From contig NZ_CP042997.1 of assembly GCF_008087625.1 (NCBI RefSeq), forward strand, positions 620,001 through 684,000: a stretch of DNA of 64,000 nt, read 5' to 3'. This document shows, in pieces, positions 1 through 64,000 of the stretch. The notes beneath the pieces were generated by a model, which had not been told where the DNA came from, ran no database searches, and worked only from the letters and a program-made list of their open reading frames with translations. Every line of letters begins with the position of its first letter. Positions within the stretch are counted from its first letter, which is position 1. Source of the stretch: Aquisphaera giovannonii. GTDB lineage: Bacteria > Planctomycetota > Planctomycetia > Isosphaerales > Isosphaeraceae. Position numbers and translations under genes: made by a program.

Positions 1-48
1 ACTGTGGGCAGTGATGGGGCAACTCGAGGCAGCATCTGAGGGGCGAAC

Positions 49-3000
49 ATGTTCGAGAGTCACCGCGGTCTGATCCGCCGTCGTCCTTCGTCCGCGCGGG
101 GCCGTCGCCGGGGTGTGGCGGTGGAGCGGCTGGAGCGTCGCGAGTTGCTGGCGACGTTCCTGGTCCAGAACGTCAACGACGACCTGAACTCCGGGTCGCT
201 GCGGTGGGCGCTGACGCAGGCGCAGGCGGATTCCGACCCGACGAGCCTCATCAAGTTCCAGATCGGCGGCGCCGGGGTGAAGACGATCCCGCTGGGGTCC
301 CCCCTGCCGACGGTCTCGCACCCGACGACGATCGACGGGACCAGCCAGGGGGCCTACGCCGGGACGCCGCTGGTCGAGCTCGACGCCTCGGCCCTGAAGT
401 CGACCGACGCGGCGCTGACGGTCACGGCCGGGGGCTCCACGGTCAAGGCCCTGGCTATCAACGGCTGCCCGGGGACGGCGATCCTGCTGGACCAGGGGGG
501 CGGCAACGTCGTCGCCGCCTGCACCATCGGGACCACGGCCGACGGGTCCGCGGCCAAGGCCAACGGCGTGGGCATCGCGATCGCGAACAGCTCGAACAAC
601 ACCATCGGCGGCACCGCGGCGGGCGCCGGCAACGTCATCGCCGGCAACACGGGCGACGGCATCCGGGCGACCGCCGCCGGGGCGACGGGCGAGGTGATCC
701 AGGGGAACCTCATCGGCGTCAGCCGCGTCGCCGCCCAGGCGGGGCTGAGCCTCGGCGCGGGCTTCGACGGGCTGCAATTCAACGACACGATCGGCTGGGT
801 CCCGCCGGAGCCCCGCGTCGCCGTCGGGAATTCCCTGGTCATGGAGACGGTCAACACGACCCTCCGGATCAGCAACCGGGACGGGACGACGGTCTCCACC
901 ACGGACATGAGCGCCTTCTTCCCCAACGCCGTGGCCGATGACCTGATCCCCCAGGGGGTCTTCTACGACGAGATCGCCGGCCGATTCGTCGTGTTCGCCA
1001 TGGAGACCAACAGCAGCGCGTCGACCTCGTTCCTCGACGTGGCCTTCTCGGACGCGGGCAACGAGTCGAGCTTCTCGGCGAAGTATCGCATCAGCGTGAA
1101 GTCGGGCAGCGACCTGGCCTTCGAGCCCAAATTCGGCTACAACGCGGACGCCGTGGCCCTCTCGTTCAACATGTACACCGGCGGCACGACCTACGCGGGC
1201 GTCCAGCTCCTGTCGATCGCGACCTCGTCGATCGGGGCGGCCTCGCTCACCACGGCGACGGTCAGCCGGCCCGACGACTACACGCTCATCCCGGCCTCGA
1301 TGCACGGGGCGACGGCCGGCCAGCCGATGTACTTCGTCGAGGCCGATCCCCAGACGTCGAGCTCCAACAAGGTCCACGTCCTCGCCTGGGCGAACCCGCT
1401 CAACGCCTCGTCGGCGTTCACGGACAGCGTCGTCACGGTGGCCGCCTACAGCAGCCCGCCGGACGCGAGCCAGGCCGGGAGCGGCAGCCTGATCTACACC
1501 AGCGACGCCTACATCCAGAGCGTCGCATGGAGGGACAACCGGCTGGTGGCGACCCAGACGATCGCCAGCGGGGGCGTCGCGGCCGCCCGCTGGTACGAGT
1601 TCTCCACCGACGCGAGCACCCCCTCGGCCACGCCGACCCTGGCGCAGTCGGGGACGGTCACCCGGCCGGGAGGTGCCGCCGTCTACTACCCGGCGATGGA
1701 TATCGACGCCGCGGGCGACCTCGGCATGACGTTCATGTCGTCGTCCTCGACGGAGTACATGTCCATGTACGTGACCGGCCAGGTCGTCGGGGCCACCGCC
1801 GGGTCGATGCTCGCGCCGACGCTGGCGCGGGCCGGGCAGGCCCCGTACACGCCGTTCGACCCCGCGCCCTACGCCGCCGGCTACAACTCGTCGATCACGC
1901 TGGACCCGGCCGGCGGCACGTTCTGGGCGGCGAGCGAGTACGCCGTCCCGGCCCAGGACGGCGCCAACTGGGGGACCTGGATCCAGGGCTTCAGCCTGAG
2001 CTCCGCCGTCAGCTTCACCTACAAGGCGATGGGCAACGGCGGCTCGGGCATCCTGCTGAACGGCGCGTCGGGCGTGGTGATCGGCGGCACCGCGGCCGGC
2101 GCCGGCAACGTCATCGGGGCCAACGGCGCCGACGGCGTCCGGACGACGGGCGGCTCCTCCGGCACGCTCATCCAGGGCAATTACATCGGCACCAACGCCT
2201 CCGGCGACGCGACCCTGGGTAACGTCGGCGACGGGCTGAACCTCCAGACGGACGCGAACACCGTCGGCGGCACGACGCTCGCGGCGCTCAACGTGGTCTC
2301 CGGGAACAAGCAGGCCGGGATCGCCGTCTCGTCCTCCGCGGGCAACCTCATCCAGGGCAACTACGTCGGCGTGCTCAGGAGCGGCGCCGCGGCCCTCGCC
2401 AACGGAGACGACGGGATCCTGGTCACCACCGGGACCGGGACCACGATCGGCGGGACGGTGGCCGGCGCGGGGAACCTGGTCTCGGGGAACGGCGGCGTCG
2501 GCATCCACCTGAATGCCGCCTTCACGAAGCCCAACACGACGGGCACCCTGATCGCCGGCAACCTCGTCGGCGTCAACGCCTCGGGCACGGCCGCGATCCC
2601 CAACAAGGGGGTCGGCATCTTCCAGGACGGGGCCGACGCCACGACGATCGGCGGCACGGCGGCCGCGGCGCGGAACGTGGTCTCCGGGAACGGGGACGAC
2701 GGCATCTCGATGGGGCCCGGCGACCACTCGCTCGTCGTCGGCAACTACGTCGGCACGGACATCACGGGCACCCTGGCCATCGCCAACAAGAACAACGGCC
2801 TGGACTGGACGGGCGCCTCGTACGCCACCGTCGGCGGCACGACCGCCGCGGCCCGCAACGTCATCTCCGGCAACGCCGGCGGCGGCATCAACAGCTTCGT
2901 CGTGGGGGACAACGGCCACGAGCTGATCCAGGGCAACTACATCGGCGTGGACGTGACCGGCGGCAAGGCCCTGCCCAACGGCGCCACGGGCGTCCGGATC

Positions 3001-6000
3001 GCCGGGCCGACGAACAACACCATCGGCGGCACGACGGCCGCCGCGGCCAACGTGATCTCCGGCAACGGCAAGGACGGGATCGAGTTCACCGTCGGGACGG
3101 CCGCCGGCACCGTGGTCCAGGGCAACTACATCGGCACCAACGCCGCCGGCGCCACGAACCTGGGGAACGCCGGGACCGGCATCGTCATCTGGTCGGACGA
3201 CGTGACCATCGGCGGGACCGCCGCGGGCGCGGGCAACGTCATCGCCTACAACAAGGGCGGCACCCTCGACCAGGGGGACGGGATCCGGTTCATCTTCGAC
3301 GTCCACCACAACTCCATCCTGTCCAACTCGATCCACGACAACGCCGGCCTCGGCATCAACTTCGGCAACGGCCCGACACCCAACCACGTCGACGGGGCCG
3401 GCGCGACGCCCGGCCCGAACGACTACCAGAACTACCCCGTCATCGCCTCCGCCGTCATCGGCGGCGGCGGCATCGAGATCAAGGGCACCCTCAACGCCGG
3501 GGCCTCGGCGTCGTACCTCGTCCAGTTCTTCTGGAGCCCCGCCGCGGATCCCTCCGGCTACGGCGAGGGGCAGTACTACATCGGCTCGGCGACGGTGACG
3601 ACCGGCGCCGACCACAACGGGTCGTTCGACGCGATCTTCCCCGGCGTGGACATCCCCGGCGGGTCGGCGATCTCCGCCACGGCCACGGACGCCAGCGGCA
3701 ACACCTCGGAGTTCTCGGCCGACGTCGAGACGGTGGTCATCGCCGACGTCTCCATCGCCGGCTCGGCGAGCTCGGCCTCGAGCCCGGCGCACGCCGGGGA
3801 CACGCTGACGTACACCTTCACGGTGTCCAACTCCGGGCCCGACCCGGCGCACGGCGTCGTCTTCAGCGACACGCTGCCGGCCTCGCTGGCATACGTCGGC
3901 GGCTCCTGGACGTCGTCCGTCGGCGGCGTCACCCCGACGGTGAGCGGCCAGTCCATCACCGCGGCCCTGCCCACGATCCCCGTCGGCGGGTCCGTGGTCC
4001 TGACCTTCCAGGTCACGACCCTGGCCGCGGCGACCCCGTCGGTCAGCAACACCGCGAGCGTCACGACGACCGACCAGGATCCCGACCCCGCCAACGACTC
4101 GGCCACCGTCACCACGACGGTCGACACCTCCGCGGACCTGGCCGTGACCTCGCTGGCCGTCTCGACGGCCGGGCCGTACTACGCCGGGCAGAGCTTCACC
4201 TACGCGTTCACGGTGATCAACAAGGGGCCCTCGACGGCGACCGGCGTGCAGGTCGTGGACACGCTGCCGGCGGGCCTGACGTTCGTCTCCGCGTCCGGGG
4301 GCGGCACATACGCCGGCGGGAAGGTGACCTTCTCCATCCCCAGCCTTTCGGCGACGGCCTCGGCCAGTTACACGGTCACCGTCACCCCCGGCGCCTCGGC
4401 CGCCGAGGCGCCGGTGGTCAACGTCGTCAGTGTCGGCGGCAGCGACTTCGACCCCGACCATTCCAACGACTCCGCGCAGGTCTCGACCACCGTCCTGCCC
4501 AGCGCGGACCTCTCGGTCGCGGTCGTCGCCAGGGATTCGGGCAGCAACGTCGTGACCTCGGCCCTGGCCGGGCAGACCCTGACGTACACGATCACCGCGA
4601 GCAACGGCAATCTCTCGGACGCCACCGGGGTGGTCGTCAAGTTCACGCTCCCCGCGGGCGCGACGTTCGTCTCCGCGACCGGCGGCGCGACGCCGACCGG
4701 CGGCGTCATCACCTTCCCGAGCTTCAGCCTGGCGGCGAACGGATCCCAGCCCTTCACGGTCCAGGTGAAGGCCGCCGCGGTCTCGACCTCCACGGCGACC
4801 GCCGGCTCCGCGACGATCTCCGGCGGACAGCACGACCCCGACGGCACCAACAACAACGGCTCCGCGGCCGTGACGGTCCAGCCCCTCAGCGACCTCGGCG
4901 TCGCGGTCGTCGCCTCCAGCCCCAGGCTCTACGTCGGCGAGTCGCTGACCTACACGATCACGGTCACCAACGCCGGCCCGTCGACGGACACCGCCGTCCG
5001 GGTCGTGGACACGCTGCCGGCGGGCATGACCGTGATGTCGGCCGTCAGCTCCGTCCCGGGCGTGGCCCCGGCCATCTCCGGGAACACCGTGACCGCCGAC
5101 CTCGGCCAGCTCGGCGTGACGACCGGGCTGCCGACCTTGCCGACGATCACCATCGTCGCCGTCCCCTCGGCCGCCGCGACGGGCAACGTGACCAACACCG
5201 TGACGATCACCGGCGTCGCGGACCCGTCCGACTCGACGGCGAGAGCGGCGACCGAGGTCGACCCCTCCGCCGACCTGGCGGTGAGCCTGTCGGCGCCCTC
5301 GAGCGTCCTGGTGCACGGCCAGCTCCACTACACCCTGACGGTGACGAACAAGGGCCCCTCGGCGGCGACCGGAATCCAGCTGGTGGACGCGCTCCCGCCG
5401 GGCGTGCAGTTCGTCTCGGCGACCGGCGGGGTGACGCCCGACGCCGATGGCCACCTGACGTTCCAGGTCGCGAGCCTGCCCGCCGCGGCCGGGGCGAACG
5501 CGGCGACGTTCGACGTGATCGTGATCCCGCAGCTGCCGGCCGTCGGCGCGACGATCTCCAGCACGGCCACGGTCGCCGCCGTGGAGCACGACCCGGCCGG
5601 CGGCAACAACGCGGCGGCGGCCTCGACCAAGGTCAACCCGGCGGTGGACCTGGCGGTCTCGCGGCTCTCGGCCTCGCCGGACCCGGTAGTCGTGGGCTCG
5701 ACGCTGACGGTCACCTACGTGGTCACGAACAACGGCCCCTCCCCGGCCACCAACGTCCGAGTCGCCGCCCCGATGGCGAGCGGCATGTCCTTCGGGGGCG
5801 GGTCGGCGAGCCCGTCCGGCACCGTGTCCGCCCAGGGCTCGAGCGTCGTGGCCGTCCTCGGCACGCTGGCCCCGGGCGCGTCCGCGACGGTGACGTTCAC
5901 CGTCACCCCCGGCGCGGTCGGCGGCCTGACCACGTCGGCGACGGCCACCGCGACCGAGCAGGATCCCGACTCCTCGAACAACGCCGCGAGCGTGACGACG

Positions 6001-7155
6001 ACGGTCCTGGACCGGCTGGGGACGATCGCGTTCGCCGCCTCGTCCTACAGCGTCGACGAGGGCGCCGGCTCCGCGACGATCACGGTGAGCCGCGTGGACG
6101 GCACGCGGGGCACGGTCTCCGTCGACTACCGGACCGTGGCCGTGAACGCGACGCCGGGCCTGGACTTCACGCCCGTTTCCGGCACGCTCACGTTCGGCCC
6201 CGGCGAGACGTCGAAGACGATCACGGTCCCGGTGCTCGCCAATCCCTGGGACGCCGTGAACGAGGTGCTGGACGTGGTCCTGGGCAACGTCCGAAGCGCC
6301 GACACGCCGGGCCAGGCGCTGGCGGGCACGCCCTCGACGACCAGGCTCACGATCGTGGACACCGACCCGAACACCACGCCGCTGGCCGTCTCCGCCTTCC
6401 AGTGGACCGGCGCGATCAACGGCATCAGCCAGGTGCTCGTGACGTTCAACAAGCCGCTGATGGCCTCGGCGGCCACGGACGCGAGCAACTACCTGCTCCA
6501 GTCCGTGGGGGCCGACGGCAAGTACGGCACGGGCGACGAGTCCCGGGTGCCGGTCGCGGCGGCCTACGACCCGTCCACGTTCACGGTCACGCTGACGCCC
6601 ACCGCGGCGCTGCCGGCCAACACCTTCTTCCACATTAGCCTCAAGGGCTCCGCGGGCGGCCTGGAGGACCTGGGCGGCAACGAGCTCACCGGCGACGGCG
6701 CGACCGCCGGGACGGATTACACGGCCATGTTCGCCCGCGGCACGAGCCTGAGGTACTACACCCCGACCAACGACCTGGTCACCCTGACGCTCGCCCGCGG
6801 CGGCGTCCTGGACGACCTGCTCACGGGCAACGGCCAGGGCCAGCGGCTGACGGTCGTCAACCGCGTGGCGCGGAAGTCGGTCCTCTCCGGCAGCGTCAAG
6901 ACGCTGGCGGGCAAGAATGGACAGGCCTACCTGGGCGAGACCATCTGGGGCCTCGGCCGGTTCGGCGACGTCCGCGTGAAGATGCACGCCCCGCAGTTCC
7001 TCCTGAACTACTACCCGTTCTCCCCCGGCTCCAGGGCCTCCCAGATGGGCACGAGGGGCCCGGTCACCGTGACCTCCGCCGCCTCCGCCGCCCCGGCCGC
7101 CAGGGTCCGGGCCCTCCACGCCATGAGCCGCCCCTTCCACGCCTTCCGTCGCTGA
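49..7155 (+). CDS. Giant surface protein: beta-helix, DUF11 and Calx-beta domains
   Basis: A 2368-residue protein, probably extracellular. The start is supported by TGAGGGG six bases upstream. The N-terminus is Arg-rich and contains ERLERRELLA (about residues 26-35), the planctomycete N-terminal export-type motif. Then comes a right-handed beta-helix with repeated NTIGGTAAGAGNV-like rungs (about 85-230 and 655-1110). A non-helix region of about 420 residues (234-655) interrupts it and looks like a beta-rich or propeller domain. Residues 1124-1226 form a beta-sandwich often found after such helices. Six DUF11 repeats follow (about 1233-1990, each opening with ADLAV-like sequence and containing DTLPAG), then a Calx-beta domain (about 1991-2107, SVDEGAGSATITV) and an SbsA/Big_5-like domain near 2112-2230. 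No sorting signal was recognised. Adhesion or a structural surface role is inferred from the architecture only. Confidence 0.9.
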   Translation: MFESHRGLIRRRPSSARGRRRGVAVERLERRELLATFLVQNVNDDLNSGSLRWALTQAQADSDPTSLIKFQIGGAGVKTIPLGSPLPTVSHPTTIDGTSQGAYAGTPLVELDASALKSTDAALTVTAGGSTVKALAINGCPGTAILLDQGGGNVVAACTIGTTADGSAAKANGVGIAIANSSNNTIGGTAAGAGNVIAGNTGDGIRATAAGATGEVIQGNLIGVSRVAAQAGLSLGAGFDGLQFNDTIGWVPPEPRVAVGNSLVMETVNTTLRISNRDGTTVSTTDMSAFFPNAVADDLIPQGVFYDEIAGRFVVFAMETNSSASTSFLDVAFSDAGNESSFSAKYRISVKSGSDLAFEPKFGYNADAVALSFNMYTGGTTYAGVQLLSIATSSIGAASLTTATVSRPDDYTLIPASMHGATAGQPMYFVEADPQTSSSNKVHVLAWANPLNASSAFTDSVVTVAAYSSPPDASQAGSGSLIYTSDAYIQSVAWRDNRLVATQTIASGGVAAARWYEFSTDASTPSATPTLAQSGTVTRPGGAAVYYPAMDIDAAGDLGMTFMSSSSTEYMSMYVTGQVVGATAGSMLAPTLARAGQAPYTPFDPAPYAAGYNSSITLDPAGGTFWAASEYAVPAQDGANWGTWIQGFSLSSAVSFTYKAMGNGGSGILLNGASGVVIGGTAAGAGNVIGANGADGVRTTGGSSGTLIQGNYIGTNASGDATLGNVGDGLNLQTDANTVGGTTLAALNVVSGNKQAGIAVSSSAGNLIQGNYVGVLRSGAAALANGDDGILVTTGTGTTIGGTVAGAGNLVSGNGGVGIHLNAAFTKPNTTGTLIAGNLVGVNASGTAAIPNKGVGIFQDGADATTIGGTAAAARNVVSGNGDDGISMGPGDHSLVVGNYVGTDITGTLAIANKNNGLDWTGASYATVGGTTAAARNVISGNAGGGINSFVVGDNGHELIQGNYIGVDVTGGKALPNGATGVRIAGPTNNTIGGTTAAAANVISGNGKDGIEFTVGTAAGTVVQGNYIGTNAAGATNLGNAGTGIVIWSDDVTIGGTAAGAGNVIAYNKGGTLDQGDGIRFIFDVHHNSILSNSIHDNAGLGINFGNGPTPNHVDGAGATPGPNDYQNYPVIASAVIGGGGIEIKGTLNAGASASYLVQFFWSPAADPSGYGEGQYYIGSATVTTGADHNGSFDAIFPGVDIPGGSAISATATDASGNTSEFSADVETVVIADVSIAGSASSASSPAHAGDTLTYTFTVSNSGPDPAHGVVFSDTLPASLAYVGGSWTSSVGGVTPTVSGQSITAALPTIPVGGSVVLTFQVTTLAAATPSVSNTASVTTTDQDPDPANDSATVTTTVDTSADLAVTSLAVSTAGPYYAGQSFTYAFTVINKGPSTATGVQVVDTLPAGLTFVSASGGGTYAGGKVTFSIPSLSATASASYTVTVTPGASAAEAPVVNVVSVGGSDFDPDHSNDSAQVSTTVLPSADLSVAVVARDSGSNVVTSALAGQTLTYTITASNGNLSDATGVVVKFTLPAGATFVSATGGATPTGGVITFPSFSLAANGSQPFTVQVKAAAVSTSTATAGSATISGGQHDPDGTNNNGSAAVTVQPLSDLGVAVVASSPRLYVGESLTYTITVTNAGPSTDTAVRVVDTLPAGMTVMSAVSSVPGVAPAISGNTVTADLGQLGVTTGLPTLPTITIVAVPSAAATGNVTNTVTITGVADPSDSTARAATEVDPSADLAVSLSAPSSVLVHGQLHYTLTVTNKGPSAATGIQLVDALPPGVQFVSATGGVTPDADGHLTFQVASLPAAAGANAATFDVIVIPQLPAVGATISSTATVAAVEHDPAGGNNAAAASTKVNPAVDLAVSRLSASPDPVVVGSTLTVTYVVTNNGPSPATNVRVAAPMASGMSFGGGSASPSGTVSAQGSSVVAVLGTLAPGASATVTFTVTPGAVGGLTTSATATATEQDPDSSNNAASVTTTVLDRLGTIAFAASSYSVDEGAGSATITVSRVDGTRGTVSVDYRTVAVNATPGLDFTPVSGTLTFGPGETSKTITVPVLANPWDAVNEVLDVVLGNVRSADTPGQALAGTPSTTRLTIVDTDPNTTPLAVSAFQWTGAINGISQVLVTFNKPLMASAATDASNYLLQSVGADGKYGTGDESRVPVAAAYDPSTFTVTLTPTAALPANTFFHISLKGSAGGLEDLGGNELTGDGATAGTDYTAMFARGTSLRYYTPTNDLVTLTLARGGVLDDLLTGNGQGQRLTVVNRVARKSVLSGSVKTLAGKNGQAYLGETIWGLGRFGDVRVKMHAPQFLLNYYPFSPGSRASQMGTRGPVTVTSAASAAPAARVRALHAMSRPFHAFRR

Positions 7156-7190
7156 GGCGAGCGGGACGCGGACCGGCGAGCATGCCGAGC

Positions 7191-7211
7191 GCGAGGGGCC
7201 CGGCCCCTCGC
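7191..7211 (+). terminator. GC-rich hairpin after the first giant gene
   Basis: Ten-base perfect arms (GCGAGGGGCC and its complement) flank a single C. The hairpin begins 36 bases after the stop of the upstream giant gene. Only a short T run follows about 10 bases later, so an intrinsic terminator is plausible but not certain. It lies between two convergent genes and may act in both directions. Confidence 0.45.
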
Positions 7212-7314
7212 CCTCGGCTCGTTTCCGGGACAATCCGTCGATGACCGTGGGAGCGGCCTCCGGCCCTACGCATCGGGATGGGGTGCGTCTCCCCGGGCGG
7301 AGGACAGGGGCCGG

Positions 7315-7421
7315 CCCCGTGGGAGCCGGCTCCGCCCGATGACCGTATCAACCACCGGCTGGAGGCCGAACCGCGGGGGATCCGCCGGCCCCGTGGGAGC
7401 CGGCTCCGCCCGGCGACCGGG
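7315..7421. repeat. Two direct copies of a GGAGCCGGCTCC dispersed repeat
   Basis: Copies at 7315-7345 and 7389-7421 share CCCCGTGGGAGCCGGCTCC followed by GCCCG and GACCG. The same sequence occurs twice more at 15878-15965 in inverted orientation. The core GGAGCCGGCTCC is self-complementary. The rest of the roughly 500-base spacer between the two convergent giant genes (7156-7654) shows no gene I can support. Confidence 0.7.
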
Positions 7422-7654
7422 CAGCCCTCGGCCGGTAGAGGATTCCGGCGGGCCGCGCGAAGTCGCGACCGGGTCGGCCCTTGCCAGGGTCTGGGCTGCT
7501 TTGCGGGCCGGGGCTGGCGCGGTCGCGGGGCGGGGCCGGCCCCCATGCGGCCCTCCCCGCCCCGTCGATCCGCCCGTCATCGGCCTCGGGCCGTCGCGGA
7601 TGCGTCCGCGCCCCGCGCGGCGCACCGCACGAGGCGTCGTCCGGGTTTCCCGGC

Positions 7655-14524
<6,870 letters not shown>

Positions 14525-14750
14525 CGTGTCAAGCCTCCTGAGCCAGGACGGTCCCTTCAGGGTCGTCGAGGTGCCTAACCCCGCGACGGCGGCCCGCGGC
14601 GAACGGCGCACGGAACATCCGCGTCACGTGAACTGGCAGAAAGCTAGAACGTCCGGGCGATTTGCGCGAACGCCGCCTCAGGTTTTTCCTACCACCATGG
14701 CAGGCGACGACGGCCCCGCGCGATGGCCGGCCCGCGCGGAGGGCGGACGG

Positions 14751-15728
14751 CTACGCCCCCAACTCCGCGACCAGGCGGCGATAGGCCTCGAAGGCCGCCT
14801 TGGGCGTGTAATCGTCCCGGAGGAGGCCGAACTGCGTCCACGGGTCCGGCTTCGCGGAATGGCCGTCGCGGAGGCAGAAGAACTCGTAGTGCGTCACGTT
14901 CAGGCGGCCCGCCTCGTCGGTGACGGCGCGGACGACGGCCTCGAGCACGGCCGCCTGCTTCTCCTCGGGCCGGCCCGGGCCCGTCGGCCAGCCGTTCTCC
15001 GTCACCCGGATCGGGACGCCCGGCCCGATGCCGGCCGCCGGGAGGCAGGTCCCGCGGAAATGCCCCAGCAGGCCCCCCACGGCCGGCCCCAGGGACTCGA
15101 ACGGGATGGGCCGGAAGACGTCCGGGAAGAAGTCGAGCCCGACGTACCCGAGCGCGTCGCGGAACGCCGCCCCGCCGAGTCGGCCCATCGCCGGCCAGAA
15201 CGGGTCCGCCGGGTCGAACGACGGGCAGGCGTTGAAGCCGATCCGGACGTCCAGGCCCAGGCGATCGGCCTCCTCTCTCGCGGCGAGGACGCCCGCCACG
15301 ATCGCCTCCCGGACCCGGGGGAAGCCGCCGTTGCCGCCCTTGCCGAAGTCCGGGTTGTTCGGCTCCTCGGCGACCTGGAGCGCGTCCAGCAGCGGGCCGT
15401 GCCTCCGGAGCTCCCGCCGCACGTACTCCACCCAGTCGTCGAGGTCGCCGTCCTCCGTCGCGTAGCAGAGGACGCGGTCGATGCGGCGGCCGTCGCGGGC
15501 GTACCGGGCGAGGTCGCCCGGGGTCTCCCGGTCGCCCCGGCCCTTCCCCGTGTAGATCACGTAGCTGCGGACCACGAACGGCCGGCCGGGCGCCTGGAGG
15601 GCCCCGATCGCCTCCGCCGTCCTCTCGGGCTCGTGCATCGGCCCGCCGCAATGGTCCATCTCGGTCCCGATCATCCCGGGGAAGATCCCGAACGTCAGTC
15701 CCGTGCGCCGCTCACCGGTCGAATTCAT
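14751..15728 (-). CDS. Glycoside-hydrolase-like protein (probable clan GH-A TIM barrel)
   Basis: A 325-residue protein starting at MNSTGERRTG; the longer open frame upstream runs through a palindromic repeat and is not credible. Two segments resemble the catalytic strands of clan A glycosidases. LQVAEEPNNPDFG (Glu121/Glu122) sits at the acid/base position usually written NEP. RVTENGWPTGPGR (Glu244) looks like a strand-7 nucleophile. YVGLDFFPDVFRP lies between them, as expected for a (beta/alpha)8 barrel. No signal peptide is visible, so it may be cytosolic. Substrate and family are not identifiable by eye. It is followed on the same strand by the second giant gene, 226 bases away. Confidence 0.6.
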   Translation of the reverse strand: MNSTGERRTGLTFGIFPGMIGTEMDHCGGPMHEPERTAEAIGALQAPGRPFVVRSYVIYTGKGRGDRETPGDLARYARDGRRIDRVLCYATEDGDLDDWVEYVRRELRRHGPLLDALQVAEEPNNPDFGKGGNGGFPRVREAIVAGVLAAREEADRLGLDVRIGFNACPSFDPADPFWPAMGRLGGAAFRDALGYVGLDFFPDVFRPIPFESLGPAVGGLLGHFRGTCLPAAGIGPGVPIRVTENGWPTGPGRPEEKQAAVLEAVVRAVTDEAGRLNVTHYEFFCLRDGHSAKPDPWTQFGLLRDDYTPKAAFEAYRRLVAELGA

Positions 15729-15877
15729 GGCATGCCAATCCTGGATGGGCCTCGCGATGCGCCCGGCCCGCGGCCGCGGCCGCCCGCGATCGCCCCGATT
15801 CTGCGGCCTGGCCCGCGGCGCGTCTTGGACGAAATGGACGCATACGCCCGGGTCAAGGTCGATCCCGAGCCCATCAA

Positions 15878-15965
15878 CCCGTGGGAGCCGGCTCCGCCCG
15901 GCGACCGGGGTGGACCTCGGCTGACACGGCTCACCCGGTCGCCGGGCGGAGCCGGCTCCCACGGG
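15878..15965. repeat. Inverted pair of the GGAGCCGGCTCC repeat
   Basis: Copies at 15878-15912 and 15932-15965 are inverted and match over 34 bases except for one extra G. They are separated by 19 bases, so the RNA could fold into a long hairpin. The same sequence occurs as direct copies at 7315-7421. It lies between the AraC-like gene (upstream on the minus strand) and the glycosidase-like gene. It could attenuate or terminate transcription, but a REP-type dispersed element is the simpler reading. Confidence 0.75.
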
Positions 15966-16019
15966 GATTGGCCCTCGGCGGCCCGGCCTGATCGCCGGGC
16001 GTGCTGGACGACGTGGGCC

Positions 16020-16802
16020 TCACGACGGCTCGGGCAGGTGGTGCGGGTTGGCGAGCCCGCCACGCATCGCCAGGTACTCCGTCGGCGACATGCCGGCGAA
16101 CGCGCGGAAGTCGCGGATCAGGTGGGCCTGGTCGTAATACCCGCACGCCTGGGCGACGGCCGCCCACTCGACGCGGCTCGCCGAGGCGGCGAGCCGCAGC
16201 ACCTCGCCGAACCGCCGGATGCGCGCGTAGAGCTTCGGCGGCAGCCCGACCTCGGCCTGGAACGCGCGACTCAATCGCCGAGGCCCGAGGCCGACGCGCC
16301 TCGCCACCGCCGCGACCGGCGGCCCGCCCGTGCCGTCGCCCAGGATTTCGACGGCCATCGCCACGCCCGGATGGCGGCGGGGCGAGCGGGCTAGCCGGCC
16401 GAGCAGCGTGCGCTCGGCCTCCGCGAGCCGGGCCCCGGGCGAGCCGGCCGAGGCCAGCCTCCCGGAGAGGGCGTCCGCCTCAGGCCCCCACAGCTCGCGC
16501 AGCGGCACGATCGCGTCCCGGATCTCGTCCGCGGGGACGCCCAGGAACGGCGCCGCGCCGCCGGGCCGGAACGCCACGCCGAGCACCGTCCTCGTGCCCC
16601 CCGCGTGGAACGTGAACGGCCCGGCGCGGGCGCCGGCGGCGAGGATCGCCGGGTCGGTGCCGGGCGTCAGGTTGGCGATCAGGTCGAGCGACCCGCCCGG
16701 CAGGATGCGCTCCGCGCGATGCGGCCTTTCGAACGCGTCATCCAGCCAGACCCGCTCGATCAGGCCGGCGAGCGGGCCGCGCGGGGCCAGCGTGTGGATC
16801 AA
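16020..16802 (-). CDS. AraC-family transcriptional regulator
   Basis: A 260-residue protein. The start codon is TTG at 16802 (reads LIHTLAP, initiated as Met), supported by AGGAG eight bases upstream and by the absence of a suitable ATG. The N-terminal half (PLAGLIERVWLDD; RILPGGSLDLI) resembles the DUF6597-type sensor domain found in many AraC-like regulators. The C-terminal part (about residues 145-250) is an AraC HTH domain: VAAVARRVGLGPRRLSRAFQ is the first helix-turn-helix, and VAQACGYYDQAHLIRDFR plus FAGMSPTEYL are the typical second-helix signature. The effector and targets are unknown. It is divergent from the sigma-factor gene that starts at 17131. Confidence 0.85.
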   Translation of the reverse strand: MIHTLAPRGPLAGLIERVWLDDAFERPHRAERILPGGSLDLIANLTPGTDPAILAAGARAGPFTFHAGGTRTVLGVAFRPGGAAPFLGVPADEIRDAIVPLRELWGPEADALSGRLASAGSPGARLAEAERTLLGRLARSPRRHPGVAMAVEILGDGTGGPPVAAVARRVGLGPRRLSRAFQAEVGLPPKLYARIRRFGEVLRLAASASRVEWAAVAQACGYYDQAHLIRDFRAFAGMSPTEYLAMRGGLANPHHLPEPS

Positions 16803-17130
16803 AGGCTCGGCTCCTGCCCGACCGGCGAGCGGGGACGATGAGGGCCGCGGGATGTCAGGTCCGCCCCTGAACGCTCCTCGGCCCCTGTGCCGGAACGACG
16901 CATTCTAACCCCTCGTCCCCGCCCCGGCCTCACTCCTGCTCCGCGACGACGTCGCCGGGACGCCGCCGCTCGCCGCCGGCCACGCCCCCCGGCCGTCATC
17001 CCACGCCGAGCCGCCCGCGGGGATGGCCCGAGGTGCGGGGCGGCCAATCCGCGATTTCATTGAACCTCGGCGGAGAGGGAGCGACTACTCTTCGCGTCGT
17101 CCGATCCGACGGATCCACGGGGGGAAAGCG

Positions 17131-17712
17131 GTGTCACGCGGCCCGGAGGAAATCCTGGAGGAGTGGCTGGTCATCGAGGCCCGGAGCGGCCGCCCGGCCG
17201 CCTTGCAGGCGCTGGCCCGCCGCTGGCACCCGCGGCTCGTCGCCCACGCGTATCGCAGGACCGGCCAGCCGGAGGCGGCCGCCGAGGTCGTCCAGGAGGC
17301 CTGGATCGCCATCATCCGCGGGCTGCGGGGGCTCGAGGACCCCGCCCGCTTCCGCGTCTGGGCCCATCGGATCGTGGACCGCAAGGCGTTCGATTGGATC
17401 CGGCAACGCCGCCGGGGGCGTGAGCTGGTCAGCCGGCTGGCCGACGACCCGTCCCTGCACGGCCCCGGGTGCGACCCGGGTGCCGAGGCCCGTCGGCGCG
17501 AGTCCGAGGGCCGCGAGGAGTCGATCGACCGCCTGCGTTCCGCCCTCCGGCGGCTGCCGGACGACTCCCGGATCCTCCTGGCCCTGTTCTACGTCGACGG
17601 CCTCTCGGTGGTCGAGATCGCCGAGGCCCTCTCGCTGCGGGAGGGCACCGTCAAGTCACGCCTCTTCCACGCCCGGAATCGACTCCGGGAAACCCTGGAG
17701 GCCCGCCCATGA
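17131..17712 (+). CDS. ECF-type RNA polymerase sigma factor
   Basis: A 193-residue sigma-70-family protein. I choose the GTG at 17131 (VSRGPEEILEEW), preceded by a purine-rich GGGGGGAAA. The upstream in-frame ATG would add 36 residues of unconserved Arg-rich sequence. Region 2 is seen in HPRLVAHAYRRTGQPEAAAEVVQEAWIAI and FRVWAHRIVDRKAFDWIRQ. Region 4 is seen in LRRLPDDSRILLALFYVDGLSVVEIAEALSLREGTVKSRLFHAR. Its stop overlaps the start of the next gene (ATGA), so the two are translationally coupled. The partner is a small membrane protein rather than a recognisable zinc-type anti-sigma. Confidence 0.88.
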   Translation: MSRGPEEILEEWLVIEARSGRPAALQALARRWHPRLVAHAYRRTGQPEAAAEVVQEAWIAIIRGLRGLEDPARFRVWAHRIVDRKAFDWIRQRRRGRELVSRLADDPSLHGPGCDPGAEARRRESEGREESIDRLRSALRRLPDDSRILLALFYVDGLSVVEIAEALSLREGTVKSRLFHARNRLRETLEARP

Positions 17713-18146
17713 AGCCCCACGACCGCGACTTCGACGACCTGTTGTCCGAAGCCCTCTCCCGCGAGGAGGCCGAGGTCTTCCGCCGCCTCGGCAAGCCCTC
17801 GGTCTTCCACCTCGTCACCGACACCTTCCGAGGCACGATGCGATGGCTGAACATCCTGGGCTACGCCGTCACCATCGTCGTCTTCGGGCTGGGCATCGTC
17901 TGCCTCGTCGGGCTCCTCGGCACCGATCGCCCGCCGATGATGCTCCGATGGGGGCTGGGCTTCGGCACCTGCGTGCTGACCGTCATGGCCCTGAAGGTCT
18001 GGTTCTGGATGGAGATGCAGCGGCACTCGCTCCTGCGCGAGATCAAGCGCGTGGAACTCCAGGTCGCCCACCTCGGCGCTCAGCTCCGCGACGCGAGGCT
18101 CGTCCCCGGGCCGCATGCCGACGAGTCCGGCCGCGGGCCGTCGTGA
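17709..18146 (+). CDS. Small two-helix membrane protein, DUF6768-like
   Basis: A 145-residue protein beginning MKPHDRDFDDLLSEAL, overlapping the sigma-factor stop by four bases. Two hydrophobic segments are visible: ILGYAVTIVVFGLGIVCLVG (about residues 49-68) and a second around LGFGTCVLTVMALKVWFW (about 82-99). A charged helix follows (LLREIKRVELQVAHLGAQL). Small proteins of this DUF6768-like form are often coded directly behind ECF sigma genes. A role as membrane regulator of that sigma factor is my inference from the coupling; no zinc motif is present. Confidence 0.7.
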   Translation: MKPHDRDFDDLLSEALSREEAEVFRRLGKPSVFHLVTDTFRGTMRWLNILGYAVTIVVFGLGIVCLVGLLGTDRPPMMLRWGLGFGTCVLTVMALKVWFWMEMQRHSLLREIKRVELQVAHLGAQLRDARLVPGPHADESGRGPS

Positions 18147-18213
18147 GAGCTCGTCCCGCAGGAGACCATCAGCCACGGGCGGCCGGGCGTGGCGGACCGG
18201 GATCCGACGCCGT

Positions 18214-18259
18214 AAACATCGGAAGCCGGGTAGGGAACCCTACCCGGCTTCCGATGTTT
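18214..18259 (+). terminator. Perfect 22-bp-arm hairpin after the sigma/DUF6768 operon
   Basis: Two perfectly complementary 22-base arms (18214-18235 and 18238-18259) are separated only by AA. The right arm ends in TTT. It begins 68 bases after the last stop codon. An intrinsic terminator is likely, but the exceptional symmetry would also suit a palindromic mobile element. Confidence 0.55.
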
Positions 18260-18414
18260 GGTGCCTCGCCTGCCGCTCGCGGCGGGTGCAATACCGGGCG
18301 GCGGACCGCCGGGTAGCAGAATGGTTTGGCGCGGAGCACTGGCAAAGCACACAGATGTTATCGGCTCGCGTTCGGCCGGGCTTGAGGGCGTCTCGCCCTC
18401 CCGCCAGGGACCCC

Positions 18415-18468
18415 GGGGTCAGACACGGATCCAGGGGAATCGGGAGAACCCAAAAGAGACCTGACCCC
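18415..18468. repeat. REP-like element bounded by GGGGTCAG / CTGACCCC
   Basis: The segment starts GGGGTCAGAC and ends ACCTGACCCC, giving short terminal inverted repeats around 38 internal bases. Elements with these ends are familiar in planctomycete and proteobacterial spacers, often linked to REP-associated transposases. No such transposase is in this window. Confidence 0.5.
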
Positions 18469-18601
18469 GAGGGCTCCGGAGCCCCGAGGGATGCAACGCA
18501 CCGGGGATGGCTCAAGTTGGATTCCGGGGGGGTGATTCGACCGGTCCGCCGGAACTCGACTCAAAGCCCGGGGTTCCGTCATTAGGTCGTAAGCCCGCCG
18601 T

Positions 18602-18923
18602 GGCATCGTCCCAAATGATAGGGGAGCCATCACGGGGAGGTTGACGGTTGGCACCGCCCTGCATGTACGGGTGACCACGATCGTCGGGTCGTGGTTCGGA
18701 CGGGCGAAGCCTCCAGCCTCTCACGTCAGTGCGACCCGGGAGGCCGGGGCATCGAGGCGAGGACGAGCTTCCTCCCGCGGGCCGGGGCCGGCCCCCCAGA
18801 TCCGGCTGACGCCGGAGGCTGGAGGCTTCGCCCGTCCGAACCACCCGCTCACGCGGGTGGTCACGTGTCCAGAAATTCCCCGGCGAAGTGTGAAGTTGGG
18901 GCTCCAGCATTTGGGACGGTGCC
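18602..18923. repeat. 322-bp nested inverted-repeat element
   Basis: Three nested pairs of complementary arms are seen. The outer arms, 18602-18617 and 18908-18923, match at 15 of 16 bases. The middle arms are GTGACCAC at 18671-18678 and GTGGTCAC at 18857-18864. The inner arms, 18691-18720 and 18815-18844, are perfectly complementary over 30 bases. The centre is about 94 bases and GC-rich. No coding capacity is apparent. It may be a MITE-like or collapsed palindromic element. The spacer from 18147 to 19107 otherwise holds a 14-bp palindrome at 19046-19059 and no credible gene. Confidence 0.65.
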
Positions 18924-19107
18924 GCCCGCCGTTCAGCGGCAAGCCATCGTGCACGAAGAATTTTGGCGTGGGCACCGCCCCCCCCGGAATCCATCCTGAG
19001 CGTAAGCGAAATCAGCGTGGGGTTGTCAAACATGGGTCCAGGGCATGGCCCATGGGCCAGCTTTTGTCCTTGGTCTTTCCGTCTTCTGTCGCGCCTCCCT
19101 GTGCTGG

Positions 19108-19992
19108 TCAACCGCGGGGCAAATCTTCCTCGTCGGTCTTGCGGTCGTGCCCCACGAGCCGCTGCATCTCGAGCGCGGGGACGGGGACGTGCTGGAGGTG
19201 GTCCGGGATGCCCTCGGCGCGGCGGTAGAGCTTGTGGACGGCGTCGGCGGTGGGGGCGATCCGGCGGCGCTCCTCGCGCCAGCGGAGGAGCTCCTCGGCG
19301 GCCTTCGGCTCCTCCAGGGCGATCGGGAGCTCGCGGGCCCGGGCGCCCTGGAACGTCGCGTGGGGGACCGGCACGAGCTGCGCGAGGCTCTCCCCCTTCG
19401 CGAAGTCCACGACGCCGGGCTCGACGACCTTCCAGTTGATCGTGAACGTGTAGTTCAGCCACCAGGTCTCCACGACCCCCTCCAGGGGGACGCAGTTGGG
19501 CTTCCAGCGGTTGCCGGGCCCCTTGGTGAGGAGGTCCCAGCCGGTCGAGGTGCGGAAGAGCCAGGGGGGCGAGAACGTGACGATGCCGGAGCCGAACTGG
19601 CTCTTGATGGCCGGGGCGTAGGCCGGGTCGGCCTCGACGACGAGGCCGTCGGGCCCGGGCGAGCCGTCCCAGGTGACGCGGACGTCGGTCGGGCAGAGGA
19701 CCTGCCATCCCCACTGGTTGGCGATCACGAGCGGCAGGCAGTGGTACGCATGCGGGTTGCCGTCCATCCAGTTCCTGCGCCGGGGCGAGGGGCGGAGGAC
19801 CCAGCCGGCTCCCCAGCCCTCCGGCGCGACCACGCGGAGGGCCTTCAGCTCCAGGGGCGCGGGGGGCGTCCCGGCGGCGGCGAGCCTGCGCTCGAGCTCG
19901 GCGATCCTCGCCTCCAGCTCGCGACGGGTCGGCCCGCCGGCCGGGTCCGCCGCCCCGGGTCGGTCGTCCCGCGGGTCATCCTCGGTCTGCAT
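19108..19992 (-). CDS. DUF6065-family protein
   Basis: A 294-residue protein with no signal peptide. The ATG at 19992 has GGGAG six bases upstream. A short acidic N-terminus and coiled-coil-like segment (RRELEARIAELERRLAAAG) precede the conserved domain. That domain contains NPHAYHCLPLVIANQWGWQVLCP, FGSGIVTFSPPWLFRTS, GWDLLTKGPGN, NYTFTINWKV and FAKGESLAQLVPVPH. These match my memory of DUF6065, a family of unknown function often found in secondary-metabolite or iron/oxygenase contexts. The C-terminal region is charged and probably helical. No functional neighbour is apparent, so function is unknown. Confidence 0.7.
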   Translation of the reverse strand: MQTEDDPRDDRPGAADPAGGPTRRELEARIAELERRLAAAGTPPAPLELKALRVVAPEGWGAGWVLRPSPRRRNWMDGNPHAYHCLPLVIANQWGWQVLCPTDVRVTWDGSPGPDGLVVEADPAYAPAIKSQFGSGIVTFSPPWLFRTSTGWDLLTKGPGNRWKPNCVPLEGVVETWWLNYTFTINWKVVEPGVVDFAKGESLAQLVPVPHATFQGARARELPIALEEPKAAEELLRWREERRRIAPTADAVHKLYRRAEGIPDHLQHVPVPALEMQRLVGHDRKTDEEDLPRG

Positions 19993-20380
19993 GACGGTCT
20001 CCCTCGGGGAAGAGGCGACGCCCGGCCGCCCAGGGGGGCTTCCCCGGCCCTTCGCCAGGATGACGCCATCATGGTCCGCGTGTCACCGGGGAGGAAGCCC
20101 GATCGTCCGACGGTGCGCCGGGAGCCGTCGCCGAGGCCATCTCCGGGGTCAAGAAGCCCCGCGACCTCAGGGCGCGGGCCATCTCCGGAGACGGGCCATC
20201 CTCCCGGCTTCCTCGGCGTCGAGTCGGCCTCCGGGCGTACGATCCGTGCTCCCCATCGAGGTCGAGGCCATACGGTCCCGGGCTTGCGACATCGGGATGA
20301 GTCGCTCGGGCGTTGAGAGTCTGTCCCATAAGCGACGCTTCCTGGAAGCCTCGTGAAGAAGGCCGGCCGATCCCGGTCCT

Positions 20381-20466
20381 CCCCCTTACGAAGGGGGAGT
20401 CAGAGGGGGTGTATCGGTCCAGGCCGAGGCGATCGAACTCACCCCCCTGTATCCCCCCTTCGTAAG
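20381..20466. repeat. Palindromic dispersed repeat, split by a MITE
   Basis: The left end is CCCCCTTACGAAGGGGG (20381-20397). The right end is a similar CCCCCCTT-CGTAAG stem whose final G run now lies beyond the MITE at 20720. Between them are complementary tracts (AGAGGGGGTGTATC-like and ACCCCCCTGTATC-like). Rejoining 20466 to 20720 restores the right-hand hairpin, so this element pre-dates the MITE insertion. Confidence 0.7.
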
Positions 20467-20710
20467 GCAGTGCTGTCCGGGTCTTATAGCGGATGTACAG
20501 GGTATCTACCCTTGCTCCACAGGCCTTCGGAGCTTCCCTAGTCCGCCGCAGAACCCCCGGATTAACAGGTGGCATGAACACAGGAAAAATCTGCTACCTG
20601 TTCACATTGTGGAAAGCTCTCGCGTGACAGATGAGAACCGCCTTTAAGCCTCTATGGCCTCTGCGATTATGGCAATACTGCACCTGCACACAAGACCCGG
20701 ACAGCACTGC
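20467..20710. mobile_element. 244-bp MITE with 19-bp terminal repeats and 9-bp target duplication
   Basis: The left terminus is GCAGTGCTGTCCGGGTCTT (20467-20485). Its exact reverse complement forms the right terminus (20692-20710). The flanks carry an identical 9-bp direct repeat, CTTCGTAAG, at 20458-20466 and 20711-20719. The interior has lower GC than its surroundings and no open frame of note. Perfect TIRs plus a target duplication show a recent transposition of a non-autonomous element. A 9-bp duplication would suit an IS4-like parent, but the family is an inference. No matching transposase is in this window. Confidence 0.85.
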
Positions 20711-20811
20711 CTTCGTAAGGGGGGAAGCGGATCCGGCCCTCCGCGATGACCGGGGCACTCCGAAGGAGTCAGGGCCCCTCGGCGCAGGCTTATGAGACAG
20801 TCACTGAGTCC

Positions 20812-21420
20812 TCACGGCGTTGGAGGGCGCCTCCATCCCACCGAGATGGCCCACCGGAGGAACGCCCCGCGTCGCGTCTCCCGGTCAACACGCGGCATCT
20901 CCCCGTCCTGAGCGGCACCCTCTCGCATCCGCCGGGTGTTCTCCTCCATGGGGGGGAGGCCCAGCGCCTCTCGCCGTTCGTCCACGTGCTCCGCGTCCTC
21001 GATCGGGTGCGGGCTGAGCTCCCCCCGATCGTCCCAGTCGTATTGCGTCCCGTATCGCTGCGGTCTCCCCTCGAAGACGCGGATCCGGTCCTCGAGCATG
21101 GCCACCTCGACGCAGGGCACTTCGCCCCGGCTCGCCGCGTCCTGGAGGAGCACGAGGCACCGCCTCTGGAAATCAGGCTGGGCGATCGCGTGCTGGAGGA
21201 TCATCCACGCGGCCCGCGAGCCGTCCTCGCCCGCGACGCTCCGGCCCGGCCACCCACGGGAGGCGATGATCTCGGCGAGGCGTGCCGCGTTCCCGTCGTG
21301 GACCGCCCGCATCTCGGGATGGTAGCCGTCGAAGAGCGAGCCGTCGGCCGCGAGCCTCGCCCGCGTGGCCTGGTCCTCGTCCGCCATGGCCACGAGCTCT
21401 CGCCGGAGCGCTTCATCCAT
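20812..21420 (-). CDS. DUF6624-family protein
   Basis: A 202-residue soluble protein starting MDEALRRELVAMADEDQ. Conserved-looking blocks are LVAMADEDQATRARL, NAARLAEIIASRGWPGRSVAGEDGSRAAWMILQHA, QRRCLVLLQDAASRGEV and YGTQYDWDDRGELSPHPIEDAEHVDERREALGLPPMEENTRRM. These fit my recollection of DUF6624, a family of unknown function. The C-terminal 30 residues are poorly conserved in appearance. It is a single gene on the minus strand; downstream lies the MITE-containing spacer. Confidence 0.75.
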   Translation of the reverse strand: MDEALRRELVAMADEDQATRARLAADGSLFDGYHPEMRAVHDGNAARLAEIIASRGWPGRSVAGEDGSRAAWMILQHAIAQPDFQRRCLVLLQDAASRGEVPCVEVAMLEDRIRVFEGRPQRYGTQYDWDDRGELSPHPIEDAEHVDERREALGLPPMEENTRRMREGAAQDGEMPRVDRETRRGAFLRWAISVGWRRPPTP

Positions 21421-22118
21421 CGAACGGTCCCCCGAGACGCCGGAGTGGGTGTAGGTCCGGACTTCCCGGAGGAGGACGGACCCGTCGGATCGCGACGATT
21501 GCGATGGTTTTATCCCGGGCGAAACCCGAGAAATCCGCCGGGTGGGATTCGAAAACGTGCAAGCATGGCGCTAGTCCTTTATGGGGAGACGCGGTTCGCC
21601 TCGGGTCGTCGGAGCGGGGATCGCGGATCGCGGGGAGGCGATGGTGCGGGCCCCCGAACGGGTTTCTTTCGTCCTCGCGGAAAGTCGGGGCGGTGTCGCG
21701 CGGAGCGTATTCGGGGGCGCCCTGCGAATCCGCCGCACGGAAGGCGCGGGGGCTCTTTGGCAACCCGGTGTTCGGCGCGGAATCGCGATCGCCGTCCGAT
21801 CGCGCAGAGCCTTCGGGACGGCGGATTCGGCCCGCGAATGGGGGTGGCGAAGCCGATTTTTTCTCGCTCCAAACCTTGGGAGGCCAAGGGGAAGCGTCAA
21901 GAATGCCGCGACAGGAGTCGCGACGCCTGGACCCACCGACGGGATTGCGGTCCGCTGCATCGTGCGTGACCTTTCGTCCCCGACAGGACCGTTCGCCGGG
22001 GCTTACGGGCGGTCGCGAGGGACGCGGAGCGAGGCGGAGCACGCCCGGAAATCGAGGGAGTTGGGGCCGGGAGCCCGCCCGGGTTTCCCTCCGCCGCGGC
22101 GTTCCCGGGCGCCGCGGA
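21421..22118. other. Intergenic region, no gene supported
   Basis: Several overlapping open frames exist on both strands, but all are Arg/Pro-rich with no recognisable motif, as expected by chance at this GC. A weak hairpin (CCTTGG-GAGG-CCAAGG, 21874-21889) could end transcription of the gene at 22119-23780. Nothing else was seen. Confidence 0.4.
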
Positions 22119-23780
22119 TCAGGACCTGCGGAAGGTGAGGCCCGCCCCTTGCTGGTTGGAGCCGGTCGGCGGGGCGAAGAGGAAGGTGCCGTCGCCCTTC
22201 TCCGTGACCTTGCCGACCAGCGGCGGGCCGTCGGACTGGAGGAGGGCCATCGTGCCGTCCTTGTACCCGGCGCGGCCGGAGAGGGTCTGGGCCTTGCCCT
22301 TCGTGTTGACCTCCCAGGTGAATTCGCCGTCGGCCTGCAAGGTCAGGGTGATCGCCACGTCGGCGGAGGGGTTCGCCTTCCAGGTGCCCACCAGGGCCGG
22401 CGGAGGCGGGGGCGGCGGCTCGGACGGGGGTGGGCCGTCGGGCGTCCTAGCCCCGGGGTTGGCCGCCGCGCCCGCATTCGCGTCCGCGACTTCGCCGGCG
22501 GGCGCGGCCGCACCGGCGGGGGCATCGCCCTGCGGGGTGCGTTCGGCAACCCTGCGGAAGGCCTTGGCGAACGAGGCCGCGAGCTTGTCGTCGGGCTGGA
22601 GGGCCACGACCTTCTCGTACTGCGACGCGGCCGCCTGCTGGTGGCCCTGGACCATGTAGTGGTAGGCGAGCAGGAAGTGGCCCGCCGGGTCCGCCGGCTT
22701 CGCCTTCACCGCGGCCTCCAGGGCGCGGACCTGGCCGGTGTAGGCCTCCACGTCGGGGTAGAGGCCGACGAGCGTGGCCCAGCTCCACGCCGGGCCCGCG
22801 GAGAGGACCGCGTAGGCGACGGCCGCCGCCTCCTCGTAGCGTTTCAGGGCGAACAGGCAGAGGGCCCGGAACTGGTGCACGGCCGGCTGGTCGGGCCGGT
22901 CCTTGATCGCCCGGTCGGTCAGGTCCAGGGCCTTCGCGTAGTCGCCGGCCTTGAAGGCGTGCTTCGCCGTCGCGATGAGCTGCTCGACGACCTGGTCGTC
23001 CGTCGGCTCGTCGGCCCGGTCGAAGGGGTCGCCGGCCGGCTTGATCGGCTGCCGGTAGTCGTAGGCGCCGCCGACCATCGCCGGCACGGTGGCCATCAGC
23101 TCGTTGTAATAGGGGTTGGCGTAGCCGCCGTACAGCCAGTCGCCGGCCACCGAGCCGAGGCCCCAGGCGCCGTAGTTCCCCAGGCCCCACGTCGGGAAGT
23201 AGTCATAAACGCCGAATCCATTTGTGTAAATCGGTGCGTTGATGACCGTCCCCAGCTCCCCCGGCCCGAACGCGCCGTAGGCCCCGGTCCCGAAGCCGTA
23301 GAGGCCGCCGCCGTAGCCCCAGCCGCCCCAGCCCAGGCCGGTGTTCCACCCGCCGCCCCAGCCGAGGCCGCCGTACCCGAGGCCCCCGTAGCCGAGGCCG
23401 CCGTACCCGAGGCCCCCGTAGCCGAGGCCGCCGTACCCGAGGCCGCCATACCCGCCGCCCCAGCCGAGGCCGCCATACCCGCCGTTCCAGCCGAAGCCCC
23501 CGTAGCCCAGGCCCACGCCGGGCTGCCCGCCGAAGGCGAGGCCCCGGCCGCCCATCCAGACGTTCCGCCCGGTGCCGCCCATGAAGATGTTCTGGCCCGT
23601 CCCCCCCATGAAGATGTTGTTGCCGCCGAATCCGGGGCGGGCCATGCCGCCCATGCCGCGGTTCATGGGCATGCCCGGGTGGGTCATGCCGCCCATCCGG
23701 CGCTGGGCGTAGGCCGGGGCGACGGCCGCGAGGAGGGCGAGCAGTCCGAGGAACGGGAGCGGTCGCAGCGGGCGGATCAT
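22119..23780 (-). CDS. Exported Gly-rich TPR protein
   Basis: A 553-residue protein. I start at the ATG at 23780 because it directly opens a signal peptide (MIRPLRPLPFLGLLALLAAVAPAYAQ). A Gly/Tyr/Trp/Asn-rich tract follows (about residues 27-200), including tandem GYGGL units. A TPR region comes next (about 255-400) with AFKAGDYAKALDLTDRAIKDRP, FRALCLFALKRYEEAAAVAYAVL and LAYHYMVQGHQQAAASQYEKVVALQP. A Pro-rich linker leads to a C-terminal beta domain (LVGTWKANPSADVAITLTL ... GLTFRRS) resembling lipocalin-like or TIGR03066/03067-like modules. Probably exported. Function is unknown; protein-protein interaction is likely from the TPRs. Confidence 0.85.
   Translation of the reverse strand: MIRPLRPLPFLGLLALLAAVAPAYAQRRMGGMTHPGMPMNRGMGGMARPGFGGNNIFMGGTGQNIFMGGTGRNVWMGGRGLAFGGQPGVGLGYGGFGWNGGYGGLGWGGGYGGLGYGGLGYGGLGYGGLGYGGLGYGGLGWGGGWNTGLGWGGWGYGGGLYGFGTGAYGAFGPGELGTVINAPIYTNGFGVYDYFPTWGLGNYGAWGLGSVAGDWLYGGYANPYYNELMATVPAMVGGAYDYRQPIKPAGDPFDRADEPTDDQVVEQLIATAKHAFKAGDYAKALDLTDRAIKDRPDQPAVHQFRALCLFALKRYEEAAAVAYAVLSAGPAWSWATLVGLYPDVEAYTGQVRALEAAVKAKPADPAGHFLLAYHYMVQGHQQAAASQYEKVVALQPDDKLAASFAKAFRRVAERTPQGDAPAGAAAPAGEVADANAGAAANPGARTPDGPPPSEPPPPPPPALVGTWKANPSADVAITLTLQADGEFTWEVNTKGKAQTLSGRAGYKDGTMALLQSDGPPLVGKVTEKGDGTFLFAPPTGSNQQGAGLTFRRS
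23361..23450 (-). repeat. Three tandem 30-bp units coding GYGGL repeats
   Basis: The units 23361-23390 and 23391-23420 are identical. The unit at 23421-23450 differs at two bases near its end. Each encodes two GYGGL pentapeptides with alternating codon choice. Such a tract is prone to slippage, so length variation between strains is expected. Confidence 0.85.
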
Positions 23781-23885
23781 GGGGGGCCTCGCGGTCCGGG
23801 CCGATGTCGGGGGCTGACATGGATCTTCCCGGAACCGCGGCCCGACCGTCAAGCGCCCCGAGGGCGCGGGGGGCACGGCGCTCGC

Positions 23886-24920
23886 TCAGCCGCCTCGACG
23901 CGGGGGGTTGCAAGAGTCGCGGAGCGAGGCGCCGGCGAACCGGGCCTCGAAGGCGTGCAGCCCGAACTCCTGCGAGAGGTCCTGGCAGACCCGGATGCCG
24001 CGGACGCTGTTCCCCTTCGCGTCCAGCGGGGGCGAGTAGACGCCGATCCCCGCGACCCCGGGCACGACGGCGACGATGCCGCCGGCCACGCCGCTCTTGG
24101 CCGGCAGGCCGGTCCGGTAGGCCCATTCCCCGGCGAAGTCGTACATCCCGCAGGTGAGCATGATGCTCAGCACGTCCTTCACGTACGACGGCTCCAGCGC
24201 GGTCTCGCCCGTGAGGGGGTTCCGGCCTCCGTCGGCGAGCGTCGCGCCCATGACCGCGAGGTCGCGGCAGGTCACCAGCGCGGAGCACTGCTGGAAGTAG
24301 AGCTCCAGCGACTCCTCCACGCGGTCGCCGACCATGCCGAAGTTGCGCATCAGGTGGGCGATCGCCCGGTTGCGATGCCCGGTCGTCCGCTCGGAGAGGA
24401 AGACCGCGTTGTCGATGTGGACGTCGCGGCCGGTGAAGCGCCGGAACATCGCCATCAGCCGCTTGAACCGCTCGCCGGCGTCGGCGCCCTCGATCAGGTC
24501 CGTCGTCGCGATCGCGCCGGCGTTGACCATCGGGTTGAACGGCCGGTTCGTCGCCTCGTCCAGGATGATCGCGTTGAAGGCCTCGCCGGTGGGCTCGACG
24601 CCGACCCGCCGGAGCACCCCGTCGCGGCCGTGGTCCTGGAGCGCCATGCCGAAGACGAAGGGCTTGGAGATCGACTGGATGCTGAAGGGGCGGCCGGAGT
24701 CGCCGATCTCGAAGACCAGGCCGTCCACGGTGGCCACGCTGATGCCGAACCACGAGGGGTCCGCCAGGGCCAGCTCCGGGATGTACGTCGCGACCGCCCC
24801 GTCGGCCAGGCCCGCGTGGCGGCGGTGCAGCTCCTGGAGGGTCTTCCGGAAGGGCGCCGCGGCGGCCCGCATCTTGCCGATCAGGGGGTCGATCGCCTCG
24901 GCGTCGGTCTCGGCATTCAC
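23886..24920 (-). CDS. glsA: Glutaminase A
   Basis: A 344-residue homologue of the beta-lactamase-fold glutaminases, which hydrolyse L-glutamine to glutamate and ammonia in the cytosol. The catalytic SxxK motif is present as [10 protein letters not shown] (Ser83, Lys86). Other family blocks are [83 protein letters not shown] and [32 protein letters not shown]. The length is slightly above the usual 305-330 because of a longer N-terminus. The start codon is GTG at 24920, with GGAG about 11 bases upstream. It follows the FHA/MinD genes on the same strand after a gap of about 100 bases. Confidence 0.95.
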
Positions 24921-25021
24921 GATGGCCCCGCTCCTCTCTGGATGCCCGGGCGCGGCGCGGCCGGGCCTCGCCTCGGATTTCGGTCAGGGATCTCGGCTCG
25001 CTCCGGCCGGCGCGGCTCGGC

Positions 25022-25789
25022 TCAGCCCAGCATGCGGGCGGCGACCTGGGCCAGGCCCTGGGTGATCGGGTGGGTCGGGTGGCGGACGGCGAAGATGCTC
25101 TCGCTGGCCAGCCGGGCCATGTCCCCGTCCAGCGGCAGCATGCCGATCACCGGCGCCTTGAAGGCGGCCTCGGCCTGGAGCCGCAGCCGGTCCCAGTCCA
25201 CGCCCGGCGGCACCTTGTTGATCAGGAGCTGGAGCGAGTGGACGTCGAGCTGCCGGGCCAGCTCCACGGTGACCGCGGTCCCCTGGAAGTCCTGGTTGTC
25301 CGGCCGCATGATCAGCAGCACGAAGTCGGCGATGGCGATGGACAGCAGGGTCTCCTCGTTGACCCCCGGGTGCGTGTCGATGAGCAGGAGGTCCAGGTCC
25401 AGCGTGGCGACGAGGTCGCGGAGCCCGTCGGTGAGCAGGCCGATGTCGTAGCCCTCGCGGAGGATCCGCGAGATCTCCCCGGGCTTGACGCTGGAGGGGA
25501 TCAGGAAGACCCTGGCCCGGGGCGACGCCGCGGCCGCCTCGCCGAGCGCCGGGGTCACGTCGTGGGCGGCCTCGTGGACGGGGCAGCGGCCCCAGAGGTA
25601 GTCGTTGAGCGAGTGGCGGATCCGGTCCGCCCGCAGGCCGAAGATGACGTGGATCCCGGGCGAATGGATGTCGGTGTCGATGACGCCGACGCGCTTCCCC
25701 GCCCCGGCCAGCAGCGCCGCCAGGCTGGCCGTCACGTTCGACTTCCCCGTCCCGCCGCGGAACGAGTGGATCGCCATGATCTTCCCCAT
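25022..25789 (-). CDS. MinD/ParA-like ATPase with SFRGGTGKS Walker A
   Basis: A 255-residue P-loop ATPase of the SIMIBI/MinD class. AGGAGA lies six bases before the ATG at 25789; the GTG two codons upstream would have no spacing, so the ATG is preferred. The deviant Walker A is SFRGGTGKSN with Arg11 where MinD and ParA have the signature Lys11. Further motifs are GVIDTDIHSPGIHVIFGL (switch I region), LLIDTHPGVNEETLLSIAIADFVLLIMRPD (Walker B/switch II) and LLINKVPPGVD (base-recognition-like). No C-terminal amphipathic MTS is obvious. It sits 70 bases downstream of the FHA-domain gene and probably forms an operon with it. Its cargo or partner is unknown. Confidence 0.88.
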   Translation of the reverse strand: MGKIMAIHSFRGGTGKSNVTASLAALLAGAGKRVGVIDTDIHSPGIHVIFGLRADRIRHSLNDYLWGRCPVHEAAHDVTPALGEAAAASPRARVFLIPSSVKPGEISRILREGYDIGLLTDGLRDLVATLDLDLLLIDTHPGVNEETLLSIAIADFVLLIMRPDNQDFQGTAVTVELARQLDVHSLQLLINKVPPGVDWDRLRLQAEAAFKAPVIGMLPLDGDMARLASESIFAVRHPTHPITQGLAQVAARMLG

Positions 25790-25859
25790 TCGCACTCTCC
25801 TGGCCCCGGATTGCTCGTGGTCGAACCGACTCGCCGCCCGCGCCGCGCCTCGCCCTGGC

Positions 25860-26402
25860 CTACGCCGGCCCGCGGCCGCCGCGGGGGGGCCCCGGGGGCG
25901 GCTCGACCGGATATTCGGCGGTCGCCGCCTCGTGCGGGCCTCGCCGCAGCCGGGCGAGCTCCGCCTTCAGCCGCTGGAAGTAGGGATCGCCCACGATCTC
26001 GCCGACCTCCCGCATCAGTTGCCCCTCGTCCAGGTGCATCGAGCTCGCCCCGGGGACCTCGTGCGAGAGCGTGGTCGCGTCCAGCGCGCCGGCGTCCGCG
26101 TTCGAAAACCTCAGGTGCGGACCCGCCTGCCCGAGCCGGAAGATGACGCCGTCGAGCAGCTTCAGGGTCCGGAACTTCCGCGAGCTGCACAGGACCCCCT
26201 GCTCGGAGATCGACGTCACGTACCAGTCGCCCGAATCGAAATGAATATACGCATGGGCCCGCGAGACATAAGGGGTCGAGAGCACTACGTCGTTGTCCCA
26301 CGACCGGCCGATCCGCACGAGGTGCCCCTGCTCGAAGGCCCAGTATTGCAGGGGGTGGGACTGGGGCGATTCGAGGAGGTAGAGCGCGATGTGCTGGTTC
26401 AT
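25860..26402 (-). CDS. FHA-domain protein
   Basis: A 180-residue protein starting MNQHIALYLLESPQSHP. The forkhead-associated domain covers about residues 5-100. It carries the phosphothreonine-binding signature HLVRIGRSWDNDVVL (Gly32-Arg33-Ser34) and YVSRAHAYIHF (Ser47-Arg48-Ala49-His50), plus later strands (TSISEQGVLCSSRK; LLDGVIFRLG). The C-terminal part is helical and acidic, then Pro/Gly-rich. It is the promoter-proximal gene of a likely two-gene operon with the MinD-like ATPase. A phospho-dependent adaptor for the ATPase is an attractive inference. A kinase exists elsewhere in the window (37250-39970), but no link is shown. Confidence 0.85.
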   Translation of the reverse strand: MNQHIALYLLESPQSHPLQYWAFEQGHLVRIGRSWDNDVVLSTPYVSRAHAYIHFDSGDWYVTSISEQGVLCSSRKFRTLKLLDGVIFRLGQAGPHLRFSNADAGALDATTLSHEVPGASSMHLDEGQLMREVGEIVGDPYFQRLKAELARLRRGPHEAATAEYPVEPPPGPPRGGRGPA

Positions 26403-26595
26403 CCGCGGACGCCTCGCCCCCCCGCCCCCGGCCGCGACCCCCCGGGCCGGCCGCCGTCGCCGCGCGGCGTCCCCCGGCCGGCATGGCTCGTCGAGGCGGG
26501 CTTCCGGCCCGCGGCTTGCCGCCGATGCCCCGATCGGTGCAAGGGATGCACGATTGCCGCGCATGGAAAGATAACGAACGTCTCCATGACCCGTG

Positions 26596-26613
26596 ATTCT
26601 CGCCGACGAGAAT
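26596..26613. promoter_or_regulatory. Small inverted repeat ATTCTCG-CCGA-CGAGAAT
   Basis: Seven-base perfect arms around a four-base loop. It lies 65 bases after the symporter stop and about 190 bases before the FHA start, on the same strand. It could be an operator or a weak terminator; no U run follows. Confidence 0.3.
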
Positions 26614-26677
26614 GAACGAAGGAACCGAAATCTGCAATCGCCGTGCCGAGTATTTTCGGCGGCGCGGGGGCCTCGGG

Positions 26678-27664
26678 TCATCGCCGGGCCCAGCGGCCGG
26701 CGAGGACGCCGCCGACGACCAGCTGGAGCGGGTGGTAGATCATGATCGGCAGCAGGATCAGGCCGAGGTCCGGGTTCAGCCCGAAGATCAGCGACGCCAT
26801 CGGGACGCCCGAGGCGAGGGTCTTCTTCGAGCCGCAGAAGACGGCGGCGATCCGGTCCTCCTCGCCGAAGCGGAGGACGCGGCAGGCGGCGGAGGTCGCC
26901 GCCAGGGCGACGGCCAGGAGGACCGCGGCGCCGGCGAAGGTGCCGAGGACCTCGCCCCAGCCCTGCTCCGTCCAGACGCCCCGCATCATGGAGTCGCAGA
27001 ACGAGGTGTAGACCAGCAGCAGCACCGTCCCGCGATCCACCCGGTTGATCGCCGGCTTGTGCCGGGCGGCCCAGCCCCCCAGCCAGGGCCGCAGGAGCTG
27101 GCCGGCGATCAGCGGGAGCACCAGCCAGAGGACGAGGTCCAGGACGACCCCGCCCAGAGGCAGCCCGCCCCCCGCCGCCCCGAGGTACGAGGAGATCCAG
27201 AGCGGCGTGAGCACCACGCCCAGCAGCGAGGAGAGCGTCGCGTTGAACACCGCCGCCGCCACGTTCCCCCTCGCCGCGGCCGTCAGGGCGACCGAGGAGG
27301 AGACCGTCGAGGGCAGCGCGCAGAGGTAGAAGAACCCCAGCCGCAGCCCCTCCGGCATCCGGCCGCCGGCCGCTCCCAGGAGGCCGATCCCCAGCAGCGG
27401 GAACAGCAGGAAGGTGCAGAGCTGGATGGTCAGGTGCAGCGGCCAGCGGAGCGTCCCGGCCTTCAGCGCGGAGAACGGCAGCGCCAGGCCGTGGAGGAAG
27501 AACACGAGCGACACGCCGAGCTTGGTGAGCAGCTCCGGGTGCATCCAGCCGCCGTCCGCCCCCGGCTCGGGGAAAAGCCAGGCGAGCCCGACGGCCGCCG
27601 CCATCCCGACCAGGAACCAGTCCACCCGGCGGGCGATGGCCGAGGCGAAATCCGCGAGCGTCAT
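26678..27664 (-). CDS. Bile acid:sodium symporter family transporter
   Basis: A 328-residue integral membrane protein of the SBF/BASS superfamily, closest in form to the YfeH-like branch. I start at MTLADFASAIARRVDWF (27664); the upstream extension is Arg-rich and unlikely. About nine to ten hydrophobic segments are visible, including FLVGMAAAVGLAWLFPEP, LGVSLVFFLHGLALPFSAL, LCTFLLFPLLGIGLLGA, LGFFYLCALPSTVSSSVALT, LVLWLVLPLIAGQLLRPW, AAVLLAVALAATSAAC and IAAVFCGSKKTLASGVPM. The family motifs ALPSTVSSSVALTAAARGN and FCGSKKTLASG are clear. Likely Na+-coupled uptake of an organic anion; the substrate is unknown. Not obviously in an operon with its neighbours. Confidence 0.9.
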   Translation of the reverse strand: MTLADFASAIARRVDWFLVGMAAAVGLAWLFPEPGADGGWMHPELLTKLGVSLVFFLHGLALPFSALKAGTLRWPLHLTIQLCTFLLFPLLGIGLLGAAGGRMPEGLRLGFFYLCALPSTVSSSVALTAAARGNVAAAVFNATLSSLLGVVLTPLWISSYLGAAGGGLPLGGVVLDLVLWLVLPLIAGQLLRPWLGGWAARHKPAINRVDRGTVLLLVYTSFCDSMMRGVWTEQGWGEVLGTFAGAAVLLAVALAATSAACRVLRFGEEDRIAAVFCGSKKTLASGVPMASLIFGLNPDLGLILLPIMIYHPLQLVVGGVLAGRWARR

Positions 27665-27733
27665 GATCCGTCGGCATCCCCCGGGACGTGGTTCACCCCG
27701 GCGGTATTGTACGGGACGAGGCCCCATCCGTCT

Positions 27734-28744
27734 TCACCAGCGACGAGCCCTCGCATCGAGGCCGGGGGCGATCCCCTCCGGGATGAGCGGCCCGCGCGGC
27801 GGATCGAGGACGAGGCGGACGGTGCCGTCGTCCTCCGGCCGGGCGGCGACCTTCTGCTCCCCGCCCCCGCGGAGCTGGATCCGCATCACGGCCACCGAGC
27901 CGGCCGGGACGCCGCCATTCAGGCCCGGCGGGAGGCGGAACTCGCCCCGCGCGTCGGTCGTGGCCGCGATCCCGTCGGCGATCTCGCCCCGGCCGCCGAT
28001 GACGCTCACCGACGCCCCCTCCACGGCCACGCCCGCGGCGTCGACGACGCGTCCGCCCACGACGAGGACGGGGCCGGCCAGGATGGGGGGGACCTCGAGC
28101 CGGTCGGCCCCCTCGGGGATGATCGCGGCCCGGTTGGCCTCGCCCTCCGGCTCGCTGAGGACGTGGAAGGAGGCTTCGCCCGGCGGCAGGAGGAACCGGT
28201 ATCGCCCCCGGTCGTCCGTCGTCGCGACGAGGGGCGTCGTGCCGCCCCGCGGCCGCCCCGCGCCGTACATGCCCACCTCCACGCCCCCGTACGGCGTGCC
28301 GGTCCGGCGGAGGACCAGCCCGGTGACCTCGACGCCCCGCACCAGATCCACCCGCACCGCGCGGGTCCATCCCGGCCTGACCTCGACGCCGGCCGCCGCG
28401 ACGGATGTCCAGGGGGCTGGCGCATCCTCGACGAAGACGTGGACGGTCCCCTCGGAGAGGCGGTCGAAGCGGAAGCGGCCGTCGGCGTCGGTCCGCGTCT
28501 CGGCCTCCATGAGACCCACGGGATTGGCCTTGACCCGTCCGGTCCCCATGCCCCGGAGGACGACCCGGAGCCCGGCGACATTCGCGCCGGCCTGCTTCGC
28601 GATGACGCGGCCCTGGACCTTCGCGTAGGGCGCCTTCGGGGCGTCGGGCCCCGGCCCCTGGCGAGCCTGGGAGAGGCCGCAGCCGAGGGCCACCGCCGCG
28701 ACCGCGAGGAAGGTCCGTCGCCCGGGGGGCGCGGGGGTGGGCAT
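27734..28744 (-). CDS. Tat-exported carboxypeptidase-regulatory-like domain protein
   Basis: A 336-residue protein starting at 28744 with GAGG nine bases upstream; longer frames read through unlikely sequence. The N-terminus PGRRTFLAVAAVALGCGLSQA has a twin-arginine RRTFL motif and a hydrophobic core, so Tat export is likely. The rest has three beta-sandwich carboxypeptidase-regulatory-like modules, each with a transthyretin-like signature: VQGRVIAKQAGANVAGLRVVL ending TDADGRFRFDRL, a second ending TDDRGRYRFLLPPG and a third (VGGRVVDAAGVAVEGASVSV) ending TDARGEFRLPPG. No catalytic peptidase domain is present. Function is unknown, probably a periplasmic binding or scaffold protein. It is divergent from the gene at 28980. 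Confidence 0.82.
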   Translation of the reverse strand: MPTPAPPGRRTFLAVAAVALGCGLSQARQGPGPDAPKAPYAKVQGRVIAKQAGANVAGLRVVLRGMGTGRVKANPVGLMEAETRTDADGRFRFDRLSEGTVHVFVEDAPAPWTSVAAAGVEVRPGWTRAVRVDLVRGVEVTGLVLRRTGTPYGGVEVGMYGAGRPRGGTTPLVATTDDRGRYRFLLPPGEASFHVLSEPEGEANRAAIIPEGADRLEVPPILAGPVLVVGGRVVDAAGVAVEGASVSVIGGRGEIADGIAATTDARGEFRLPPGLNGGVPAGSVAVMRIQLRGGGEQKVAARPEDDGTVRLVLDPPRGPLIPEGIAPGLDARARRW

Positions 28745-28979
28745 GTCGTCCTCGATGTGCAGGGGTGAGAGGGTTCGCCGGCCCCCGCCCATTGTGGGCG
28801 ACCTCGGTCGGCGACCGCAAGCCGCCTGGCGACCGGGCCTCGCCCGGCATCGACTCGACGGCGGGGGATCGGAGAAGTGCCTGAAGGGACGGGGACCGGG
28901 GCGTCGATTGAGAAGGTGAGACGCGCCGAAGCGACGGCCGACCGTGCCGGATGCTCCCTCACCGCGACGAGGCGAGTCG

Positions 28980-29867
28980 ATGCACGAGTACGACAAGAGC
29001 AGCAAGTGGCTGATCCAGCACCACGGCGCCGCCATCCTGAGGCTGGCCGGCATAACCGGCGTCGTCGAGTGGCGGCCGCTGCAGGCCGAGGTCGTCCAGG
29101 CGCGGTCGCTGCCCGACGGCCTGATCGCGGCGACCCTGGCCCGCGAGCCCGCCCCCCGGCTGTTCGTCCTGGAGCTGGCCACCTACCCGGAGCCCCGCGT
29201 GGCCGACCAGGCCGTCCGCGACGCGGCGTTCGTCTACCTCGACCGGGGCGAGCTGCCCGAGGTGGTCGTCGTCGTGCTCAGCCCGAAGGGCCGCTTCCGG
29301 GTGCCCCGCGAGTTTGAATTACGCAGCGCCCTGGGCCGGACCTCCTGGCACGTCCGCTGGCACGTGGTCGAGTTGTGGACGATACCGGCGGAGTCGCTGC
29401 TGACGGCGCCGGAGGTGGGAGCCGTCCCCTGGGCCTTGCTGGGCCGGGTCGAAGGCCCGCCCGAGCCCTTCTTCCGCCGCTGCCGGGAGCGGATCGACCG
29501 CGAGGCAGCCCCGGAGGAGCGGGAGGGCCTGCTGGCGGTCTCGCAGGTGCTGGCGCGGCTGCGGTATGATGACGAGGGACTCTTCCGGTTGCTGGGCGGA
29601 GAACAGACCATGCTCGAGCTGCCGTTCCTGGACAAGCTCAGGGAAAAGTGGACACGCGAGGCGGCCCATGATGTCCTGGTCCGCACGATCGTCAATATCC
29701 TCGCGACGCGGTTCAAGACGCGTGCGAAATCCCTCGAAGCCGAGTTGGCCAGGATCGACGAGGTGAAGCGGCTCGAGGCCTTGCAGACGCTCGCCGTGAC
29801 GTGTGAGAGCCTCAAAGACTTCCGCGCCGGGCTTCGCGCGCAGTCCGCGAAGGCGGAGAAGTCCTGA
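28980..29867 (+). CDS. Planctomycete nuclease-like (PD-(D/E)XK / Rpn-like) protein
   Basis: A 295-residue soluble protein beginning MHEYDKSSKWLIQHHGAAILRLAG, an opening I recognise from a large planctomycete paralogue family. The N-terminal half resembles PD-(D/E)XK-type or Rpn-like domains: GDxx-like strands are replaced by LPDGLIAATL and RLFVLELATYPEPRVADQAVRDAAFVY. The C-terminal half is helical (LLAVSQVLARLRYDDEGLFRLLGG; VLVRTIVNILATRFKT; a coiled coil near RAKSLEAELARIDEVKRLEALQTLAV). Catalytic competence is uncertain because a clean D-ExK triad cannot be read. It is upstream of the phosphoribosyltransferase gene by 67 bases, possibly cotranscribed. Confidence 0.6.
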   Translation: MHEYDKSSKWLIQHHGAAILRLAGITGVVEWRPLQAEVVQARSLPDGLIAATLAREPAPRLFVLELATYPEPRVADQAVRDAAFVYLDRGELPEVVVVVLSPKGRFRVPREFELRSALGRTSWHVRWHVVELWTIPAESLLTAPEVGAVPWALLGRVEGPPEPFFRRCRERIDREAAPEEREGLLAVSQVLARLRYDDEGLFRLLGGEQTMLELPFLDKLREKWTREAAHDVLVRTIVNILATRFKTRAKSLEAELARIDEVKRLEALQTLAVTCESLKDFRAGLRAQSAKAEKS

Positions 29868-29934
29868 GCCTCGAGGAACCCTTCGGCCCGCGGCGCATGG
29901 TGCGCCCGCGGCACGATCCAGGAGCGAACCGCCC

Positions 29935-30480
29935 GTGCAGCATGCCGTGAAGGTCCTGATCAGCGAGGATGAGATCCGCGAGCGGGTCCATGCGCTGGGG
30001 AAGCAGATCGAGGCCGATTATCAGGGCAGGCCGCTGACGATCCTGGCGGTGCTCACCGGGAGCCTGATCGTGCTCGCGGACCTCGTCCGCCGGATCGGGG
30101 TGCCGCACCGGATCGCCCTGATCCAGGCCAGCAGCTACCCCGGGGCGACCACGACGGCCACGACCCTGGTCATCAACGAGACGTTCGCCCCCGACGTGTC
30201 CGGCCGCGACGTCCTGCTGCTCGACGACATCCTCGACACCGGGCACACGCTCTCGGCCCTGGTCCGCCACGTGGCCGACCGCGGGGCGAAGTCGGTGCGG
30301 ACCGCGGTCCTGCTCCGCAAGGTCGGCCGGCAGGAGGTGCCGCTGGAGCCGGACTACTGCGGATTCACCATCCCCAACGCCTTCGTCGTCGGCTACGGCC
30401 TGGACTACGACGACGACTACAGGCACCTGCCCTTCGTGGGCGTCCTCGACCAGCAGGACCAGGAAGCCGGCCCGCGGTGA
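29935..30480 (+). CDS. hpt: Hypoxanthine phosphoribosyltransferase
   Basis: A 181-residue purine-salvage enzyme that joins hypoxanthine or guanine to PRPP. The start is GTG at 29935, with AGGAG ten bases upstream. The PRPP-binding loop is canonical: RDVLLLDDILDTGHTL (residues 91-106). Other type I PRTase features are VKVLISEDEIRERVHALGKQI, ILAVLTGSLIVLADLVRRI, LIQASSYPG and the C-terminal hood PDYCGFTIPNAFVVGYGLDYDDDYRHLPFVGVL. Length matches the bacterial family (175-185). Its TGA stop overlaps the GTG start of the following glycosyltransferase, so the two are translationally coupled. Confidence 0.95.
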   Translation: MQHAVKVLISEDEIRERVHALGKQIEADYQGRPLTILAVLTGSLIVLADLVRRIGVPHRIALIQASSYPGATTTATTLVINETFAPDVSGRDVLLLDDILDTGHTLSALVRHVADRGAKSVRTAVLLRKVGRQEVPLEPDYCGFTIPNAFVVGYGLDYDDDYRHLPFVGVLDQQDQEAGPR

Positions 30481-31727
30481 ACGCGAACGCCCACACCAAC
30501 GCCGACGGCGGCCAGCCGCTCAAGCTCGCCCTGATCACGCGCCGGTATCCGCCGCTCATCGGCGGGGCGGAGAAGGTGCTCAGCTACCTGGCGGAGGCCC
30601 TCGCGCGCGAGGGGGCCGACGTCACCGTGCTGACCTCCCGCGCCCCGGGCCTGGAAGCCTTGCCCGCCGAGGAGGAGCTCGCCATCGAGGGCCGCCGCGG
30701 GGCCGGGAGGCTCCGGGTCGTCCGGCTCGCGACCTCGCCGGTGCGGTTCCTCGGGACGTGGCTGTACATGCGGAGCCTCGCGCGGTGGCTGGGGGAGCAC
30801 CCGGTGGACCTGGCGTACGTCTCGATGCTCAAGCACGACGCCTACGTCGCCGTCGGCGCGGGGCGCCGGCGCGGCTTCCCGGTCGTCCTGCGGCCCGAGG
30901 GCGCCGGCGCGACGGGGGACCTCGCCTGGCAGTCGTGGGGCCGGTTCGGGCGCCGGATCGGCGCTCGCTGCAAGGAGGCCGACGCGATCGTCGCGATCTC
31001 TCGGGAGATCGACCGCGAGCTGCGGCAGGCCGGCTACGACCCGTCGACGATCCGCCCGCTGCCCAACGGCGTGCCCGTGCCCGCCCAATCCTGGCAGAAG
31101 CGGCCCGGCTGGAGGGACGCCCCGCGCGCCTCGTACGTCGGCCGCCTCGCCCCGGAGAAGGGCATCGACACCCTGGTCGCCGCCTGGCCGTCGGTCCGCG
31201 AGGCCCACCCCGGCGCCCGGCTCACGCTCGTCGGCGAGGGGCCCCAGCGCCCCGCGCTGGAGGCGCAGGCCCGCGGCCTGGGCCTGGAGCTCGGCCCCTC
31301 CGGCGCGATCGACCTGCCCGGCGCCTCGTCCGACGTCGCCGGCGAACTCCGCCGCTCGGACCTGTTCGTCCTGCCCTCCCGCGAGGAGGGGATGAGCGTC
31401 GCGCTGCTGGAGGCCATGGCCCTGGGCATCCCCCTGGTCGCCTCGTCGATCCCCGGCAACCGCCGCCTCGTCGCCGACTTCAAGCACGGCCGACTCGCCC
31501 CGCCCGACGACCCCGCCGCCCTGGCGCGTACCATCCTCGACCAGTGGGCCAACCTCGACCGCGCCTTCCACATGGGCCGCGCCGCCCGCTCCCGCGTCCG
31601 GGACGAATTCTCCATCGCCGCCGTCGCCCGCCGCCACCTCGCGCTGTTCCGCCAGCTGGCCGCCCGCGGCACGCGGCCGGCCACGGAAGACGCGGCGGGG
31701 AGTGGATCCACGGAGGGTAAGACATAA
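30477..31727 (+). CDS. Glycosyltransferase family 4 protein
   Basis: A 416-residue GT-B-fold glycosyltransferase. The start is GTG at 30477, overlapping the hpt stop (GTGA). The N-terminal acceptor domain starts LKLALITRRYPPLIGGAEKVLSYLAEAL (GGAE motif). The C-terminal donor domain has YVGRLAPEKGIDTLVAAWP, LTLVGEGPQR, a surface-display helix SDLFVLPSREEGMSVALLEAMALGIPLVAS and PDDPAALARTI. The EGMSVALLEAMA segment carries the E-x7-E motif of retaining GT4 enzymes. Probably cytosolic or membrane-associated, transferring a sugar to a lipid or polysaccharide acceptor. A second GT4 gene lies 273 bases downstream, beyond an inverted-repeat element. Confidence 0.92.
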   Translation: MNANAHTNADGGQPLKLALITRRYPPLIGGAEKVLSYLAEALAREGADVTVLTSRAPGLEALPAEEELAIEGRRGAGRLRVVRLATSPVRFLGTWLYMRSLARWLGEHPVDLAYVSMLKHDAYVAVGAGRRRGFPVVLRPEGAGATGDLAWQSWGRFGRRIGARCKEADAIVAISREIDRELRQAGYDPSTIRPLPNGVPVPAQSWQKRPGWRDAPRASYVGRLAPEKGIDTLVAAWPSVREAHPGARLTLVGEGPQRPALEAQARGLGLELGPSGAIDLPGASSDVAGELRRSDLFVLPSREEGMSVALLEAMALGIPLVASSIPGNRRLVADFKHGRLAPPDDPAALARTILDQWANLDRAFHMGRAARSRVRDEFSIAAVARRHLALFRQLAARGTRPATEDAAGSGSTEGKT

Positions 31728-31742
31728 ATCGAATGCAAAATG

Positions 31743-31951
31743 CATTTAACCACGGAAGACACGGAAAACACGGAAGGGGAGGGAAGGCAGCGGGACGGGG
31801 CGGAGTCTTGATATGAGTCAAAACATTTAAAGAACTCTTGCGTCTATTGAAACTATCAATCTATTTATGAGATTCGGGGGCTATGGCTGTGCCTTCCGCA
31901 TGAATTGTTTCTGTCTTCTTCCGTGTTTTCCGTGCTTTCCGTGGTTAAATG
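31743..31951. repeat. 209-bp inverted-repeat element between two glycosyltransferase genes
   Basis: Terminal arms 31743-31776 and 31918-31951 are complementary at 32 of 34 bases. They contain the phrases CCACGGAAGACACGG and CACGGAAAACACGGAAG. This is a dispersed spacer sequence familiar from planctomycete genomes. The interior is relatively AT-rich (for example around 31820-31870). No open frame of note. It separates the two GT4 genes and may fold in RNA. Confidence 0.7.
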
Positions 31952-32000
31952 TATTCGTATTCTTCTTTGCGATTGTATTCCGTGGATCGAGGTGTTCGTC

Positions 32001-33116
32001 GTGTTGAAGGTGCTGCAATTGATCCCGACTTTGGACCGCTCCGGGGCGGAGAAGCAGATGGTGCTGCTGGCGAGGGGGCTGCCGCGGGACCGGTTCTCGG
32101 TCGAGGTGGCGACGCTGACGCGCGGCGGGCCGCTCGCCGGGGAGCTGGGCGAGGCGGGGATCCCCGTGACGGACATCGGCAAGCGGTGGAAGGTCGACCC
32201 CCTCGCGCTGGGGCGGCTGACGCGGCACATGAAGGCCCGGCGGTTCGACGTGGTGCAGACCTGGATCTTCGCCGCGAACGCCTACGGGCGGATCGCCGCG
32301 AGGCGGGCGGGCGTGCCGGTCGTGGTCACCTCCGAGATGGCGGTGGACCTCTGGAAGGGGAAGGTCGAGAAGGCCGTGGACCGGCGGCTGGCGACCTGGT
32401 GCGACCGCCTCGTGGGCAACTCCCGCGCGGTGGTGGGCTACTACCGCGGGCTCGGCGTGCCGGACGACCGGCTGGCGATGATCTACTCCGGGATCGCGAT
32501 CGAGGAGCCCCCGGCCCACGCCGGCGACCCGGCCGCGACCCGGGCGGAGTTCGGCATCGCCGCGGATGCGCCCCTGGTCCTCTTCGCCGGCCGGCTCGCC
32601 GAGCAGAAGCGGGTGGACGACCTCCTCAAGGCGGTGGACCTGCTCCAGCACGTCCAGCCGGACCTGCGGACGATCCTCGTCGGCGACGGGCCGCTCCGGG
32701 GGCCGCTCGAGGCGACGGCCCGGGCCTACGACCTCGCCGGCAAGGCCTTCTTCCTGGGCCACCGCGACGACGTCCCGCGGCTGATGGCGGCCGCCGACCT
32801 CGTCGTCCTGCCGAGCTCGTACGAGGGGCTGCCCAACGTGGTGCTCGAGGCGATGCTCCACCGCAAGCCGGTGGTGGCGACCGCGGCGCCCGGGACCACC
32901 GAGGTCGTCGCCGACGGCGAGACGGGCGTCCTCGTGCCGATCGGCGACCCCCCCCTGCTCGCCCGCGCCATCCGCGACCTCGTCCGCGACCCCGCCCGCC
33001 GACGCCGGCTCGGCGAGGCCGGCCGCGCCCGCGTCGAGTCCCACTTCCGCGCCGAGGCCATGGTGGACGCCTTCGCCCGGCTCTACGAAGGCCTGGCCCG
33101 CCGGAAGAGGGACTAA
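32001..33116 (+). CDS. Glycosyltransferase family 4 protein
   Basis: A 371-residue GT-B enzyme. I choose GTG at 32001, which opens VLKVLQLIPTLDRSGAEKQMVLLARGL; a further upstream ATG at 31905 would translate through the inverted-repeat element. N-domain: SGAEKQM, then FDVVQTWIFAANAYGRIAARRAGVPVVV. C-domain: PLVLFAGRLAEQKRVDDLLKAV, TILVGDGPLRGPLE, FLGHRDDVPRLMAAADLVVLPSSYEGLPNVVLEAMLHRKPVVAT. The EGLPNVVLEAM block gives the E-x7-E motif. The TAA stop is formed by the first bases of the next inverted-repeat element. It likely acts with the upstream GT4 in glycan or glycolipid synthesis; substrate unknown. Confidence 0.92.
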   Translation: MLKVLQLIPTLDRSGAEKQMVLLARGLPRDRFSVEVATLTRGGPLAGELGEAGIPVTDIGKRWKVDPLALGRLTRHMKARRFDVVQTWIFAANAYGRIAARRAGVPVVVTSEMAVDLWKGKVEKAVDRRLATWCDRLVGNSRAVVGYYRGLGVPDDRLAMIYSGIAIEEPPAHAGDPAATRAEFGIAADAPLVLFAGRLAEQKRVDDLLKAVDLLQHVQPDLRTILVGDGPLRGPLEATARAYDLAGKAFFLGHRDDVPRLMAAADLVVLPSSYEGLPNVVLEAMLHRKPVVATAAPGTTEVVADGETGVLVPIGDPPLLARAIRDLVRDPARRRRLGEAGRARVESHFRAEAMVDAFARLYEGLARRKRD

Positions 33117-33315
33117 CCACAGAGGCACAGAGGGCACAGAGAAGACCGGAAGGGAGGAAGGGAAGGAAGGATAGTCATGACATTCCCAGGTTACTTCTTA
33201 TAAAATTTACATTTCTGCAAAAGCTTAATCTGCCTTTGCATTGGTCTTCCCCACCCCTGTCCGATCGCCTTCTCCGTCTTCGTCTTCTCTGTGTCCTCTG
33301 TGCCTCTGTGGTTAG
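33113..33315. repeat. 203-bp inverted-repeat element between convergent genes
   Basis: Arms 33113-33146 and 33282-33315 are complementary at 33 of 34 bases and contain CCACAGAGGCACAGAGG. The left arm supplies the TAA stop of the glycosyltransferase gene. The right arm ends at the base next to the TAG stop of the MBL-fold gene at 33316. The interior is AT-rich (33180-33240). It could serve as a bidirectional terminator for the two convergent genes. The sequence type is a common dispersed repeat. Confidence 0.75.
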
Positions 33316-34017
33316 CTATTTCCGTAATTCGTACCACTCGCCCGGCTGGAGGACGACGGGGGTGGTCGAGGTCTCGGCCTTGACGCGTTCGGCCCAGGCG
33401 TGGGCGTCCTGGGTGATGGGGGGGAAGGTGTTGTAGTGGATCGGGATGACGGCCTTCGGCTTCAGGAGCTTCAACGCCTTCAGGGCGTCGTCCGGGCCCA
33501 TCGTGAAGTAGTCGCCGATGGGGAGCAGCGCGAGGTCCAGCCCCTCCTCGCCGATGAGGGCCATGTCGCCGAACATCGCGGTGTCGGCCGCGTCGTAGAT
33601 CTTGCAGCCGTCGGGCGTGGTGATGAGGAAGCCGGCCGGGTTGCCGCCGCCGGAGCCGTCGGGCAGCTCGGAGCCGTGGAAGGCGAGCGTCAGCTTGACG
33701 CGGAGCCCGCTCGGGAACGTGAAGCCGCCGCCGTGCTGGAGGCCGTGCACCTTCGTCAGGTTCCTCGGCGCCTTCTGGAGCCAGGTGCCGATCTCGTAGT
33801 TCGAGAGCACCGTCGCGCCGGTGCGGTTGGCGATGGCGACCGCGTCGCCGACGTGGTCGCCGTGCCCGTGCGAGATCAGCACGAGGTCGGCGGGCACCTC
33901 CTCCGCCTTCGCCGCCGCCTTGGGGTTGCCGGTGAGGAACGGGTCGATCAGGACATCCTGGCCACCCGTCTCCAGCAGGAGCGCGGAGTGTCCCAGCCAG
34001 CGGATCTTCGTGGACAT
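33316..34017 (-). CDS. MBL-fold metal-dependent hydrolase (UPF0173-like)
   Basis: A 233-residue protein starting MSTKIRWLGHSALLLETGG. It matches the UPF0173/YtkL-like metallo-beta-lactamase-fold family in length and motifs. IDPFLTGNPKA is an early strand. The metal-binding motif is LVLISHGHGDHVGDAVAIANR (HxHxDH form HGHGDH). LAFHGSELP supplies a later His. YDAADTAMFGDMALI supplies the bridging Asp, and KAVIPIHYNTFPPITQD supplies the final His. Cytosolic; the substrate is unknown for the family. The stop lies directly against the inverted-repeat element. Confidence 0.92.
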   Translation of the reverse strand: MSTKIRWLGHSALLLETGGQDVLIDPFLTGNPKAAAKAEEVPADLVLISHGHGDHVGDAVAIANRTGATVLSNYEIGTWLQKAPRNLTKVHGLQHGGGFTFPSGLRVKLTLAFHGSELPDGSGGGNPAGFLITTPDGCKIYDAADTAMFGDMALIGEEGLDLALLPIGDYFTMGPDDALKALKLLKPKAVIPIHYNTFPPITQDAHAWAERVKAETSTTPVVLQPGEWYELRK

Positions 34018-34111
34018 GGCTCGGGCTGCCTCTCGGATCGGGATGCGTTGCGGGGCGGCGCGTGCCGCGTCCCCCCGGCGTCGCGACCGCCGCGCCGCCG
34101 CACTCCCCCGA

Positions 34112-34489
34112 TCATCCCCGAGCGGCCGCCCGCTTGGCAACCCGCGGCCGGGCCGCGCCGGCGGGGCCCCGGTGCCCGTGCCGCAAGGGGGACGTCGAGG
34201 AGTCCGGGACATCCGACTTCCCGCAGAGGCCCTCGGAACCGGATCCGATTCCCAACTTGCGGAGGGTGGCGAGGTAATGCTGCTGCATCTGCCGCTGGGC
34301 GAGGTCCTCCCGGGCGCGCTGGAGGGGCGCCACGCCCTGGAATTCGTAGGACGCCGGCCAGCCCGCCTTCACCTTCAGGGCGATCCGCGCCGCGTCCGCC
34401 GCCGCGGCCGGGCCGGCGGTCGAGGCGACGGCGAGGATCGCCATCGGGGGCGTGCAGAATGACCGCATCCAGCTCGCTCGACGCTCCAT
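34112..34489 (-). CDS. Small putative secreted protein
   Basis: A 125-residue open frame. From the second Met it reads [31 protein letters not shown], a credible signal peptide with an AAA-type cleavage site. The following 50 residues are a plausible mature helix ([27 protein letters not shown]). The last 40 residues are low-complexity and may be extension by chance. No family was recognised. It lies between the MBL-fold gene and the lyase-like gene on the same strand. Confidence 0.4.
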
Positions 34490-34523
34490 GACGGGGCCCG
34501 CCTGCGGCAGGGGGCCTCGAGGT

Positions 34524-36275
34524 TCATCCCAGCGTGACGACCGCGACGAAGTTGTCGCCGCCGTTGCCGTCGCCGTTGCCGTCGAGCGCCTGGCCGCGGG
34601 CGTTCGAGAGCCGCGCCGCCAGGGCCGTCAGCGTGACCGTCCCGGTCGCCACCGTCCTGCGGGCCGGCGTGATCACCACCGTGACGGCGTGCGTCCGGGC
34701 GTTGTAGCTGGCCTGCGAGATCCGGACGGAGGTCCCGGCCGCGGACGGCGCGCCCAGCACGAAGCTCGACGGCCCTACCCGCGGCCTCGCGCGGAGCGCC
34801 TGGTCGAACCGGAGCACCACGCGGATCGGCTTCCGCCTGGGATGCGCCACCTGCACCGAGACGACCCGGGGCGGCGCCATCGGGGAGCCGGGGGGCGTGG
34901 GCGACGAGGCCGGGGGAGGAGTCTGGTTCGTCGTGCCGCCGCCGTTGTTGCCGCCGTTGCCGCTTCCGCCGTTGTTGTTGCCGCCGGTGCCCCCGTCATT
35001 GTTGCCGCCGCCGGTGCCCCCGCCATTGTTGCCGCCGGTGCCCCCGCCATTGTTGCCGCCGCCGGTGCCCCCGCCATTGTTGCCGCCGCCGGTGCCCCCG
35101 CCATTGTTGCCGCCGGTGCCCCCGCCCGTGCCGCCGGGAGGCGTCGAGGATCCGGCCAGCGTCAGCTTGCCGACCCGGTCCTGCGAGGGATCCTGGTCCG
35201 TGAACCAGATGTTGCCGTCCGGGCCGCCGGCGATGCCAAGCGGGATGGACGTCGATTTCGGCAGCGCGGTCTCGGTGATCGCCCCGGAGGTCGTGATCTG
35301 GCCGATCGCGTTATTGCGGATGTCGGCGAAGTACAGGTTCTTGTCCGTGCCGACCGCGATGCCGCCGAGGGTCGACCCGGCGCCGGAGGTGGTGAACGGG
35401 ACCGCGAAGGCGGTGAACGTCCCCGCGGGGCTCACGCGGTCGATGTTGCCCGCCTCCGAGGTGATCCAGACGTTGCCGTCCGGGCCCGTGACGAGGCCCA
35501 CGGGCGTGTCGCCTCCGCCCCCCATCGTGCCCGCGGGCGTCGGCAGGAAGAGCGCATTCAGGAACTGGCCGCTCGGCGTGACCCGCCCGATCGCGGGCAC
35601 CTGGCCATTGAGGGTCGATGCGTCCTCGGTGAACCAGAGGTTGCCGTCCGGGCCGGCGGCGATCTCGCCGGGATGGGACATGGCGCTCGTCTGGTATTCG
35701 GCCACCACCTTCCCCGTCGCGGGGTCGAGCACGCCGATCTTGCTCGCGCCGTACTCGGTGAACCAGAGGTTGCCGTCGGGTCCGAGCGCGATGCCGCGGG
35801 GATCGATGGTGCTCGACTCCGACGACGAAATCAGGGTCTGGGTGACCACGCCGGTCGTGGTGATCTTGCCGATGGCGCCGGCGGCCTCGTCGGTGAACCA
35901 GAGGCTTCCTTTCGCGGCGACGATGCCGTAGGGGGAATGGCCGGTCCCGAGCGCGTACTCGGTGATCGTGCCGGAGGGGGTGATCCGGCCGACCTTGCCG
36001 GCGGCGGAGCCGACGAAGCCGTTGGGCCCATGCTCGGCGAACCAGAGGTTCCCGTCGGGCCCCGTCGTGATGTGGCCGACGTTGGCGTTCGTCGTCGGGA
36101 CGGGGTACTCGACGATCCCCGCCGGCAGGTCGCGGACTTCCAGGGCCTCGGCACGCGGCCGCAGGGCCACCCGGCGCCGTCGGGGAGCTCCGGCACGAGG
36201 CCGCCATCTCATGGGGAATGCCGATCGGCTCGTCGTGCTCATGGGGAGAATCCGCGCAAGGGCAATGAGGAACAT
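34524..36275 (-). CDS. Exported streptogramin-lyase-like beta-propeller protein
   Basis: A 583-residue protein. The start is uncertain: ATGs at 36275, 36242 and 36212 are all possible and none has a strong ribosome site. The N-terminus is Arg-rich and carries [10 protein letters not shown], a variant of the planctomycete export-type motif. Residues about 50-340 hold seven or so propeller repeats of the Vgb/virginiamycin B lyase type: [64 protein letters not shown] and [16 protein letters not shown] Gly/Asn/Thr linker follows (about 385-450), then a C-terminal Ig-like domain ([24 protein letters not shown]) similar to the ends of the giant proteins. True lyase activity is doubtful; a surface propeller is likely. 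Confidence 0.85.
34961..35133 (-). repeat. Short tandem repeats coding the GGTGGGNNGGG linker
   Basis: Units of 24 and 27 bases alternate. They share CCCCCGCCATTGTTGCCGCC on the plus strand and differ by an extra GCC codon. They encode GGTGG-GNNGG units between the propeller and the C-terminal domain. The tract is likely length-variable. Confidence 0.75.
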
Positions 36276-36464
36276 GTGTCTTTTCGCGTGGAGGGCATGA
36301 CACGGCCTTGGCGCCCGGCGGAGCGTTCACTTAAGATTTCTCAACGCGCGGCATCAGGCATTCAGGCCCTCACGTGGAAGTACGGAATGCATCCGCGCGG
36401 ATCCGCGAGAATTCCTCCTCGCCTCTCGCGAGCCGCCCCCGAGGCCCGAAGTCGGAGCGACCCC

Positions 36465-37079
36465 ATGGCCGCCTATGACGAAGGCTCGACGAGCCCTTCC
36501 CTGCTCGGGCGCGTCGCCGACTGGCGGGACGAGCCGGCGTGGTCCCGTTTCGAGCGCCGGTATGCCCCGATGCTCCGGAGCTGGTGCCGCAACCTCGGCC
36601 TGCCCGCCCACGAGGCCGAGGACCTCTGCCAGGCGATCTGGCTGGAGGTCGCGGAGCGGATGGCCTCGTTCCAGTACGACCCGTCGCGGTCGTTCCGCGG
36701 CTGGCTGCGGACGCTCTGCCACTGCCGCGTCACCGACCACCTGCGGGGCCGGGCCGCCCGCGGCGGGCGGGCCGTCCTGTACGGCGACGCCGCGGAGATC
36801 GCCGACCCGAGGGCCGCGAGGGGGGACGACGACGACGAGATCGATCCGTTCCGGGACTACCTCCGGGCCCAGGCCGTGGAGGCCCAGGCCGCCGCCAGGG
36901 CGTCCCACGGCGCCCGGACCTGGGAGTCCTTCTGGCTGATGGCCGTCTGCGACTGGAGCCTGGAGCGCACCGCGACGCACCTGGGCATGTCCCGCACCGC
37001 GGCCTTCGCCGCCAAGGACCGGGTGGCGAAGCGGCTCGCCGCGGAGGGGGAGAGGCGCCTGCGGGCCTGGTCCGCCTGA
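36465..37079 (+). CDS. ECF-type RNA polymerase sigma factor
   Basis: A 204-residue sigma-70-family protein. The ATG at 36465 has GGAG nine bases upstream; the longer open frame is a chance extension. Region 2: [41 protein letters not shown] and [19 protein letters not shown]. The region 4-like C-terminus is [41 protein letters not shown]. The [14 protein letters not shown] form is a variant seen in planctomycete sigma factors coded beside Ser/Thr kinases. The kinase gene starts 171 bases downstream, and kinase control of this sigma factor is a reasonable inference. It is divergent from the propeller gene. Confidence 0.85.
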
Positions 37080-37249
37080 AGGGCCGCCCCGAGGCACAGG
37101 GCCGCGGGGCCCCGAGTGCGCCCGCCCCGCGAAGCCCGTCCTCGCCCGAGAGTGCCGCCGCGACGTCCCGGTCCCCTCACCCATCGCGGGCTAGGGTCGG
37201 GGAGCGGGGCCGTCGCCTTCCGCCGCGCCATCCAGGGGAGCCCGACCGC

Positions 37250-39970
37250 ATGAACTGCCCGCCCGACGACGTCCTCCGCTCCATCGGATCGGCGGGCGAC
37301 GAGACCTTCCGGGCCCTCGAGGCCCACATCGAGGCCTGCCCGGACTGCCGGGCGGCCCTCTCGCGGATCGCCCGGGAGCGGCCGAGGCTCGCCGCGGGCC
37401 CGGCGGCGTCCGGGCGCCGGACGTGGCCCCGCATCGACGGCTTCGAGATCCTCTCCGAGCTGGGGCGGGGCGCGATGGGCATCGTCTACCTGGCCCGGCA
37501 GGAGCGGCTGGGCCGGCTGGTGGCCCTCAAGGTCCTCCCGGCGCCGGCCGGCACCGGCCCGGACGACCCGGCCCGCCGCCGATGGCTCCGCGAGGCGAAG
37601 GCGGTCTCCCTCATCCGCCACCCGGGCGTCGTTACGCTCCTGGACCACGGCGAATGCGACGGCTGGCTGTACCTCGTCCTCGAGTACGTCCCCGGCGGCC
37701 CGCTCGGCCGCCGGCTCGGGGCGCCGATGCCGCCGAAGACCGCGGCGAGGCTCGTGGAGCAGGTCGCCCGCGCGGTGGAGCACATCCACAGGAACCGGAT
37801 GCGCCACCTGGACCTGAAGCCCTCGAACATCCTCGTGGACATGGAGGAGGGCACCCCGCTGGAGGAGGCCGTGCCGCGGGTCACCGACTTCGGCCTCGCC
37901 GTCGCCGACGACGCGCGGAACCTCTCCGAGGCGAGCCTGGCGGCCGTCCGCGGCACGCCCGCATACATGGCCCCGGAGCAGGCCTCCGCGAGGGCGGACC
38001 AGCTCGGCCCGGCGACCGACGTCTATGCCCTGGGCGTCATCCTCTACGAGCTCCTCTGCGGCCGCGTCCCGTTCCGCGGCAAGTCGCCGGTCGAGACGCT
38101 GGACCTCGTGCGCAACAGCCGGCCCGCGTCCCCGCGGTCGATCGTCCGGGGCCTCCCCCGCGACCTCGTGACGATCGCCCTGAAGTGCCTGGAGAAGGAG
38201 CCCGGCCGCCGCTACCGATCCGCCGAGGCCGTCGCCGACGACCTCCGCCGCTGGCAGGACGGCCGCGCGATCCGGGCCCGCCCCGCCTCGCCCGCCGGCC
38301 TCCTCGCCCGCTGGGCCCGCCGCAACCCCGCCGTCGCCGGCCTCGCCGCGTCGCTGGTCCTGGTCGCCGCGGTCGGCCTCGCCGCCCTCGACGCCCTGCG
38401 ACGGCAGATGGAGCAGCGGGAGCGGGACGCCACCGCCACCTACCGGATCGCGCGGGACGTCCTGGCCGACGCCGCGGACCTCGGCTGGCGGATCCGCAGC
38501 GAGCGCACGGGCCGCGCCCGGGACCCGATCCTCGACGGCTACGAGAAGCTCTGGCCGGAGCAGGAGACGCTCTACCGGATCGGGCGGGGCGACGCCTCCG
38601 CGCGGGATTCGCTGATCCGGCTCGGCCGCGCCCTGGCCAGCCGGCTGGTCGAGCACGGCGAGCACGACCGGGCCGCGATCGTCCTCCGGCGGGCGGCGGC
38701 CATCCTCGATACCGAGCGGGCCCGCGGCGTGAGGGACCCGAGCCTCCTCGCCCTGTCCGGCGGGATCGACCGCGACCTCGCCCTCGTCATGAGCTCGGCC
38801 GGGCGCCCCGCCGAGGCAGCCGCCCTGTTCGAGGGCGCCGCCCGCAAGCTCGCCCCCACCGGCGAAGGCGACCCGCCCCCCGACGGCCGCGAGCTGTTCA
38901 AGTGCCAGGTGGAGCTCGCCGAGAAGCTCGACGCGCTCGGCCGGCACGAGGAGAAGCGACCCTGGCTCGACGAGGCCGAACGACTCTTCGCCCGGCTCGA
39001 CCGGCCGCGGAGGGCCGACGTCGCCACCGTCGCGGCGCGTTTGTTCCTCATGCGGGGCGACGAGGCGAGGAGCCTGGAGGTCCTCCGCGACGCGCACCGC
39101 TTCAGGCCGACGGATCCCTGGCTCGCCCTGGACCTGGGCCGGGGGCTCGTCGGGGCCGCCGGGCCCCTGCCCGAGGGCGGACGCCGCGAGGCCCTGCTCC
39201 TCGAGGCCCACGACGTCCTCAGGCCGATCGGCGACGCCCTGGAGGCGGAGGCCCTCAGGGACCCGGCCAACTCCCTCGCCGCCGCGACGATGGCGAGCTT
39301 CCACGTGACCTTCGGGCGCGCGCTGCTGGGCCTGGACCGCCCGGGCGCCGCCCTCGATTCCCTCCGCCACTACGCGGAGAGCGGGAGGCTGCTCGGGCGC
39401 AACGAGAAGCGCGACGTCGGCCTCGACATCTACCGCCTGCGCAACACGTGCATCGACTCCCCGTGGAGGAAGCTCGCCCGCACGGCCCCCGATGGCGCGG
39501 TCACGCCCGAGGGCCTGGAGGCGGAGTCTCGCTTCGTCCTGCTGGAGTTCCTGCTGCCCCTGGAGATGGCCCCGATAGCCGGCTGGGCGGCGGTCAACGC
39601 CGAGTCGGGCGAGCAGATGAAGCTGCGGCGTCGGAACCGGTTCGACCTCGCCCGCCGGGACGCCGCCGCGCTCGCGGCGTTCGCCGACCGCCTCGCGGCC
39701 GATCACCCGGACGACCCCTTCGCCCACCTGGCCTCCTGCGAGGCCCAGGCTCAGGTCTTCAAGAACGTCTGCCGCGGCGAAACGCCCCCGATGTCCGAGG
39801 CCGTGGGGGCCCTCCACAAGGGCCTCGCCGCCGCGAGGCGCGCCCGCGAGCTCGACCCCGCGAACCCGGCCGCCCGCGAGGCCCTCGCGACCCAGGAGAG
39901 GCGCCTCGCCAAGTTCCTCGCCGAGCACGCCATCGCCGCCCGGGGCGAGGGCGCCCGGCCCGCGAACTGA
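37250..39970 (+). CDS. Ser/Thr protein kinase with zinc-type N-terminus and TPR-like C-terminus
   Basis: A 906-residue membrane kinase. The N-terminus resembles an anti-sigma zinc domain: Cys3, His26, Cys30 and Cys33 (AHIEACPDCRAAL). The kinase domain covers about 65-330: LGRGAMGIVY loop (71-80), Lys94 in VALKVL, catalytic loop HLDLKPSNILVD near 186, TDFGLA near 212, RGTPAYMAPEQAS and TDVYALGVILYELLCGRVPF. The HRD motif is HLD, so this is a non-RD type kinase. One transmembrane helix (about 359-380, NPAVAGLAASLVLVAAVGLA) follows a short Arg-rich stretch. The long C-terminal region is helical and TPR-like, probably extracytoplasmic. Gene order sigma then kinase is typical of planctomycetes. 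Confidence 0.93.
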   Translation: MNCPPDDVLRSIGSAGDETFRALEAHIEACPDCRAALSRIARERPRLAAGPAASGRRTWPRIDGFEILSELGRGAMGIVYLARQERLGRLVALKVLPAPAGTGPDDPARRRWLREAKAVSLIRHPGVVTLLDHGECDGWLYLVLEYVPGGPLGRRLGAPMPPKTAARLVEQVARAVEHIHRNRMRHLDLKPSNILVDMEEGTPLEEAVPRVTDFGLAVADDARNLSEASLAAVRGTPAYMAPEQASARADQLGPATDVYALGVILYELLCGRVPFRGKSPVETLDLVRNSRPASPRSIVRGLPRDLVTIALKCLEKEPGRRYRSAEAVADDLRRWQDGRAIRARPASPAGLLARWARRNPAVAGLAASLVLVAAVGLAALDALRRQMEQRERDATATYRIARDVLADAADLGWRIRSERTGRARDPILDGYEKLWPEQETLYRIGRGDASARDSLIRLGRALASRLVEHGEHDRAAIVLRRAAAILDTERARGVRDPSLLALSGGIDRDLALVMSSAGRPAEAAALFEGAARKLAPTGEGDPPPDGRELFKCQVELAEKLDALGRHEEKRPWLDEAERLFARLDRPRRADVATVAARLFLMRGDEARSLEVLRDAHRFRPTDPWLALDLGRGLVGAAGPLPEGGRREALLLEAHDVLRPIGDALEAEALRDPANSLAAATMASFHVTFGRALLGLDRPGAALDSLRHYAESGRLLGRNEKRDVGLDIYRLRNTCIDSPWRKLARTAPDGAVTPEGLEAESRFVLLEFLLPLEMAPIAGWAAVNAESGEQMKLRRRNRFDLARRDAAALAAFADRLAADHPDDPFAHLASCEAQAQVFKNVCRGETPPMSEAVGALHKGLAAARRARELDPANPAAREALATQERRLAKFLAEHAIAARGEGARPAN

Positions 39971-40030
39971 GCCAGTCACGCGGCCGAAAGGGTTGAGCCT
40001 TGAGGCGGCACTCGACCGTCGGCCGGTCCC

Positions 40031-40063
40031 CTCGCCGGGGGTTGTGAAAATCCCCCCAAGGCG
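40031..40063 (+). terminator. Possible terminator after the kinase gene
   Basis: An imperfect stem pairs CGCC-GGGGG with CCCCC-AAGGCG around an AT-containing loop. It lies about 60 bases after the kinase stop. There is no clear T run. Further on, 40120-40200 is an AT-rich patch with no gene apart from the remnant that begins at 40211. Confidence 0.3.
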
Positions 40064-40210
40064 CGACCGGGAATAATCAAGCCGCTGGTGATGCTGAGCG
40101 TTCTGAGCGGGGCGCCTGTCGCATCCAAAAAAAGTGAGATGTTCATGTATGCGCTGATAAACTAAATAAAAATATAGTCATTTTATCGAATCCCCCGCAT
40201 TGCCCCTTCC

Positions 40211-40567
40211 GTGGCCCTGGAAGAGGGTGTTCAGGCCGAACGCTATCGAATACGAGCAGAGTTTGACCGGGCCATGGGAATTTCGGCCCGCCTCAAGGCC
40301 TTCTCCGAGCACCTCGTGGCCGAAGATCCGCGGGTTGCCGATGCCCATCGCGTCGCCAATGAGGCGAGCGTCCAGCCCTTCAGGGATATCTGCCGCCGCG
40401 ACCATCACCTTCACGAGGCAGTCGAGCCGCTGGAGCAGTCGATCAATTCCGCCCGCCCTGCGACCGAGCTTGCCCCTGGCTACGTGTACGCTCGATACGC
40501 TCTCCGGGAAGGCCAGCGACGCCTCGCGAAGTCCCGCGTGGAGCATCCCGAGCTCGCGTCGCACTGA
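40211..40567 (+). pseudogene. Remnant of a second kinase-type C-terminal domain
   Basis: A 118-residue open frame that aligns with the last 110 or so residues of the kinase just upstream. ARLKAFSEHLVAEDP pairs with AALAAFADRLAADHP. VANEASVQPFRDICR pairs with CEAQAQVFKNVCRGE. The ends pair as REGQRRLAKSRVEH and ATQERRLAKFLAEH. There is no kinase domain, promoter or convincing start; GTG at 40211 is only the first possible start. The DNA looks less GC-biased than the intact kinase. I read it as a decayed partial tandem copy. Confidence 0.65.
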
Positions 40568-40591
40568 CCTTGCGTTGGTCGCGGATTGCGA

Positions 40592-40621
40592 TTGACACCT
40601 GTTCACTGTGTGCGGTAGAGT
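40592..40621 (+). promoter_or_regulatory. Candidate sigma-70 promoter for the GNAT gene
   Basis: TTGACA (40592-40597) is a perfect -35 box, separated by 18 bases from TAGAGT (40616-40621), a 4-of-6 match to the -10 box. The acetyltransferase gene begins at 40845, so the leader would be about 215 bases long. Confidence 0.35.
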
Positions 40622-40844
40622 GCCGCGTAGACAGTATACGAGCGACCATCACGACGGCGTGCGCGTGCCCCCGTCGATGGCGGGTCGGGATGCTCGATTG
40701 CGATACAATGGGTAATGGGATCGGCCCGGCGTCCGGACGTCGGCGTTCGGTCGCGGCCGGGGCGATGCCATGGCAGCGTGGCACCGCCCCGGTGTTTTCC
40801 AGTGCGGAGGCGGGCCTTCCGGGACGAGGACTCGGGGCGAGTCG

Positions 40845-41699
40845 ATGGCTGATGCGCGGGGGGTGACGGGCGCGGAGATGGTACGCCGGGTCGAGGCCGG
40901 GTGGGATGCCATCAACGTGGAGACCGCGCGCACGCAAAGGGCCATGGATCCCTCGTCGGGCGCGGATTGGATCGCCGTTGGCGGCGGGCACGCGGCGTTC
41001 CTGGGGGTGGGCTCGTTCCTCTCCCAAGCCCAGGGGCTCGGGCTGGACGGGCCCGTGGGCGAGGCGGAGATCGAACGCCTCGAGCGGTTCTTCCACGACC
41101 GCGGCACGCCGGTCCAGGTGGAGGTCGCGACGCTCGCGGAGTCGTCGTTCCTCACGGCGTTGTCCCTCCGGGGCTACACGATCGCCGACCAGAGCCATTC
41201 CCTCGTGCGGCCGCTCGGGGGCGATCGCGACGGCGAGAATGGGCCGGGCGGCGCTGCCCGGGAATCCGCCTCCATCGAGGTCGTCCGCGTGGAGGATGAC
41301 GGCGGCTGGGGGACGCTCCTGGACGTGACGCTCCGAGCCTTCTTCGGAGGCCTCGAGGCGCTTCCGCCGCTCATGCGGGAGGGGATGCTCGCCATGGCCC
41401 GGCTCCCGGGCAACACGGGCTGGCTGGCGCTCGCCGACGGCGAGCCGGCCGGCGGCGGCTCGCTCTGGATCCATGACGGCCTGGCGCTCTTCTACACGGA
41501 TGGCACGCTCGCCCCATTCCGCCGGCGCGGCGTCCACTCCGCACTCCTGGACGCCCGGCTGCAGCACGCCCGCGAGGCCGGCTGCGACCTCGCCGCCATC
41601 GTCACCCCGCCCGGCGGCGGCTCCCAGCGCACCGCCCAGCGCGCGGGATTCGTCCTCACCCACGCGCGGACGATGATGGTCCGCTATCCGGGCGGCTGA
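40845..41699 (+). CDS. GNAT-family N-acetyltransferase
   Basis: A 284-residue protein starting MADARGVTGAEMVRRVEAGW. The N-terminal half (AVGGGHAAFLGVGSFLSQAQGLG; VQVEVATLAESSFLTALSLRGY) resembles a degenerate GNAT fold. The C-terminal half is a clear GNAT domain: WLALADGEPAGGGSLWIHDGLALFYTDGTLAPFRRRGVHSALLDARLQHAREAGCDLAAIVTPPGGGSQRTAQRAGFVLTHARTMM. The acetyl-CoA pyrophosphate loop is the RRRGVHSALL segment. The duplicated layout is like two-domain GNATs. The substrate is unknown. Its promoter candidate lies at 40592-40621. Confidence 0.85.
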   Translation: MADARGVTGAEMVRRVEAGWDAINVETARTQRAMDPSSGADWIAVGGGHAAFLGVGSFLSQAQGLGLDGPVGEAEIERLERFFHDRGTPVQVEVATLAESSFLTALSLRGYTIADQSHSLVRPLGGDRDGENGPGGAARESASIEVVRVEDDGGWGTLLDVTLRAFFGGLEALPPLMREGMLAMARLPGNTGWLALADGEPAGGGSLWIHDGLALFYTDGTLAPFRRRGVHSALLDARLQHAREAGCDLAAIVTPPGGGSQRTAQRAGFVLTHARTMMVRYPGG

Positions 41700-41756
41700 G
41701 CCGACAACGGGCGCCCCGCCAGCCTGCTTGCGTAGATGTGTATTGATGCGATCTAT

Positions 41757-42093
41757 TTTGCAGGGTGCGTCAAGCTCAGCGAGGACGCACCGGACCGGCT
41801 GGTCATCGCCGATGGCCCTGGCTGTCGGCGGGGCCGTACTCCCGGTGGTCCGTGCCCGCTGCACATGACGAGTTTTGCAGGGTGCGTCGTGACGCACCGG
41901 ACCGGCTCGGCACCGCGAAGGGCCCCGGCCGTCTCGCACCGCGTGGCACGTCCCCCTCATCCTGCATCGTCCTCATGACGCGGCGGTCCGGTGCGTCGAG
42001 ACGCACCCTACAAAACTCCCGGTGGTCCGTGCCCGCTGCACGTGACGAGTCGGTCCGGTGCGTCCGCGCTGCGCTTGACGCACCTTACAAAAG
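41757..42093. repeat. REP/BIME-like cluster of four GGTGCGTC palindromes
   Basis: Four units pair TTTTG(C/T)AGGGTGCGTC with GACGCACCGGACCGG. Units at 41757-41797 and 41873-41905 are in one orientation, and units at 41984-42015 and 42051-42093 are in the other. The loops differ (12, 2, 2 and 12 bases). A 34-base phrase starting CTCCCGGTGGTCCGTGCCCG occurs before the second unit and before the fourth unit with one mismatch. The whole array fills the spacer upstream of the third giant gene, whose ATG is 320 bases further on. Confidence 0.75.
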
Positions 42094-42415
42094 AATATTC
42101 ATAAGAGTTGGGGCTGGGCCGGATGCGTCTGCGTCGAGCGGGGCGCGGACCTGGCGCCGGGGAGAGCGGCCTCTGGGGAGGCAATGTTTTCCTATGTTGC
42201 CTGTCTTTCGCGGTTGAATGGAAAACAACCGCGAATCGAATCGAGGTGGGACTCTCGTAGCGAAATCTTCGGCTCGGAGCCGCCACGACCGCGAGAGGTG
42301 TCCTAGGCTAGAGCTGGAGCCATGGAGGCAGGGAGGCAGGCTTCGCGCCGTGCCCGGCGGCCATCCGTGGTCCCGAGATCGCAGGATAGCCGAGGATCTG
42401 GGAGGAAACAACGCG

Positions 42416-45400
42416 ATGGCGGGCGGCACGCGTCCCCGGGATGGGGGAACGCCTCGGAGGGAGCGGCGCGGCCGGGCGAGGCGGTTCTGCCTGGAAGTCC
42501 TGGAGGACCGCACGGCGCCGGCGGTGTTCGACGTCGCCAGCGGCGTGGCATCGGACCTGATCGCGGCCATCGACGCGGCCAACGCGAACGGGGACGACGG
42601 CAACACCATCAACCTGGCGGGCACCTACACGCTGTCGGCCGCGGACAACGACTGGTTCGGCCCGACGGGCCTGCCGGTGATCACGAGCCGCCTCACGATC
42701 GTCGGTTCGAAGGCGGCCCCCGCGGCGATCGTCCGGGACGCGGCCGCAGGGACGCCGGACTTCCGGCTTTTCGACGTCGGCGGCGGCCAGCTCGGCGAGG
42801 CGTACGGGACGCTCACGCTCCGCAATCTCACCCTGGCGAACGGCGTCGCGAGGGGAGGAAGCTCGGGAACCGGCGGCGGGGGCCTGGGCGCCGGGGGCGC
42901 GATCTTCAACATGGGATCGGTCACGCTCGACGGGGTGACCGTCGCGGGCAGCCGGGCAATCGGCGGCGACGCCGGCGCGGCGGCCGACGGCACCGGCGGC
43001 GGCATCGGCTCCGTCGGCGGAGACGCGATCGGCGACTTCGGCGTGGGGGGCAACGCCGGCGATCCGGACGGCGAGGCGGGCGGGTTCGGAGCCGGCGGGG
43101 GAGGCGGCGTGAGCGGGATCGGCGGCCCCGGCGGCTGGGGGGCCGGCGACGGTGGGAGCGGCGGGGGCGGCGGCGCCGGGATGGGCGGGGCGGTCTTCAA
43201 CTTCGCCGGCGGCCTGACGGTCTTGAATTCGACGATCGCCGGGAACCAGGCCCTCGGCGGCGCGGCGGGCGCGGGGGGATCGGCGGGGGGCGGTTACGGC
43301 GGCGGCCTGTTCAACCTGAACGGCTCGGTCATCCTCGTGAACGCGACGCTCGCGGAGAACGACGCGGACACCGACGGCCTGGACGTCTCCAGCCTCGCCT
43401 TCGGCCGCGAGTGGCGATCCGGCGGGGGCTTCACGCCGGGCGGGCCGGTCGCCGCGGGCGTCGCCATGGCGAACGGCCTGCTCGCCAGCTCCGCAACGGG
43501 GAAGTCCGCGCTGGCCTCCCAGGCCGACGGATCGGCGGCGAGCACCGGGCCGGGCGGCGACGATTCGGCCACGGTCGATGCGGCGATGATCGACGCCTCC
43601 TCACCATCCAACGCGGTGCGCGGCGTCTCGGGGACGCTCGCGAGCGGCATGGTGGAGACGGCGGCGATCCCGGCGCTGGACCCGTCCGGCCTGGCGAACC
43701 ACGGCGGGCCGACGCCGACGATCGCCCTGGTCGGGTCGGGGCTCCTCGGCCTCTCCCCGGGCACGGTCTTCCACGGGATAACCGTGCCGGCCGCGGACCA
43801 GCGCGGCGCGACGCGCCCGGTCGGCGGCGGGGACCTTGGCGCGTTCCAGGTCACCTCCACGCCGACCGCGACGCTCACCTCCGCGCCGCCGGCCAACGCC
43901 GCGGTGAGCACCGCGACGACCACGACGGTCTCGGTCACGTACGCGGACCATTCCGGGCTCGGGCTCGACCCGTCCTCGTTCGGGACGGGCAACATCGCGG
44001 TCGGCAACGGGGCGACCGTCGCCTCGTATTCGGTCGCGGGGGACACCGTCACCTACACGATCGCCGCGCCCACGGCGAACGGCGTCACGTGGGGCGATGC
44101 GCCGCAGGGGGCGTACGGGGTCACCGTCGTGGCCGGCGCGGTGAGGGACCTGGCCGGCGGGGCGATCGCGGCGACCGACCTCGGGTCGTTCATGGTGGAC
44201 GTGGTCCCGCCCACGGCGACGCTGAACAGTGCGCCGACGGTCCCCGGGTCGTCCGGCGGGCAGGACGCCGAGACGCTGATGGTCATCTACACCGACCGCG
44301 GCGCCGGGCTGGACCCGTCCAGCTTCGGGGTGGGGAACCTCTCGGTCGGCAATGGCGCGACGGTCGCCGGCTACCTGGTGGACGGCAACGTCGTCTACTA
44401 CACGGTCAAGGCGCCCGCGGCGAACTGGGCGGACAGCCCGCAGGGCCTCTACCGCGTCTCGCTGGTGGCCGGCTCGGTGAAGGACCTGGCGGGGAATCCG
44501 ATCGCGGGCGTCGCCGCCTTCGGGGCGTTCCGGGTCGATACGGTGCCCCCCTCCGCCGCCCTCACGGCCGCCCCCGCCGTGAACGCCGCGACGCCGACGC
44601 GGACCACCACGGTCGCGGTCACCTACGCGGACGCCAACTCGCTCGTCTCGCCCCTCACCTTCAGCAAGACCAACATCACGGTCAGCAACGGCGCGAGCGT
44701 GACCGGCTTCACCTACTCGGGGAACGTCGTCACCTACACGATCACGGCGCCGGCGGCGACGTGGTCGGCCAGCCCGCAGGGGGCCTACACGATCTCGCTG
44801 GCGACGACGGTGAAGGACTTCGCCGGCAACGCGATCGCCGCCGTCCCGAGCCTCGGCTCCTTCCTGGTGGACACCGTCGCACCCGCCGCGACGCTCGCCT
44901 CCGCCCCCACCGTGAACGCGGCGACCGCCGGGAACACGACGGCCGTGGCGGTCGCGTACGACGGCGGCGTCTCTGGCCTGGGCGCGGGCAGCCTCGGCGT
45001 GGGCAACATCGCCGTGAGCAACGGGGCGAGGGTGACCGGCTACGTCGTCAGCGGCAACGTCGTGACCTACACCATCGCCGCGCCGGGGGCCTCGTGGGCC
45101 GCCAGCCCGCAGGGCGGCTACACGATCGCCGTCGTGGCGGGGGGCGTGAAGGACGGCGCCGGGAACCCGATCGCGGCGGTCGCGAGCCTCGGGTCATTCC
45201 TCGTGGACACGGCCCCGCCGACGGCCGCGCTGACCTCCGCGCCGACCGTCGGCGCCGCGGCCGCCGGGCTCTCCACGACGACCGTGTCGGTCACGTACGA
45301 CGGCGGCGTCTCGGGCCTGGACGCGTCGAGCCTGGGCGTCGGCAACATCCTCGTGGGCAACGGGGCGAGCGTCACCGGCTACGCCGCCTCGGGCAACGTC

Positions 45401-48400
45401 GTGACCTACACGATCGCCGCGCCGGCGGCGACGTGGTCGGCCAGCCCGCAGGGGGCCTACGCCGTCACCCTGGTCGCGGGGACCGTGAAGGACGGCGCCG
45501 GCAACCCGATCGACGGGCCGCTGGACCTCGGCTCGTTCCAGGTCTCCGCCGCGACGGTCCAGGCGCGGATCGTCGCCGCGCCGACGGTCGCCGCGGCGTC
45601 GGCCGGCTCGGGCACGACCACGGTGACGATCGCCTACGACGGCGGGGCGTCGGGCATCGACCCGGCCAGCCTGGGCGTGGGGAACATCGCCGTCGATCGC
45701 GGCGCGACGGTCGCCGCCTGCAGCGCCTCGGGCGGCCTGGTCACCTACACGATCGCGGCGCCGGCCGACTCGTGGGGCGTCTCCCCGCAGGGGGCCTACT
45801 CGATCTCGATCGTCGCCGGGTCGGTGAAGGCCAACGACGGCACCGCGATCGCCGGGGCCGCGGGCCTGGGCTCGTTCCTGGTGGACACCGCCCCGCCCTC
45901 CGCCGTCCTGGCACAGGCCCCGACCGTGGACGCCGCCGGGGCCGCCGGCACCGTCTCCGTGGTCGTCGCCTACTCCGACGGCACGTCCGGCCTCGACCCG
46001 TCCACCTTCGGCGCCGGCAACATCGCGGTCGGCAACGGGGCGAAGGTCGCCGGCTATTCGGCCGCGGGCAACGTCGTCACGTACACGATCAGCGCGCCGG
46101 GGGCCACCTGGGCCGCCAGCCCGCAGGGGGCCTACGCCGTCTCGCTCGTCGCCGGCTCGGTGAAGGACCTGGCCGGCAATGCCGTCGCGGGCGCGAGCCT
46201 CGGCTCCTTCCTCGTGGACACGGCCCCGCCGTCAGCCTCGCTGGCCTCCGCGCCGACGATCAACGTCGCCGGCGGGGCGGTGGGCGCCGCGACGGTGACC
46301 ATCACCTACACCGACGGCACCTCGGGCGTCGACCCGTCCAGCTTCGGCGCGGGCAACATCGCCGTCGGCAACGGCGCGACCGTCGCGGGCTATTCGGCCG
46401 TCGGCAACGTGGTGACTTACTCGATCACCGCCCCGGCGGCCTCGTGGGCCGCCAGCCCGCAAGGAACCTATGCCGTCGCCGTCGTCGCCGGCTCGGTGAA
46501 GGACCTGGCCGGGAATCCGATCGCCGGCGCGGGCCTCGGTTCCTTCCTGGTGGACACGGCCCGGCCCACCGCGTCGCTCCCGTCGGCGCCGACGATCAAC
46601 GCCGCGGCGGCCGGCGGCGCGACGACGGCCGTCGTCGTCACCTACTCGGATGCCACGTCGGGCCTCGACGCCTCCACGTTCGGCCCGGGCAATCTGTCCG
46701 TCGGCAACGGCGCGACGGTCACCGGCTGCAGCGTCTCGGGGAACGTCGCGACCTATACCGTCGCGGCGCCGGCGGCCAGCTGGGCGGCCAGCCCGCAGGG
46801 GGTGTATTCGATCTCCCTGGCCGGGACGGTGAGGGACTTGGCCGGCAACGCGGTCGCGGCCGCCCCGGGCTTCGGGTCGTTCCTGGTGGACACGGCCGCG
46901 CCCGCGGCCTCGCTCAGCTCCGCTCCGACCGTCGCCGCCGCGGCGTCGGCGACGAGCACGACGACCGTGTCCGTCGCGTATGCCGACGGCGCCTCGGGCC
47001 TCGACGCCTCCACGTTCGGCCCGGGCAACGTCGCCGTGGGCCGGGGCGCGACCGTCGTCGGCTACAGCGTCAGCGGCAACGTCGTGACCTACAACATCGT
47101 CGCGCCGGCCGCCTCGTGGGCCGCCAGCCCGCAGGGGGCCTACGCCGTCTCGCTCGTCGCCGGGTCGGTTAGGGACCTGGCCGGCAATGCCGTCGCGGCC
47201 GCGAGCCTGGGCTCGTTCCTGGTGGACACCGCGCCGCCCACGGCCTCGCTCGCGTCCGCGGCGGCGGTGGTTGCGTCGGGGGCGGCCGGCGCGACGACGA
47301 CGGTATCCGTCACCTACGGCGACGCCGCCTCGGGCGTCGACCCCTCGACGTTCGGCGTGGGCAACATCGCCGTCGGCAACGGCGCGACGGTGGCGAGCTA
47401 CTCGGTCGCCGGCGGCACGGTGAGCTACACCATCCGGGCCCCGGCCGCCACCTGGGCCGCCAGCCCTCAGGGCTCCTACGCGATCTCGGTGGTGGCCGGG
47501 TCGGTGAAAGACCTGGCCGGGAACCCGATCGCCGGCATCCCCGCGCTCGGCTCGTTCCTGGTGGACACCGACCCGCCCGTCGCCTCGCTGGCGACGACGG
47601 CCGCGATCAACGCGACGTCGGCCGGGCTCGCCACCGCGACGCTGACCGTCTCGTATTCCGACGCCGCCTCAGGTCTCGACGCCTCCACCCTGGGCACCGG
47701 CAACGTCGCCGTCGGCAACGGTGTGAAGGTCACGGGCTTCGTCGTCTCGGGCAATTCCGTCACGTACACGATCGCCGCGCCGGCCTCCTCGTGGGCCGTG
47801 AGCCCGCAGGGCACCTATCCCGTGTCGGTCGTCGCGGGGGCCGTGAAGGACCTGGCCGGGAACGCGGTCCCGGGCGCGAGCCTCGGCTCCTTCCTGGTCG
47901 ACACCGCGCCGCCGACGGCGACGGTCGCGTCCTCGCCGACCGTCAACGCCTCGGGGGGCGCCTCCGCCACCACGACCGTGGCCGTCACCTACTCCGACGC
48001 CACCTCGGGCATCGACCCGGCGACGCTCGGCGTCGGCAACATCGCGATCGGCAACGGCGCCGCCGTGACGGGCTACGCCGTCGCGGGCAACGTGGTGACC
48101 TACACCATCGCCGCGCCGGCGGCCTCCTGGCGCCAGGCCGCCCAGGGGACCTATACCGTCTCCCTGGTCGCCGGCTCGGTGAGGGACCTGGCCGGGAACC
48201 CGATCGCCGCGGTGCCGGGCCTCGGGTCCTTCCTGGTGGACACGGCCCCGCCGACGGCCTCGCTCGCGTCCGCGCCGGGGATCGGGATCGCGGCCGCGGG
48301 CGGGAGCACGACGACGGTGTCCGTCGCCTACGGGGATGCCACCTCGGGGCTCGACGCCTCCACGTTCGGCGCGGGGAACATCCGCGTCGGCAACGGCGCC

Positions 48401-49789
48401 ACGGTGGCCGGCTATTCCGCCTCGGGCAACGTCGTCACGTACACGATCCGGGCGCCGGGGGCCTCGTGGTCGGCCGGCCCGTCGGGCTCGTATGCGATCT
48501 CGATCGTCGCCGGGAGCGTGAAGGACCTTGCCGGGAACGCGGCCCCGGCGGCGAGCCTGGGCGCGTTCGTGGTGGACCTGTCGCGGCTGCCGGCGGCGGC
48601 GACGCTGGCCGGCGCGCCGGGCGCCGCGTCCTTCGGCCAGGCGATCCGCCTCACCGCGACGGTGTCCGCCGCCTCGGGCTCGCCGCGGCCCGGCGGAACG
48701 GTGACCTTCCGCGAGGGGGGGACGACCCTGGCGCAGGCGGCGGTCGGGGCGGATGGCACGGCGACGGCGACGCTCGCCGCGGGGCTGGCGGTCGGCGGCC
48801 ACGCGATCGTGGCGAGCTACGGCGGCGATCCGCTCTTCGCCCCGGTCGAATCGGCCTCGATCACGCTCGACGTGGGCAAGTCGGCGGCGACCTCGACCGC
48901 CCTGGCCCCGTCCTCGACGGGCGTCTATCAGGGCCAGGGCGTGACGCTCTCCGCGACGTTCCAGGCCGCGTCGGACGGGGCCACGCCGATGACCGGCTCG
49001 GTCGCCTTCTACGACGGCCCGACGTACCTCGGCGCCGCGGCGATCACCTCGACGATCTCCGGGGCCGTCGCGACGGGCCGGGCGAGCTTCGCGACCCCCG
49101 GCCTGGCGGCCGGCTCGCACGCCTTTCGGGCCGTCTACTCGGGTGACGCGAGCTACGCCGGGGCCTCGGCCGACGCGGCGGCCGTGACGGCGGCCCCGGC
49201 GACGACGGCCGTCACCCTGACGGCCTCGACCTCGGCGCAGTCGGCCATCCTGACCGCTTCGGTGTCCGTCAACTCCCCCGGGCAGGCCACGCTCGCGGGG
49301 GTCGTGAACTTCTACGACAACGGTGCCCTGGTTGGCTCCGCCCCGTTGTCCGGCGGGTCGGCGTCGCTGGCCCTGGGCAACCTGCCCGCCGGGACGCACC
49401 GCTTCGCCGCCTCCTACGCGGGGGCCCAGGGCGTCTCGGCCTCCACCTCGGCGGACGTCGGCGCCGCGATCGCCGCCGTGCCGCCGAATGTCGTCGCCGT
49501 CGCGATCCGGCCCGTCAAGCGCAAGCCGCCCGTCGTGGTGGTCACCTTCGACAAGGCCGTGGACCCGGCCGCCGCGGCGATCGCCGCCCGCTACGCCGTG
49601 GTCGGCCCGATCGTCGGCAAGAAGCCGGGCAAGCCGATCCGCGTGATCTCCGCGGCCTACGACGCGGCCTCGCACGCGGTGACCCTGACCTTCAAGGCCA
49701 AGCTGACGGCCTCGAAGTCCTACCGGCTGACGATCGCCGACCTCGGCTTCACCGCCGTCTTCAGGGGCAGCGGGATAGTGGGCAAGTGA
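42416..49789 (+). CDS. Giant surface protein with fourteen repeats, paralogue of 7655-14524
   Basis: A 2457-residue protein. I start at the ATG at 42416, with GGAGGA nine bases upstream; the longer frame is a chance extension. The N-terminus is Arg-rich with FCLEVLEDRTAPAVFDV, almost the same export-type motif as the giant protein at 7655. Residues to about 470 form the beta-helix/choice-of-anchor-Q region with Gly-rich inserts. Fourteen repeats of about 113 residues follow (FGVGNIAVGNGATV, VVTYTIAAP, WAASPQGAY, GSVKDLAGN, LGSFLVDTAPP). Three Ig-like Big3_5 domains and a C-terminal domain ending VTLTFKAKLTASKSYRLTIADLGF complete it. Likely exported and surface-associated. Confidence 0.9.
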   Translation: MAGGTRPRDGGTPRRERRGRARRFCLEVLEDRTAPAVFDVASGVASDLIAAIDAANANGDDGNTINLAGTYTLSAADNDWFGPTGLPVITSRLTIVGSKAAPAAIVRDAAAGTPDFRLFDVGGGQLGEAYGTLTLRNLTLANGVARGGSSGTGGGGLGAGGAIFNMGSVTLDGVTVAGSRAIGGDAGAAADGTGGGIGSVGGDAIGDFGVGGNAGDPDGEAGGFGAGGGGGVSGIGGPGGWGAGDGGSGGGGGAGMGGAVFNFAGGLTVLNSTIAGNQALGGAAGAGGSAGGGYGGGLFNLNGSVILVNATLAENDADTDGLDVSSLAFGREWRSGGGFTPGGPVAAGVAMANGLLASSATGKSALASQADGSAASTGPGGDDSATVDAAMIDASSPSNAVRGVSGTLASGMVETAAIPALDPSGLANHGGPTPTIALVGSGLLGLSPGTVFHGITVPAADQRGATRPVGGGDLGAFQVTSTPTATLTSAPPANAAVSTATTTTVSVTYADHSGLGLDPSSFGTGNIAVGNGATVASYSVAGDTVTYTIAAPTANGVTWGDAPQGAYGVTVVAGAVRDLAGGAIAATDLGSFMVDVVPPTATLNSAPTVPGSSGGQDAETLMVIYTDRGAGLDPSSFGVGNLSVGNGATVAGYLVDGNVVYYTVKAPAANWADSPQGLYRVSLVAGSVKDLAGNPIAGVAAFGAFRVDTVPPSAALTAAPAVNAATPTRTTTVAVTYADANSLVSPLTFSKTNITVSNGASVTGFTYSGNVVTYTITAPAATWSASPQGAYTISLATTVKDFAGNAIAAVPSLGSFLVDTVAPAATLASAPTVNAATAGNTTAVAVAYDGGVSGLGAGSLGVGNIAVSNGARVTGYVVSGNVVTYTIAAPGASWAASPQGGYTIAVVAGGVKDGAGNPIAAVASLGSFLVDTAPPTAALTSAPTVGAAAAGLSTTTVSVTYDGGVSGLDASSLGVGNILVGNGASVTGYAASGNVVTYTIAAPAATWSASPQGAYAVTLVAGTVKDGAGNPIDGPLDLGSFQVSAATVQARIVAAPTVAAASAGSGTTTVTIAYDGGASGIDPASLGVGNIAVDRGATVAACSASGGLVTYTIAAPADSWGVSPQGAYSISIVAGSVKANDGTAIAGAAGLGSFLVDTAPPSAVLAQAPTVDAAGAAGTVSVVVAYSDGTSGLDPSTFGAGNIAVGNGAKVAGYSAAGNVVTYTISAPGATWAASPQGAYAVSLVAGSVKDLAGNAVAGASLGSFLVDTAPPSASLASAPTINVAGGAVGAATVTITYTDGTSGVDPSSFGAGNIAVGNGATVAGYSAVGNVVTYSITAPAASWAASPQGTYAVAVVAGSVKDLAGNPIAGAGLGSFLVDTARPTASLPSAPTINAAAAGGATTAVVVTYSDATSGLDASTFGPGNLSVGNGATVTGCSVSGNVATYTVAAPAASWAASPQGVYSISLAGTVRDLAGNAVAAAPGFGSFLVDTAAPAASLSSAPTVAAAASATSTTTVSVAYADGASGLDASTFGPGNVAVGRGATVVGYSVSGNVVTYNIVAPAASWAASPQGAYAVSLVAGSVRDLAGNAVAAASLGSFLVDTAPPTASLASAAAVVASGAAGATTTVSVTYGDAASGVDPSTFGVGNIAVGNGATVASYSVAGGTVSYTIRAPAATWAASPQGSYAISVVAGSVKDLAGNPIAGIPALGSFLVDTDPPVASLATTAAINATSAGLATATLTVSYSDAASGLDASTLGTGNVAVGNGVKVTGFVVSGNSVTYTIAAPASSWAVSPQGTYPVSVVAGAVKDLAGNAVPGASLGSFLVDTAPPTATVASSPTVNASGGASATTTVAVTYSDATSGIDPATLGVGNIAIGNGAAVTGYAVAGNVVTYTIAAPAASWRQAAQGTYTVSLVAGSVRDLAGNPIAAVPGLGSFLVDTAPPTASLASAPGIGIAAAGGSTTTVSVAYGDATSGLDASTFGAGNIRVGNGATVAGYSASGNVVTYTIRAPGASWSAGPSGSYAISIVAGSVKDLAGNAAPAASLGAFVVDLSRLPAAATLAGAPGAASFGQAIRLTATVSAASGSPRPGGTVTFREGGTTLAQAAVGADGTATATLAAGLAVGGHAIVASYGGDPLFAPVESASITLDVGKSAATSTALAPSSTGVYQGQGVTLSATFQAASDGATPMTGSVAFYDGPTYLGAAAITSTISGAVATGRASFATPGLAAGSHAFRAVYSGDASYAGASADAAAVTAAPATTAVTLTASTSAQSAILTASVSVNSPGQATLAGVVNFYDNGALVGSAPLSGGSASLALGNLPAGTHRFAASYAGAQGVSASTSADVGAAIAAVPPNVVAVAIRPVKRKPPVVVVTFDKAVDPAAAAIAARYAVVGPIVGKKPGKPIRVISAAYDAASHAVTLTFKAKLTASKSYRLTIADLGFTAVFRGSGIVGK
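43858..48585 (+). repeat. Fourteen tandem ~339-bp repeats
   Basis: Each unit encodes one module of about 113 residues with a conserved core and a variable start. The average period is about 338 bases. Units are more divergent from each other than those of the paralogue at 8915-12640, which suggests an older or less homogenised array. Confidence 0.8.
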
Positions 49790-49945
49790 TGAAATGATCG
49801 AATATAAATATAGTTTTTCTTAAAAGGCTACGCTTGTGTGGTTTGTGGGTGCGCTTGAACGGACGGCATCGTGAACGGGACGCGCGGCATGCCCGAGTCT
49901 CCGCGACGCGCCCGGTGCGCCCCGAGGAGGAGCCGGCGGCCGTGA

Positions 49946-51235
49946 TCAGGGCCCGGCTCGCCGGTACACGTCGAGGATCGAGGGGCCCGAGGCCGGTGCG
50001 AAGCCGCCCGGCCGCTCGCCCGGCGTGGGGCGGAAGCAGACGGTCAGGGTGTCGCCGTCCAGCTTGTAGATCCCGGGCATCAGCGTCGCCCCCTCGCCCT
50101 CGGGTAGGAAGTCGATCTTCCCTGGGGCCGCGGTCGGATCCAGGAGGACGCGGTTGCGTCTCGCGGCCGCTTCGGCGGGATCTCCCTCGCCCCTCCACTC
50201 GAAGTCGAGCCAGCCGGCGCCCGCGGGGATCTCGCCCTCCGGGGGCTTCGTGGCCTTCCTGACCACCAGCCTCCGGACGACGTTCTTGCCGACGCTCGTT
50301 GAGACGCGGACCCAGGTGCCCCGGATCCTGTCCAGGTCGCCCCGCGGGTCCTCGGCTCCGGGCTCGTCCCGGGCCGCGGGGGCGACCGCCCCCATGCGGC
50401 CGCCCATCGAGCCGGCGACGCCGCCGATCAGGGCCGCCCCCAGGGCGATGCCAACGAATGCGGACGGATGGAGCCTCGCCATGGCCATGGTCCTCGATGC
50501 CTCCTTCACGATTTGGGCGACCGTCGCCGAGGCCGGTGCGCCCGCCAGTCTGCCCGTCACGCACCACAACGCGGCCCGGGTCGTCCGGTCCGCGAGCGAG
50601 GCCGCCACCTGCGCCTCGGGGAGGTGGAACGCCGTCGCCACGGCCGAAGGGGCCAGGCCGCGGCGGGTGAGCCGGTCGCGCAGCCGCTCTCGCCCCCGCG
50701 CCAGGCGGCTCTTGATCGTGCCGATGGGGCAGCCCATGTGCCGCGCCGCGTCCTCGTAGGACCGCTCCTCCACGTCGCAGAGGACGATCGGCATGCGATA
50801 CCGGGCCGGCAGCCGGTCGATCTCCTCGTGGATGGCCCGCCCCCGATCGTCCGGCATGTGACCCCTGGCGCAATCCCTCGCGCATTCGGCCGCCCTCCGC
50901 TGGGCCGCCCTGCGCCGCCCCGTCGCGTGCAGCGCGGCGATCGCCACGCGGCAGGCGACCCGGTGCAGCCAGGGGCCCAGGGAGTCCTCGACCCAGAGCG
51001 ACCTGCCCTTGCGCGCGAGCATCAGGAAGGTCGCCTGGAACGCGTCCTCGGCCTCGTGATCGTCCCGGACGATCCCGCGGCAGACGCGCAGGACCATCGG
51101 GCCGTGGCGCTCGACCAGCGTCGCGAAGGCCAGCTCCGCCGCCTCGCCGCGCGACTCGGCGAATCGCTCCAGGAGCTGCCCGTCGGACAGCCCGGCGGCC
51201 GTCCCGGCGTGGAACAAGCTGCGAATGTGCTTCAT
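49946..51235 (-). CDS. Sigma-70-family factor fused to a TIGR03067 domain
   Basis: A 429-residue protein starting MKHIRSLFHAGTAAGLSDGQLLERF; the upstream extension is rejected. Sigma region 2: FATLVERHGPMVLRVCRGIVRDDHEAEDAFQATFLMLARKG and WLHRVACRVAI. Region 4: IDRLPARYRMPIVLCDVEERSYEDAARHMGCPIGTIKSRLARGRERLR. A helical linker and one hydrophobic segment follow (about residues 252-272, PSAFVGIALGAALIGGVAGS). The C-terminal domain (about 300-429) matches the planctomycete TIGR03067 pattern: DRIRGTWVRVS, IDFLPEGEG, MPGIYKLDGDTLTVCFRP and ERPGGFAPASG. Sigma and sensor-like domain in one chain, with a membrane segment, implies built-in regulation. No separate anti-sigma is adjacent. Confidence 0.85.
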   Translation of the reverse strand: MKHIRSLFHAGTAAGLSDGQLLERFAESRGEAAELAFATLVERHGPMVLRVCRGIVRDDHEAEDAFQATFLMLARKGRSLWVEDSLGPWLHRVACRVAIAALHATGRRRAAQRRAAECARDCARGHMPDDRGRAIHEEIDRLPARYRMPIVLCDVEERSYEDAARHMGCPIGTIKSRLARGRERLRDRLTRRGLAPSAVATAFHLPEAQVAASLADRTTRAALWCVTGRLAGAPASATVAQIVKEASRTMAMARLHPSAFVGIALGAALIGGVAGSMGGRMGAVAPAARDEPGAEDPRGDLDRIRGTWVRVSTSVGKNVVRRLVVRKATKPPEGEIPAGAGWLDFEWRGEGDPAEAAARRNRVLLDPTAAPGKIDFLPEGEGATLMPGIYKLDGDTLTVCFRPTPGERPGGFAPASGPSILDVYRRAGP

Positions 51236-51778
51236 CCCGATCCCATCTCGCCCTCGGGCCGGCGGCCCGGGTTCCCATGTCGGCTTCGCCGCGCCGCCCC
51301 CGGAGATCCCGGGGCGAATCCCGGGGCGGCGGCGGAGGACGCGCATTCCACTCACAATAAAGCCGCCGCGACCGCCGAATGTTCCCGCTTTCCCGGGGAT
51401 TTCCGGCCCGGTCGCCGCGCGGCGGGGGCCCGCCCGGTGCCCTGCCCGCGAGGCGACCCCGCCGCCCGCGTCTCCTCAATCGCCGCGGAGCATTGCTAAC
51501 GGCCCTGCCGGGGCTTATGATGGGTGGAGATCCGAGAGTCACCGAGTGGGCGAGGCATGTGCTCACCGGGTCGGATCGGGATGCCCCGGCTCCACGAGCG
51601 GGCATCTCCCGCAACGGTCCGGGGGCCGATCGCCCAGGATGGGCAGGAATCCCGGCCGTATAAAGCCAGGCCATCGTGGGCGATCGCACGCACCCCGTAT
51701 GCGGGCCGATCGATGGCATCCGCCCCCTACGGGCGAGACGCTCGGCACCCCAATATCATCCCAAAAGAGAGCCTCATC

Positions 51779-52846
<1,068 letters not shown>

Positions 52847-53184
52847 GCCGGCATCTCCCCACGCCGGCCTCGTCGATGCGATGCGACGACCGCGCCCCGC
52901 CCGGCGGCCCCGACGAGGGCCGCACCGGCGCGGGCCCGGCATCGTCCTGCTTCCTCCGGCGCCGCCCCTCCCGCTTTTCTTGCAGCGCGGAGGCCCGGGC
53001 GGCCGATAGTACTGTTGTCGGTCGGAGAACCGAACCGGTCACGGATGACCGCGACTCCGGGCCCCGCAATCGTCGCGTCCAGGGACGGACTTGCGGCGAG
53101 TGGTCCACGGGCCAAGGATGGCCCTTTCTCTCCCCTCCTCCGCCCTCCCCGCGGGATCCGATTGCGGGCGATGCGGCCCTCACC
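52847..53184. other. Convergent spacer, no feature supported
   Basis: This spacer separates the aldolase gene from the convergent secreted-protein gene. No long hairpin with a T run and no credible gene were seen. Confidence 0.4.
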
Positions 53185-53685
53185 TCAATCCAGAGGGGCC
53201 CGTGCCCCGATCCCGATCAGCACGCGCGACCCGTCCTTGAGCGTGCGCTCGTAGAAGAAGAGCTGATTCTCCGGCGAGCGGACCTCCTTCGAGAATTCGA
53301 CCTCCTTGCCGTTCGTGAACTCGCAGCGGAAGAGGATCTTCCCGGCGTCGTCCGACGAGTCCTCCAGGACCGTCCGCGCCCTGTAGCCGTGCCCCAGGTC
53401 GCAGGAGATCGATTGCCCGCCCGCGAGCTGCTTGCTCTTCACGTCGAGCAGGCGGAAGCCGTGGTCCGGGAGGATCTTGCGGAGTTGCGTGGAGACGACC
53501 CGCAGCCGCGTGTCCATCTCCCTGGACCCCGGCGTGGCGAGGATCGCCATCATCGTCATCTGCCGGGTCCCGTCGTCGGGAGCCTGCGACGCGGCCCGGC
53601 GGGGGGCCGGCCCCGCGACGGCGGCCAGGCCCAGGAGCAGGCCGAGGGCCAGCCTCGATCGATGTGTGCCGCGGGCGGCGATCAC
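53185..53685 (-). CDS. Secreted protein of unknown function
   Basis: A 166-residue protein with a signal peptide (RLALGLLLGLAAVAGPAPRRAASQA). The mature part has two blocks: MTMMAILATPGSREMDTRLRVVSTQLRKILPDHGFRLLDVKSKQ and a beta-rich region (CDLGHGYRARTVLED; ILFRCEFTNGKEVEFSKEV; NQLFFYERTLKDGSRVLIGIGAR). No family was recognised. The gene starts four bases after the anti-sigma stop, so it is the third gene of the sigma operon and may be its output or sensor partner. Confidence 0.75.
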   Translation of the reverse strand: MIAARGTHRSRLALGLLLGLAAVAGPAPRRAASQAPDDGTRQMTMMAILATPGSREMDTRLRVVSTQLRKILPDHGFRLLDVKSKQLAGGQSISCDLGHGYRARTVLEDSSDDAGKILFRCEFTNGKEVEFSKEVRSPENQLFFYERTLKDGSRVLIGIGARAPLD

Positions 53686-53689
53686 GGGC

Positions 53690-54346
53690 TCACTCCGACA
53701 TGGCGACCACGTGGTCGCCGGATTCCAGCCGGTTGAAGAAGACGAACCACGGATCCTCGCCGTTGGCCGGCTCCAGCGACGTCACGTCGATGATCTTCGA
53801 TACGCCGCCGTCGTCGCGGATCAGCACGACCTGACCCTCCTGGATCTCGAGCGGCGGCTCGGCGAGGGGCTGGGGCTGGGGCGACCGCGACTCGGCCGAG
53901 TGTTCCGACGCGGCGACCGCGGGCGAAGGTGCGCCTTCCGGCCGCGGCCGCGGGGCCCACCAGGCCGGCGCGATCGCCACCAGGAGCGCCGCGGCGGCCG
54001 CCGAAGCGACGATCGCCGGGGCGGCCCAGGCCCGCCGGGGCCTGCTCACCGCCTCTCCGGTCGGCGCCGCGGCCACGCCGAAGACCCTCAGGTGGGGCCG
54101 GCGGGCCGGCCCCGGCATCGCCGGCCGGGCGGCGTCGAGCTGCGCGTCGATGGCGGACCAGACGAGGTCCCAGGCATCCGGGCCGGGCGTCGCGGGGGCG
54201 GTGGCGTCCCAGAGCCGCTCCAGCCTCGCCGCCTCGTCCGCCCGTCGGGCGCAGTCCGGGCAGGAGGCCAGGTGCCGCGCCACGGCCGGCTCGTCGGCCC
54301 CCGTGCCGGGGCTGCTCAGGGCATGGATCACGTCATCGCATCGCAT
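53690..54346 (-). CDS. Zinc-finger anti-sigma factor
   Basis: A 218-residue membrane protein, the probable anti-sigma factor for the sigma gene directly upstream. The ATG at 54346 opens MRCDDVIHALSSPGTG. The ZAS zinc domain is complete: Cys3, His25, Cys29 and Cys32 (ARHLASCPDCARR). One transmembrane helix (about residues 105-127, APAIVASAAAAALLVAIAPAWW) separates it from a periplasmic Pro-rich linker. A short C-terminal beta domain follows (IQEGQVVLIRDDGGVSKIIDVTSLEP). It should hold the sigma factor at the membrane until released. The gap to the sigma stop is 73 bases, and the next gene follows after four bases. Confidence 0.85.
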   Translation of the reverse strand: MRCDDVIHALSSPGTGADEPAVARHLASCPDCARRADEAARLERLWDATAPATPGPDAWDLVWSAIDAQLDAARPAMPGPARRPHLRVFGVAAAPTGEAVSRPRRAWAAPAIVASAAAAALLVAIAPAWWAPRPRPEGAPSPAVAASEHSAESRSPQPQPLAEPPLEIQEGQVVLIRDDGGVSKIIDVTSLEPANGEDPWFVFFNRLESGDHVVAMSE

Positions 54347-54419
54347 CGTTCGCTCATCCTCTCCCGACCGCCCGGCAACCCGGGCCCGGCCGGCTTCCTC
54401 ATCGTCCGATATCCGAGGG

Positions 54420-55064
54420 CTACTCCGGCTCATGACTCGACCGCGGGTCGTGCGGGCGTGATTCGCGGCGGCTCGGCTCGTCCATCCCCTTCAGGGCGTC
54501 CCAGTCGAGGGCCTGCTGGAGCTTGGTCCGGGCGGCGTTGATCCGGCTCATGACCGTACCGATCGCGATCCCCTGGGCCTCGGCGATGTCCTTGTAACTC
54601 ATCCCCAGCTCGGCGAACAGGACGAAGGTCGTGCGGATCTTGACGCTCAGCCCGCCCAGGGCCGCGTCGAGGGCCCTGCGGAGGTCCTGCCGGTGCAGGC
54701 CGCGGGCGGGATCCTCGTAGCCGGCCGGCTCCGGCAGCCCCGTCGTCCCGTCGCCGATCGACAGGCGGGGCCGCCGCTTCCGCTTCCGGCCCGCGTCCAG
54801 GGCCGCGTTCGCCACGATCCTCAGCAGCCAGTATCGGAACCCGCTCCGGCCGTCGAAGTCCTGGATCGCCAGGAACGCCTTGATGAACGCATCCTGCACC
54901 GCGTCGAGCGCGTCCTGCTCGTTCCCCAGCAGCCGGTAGGCCGCCCGATACGCATCCGTCCGATGCCGCAGGAAGAGCTCCTCGCAGGCCGAGCGGTCCC
55001 GGCCCCGCGCACGCTCGACCAGGATCTCATCGGCCGTCTGCACGCTCGGAGGGGCCTCAGTCAT
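54420..55064 (-). CDS. ECF-type RNA polymerase sigma factor
   Basis: A 214-residue SigE/RpoE-like sigma factor. The ATG at 55064 (MTEAPPSVQTADEILVERA) has AGGTG five bases upstream; the longer frame is rejected. Region 2: CEELFLRHRTDAYRAAYRLLGNEQDALDAVQDAFIKAFLAIQDFDGRSGFRYWLLRIVANAALDAGRKRKRR. Region 4: ALGGLSVKIRTTFVLFAELGMSYKDIAEAQGIAIGTVMSRINAARTKLQQAL. The downstream gene is a zinc anti-sigma, then a secreted protein, so this is a classic three-gene ECF operon. Autoregulation is likely but no promoter is proven. Confidence 0.92.
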   Translation of the reverse strand: MTEAPPSVQTADEILVERARGRDRSACEELFLRHRTDAYRAAYRLLGNEQDALDAVQDAFIKAFLAIQDFDGRSGFRYWLLRIVANAALDAGRKRKRRPRLSIGDGTTGLPEPAGYEDPARGLHRQDLRRALDAALGGLSVKIRTTFVLFAELGMSYKDIAEAQGIAIGTVMSRINAARTKLQQALDWDALKGMDEPSRRESRPHDPRSSHEPE

Positions 55065-56086
55065 GCGTTCACCTGACCGACTAGACGACGAGTCCGCGGA
55101 CATTATTCGGGCCGAGGCCCGCTCGCCTCCACGGTCGTCGAGCCCCGGACCTCCCGGGAGCACGCGAAGTACCAGAAACGCCGAAGCCCATCCAGATGCA
55201 ACACGAAGCCTCAGGCCCGGCCCCGGCATGCCGCCACGCCGGGGAACGGATGGCCCGCCGCAAACCTGGGCGGACGGTCGAGATATCAGGTCGGGCCCGG
55301 CCGCCATGACGCTGTACTGTGTCCGGATCTCGCAAATCTTTATCCTGCTGCCTGATTCGTTGATTGCAGCTCCATTCTCCCTTCTTGAACGTCTGCGTAT
55401 CCCTCACTAGAATTCTCAGGCTGTCTTAAAAGCTACGTCGAGAGCTTGCTCCGTCTGGTGGCGACTTCCCCGACCTCTCCCCTCTCGTCCATCGAGAGTT
55501 ATGAGCACATGGATGGAGGATTGTTAACGCAGGGCGGATCGAATTCCCGAACGGGCCGTTCTTGTGTGCGCGTGCATCTGTGGAGAACGATACCGGACGG
55601 TCCACGCCTTCTTCAGGCGGAGGATCGCGGCCGGCCACCGGCCCGACCCGTGCCGGTCCGCGCCGCGACAGTCGGATGGGCGCCACGTCCCCGATTCCGG
55701 GGCGTGGCCCGGCCGGCCCGTCGCTGACATCCGCCCTCTGGCGATCCGCCCGGTGGACCGGGATCGTGGGCCGCCGGGGCCCGTCCCCGCGCCAGGGCGG
55801 CTTCGCAACCCCCGGATCCCGGGCCGGCCGCCCCCGGGGCCAGTGACGATCGATCGGGGGATGGGAGGACGCCGCTGCGGAAGGGCCCGGCCGCCCTTGG
55901 CGGCGCGCCGTGTGCGGCCCTGAGGTTAAGAAGGCTCGCGCAGGGCGGCGTGGAGCTGGCATGCCCTGGCGTCGCGCGGGAGGGGCCTACCGACGCCGCG
56001 AACCGTCCGGTGGGACCGCCGATCCGGTCGATCTCACCGGCCCGCCGGCGAGGGACGGGCGGCCTCGCCCCCGCGGAGGGCCCGTG
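55065..56086. other. Intergenic region, no gene supported
   Basis: The spacer separates the sigma operon from the divergent response-regulator gene. Open frames here are Pro/Arg-rich and overlap on both strands. The stretch 55310-55450 is less GC-rich and could hold promoters. Nothing else was recognised. Confidence 0.4.
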
Positions 56087-56761
56087 ATGAACACGATCCG
56101 AGTAGTCATCGCCGACGACCATCCCATCGAGCGGCGGGGGATCTGCCTCATCCTGGAGGAGACCCCGGGGATCGAGGTGGTCGCCGAGGCCGCCGACGCC
56201 GACCAGGCCGTGGCGGCCGTCGCGGCCCATCGGCCCGACGTGCTGATCACCGAGATGGGCCTGCCGGGGCGGAGCGGCCTGGACCTGGCCGAGCGGGTGA
56301 CCAGGGAGTTCCCGAGGACGCAGACCCTGGTCCTGTCGATGCGGGCGAGCAGGTCCCACGCCCGGCTGGCCATGGCGATGGGGGCCTTGGGATATCTCGC
56401 CAAGAATGTCGATGCGTCCGAGTATGCCGCCGCGGTGCGGGCGATCGCCCGAGGCGAGAGCTACGTGGCCCTTCCCGCCGCGGGGCCCCCGGCCGCCGAG
56501 CGTGAGCAGCCCGACCACGCCGGCGAGCGAAACCCCGCCTCCTTGACGCCGCGTCAACTTTGGGTGCTGAAGCTGGTCGCCGAGGGGCTCACGAGCAAGG
56601 CGGTCGCACGCCGGATGGGGATCAGCACGAGGACCGTGGAGGTCCATCGACGTCAGATCATGCAACGCCTGCGCATCCGAGACCTTGCGGGATTGGTTCG
56701 CTACGCGATCCGCAACAAGCTCATCGACGAGCGGGGCGAGGATCCGCCTCGACGCACCTAG
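56087..56761 (+). CDS. NarL-type response regulator with Glu at the phosphoacceptor site
   Basis: A 224-residue regulator starting MNTIRVVIADDHPIERRGIC, with GGAGG seven bases before the ATG at 56087. Receiver domain (about 1-120): acidic pair Asp10/Asp11 and switch/Lys regions QTLVLSM and LGYLAKNVDASE. The residue aligned with the phosphoacceptor Asp is Glu56 (PDVLITEMGLPG instead of the usual LLDxxMPG). A linker leads to a LuxR-type HTH (about 150-212): LTPRQLWVLKLVAEGLTSKAVARRMGISTRTVEVHRRQIMQRL. The Glu suggests a constitutive or phosphorylation-independent receiver. No histidine kinase is nearby, so it is an orphan. Confidence 0.9.
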   Translation: MNTIRVVIADDHPIERRGICLILEETPGIEVVAEAADADQAVAAVAAHRPDVLITEMGLPGRSGLDLAERVTREFPRTQTLVLSMRASRSHARLAMAMGALGYLAKNVDASEYAAAVRAIARGESYVALPAAGPPAAEREQPDHAGERNPASLTPRQLWVLKLVAEGLTSKAVARRMGISTRTVEVHRRQIMQRLRIRDLAGLVRYAIRNKLIDERGEDPPRRT

Positions 56762-57403
56762 AACCTGACGGCGACTCGGGGAATTCCCGCCCGGATGCCG
56801 ATTTTTATAGGGGAATCTCTTACGTATTATTCGGTACAGACAGGCCGTCAAAGCCATTCTAGGATTAACTTTAGACGGATGGTCTCAGGCCCGCTTGAAT
56901 GTTCCGAGTCCTCGCGGGCGGGGCGCGTCGGCGAACGGTGGACCACCCCAGGCCGCGGCGAACGCCGGAGGCCTCGTCCGAATCCTCGCGGGGCTGAGAT
57001 CGGGAACCCGTCGTCCGGCCTGGGGGCCATCCGTGCCCCTCCGGACTCGCGTGGCGTGCGGCGGCGAGACGTGCTCACCGTCGTCTTCCGAACCTTTCTG
57101 AAGGGCTATGGATTCGCGACCATGTGGGCGGACGTCAGGCCCGTCCAGTCCGCGGGTTGACCTCGGGCCGGGCCGGCCCCGTCGTCTCGAGTGAGCGGCA
57201 TGCCGGGGTTCATGATCCAACGGCGGCGCGTCGCCCGGCCGCGGCCGGGGAACGTCCGCCGCGGCCGGGGAACGTCCGCCGCGGACGGCCAGTCCTCGGG
57301 GCCGGAGGGGGGGATGTCGCCCGCTACCCTTTCACGGCCCGTCGCCCCCCGCGCCCGGCGTCCGAGGACCGCCGGCGAGGGGGCGGGCCCGAGCGGAGGT
57401 CAC
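56762..57403. other. Intergenic region with an AT-rich segment
   Basis: The segment 56800-56890 is unusually AT-rich for this genome and may carry a promoter or terminator. No gene is supported. A 20-bp tandem duplication lies at 57241-57280. Confidence 0.4.
57241..57280. repeat. Perfect 20-bp tandem duplication
   Basis: GCGGCCGGGGAACGTCCGCC is present twice head to tail (57241-57260 and 57261-57280) and a third partial copy begins. It lies about 120 bases before the small gene at 57404. Slippage or a regulatory site pair are both possible. Confidence 0.8.
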
Positions 57404-57751
57404 ATGAGGTTGAACGGCGAGTCGGGGGTGCGCGGGGGCCCGGAGACCCGCCACCCGGGGGTGCGGGACAGCCGTCCCGTCGGCGGCCGATCCGGTCCGG
57501 GAGACGGCGAGTCGTCGGCGGAGGCCCCCGCCGCCGGGACCGCGTCCCTGTCCCGCCTGCTGGGACAGTTGATCGAGGAGATCGACCGCTTCCGGCACGC
57601 CGGCCGGCCGAGCCCCCGGGGGAGCCAGTCCCTCCTCTGCTATCGGGACGTCGGCCACGTCTACATGGAAGTCGACGTCCCGGGGCCTCCCGAGGTCGTG
57701 GCCGACGTCTCGGTGGTCGGGTCTCGCGTCTTCATCCGGCTGGTCCGGTGA
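57404..57751 (+). CDS. Small protein with Hsp20-like C-terminal segment
   Basis: A 115-residue open frame starting at the ATG at 57404, with GGAGGT closely upstream. The N-terminal 55 residues are Gly/Arg/Pro-rich and look disordered. The C-terminal half is more ordered: SLSRLLGQLIEEIDRFRHAG, then LCYRDVGHVYMEVDVPGPPEVVADVSVVGSRVFIRLVR. The last part resembles the first strands of alpha-crystallin/Hsp20 domains (EADLPG-like followed by a V-V-G-RVFIR strand), but the rest of that domain is missing. A longer start at 57191 is possible. It is between two response-regulator genes. Function unknown. Confidence 0.5.
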   Translation: MRLNGESGVRGGPETRHPGVRDSRPVGGRSGPGDGESSAEAPAAGTASLSRLLGQLIEEIDRFRHAGRPSPRGSQSLLCYRDVGHVYMEVDVPGPPEVVADVSVVGSRVFIRLVR

Positions 57752-57789
57752 GGCCGGCCCGGGCCCGTCGGGCCCGACCGATTCGCACG

Positions 57790-58323
57790 ATGCCCCAAGA
57801 GCGGGGCGGCCCGGAGCCGGGCGACGGCCCGCCCCCCCCGCGGACCCGGGACCAGGCCCCCGCGTTCACCGCCGAGGTGTCCGTGACGTACCCCCCGGAT
57901 GATGACGACGTCGAGGCCTGCTCGTCCGCCCTCGGCGCGGGCGGCGTCACGCTCGTCGCCCAGGTTCCGCCGGGCGGGGGGCCGGAGGTTTCCCTGCCCT
58001 TACGCTTCGTCCCCGTGTCGGGCGTGCCGACGTCGGGGGGCCCCTTCCTCGGGCGGGTGATCGACGTGCGCATGGCCGACGACGCCGCGATCATCGCCGT
58101 GGCCTTCGACGGGCCCCTCGGGCCGGGGCACATGCCCGGCCTCTTCCGCGAGGCCGCGAGCGGGCGCCCGCCGCCGGTCGGCGGGGCCGACGCATCCCCG
58201 CGAGCGGGCACGGCTCCGCCGGCACGGCCCCGACGCGGGCCGTCGGCGGGCCGGCCCGGACCCCCCGGCCTTGCCGTCCATCTCATCGAGGACCCGCCCC
58301 GGTGGAATCCATCCGCGTCCTGA
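57790..58323 (+). CDS. Small protein with possible PilZ-like domain
   Basis: A 177-residue open frame starting MPQERGGPEPGDGPPPP at 57790; the 666-base upstream extension of the frame is unlikely. Residues about 25-115 look like a beta-barrel: FTAEVSVTYPPDDDDVEACSSALGAGGVTLVAQ, VSLPLRFVPVSG and FLGRVIDVRMADDAAIIAVAFDG. The last two recall the end of PilZ domains (GxVxxV...AVxF), though no RxxxR motif is seen. The C-terminal 60 residues are Pro/Arg-rich. The stop overlaps the next response-regulator gene by 22 bases, which implies coupled translation. Function is unknown. Confidence 0.5.
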   Translation: MPQERGGPEPGDGPPPPRTRDQAPAFTAEVSVTYPPDDDDVEACSSALGAGGVTLVAQVPPGGGPEVSLPLRFVPVSGVPTSGGPFLGRVIDVRMADDAAIIAVAFDGPLGPGHMPGLFREAASGRPPPVGGADASPRAGTAPPARPRRGPSAGRPGPPGLAVHLIEDPPRWNPSAS

Positions 58324-58991
58324 TCGTCGAGGAGTTCCCCCTCTTCCGCCTCGGCCTCCGGAGCCTCCTGAGGGGCGTCGGGGGCATCTCGGTGATCGCC
58401 GAGGCCGGCGCCGCCCTCCAGGTGCGCGACCTCGTCGAGGCGCTAGTGCCGGACGTCCTGCTCGTCGACATCGACTCGCTGAGCCGCGAGGAGGTCGACT
58501 TGGTCGCGGCCGCCGCGCGCGACTTCCCGGGGACGAAATGCCTCGCGCTCTCATCCGGCGCCGAACGCGAGCAGATGTGCAGGGCGGTGTTCCCGGATTC
58601 GGTCACCATCCTGAGCAAGCATGCCACCGAGGCCGAGCTCGAGCTGGCGGTCCGGCTGGCTTCCGCGGGCCGCCGCTACGACGCCCGTACCGCGTGGGGG
58701 CGGCCGCCCGCCGCGGATCCGCCGGCGGAGGATCGCCCGATCCGCACGCAGGCCCACGGGGCCCGCCCGACGGACGGGGCCGCGCACGACCCGCTGACCC
58801 TCAGGCAGCGCGAGATCCTGGTGCTGATCGCCCGGGGGGTCCCGAACAAGGGGATCGCCAGCCGGCTCGGCATCAGCATCAAGACCGTCGAGACCCATCG
58901 CCTCCAGTTGATGAAGCGGCTGGACATCCACGACACGGCCGGCCTCGTCTGCTACGCCATCCGCAAGCGCATGATCGATCCCACCTCATGA
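58302..58991 (+). CDS. NarL-type response regulator
   Basis: A 229-residue regulator. The start is GTG at 58302, inside the end of the preceding gene. Receiver domain: VLIVEEFPLFRLGLRSLLRG has Glu10/Glu11 in the metal-binding acidic pair (usually Asp-Asp), and PDVLLVDIDSL keeps the phosphoacceptor Asp56. The switch and lysine regions (CLALSSG; ILSKHATEAEL) are recognisable but divergent. The output is a LuxR-type HTH (about 165-225): LTLRQREILVLIARGVPNKGIASRLGISIKTVETHRLQLMKRLDIHDTAGLVCYAIRK. It resembles the regulator at 56087 in the C-terminal half. No sensor kinase is nearby. Confidence 0.88.
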   Translation: MESIRVLIVEEFPLFRLGLRSLLRGVGGISVIAEAGAALQVRDLVEALVPDVLLVDIDSLSREEVDLVAAAARDFPGTKCLALSSGAEREQMCRAVFPDSVTILSKHATEAELELAVRLASAGRRYDARTAWGRPPAADPPAEDRPIRTQAHGARPTDGAAHDPLTLRQREILVLIARGVPNKGIASRLGISIKTVETHRLQLMKRLDIHDTAGLVCYAIRKRMIDPTS

Positions 58992-59420
58992 CCGCCCCCC
59001 CCGCATCGGGTCGGCCCCGGGCCCGCCCTGGGGGCCGGACCTTAGGGGGCACGCCCGGCCGGCCCGGGGGGCCTCGAAAAGGCTGAGGCCGCCTCCGTCG
59101 AAGACCGTACAGACAGACGGCCCGGCGTGTCCCAGGGTCCTTATAGACGAATCGATCGGCCCCGCTCCCGGTCGCGGCCCCCTCGGGGGGCCCCGACGCG
59201 ATCGCGTCGCCCCGGGAATCCCGGCCGCTCGCCGCGGGCCGACCGGCCAGGTCCCGCCCCCTCGCGTGCGCCGCGCCCCCCTCCGGGGGCCCCGTGGAGC
59301 GTGCGCGCCGGCGGCGACGGGCCCGGGCGGCGGCACGCACCGTCCCCCGGGGGCGTCACCGCCCCCGCATCGACCGGATTCGACGTCAGGTCAACATATT
59401 AGATTCCCCGAGGTTACTCC
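58992..59420. other. Intergenic region before the cadherin-like giant gene
   Basis: A weak hairpin GGCCTC-loop-GAGGCC (59070-59090) may terminate the response-regulator transcript; no T run follows. The remaining sequence is GC-rich with no supported gene. Confidence 0.35.
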
Positions 59421-62400
59421 ATGCTCCTCCGAATCAGCCCGCGAACGACGAACCGCACGAAGGTCATGGGCCATCTCGGCGAGGCGCCCGCAGCCCCCAG
59501 GCGCCGGGGGCGGCGGACCAATCGCCCCCGCCCTCTGCTGGAGTCCCTGGAGGCCCGGACGCTGCTGACCGCGACCGCCGTCGCGGACTCCTACCGCCTG
59601 ATCGAGGGCGTGCCGTTCTCCGCCGCCGGGACCGGCGGGGTGCTGGCCAACGACGTCATCGCCTCCGGCAACGCGCTGAGCGTCTCGGCGCACACGTCCC
59701 CGTCGCACGGCAGCCTGGCGATCCAGCCCGACGGCACCTTCACGTACACGCCGAATGCGGGCTACGCGGGGGCGGACTCGTTCACGTACACGGCCAACGA
59801 CGGGCTCGGCCACACCGCGATCGGGACCGTCGGCCTCACGATCGCCGGCAAGCAGGACCTCGCCGCGGTCACCGCGGGGCCGCGCCTGGCGAGCGTCAGC
59901 ACCTCGCAGAGCGCGCTCCTCAACGGCCTTATCGGCGGCCTGGTCGGCGTAAACCTCACCGCGGTGGATTGGAACTCGATCGCCGGCGGCGACGTCAGGC
60001 TGGGGTCCCTCCTGGACACGCTCCGGGCGAACCTGAGCCTCTCCGACACCAGCCAGGTCCTGTCCGCGGACCTGACGCTCGGCCAGGTCCTCTCGGCCGC
60101 GGCCACCGCCGCCCAGGCCGACGGCGAGACGGCCCTGGTGACCGGGCTCAACGGGCTGATCGCCCAGGTACCCGGGCTGACCCAGACGATCAAGCTCGGC
60201 GACCTCCTCCAAGTGGATCCCAACCAGGGGAGCCTGGCCAACATCGGCATCAACGCCCTGGACCTGGTCACCGGCGCCGCCCAGCTCTACAACTTCAAGA
60301 ACGTCGCGACCACGCCGTCCCCCGTCACGATCTCCGGCTCGTCCCTCGGCCTGGGGAGCCTGATCAACAGCGTCCAGCTCTACGCGCAGGTCATCGAGCC
60401 GCCGGTCTTCGTCCGCGCCGCGGAGGGCGTGACCTTCCACACCGCGGCCGTCCGCACCGAGCTGGCCCTCGACCTGGTCGACATCAACCTCGACACGACC
60501 TCGCTGGCGAGCGGCCTGCTCTCGTCGCTGGGGCTCGTCGGCGCCACGGTCACGGCCGGCGCCTCGCTCGGCCAGCTCGACGTCTACGCCGAGGTCGCCA
60601 GCGGCACCGGCGTGCTCAGCTCGGTGGACGCGATCGCCGGGGCGGTCACGGTGCAGGCGACGCCGGGCCTGGCGAACCTCTACGTCGGCGACATCGCCCC
60701 CTCGGTCTTCTTCAACCGCACCCACGCGATCAACCCCGCCACGGACGTGGGCTACGGCTCGGTCGGCGGCCTCAACCTCGCGGTCAACTCCGCCCTGCTG
60801 GGCAACCTGGCCAACGTGAGCGTCGGGATCCAGGCCAGGTCGTCCGCCCTCGGCACCGCCCCCCTCGGCGGCGGCCTGACGTTCAACGGGCCGTTCCCGG
60901 AGACGCAGACGGTCGGCTCCGGCGCCGCGGCCGTCTCCAACCTGGTGACCACGCTGGTGACCAACCTTCAGCTCCAGCTCTCCGGGGCCCTCGGCGCCCT
61001 CCTGTCCCCGGCGACGAGCACGATCCTGTCCACCCTGAAGCCGGTCGTCGGCGACGCCGTCGGCCCGGTCCTCAGCTCCGCGCTCACCAACGTCGCGGAC
61101 CCCCTGCTCCAGGGGCTGGGCATCGGGATCGGCCAGATGGTCGTGACCGTGCAGGGCATCGGCTACTCCCCGCCCCAGGCCAACGCCGACTTCTACCAGA
61201 CCAATCAGGGTGTCCCCGCGACGCTCGCGGTCCTGGACAACGACGCCGTCGAGGCGGGCGACAACCCGGCCGTCGTCGCCGTGACCCAGCCCTCGCACGG
61301 CACGGCCTCCATCCGGCCCGACGGGTCGATCCTGTACACGCCGAGCCCCAACTACTTCGGGCCCGACAGCTTCACCTACACCCTCGCCGACTCCGCCGGC
61401 CTGACGTCGACGGCCACGGTGACCCTCACCGTCAAGGCCGTGAACCTCGCGCCGGCGGCCAACAACGACAGCTACACGGTCGGCGAGAACGCCTCGCTCG
61501 CCGTCAACGCCGCGCTCGGCGTGCTGGCCAACGACACCCAGAACAACAACCTGCCGCTCTCCGCCGTGCTCGTCTCGGGCCCGTCGCACGGGACGCTTTC
61601 GCTGAACGGCGACGGCTCGTTCACCTACACCCCGGCCGCCAACTACTACGGACCCGACGGCTTCACCTACCGGGCCACCGCCTCGGGCGGCGCCCTGGTC
61701 AGCAACGTCGCGACGGTCAACCTCACCGTCGGCCGGGTGGACCTGCCGCCGGTGGCGGGCGACGACTCCTACGCGACCACCCGGAACACCCCGATCGTCC
61801 GGGACGCCGCGCTCGGCGTGCTGGCCAACGACTCGCAGAACAACAACCTGCCGCTCTCCGCCGTGCTGATCTCCGGGCCGTCGCACGGCCTGCTGGTGCT
61901 CAACCCCAACGGCTCCTTCGTCTACACGCCGGCCCCGAACTACTCCGGCGCCGACAGCTTCACCTACCAGGCCACCGCCGCCGGCGGCACCCTGCTGAGC
62001 AACGTCGCCACCGTTAGCTTCACCATCGGCCACGTCAACCTGCCGCCGACGGCCATCAACGACTTCTACGCGGTCGCCTCCAACGCGACCCTGAGCGTGA
62101 ACTCGGCCTCGGGCGTGCTGGCCAACGACACCGAGCCGGACGGCCTGACGCTCTCGGCGGTGCTCGAGACCGGGCCGTCTCACGGGACCTTGACGCTGAA
62201 CAACGACGGCTCGTTCACCTACACCCCGGCCGCCGGCTACGTCGGGCTCGACTCGTTCTCGTACCACGCCACCGCCGGCGCTGGGCTGGACAGCAACGTC
62301 GCGACGGTCACCCTCACGATCACCCCGTCGGCGCCCAACCTCCCCCCCGTGGCGCTCGGCGACCTCTTCGGCGTCAATGAGAATTCGAGCCTGAACGTCA

Positions 62401-64000
62401 CGGCCCCCGGCGTGCTGGGCAACGACACCGACGTCGCCAGCCTGCCCCTGAGCGCCGTCCTGGTCTCGGGCCCGTCGCACGGGACGCTTTCGCTGAACAG
62501 CGACGGGTCGTTCGCCTACACGCCGAACGCCAATTACTTCGGCGTGGACGGCTTCACCTACCAGGCGACCGACGGCACCCTGCAGAGCAACGTCGCCGCC
62601 GTCGTCATCAACGTGAACCGGGTCGACCAGGCGCCGGTGGCGAACAACGACGCCTACGTGGTGAACGAGAATGCCACGCTCGCGGTCGTCGGCCCCGGGG
62701 TGCTGGCCAACGACACGCAGAACAACAACCTGCCGCTCTCCGCCGTGCTCGTCACGAACCCGTCGCACGGGTCGCTGTCGCTGAACGCCGACGGCTCGTT
62801 CACCTACACCCCGGCCGCCAACTACTACGGACCGGACAGCTTCAGCTACCGGGCGACGGCCGCCGCCGGCGCGCTCGTCAGCGGCACGGCGACGGTCAAC
62901 CTGACGGTCAACCGGGTGGACCTGCCCCCGGTCGCCGTCGGCGACTCGTTCAGCGTGAACGAGAACGCGTCGCTCACCATCAGCGCTCCGGGCGTGCTCG
63001 CCAATGACACGCAGAACAACGGCCTGCCGCTGGGCGCCGTGCTGGTCTCGGGCCCGTCGCACGGGACGCTTTCGCTGAACAGCAACGGCTCCTTCACCTA
63101 CACCCCGGCCGCGAACTACTTCGGCGCCGACAGCTTCACCTACCAGGCCACCGCCGCCGGCGGCACGATGATCAGCAACGTGGCGACGGTGAACGTCAGC
63201 GTAAATCAGGTGGACCTCGCCCCGGTCGCCAACAACGACGCCTACGCCGTGGGCGAGAACCAGAGCCTGACGGTCCCGTTCGTCACGGGCGTGCTGGCCA
63301 ACGACGCGCAGAACAACAACCTGCCGCTCTCCGCCGTGCTCGTCACGAATCCGTCGCACGGGTCGCTGAGCCTGAACGCCGACGGCTCGTTCACCTACAC
63401 CCCGGCGGCCGGATACTTCGGCGCCGACAGCTTCACCTACCGCGCCACCGCCTCGGGCGGTTCGCTGTCCAGCAACGTCGCGACGGTCAACCTCACCGTC
63501 GGCCGGGTGGACCTGCCTCCGGTGGCGGCGAACGACGCGTACTCGGTGAGCGAGGGGGCGGGCCTGACGGCATCCGCCGGCGCCGGCGTGCTGGCCAACG
63601 ACGCGCAGAACAACAACCTGCCGCTCTCCGCCGTGCTGGTGTCCGGGCCGTCGCACGGGACGCTGTCGCTGAACAGCGACGGCTCGTTCACCTACACGCC
63701 GGCGGCCGGCTACTTCGGTTCCGACGGCTTCACGTACCGGGCCACGGCCTCCGGCGGGTCGCTGGTCAGCAACACGGCGACGGTGAGCATCAGCGTCGCC
63801 CGCGTGGACCTGCCGCCGGTGGCCAACGGCGACTCGTACGCAGTCAACCAGAACGGCACGCTCTCGGTGCTGTCGGGCACCGGGGTGCTGGCGAACGACA
63901 CGCAGAACAACGGCCTCCCGCTCTCCGCGACGCTGGTGACCCCGCCGTCGCACGGCACGCTGGCCCTGAACGCCGACGGCTCGTTCACCTACACGCCGGC
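59421..64000 (+). CDS. Giant cadherin-like repeat surface protein (runs off window)
   Basis: An open frame of more than 1526 residues with no stop before the window end. The ATG at 59421 has AGG seven bases upstream. The N-terminus is Arg-rich with PLLESLEARTLLTATA, the planctomycete export-type motif. One cadherin-like/Big_9 repeat (about residues 55-140, GVLANDV, PSHGSLAIQPDGTFTYTPNAGYAG) is followed by a central domain (about 145-575, LLNGLIGGLVGVNLTAVDW ... LLQGLGIGIGQMVVTVQG). That domain is weakly reminiscent of regions of TadG-like proteins. At least ten further repeats of about 98 residues follow, with VLANDTQNNNLPLSAVL, PSHGTLSLN and GSFTYTPAANYFGADSFTY. It is probably Ca2+-binding adhesin-like, which is inferred. 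Confidence 0.88.
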   Translation, partial: MLLRISPRTTNRTKVMGHLGEAPAAPRRRGRRTNRPRPLLESLEARTLLTATAVADSYRLIEGVPFSAAGTGGVLANDVIASGNALSVSAHTSPSHGSLAIQPDGTFTYTPNAGYAGADSFTYTANDGLGHTAIGTVGLTIAGKQDLAAVTAGPRLASVSTSQSALLNGLIGGLVGVNLTAVDWNSIAGGDVRLGSLLDTLRANLSLSDTSQVLSADLTLGQVLSAAATAAQADGETALVTGLNGLIAQVPGLTQTIKLGDLLQVDPNQGSLANIGINALDLVTGAAQLYNFKNVATTPSPVTISGSSLGLGSLINSVQLYAQVIEPPVFVRAAEGVTFHTAAVRTELALDLVDINLDTTSLASGLLSSLGLVGATVTAGASLGQLDVYAEVASGTGVLSSVDAIAGAVTVQATPGLANLYVGDIAPSVFFNRTHAINPATDVGYGSVGGLNLAVNSALLGNLANVSVGIQARSSALGTAPLGGGLTFNGPFPETQTVGSGAAAVSNLVTTLVTNLQLQLSGALGALLSPATSTILSTLKPVVGDAVGPVLSSALTNVADPLLQGLGIGIGQMVVTVQGIGYSPPQANADFYQTNQGVPATLAVLDNDAVEAGDNPAVVAVTQPSHGTASIRPDGSILYTPSPNYFGPDSFTYTLADSAGLTSTATVTLTVKAVNLAPAANNDSYTVGENASLAVNAALGVLANDTQNNNLPLSAVLVSGPSHGTLSLNGDGSFTYTPAANYYGPDGFTYRATASGGALVSNVATVNLTVGRVDLPPVAGDDSYATTRNTPIVRDAALGVLANDSQNNNLPLSAVLISGPSHGLLVLNPNGSFVYTPAPNYSGADSFTYQATAAGGTLLSNVATVSFTIGHVNLPPTAINDFYAVASNATLSVNSASGVLANDTEPDGLTLSAVLETGPSHGTLTLNNDGSFTYTPAAGYVGLDSFSYHATAGAGLDSNVATVTLTITPSAPNLPPVALGDLFGVNENSSLNVTAPGVLGNDTDVASLPLSAVLVSGPSHGTLSLNSDGSFAYTPNANYFGVDGFTYQATDGTLQSNVAAVVINVNRVDQAPVANNDAYVVNENATLAVVGPGVLANDTQNNNLPLSAVLVTNPSHGSLSLNADGSFTYTPAANYYGPDSFSYRATAAAGALVSGTATVNLTVNRVDLPPVAVGDSFSVNENASLTISAPGVLANDTQNNGLPLGAVLVSGPSHGTLSLNSNGSFTYTPAANYFGADSFTYQATAAGGTMISNVATVNVSVNQVDLAPVANNDAYAVGENQSLTVPFVTGVLANDAQNNNLPLSAVLVTNPSHGSLSLNADGSFTYTPAAGYFGADSFTYRATASGGSLSSNVATVNLTVGRVDLPPVAANDAYSVSEGAGLTASAGAGVLANDAQNNNLPLSAVLVSGPSHGTLSLNSDGSFTYTPAAGYFGSDGFTYRATASGGSLVSNTATVSISVARVDLPPVANGDSYAVNQNGTLSVLSGTGVLANDTQNNGLPLSATLVTPPSHGTLALNADGSFTYTP
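61186..64000 (+). repeat. Tandem ~295-bp cadherin-like repeats
   Basis: About ten units are seen before the window end. Units two apart are especially alike: about 62699-62820 and 63290-63410 are nearly identical over 120 bases and about 590 bases apart. This suggests two-unit duplication or gene conversion. Confidence 0.8.

What the first reader, a model, noticed from the sequence alone, without database searches (positions are those of the whole stretch)
20381..20727. MITE inserted into the stem of an older palindromic repeat
The 244-bp element has perfect 19-bp TIRs and a perfect 9-bp duplication, CTTCGTAAG. Removing it and one duplication copy rebuilds the hairpin of a different palindromic repeat. 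This gives a clear order of events and shows a transposase active in trans in the recent past.
Basis: seen in the sequence. Interest (0 to 1): 0.55.

Follow-up and report, generated by a model that had tools for sequence, protein, structure and literature searches.

The report
Miniature transposon targeting hairpin repeat tips
A 244-base passenger transposon sits exactly at the symmetry centre of a repeated DNA hairpin, and other mobile elements of the same genome land on the same spot, so these hairpins look like preferred landing pads, as has been described in other bacteria.

Summary
In detail: a 244-bp element (20467-20710) with perfect 19-bp inverted ends and a perfect 9-bp duplication CTTCGTAAG; removing it restores a palindromic repeat. 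But it is not a random hit. Two full-length 1542-bp insertion sequences with similar ends (16-17 of 19 bases) exist in the genome, and both sit at the same hairpin tip with 9-bp duplications: 3 of 3 insertions. A second, Tn5-like element and a ~183-bp MITE family with similar ends use the same tip; 25 of 30 MITE ends examined abut the half-hairpin (background 0.05%). In other planctomycete genomes Tn5-like relatives insert at the dyad of different palindromes (17 of 21 resolved copies at p<=0.05, 11 of them in one genome and one repeat family). Two relatives of the MITE's own putative transposase do not. Insertion of IS4-family and other elements at the palindromy axis of REPs is already described (Tobes & Pareja 2006), so this is a new member of a known kind, with MITEs sharing the target. 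Whether sequence or hairpin shape is recognised is open.

The parts
20467..20710 (.). MITE, 244 bp, 54.5% G+C in a 72% G+C window, no transposase
   Evidence: single copy in own genome
20467..20485 (+). left terminal inverted repeat GCAGTGCTGTCCGGGTCTT
20692..20710 (-). right terminal inverted repeat, perfect complement of the left
20458..20466 (+). target duplication CTTCGTAAG, left copy, tip of hairpin 2
20711..20719 (+). target duplication CTTCGTAAG, right copy
20381..20397 (-). intact hairpin 1 of the twin-hairpin unit (CCCCCTTACGAAGGGGG)
   Evidence: G000:C1:640381-640397
20453..20466 (+). left half of hairpin 2, split by the MITE
20720..20724 (+). right stem arm of hairpin 2 beyond the second duplication
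20317..20804 (.). host repeat that carries the twin hairpins: 488 bp, that is 235 bp plus the inserted 244 bp and the 9-bp duplication; ends GAGTCTGTCCCATAAGCG and GTGACTGTCTCATAAGC, TGA on both sides
   Evidence: six other copies among the loci on hand: 221, 229, 235 and 235 bp (L016, L118, L028, L111) and 426 and 563 bp (L039, L090)

Best explanation
The 244-bp element is a non-autonomous element with MITE anatomy, mobilised in trans by an IS4-like DDE transposase of the type encoded by the two 1542-bp insertion sequences of this genome (IS-A). That transposase, like the Tn5-like one (IS-B) of the same genome, chooses as its target the symmetry axis of the abundant CCCCCTT(CGT)AAGGGGG palindrome and joins the element to staggered positions about 9 bp apart around it, so the duplication is the hairpin tip. 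Shown: the anatomy, the end similarity, the repeated use of the same tip by four kinds of element. Inferred: that IS-A's transposase or a close relative moved the MITE, and that the transposase itself recognises the palindrome.
For: Perfect 19-bp ends and 9-bp duplication. IS-A copies at G000:C1:2153633-2155174 and 4951216-4952757 with ends matching 16 (left) and 17 (right) of 19 bases and a 465-aa DDE transposase (PF01609). Their duplications CTTACGAAG and CTTCGTAGG lie at the same tip in two other units; 3 of 3 by chance would be about 3e-13 (crude, three positions allowed at each of 237 sites). IS-B (Tn5-like; NF033590 390.6 bits against a cut-off of 160; Tn5 transposase structures) sits in the second hairpin of the very unit whose first hairpin holds IS-A. 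MITE2: of 41 end matches (reversed control 12) the 30 best, with 0-2 mismatches, came with loci; 25 of these 30 abut the half-hairpin, against 64 of 127,441 window positions on both strands. By my grouping the 30 ends belong to 19 copies, 18 of which have at least one end at a half-hairpin. Dyad test with sliding centres: MITE 0.0022, IS-A 0.0074 and 0.035, IS-B 0.015. Genus mate G002 has neither transposase at E 1e-40 and 1e-50; in 20 of its units 73 half-site matches (both strands) were continuous and 1 was broken without a recognisable element.
Against: The two relatives of the IS-A transposase found elsewhere (70% and 39% identical) are not at palindromes (p 0.54 and 0.32; the duplication of the first can be read as 8 or 10 bp), so the rule is not shown for that lineage outside this genome. 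The MITE ends have CC where IS-A has AA, and its inside is not an IS-A remnant, so the true helper may be an absent relative. Of 6 MITE2 copies in the dyad test 3 fail p<=0.05 at the exact centre (0.099, 0.41, 0.16), with better scores 0.5-1 bp off centre. The duplicated 9-mer occurs 150 times in the genome; of the first 100 listed, 6 were seen to lie outside the repeats, so here preference for a 9-bp sequence and recognition of a hairpin cannot be told apart. G002 is a draft of 310 contigs, where insertions may lie at contig breaks.
Confidence: 0.82

Rival explanations
1. Plain sequence preference: the transposases favour a symmetric 9-10-bp target of the form CTT-CGT-AAG, as Tn5, Tn10 and IS231 favour symmetric targets (Tn5: passage; Tn10 and IS231 recalled), and the repeats merely supply most copies of it. 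No hairpin or cruciform is recognised.
For: CTTCGTAAG occurs 150 times (reversed control 20). Of the first 100 listed, 15 that did not match the exact-palindrome list were read: 9 still show repeat context (one of them as a half-hairpin beside a MITE2-like end) and 6 do not (my reading). So the site choice in this genome is nearly predicted by the 9-mer alone.
Against: Tn5-like relatives in other genomes sit at the dyads of palindromes with other sequences and other duplication lengths of 8-12 bp; each lineage could still have its own sequence preference.
Confidence: 0.55
2. The MITE-hairpin nesting is a chance event in a repeat-rich genome.
For: The repeat is abundant (237 matches).
Against: 3 of 3 insertions of this end type and 25 of 30 ends of the other MITE at the same tip; 237 tips with three positions each are under 0.01% of the genome.
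Confidence: 0.02
3. The hairpin-flanked copies did not arise by separate insertions but by duplication or recombination of already occupied repeat units.
For: Some copies have unlike flanks that point to recombination (MITE2 at 9,397,582; copies in G273, my reading).
Against: Duplications differ between copies (CTTCGTAAG, CTTACGAAG, CTTCGTAGG, CTTACGAAGG, TTGCGAAG) yet match within a copy, both hairpins of the unit are used, and the outer flanks differ.
Confidence: 0.05

Closest known systems
ISRm22 in REPs of Sinorhizobium meliloti (IS4 family; Tobes & Pareja 2006, PMC1525189)
   Same: IS4-family element, all copies in a palindromic repeat, insertion point at the palindromy axis, direct repeats (Results section read; passages of the Discussion and tables)
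   Different: 6-bp repeats there, 9-10 bp here; no MITE derivative mentioned in the parts I read; different phylum and repeat
ISPpu9 and ISPpu10 of Pseudomonas putida (IS110 family; same paper)
   Same: two different elements that share one exact position in a REP
   Different: IS110 enzymes, 2-bp repeats; IS110 elements select targets with a bridge RNA (search listing and start of abstract only), which is not expected for DDE transposases
ISPsy8 of Pseudomonas syringae (IS3 family; same paper)
   Same: insertion at the symmetry axis of a REP hairpin
   Different: IS3 family, 3-bp repeats
Tn5/IS50 and IS231A (IS4 family)
   Same: DDE transposases with repeats of about one helix turn (passages of PMC2266710); Tn5 target sites are often palindromic (passage of PMC1525189). 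The GGG-N5-CCC target of IS231A, which I recall and did not find in a call, is the form of the G027 targets GGGTGAAACCC
   Different: no single repeat family as near-exclusive target (recalled)
IS1272 inverted-repeat replacing insertion (PMC5678879)
   Same: by its title, an IS whose insertion involves inverted repeats (title and start of abstract only)
   Different: described there as replacing an inverted repeat; here the tip is duplicated

Membership tests
MITE | short, terminal inverted repeats, target duplication, no transposase | tested here: met
   244 bp, 19-bp ends, 9-bp duplication; the only frames of 60 aa or more that overlap it are 170 and 62 aa long and run across its left edge
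MITE | multiple copies in the genome | tested here: not met
   one copy in own genome, none in 58 others; it is a single non-autonomous element with MITE anatomy
MITE | full-length partner with the same ends | tested here: inconclusive
   IS-A ends 17 and 16 of 19 identical; internal sequence not shared apart from slight likeness near the right end
IS4 family (IS-A transposase P0001) | DDE with spacing D(60-110)D(100-150)E | tested here: met
   D138, D215, E322, spacings 76 and 106 (range from PMC2266710); the three residues are invariant in 3 sequences
IS4 family (IS-A transposase P0001) | Y(2)R(3)E(6)K signature | tested here: not met
   Y, R and E present, T in place of K; NCBIfam IS4 model below its cut-off, 78.6 against 115. 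Called IS4-like only
IS4 family, IS50/Tn5 group (IS-B transposase P0002) | NCBIfam IS4 model, Tn5 domains, YREK | tested here: met
   NF033590 390.6 against 160; Tnp_DNA_bind and Dimer_Tnp_Tn5; Tn5 structures E 4e-37; YALRWLVERYHFVLK
REP-targeting IS, type 1 (Tobes & Pareja) | all copies in the same position of a palindromic repeat | tested here: met
   IS-A 2 of 2 plus the MITE with its type of ends; IS-B 1 of 1; small numbers
RAYT-linked REP (target repeat) | repeat copies flank a Y1 transposase gene | tested here: not met
   6 Y1_Tnp genes in the genome; no palindrome with up to 3 mismatches in the five stretches of 5-8.5 kb around them

The most novel reading that the evidence does not exclude
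A lineage of Tn5-like (and at least one other IS4-like) transposases in planctomycetes selects targets by dyad or hairpin geometry and not by a fixed sequence, so that in each genome they, and the MITEs that share their ends, settle in whichever palindromic repeat is abundant there.
Probability: 0.22. Interest if true: 0.65.

Novelty: new member of a known kind. Interest (0 to 1): 0.42.

Why it matters
Interspersed palindromes as safe landing pads would let insertion sequences multiply with little damage to the host. Here two transposase types without meaningful sequence similarity and two MITE families share one 9-bp landing spot, and relatives in other genomes use other palindromes, which sets up a clean test of sequence against structure in target choice by Tn5-like enzymes. 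It also means that such nesting cannot be read as a random clock of events.

Tried and rejected
Orthologous empty site: a 4-kb stretch around the MITE searched in two genus mates gave repeat copies and short matches elsewhere, no syntenic locus, with 40 of 113 and 40 of 615 candidates scored. Rfam: nothing at the gathering scores in 20280-20860. MITE in the plasmid collection: no match. RAYT origin of the target repeat: no palindrome near 6 Y1 transposase genes. Wider search for IS-A relatives: one 70% identical in Singulisphaera sp. and one short match in Phyllobacterium in the genome-contig scan (close relatives only); only the own genome in a drawn sample of 392 of the phylum, up to 4 candidates scored per genome. 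Fifteen 9-mer sites, among the first 100 listed of 150, that did not match the exact-palindrome list were read (plus two stretches with known units) to ask whether sequence or repeat decides; the answer stays open. A paper search for MITE, REP sequences, insertion, palindromic, nested gave 0 papers; one for planctomycet, insertion sequence, target site, palindrom gave 3, and one for planctomycetes with repetitive extragenic palindromic gave 5, whose titles and abstract starts do not report this.

Rows dropped: the dyad test holds 33 insertions with resolved ends: 10 of this genome (the MITE, 2 IS-A, 1 IS-B, 6 MITE2), 2 foreign IS-A relatives and 21 foreign IS-B relatives. Left out were one of 12 G027 copies (L167), the homologs whose ends my script did not resolve or that run off contigs (those printed 'none', among them all 4 copies each of G273 and G150), and 8 of 14 paired MITE2 copies without a perfect, unambiguous duplication. 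The end finder did not use palindromy; the ends of the own-genome elements and of L043 and L044 were set by hand. The p-values are ranks among sliding centres of the same site; G027's 11 copies share one repeat family and are not independent, so the combined value (Fisher 1.9e-8) uses one of them. The phylum search scored at most 4 candidates per genome, so copies there are undercounted.

Full report
OBSERVATION. The element at 20467-20710 is 244 bp long, has perfect 19-bp inverted ends and is flanked by CTTCGTAAG at 20458-20466 and 20711-20719. Without the element and one duplication the flanks read CCCCC-CTTCGTAAG-GGGGG. The 17-base core of that hairpin has 237 matches with at most 2 mismatches in the 10.5-Mb genome; the reversed control pattern has 4. 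The hairpins often come in mirror-image pairs about 73 bp apart. Each can fold alone, or the pair folds into one long hairpin (DNA folding z -6.1 and -6.5 for two intact units).

A THIRD LAYER. The twin hairpins of the window lie inside a larger repeat, 20317-20804, with ends GAGTCTGTCCCATAAGCG and GTGACTGTCTCATAAGC and TGA on both sides. Among the loci on hand 6 other copies were found: four of 221-235 bp and two of 426 and 563 bp; in 4 of the 7 copies the same TNA triplet stands on both sides, in 3 it does not (L028, L111, L118). A 3-bp TNA duplication recalls the IS1031 group of IS5 (recalled, not tested). So the order is: larger MITE-like repeat with twin hairpins, then the 244-bp element in one hairpin.

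PARTNERS OF THE MITE. The ends were searched in the whole genome with up to 3 mismatches: 8 places (reversed control 0), of which 2 are the MITE and 4 are the ends of two 1542-bp insertion sequences, here IS-A; the other 2, each with 3 mismatches, have no partner nearby. IS-A encodes a 465-aa DDE transposase, the same in both copies. Its ends agree with the MITE in 17 (right) and 16 (left) of 19 bases; beyond the ends there is only slight likeness. The MITE itself has no other copy in this genome or in 58 other genomes. Thus IS-A or a relative is the plausible helper; that is inference.

TARGET CHOICE. Both IS-A copies lie at the same tip of the same repeat, with duplications CTTACGAAG and CTTCGTAGG. 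In the first of these units, the other hairpin is occupied by a different full-length element, IS-B: ends CTTAGCATTACCCAC and CTTATCGTTACCCAC, 10-bp duplication CCTTCGTAAG, a 451-aa Tn5-like transposase. The two transposases show no meaningful similarity to each other (best local match 21.9 bits). A short element of about 183 bp with ends like IS-B (MITE2, CTWTGCTTTACCCACAARTCG) gave 41 end matches with up to 3 mismatches, the reversed control 12. The 30 best (0-2 mismatches) came with loci; 25 of these abut a half-hairpin in the right register, against 64 of 127,441 window positions (both strands; the locus itself left out on the plus strand only). Of the five that do not, two (L053, L062) abut what looks like a further element (ends about GGCAYCGTCCC, 8-bp duplication CATAGCCT in L022; my reading), one (L080) abuts an altered hairpin, and two (L060, L075) neither. 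So four kinds of element share one landing spot.

OTHER GENOMES. IS-B relatives were sought in 45 family members (7 with matches, own included) and in 392 phylum members (18 with matches, own included, at most 4 candidates scored per genome). Ends and duplications were resolved by a script that did not use palindromy. In G027, 11 of 12 copies of a 37-38% identical element were resolved; all 11 lie in CCAG-GGGTGAAACCC-CTGG-like palindromes, a different repeat, with 11-12-bp duplications. G009, G225, G393, G040 and G346 each give at least one further palindromic target of other sequence. The dyad test (14 pairs around the centre of the duplication, against centres slid along the same flanks) gave p<=0.05 for 17 of 21 foreign IS-B relatives; the four misses are L173 (duplication with one mismatch), L192, L196 and L185. 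With one G027 copy only, Fisher's combined p is 1.9e-8. Against: both foreign IS-A relatives (G016, 70%; G001, 39%) have ordinary targets (p 0.54, 0.32), so 17 of 23 foreign copies in all, and many homologs could not be resolved.

EMPTY TARGETS. The genus mate G002 has neither transposase at the thresholds used (1e-40 and 1e-50). In 20 of its repeat units, chosen from the hits, 73 half-site matches (both strands, so a hairpin can count twice) were continuous and one was broken without a recognisable element. The units were chosen by matching the left hairpin and the left half of the right one, so breaks in the left hairpin would be missed, and G002 is a draft of 310 contigs. No orthologous locus was found.

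MECHANISM. Most likely, dimeric DDE transposases pair the element ends and attack a symmetric target with a 9-10-bp stagger, and the palindrome offers two equal half-sites to the two subunits (inference from established knowledge of Tn5). Recognition of an extruded cruciform tip is possible but not needed. In this genome the two cannot be separated: of the first 100 of 150 copies of the 9-mer, only 6 were seen to lie outside the repeats (the other 50 were not listed).

ORGANISM. The genome is a member of the same family as G016, whose contig C609 has the length of the Singulisphaera sp. record DAIDJG010000609.1 (69,556 bases); Singulisphaera belongs to Isosphaeraceae.

KNOWN. Tobes and Pareja (2006; Results section and passages of the Discussion and tables read) describe six elements that always insert in one position of a REP, among them ISRm22 of the IS4 family at the palindromy axis with 6-bp repeats, and two elements, ISPpu9 and ISPpu10, that share one position. 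'IS4 family goes genomic' (passages) gives the YREK signature and duplications of about one helix turn. The present case is a new member of this kind. What it adds is the MITE level, the sharing of one tip by two DDE transposase types, and the change of repeat from genome to genome.

Noticed in passing
window 20317-20804: The twin hairpins are carried by a larger MITE-like repeat with ends GAGTCTGTCCCATAAGCG (235 bp without the insert); 6 other copies among the loci on hand. It may be how the hairpins spread.
   Followed up: partly
L020 1577-1770, L022 1575-1770 and the 14 paired copies: MITE2, about 183 bp with ends CTWTGCTTTACCCACAARTCG, in L020 and L022 itself holds a GTAGGGTGGGTCAGCC repeat; among the listed end matches no pair has the spacing of a full-length element.
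   Followed up: partly
L022 about 1770-2105; also beside MITE2 in L060 and L062: A further element with ends GGCAYCGTCCC and, in L022, an 8-bp duplication CATAGCCT, inserted at the junction of MITE2 and hairpin.
   Followed up: no
L139 3621-6700: One twin-hairpin unit with both hairpins occupied, one by IS-A and one by the Tn5-like IS-B.
   Followed up: yes
L157 and L159-L169 (G027): Twelve copies of a Tn5-like element; the 11 resolved ones all lie in the tip of a CCAGGGGTGAAACCCCTGG-like palindrome.
   Followed up: partly
window 19108-19992 and 20812-21420, minus strand: Neighbouring genes: DUF6065 and DUF6624 proteins; the repeat lies between them.
   Followed up: no
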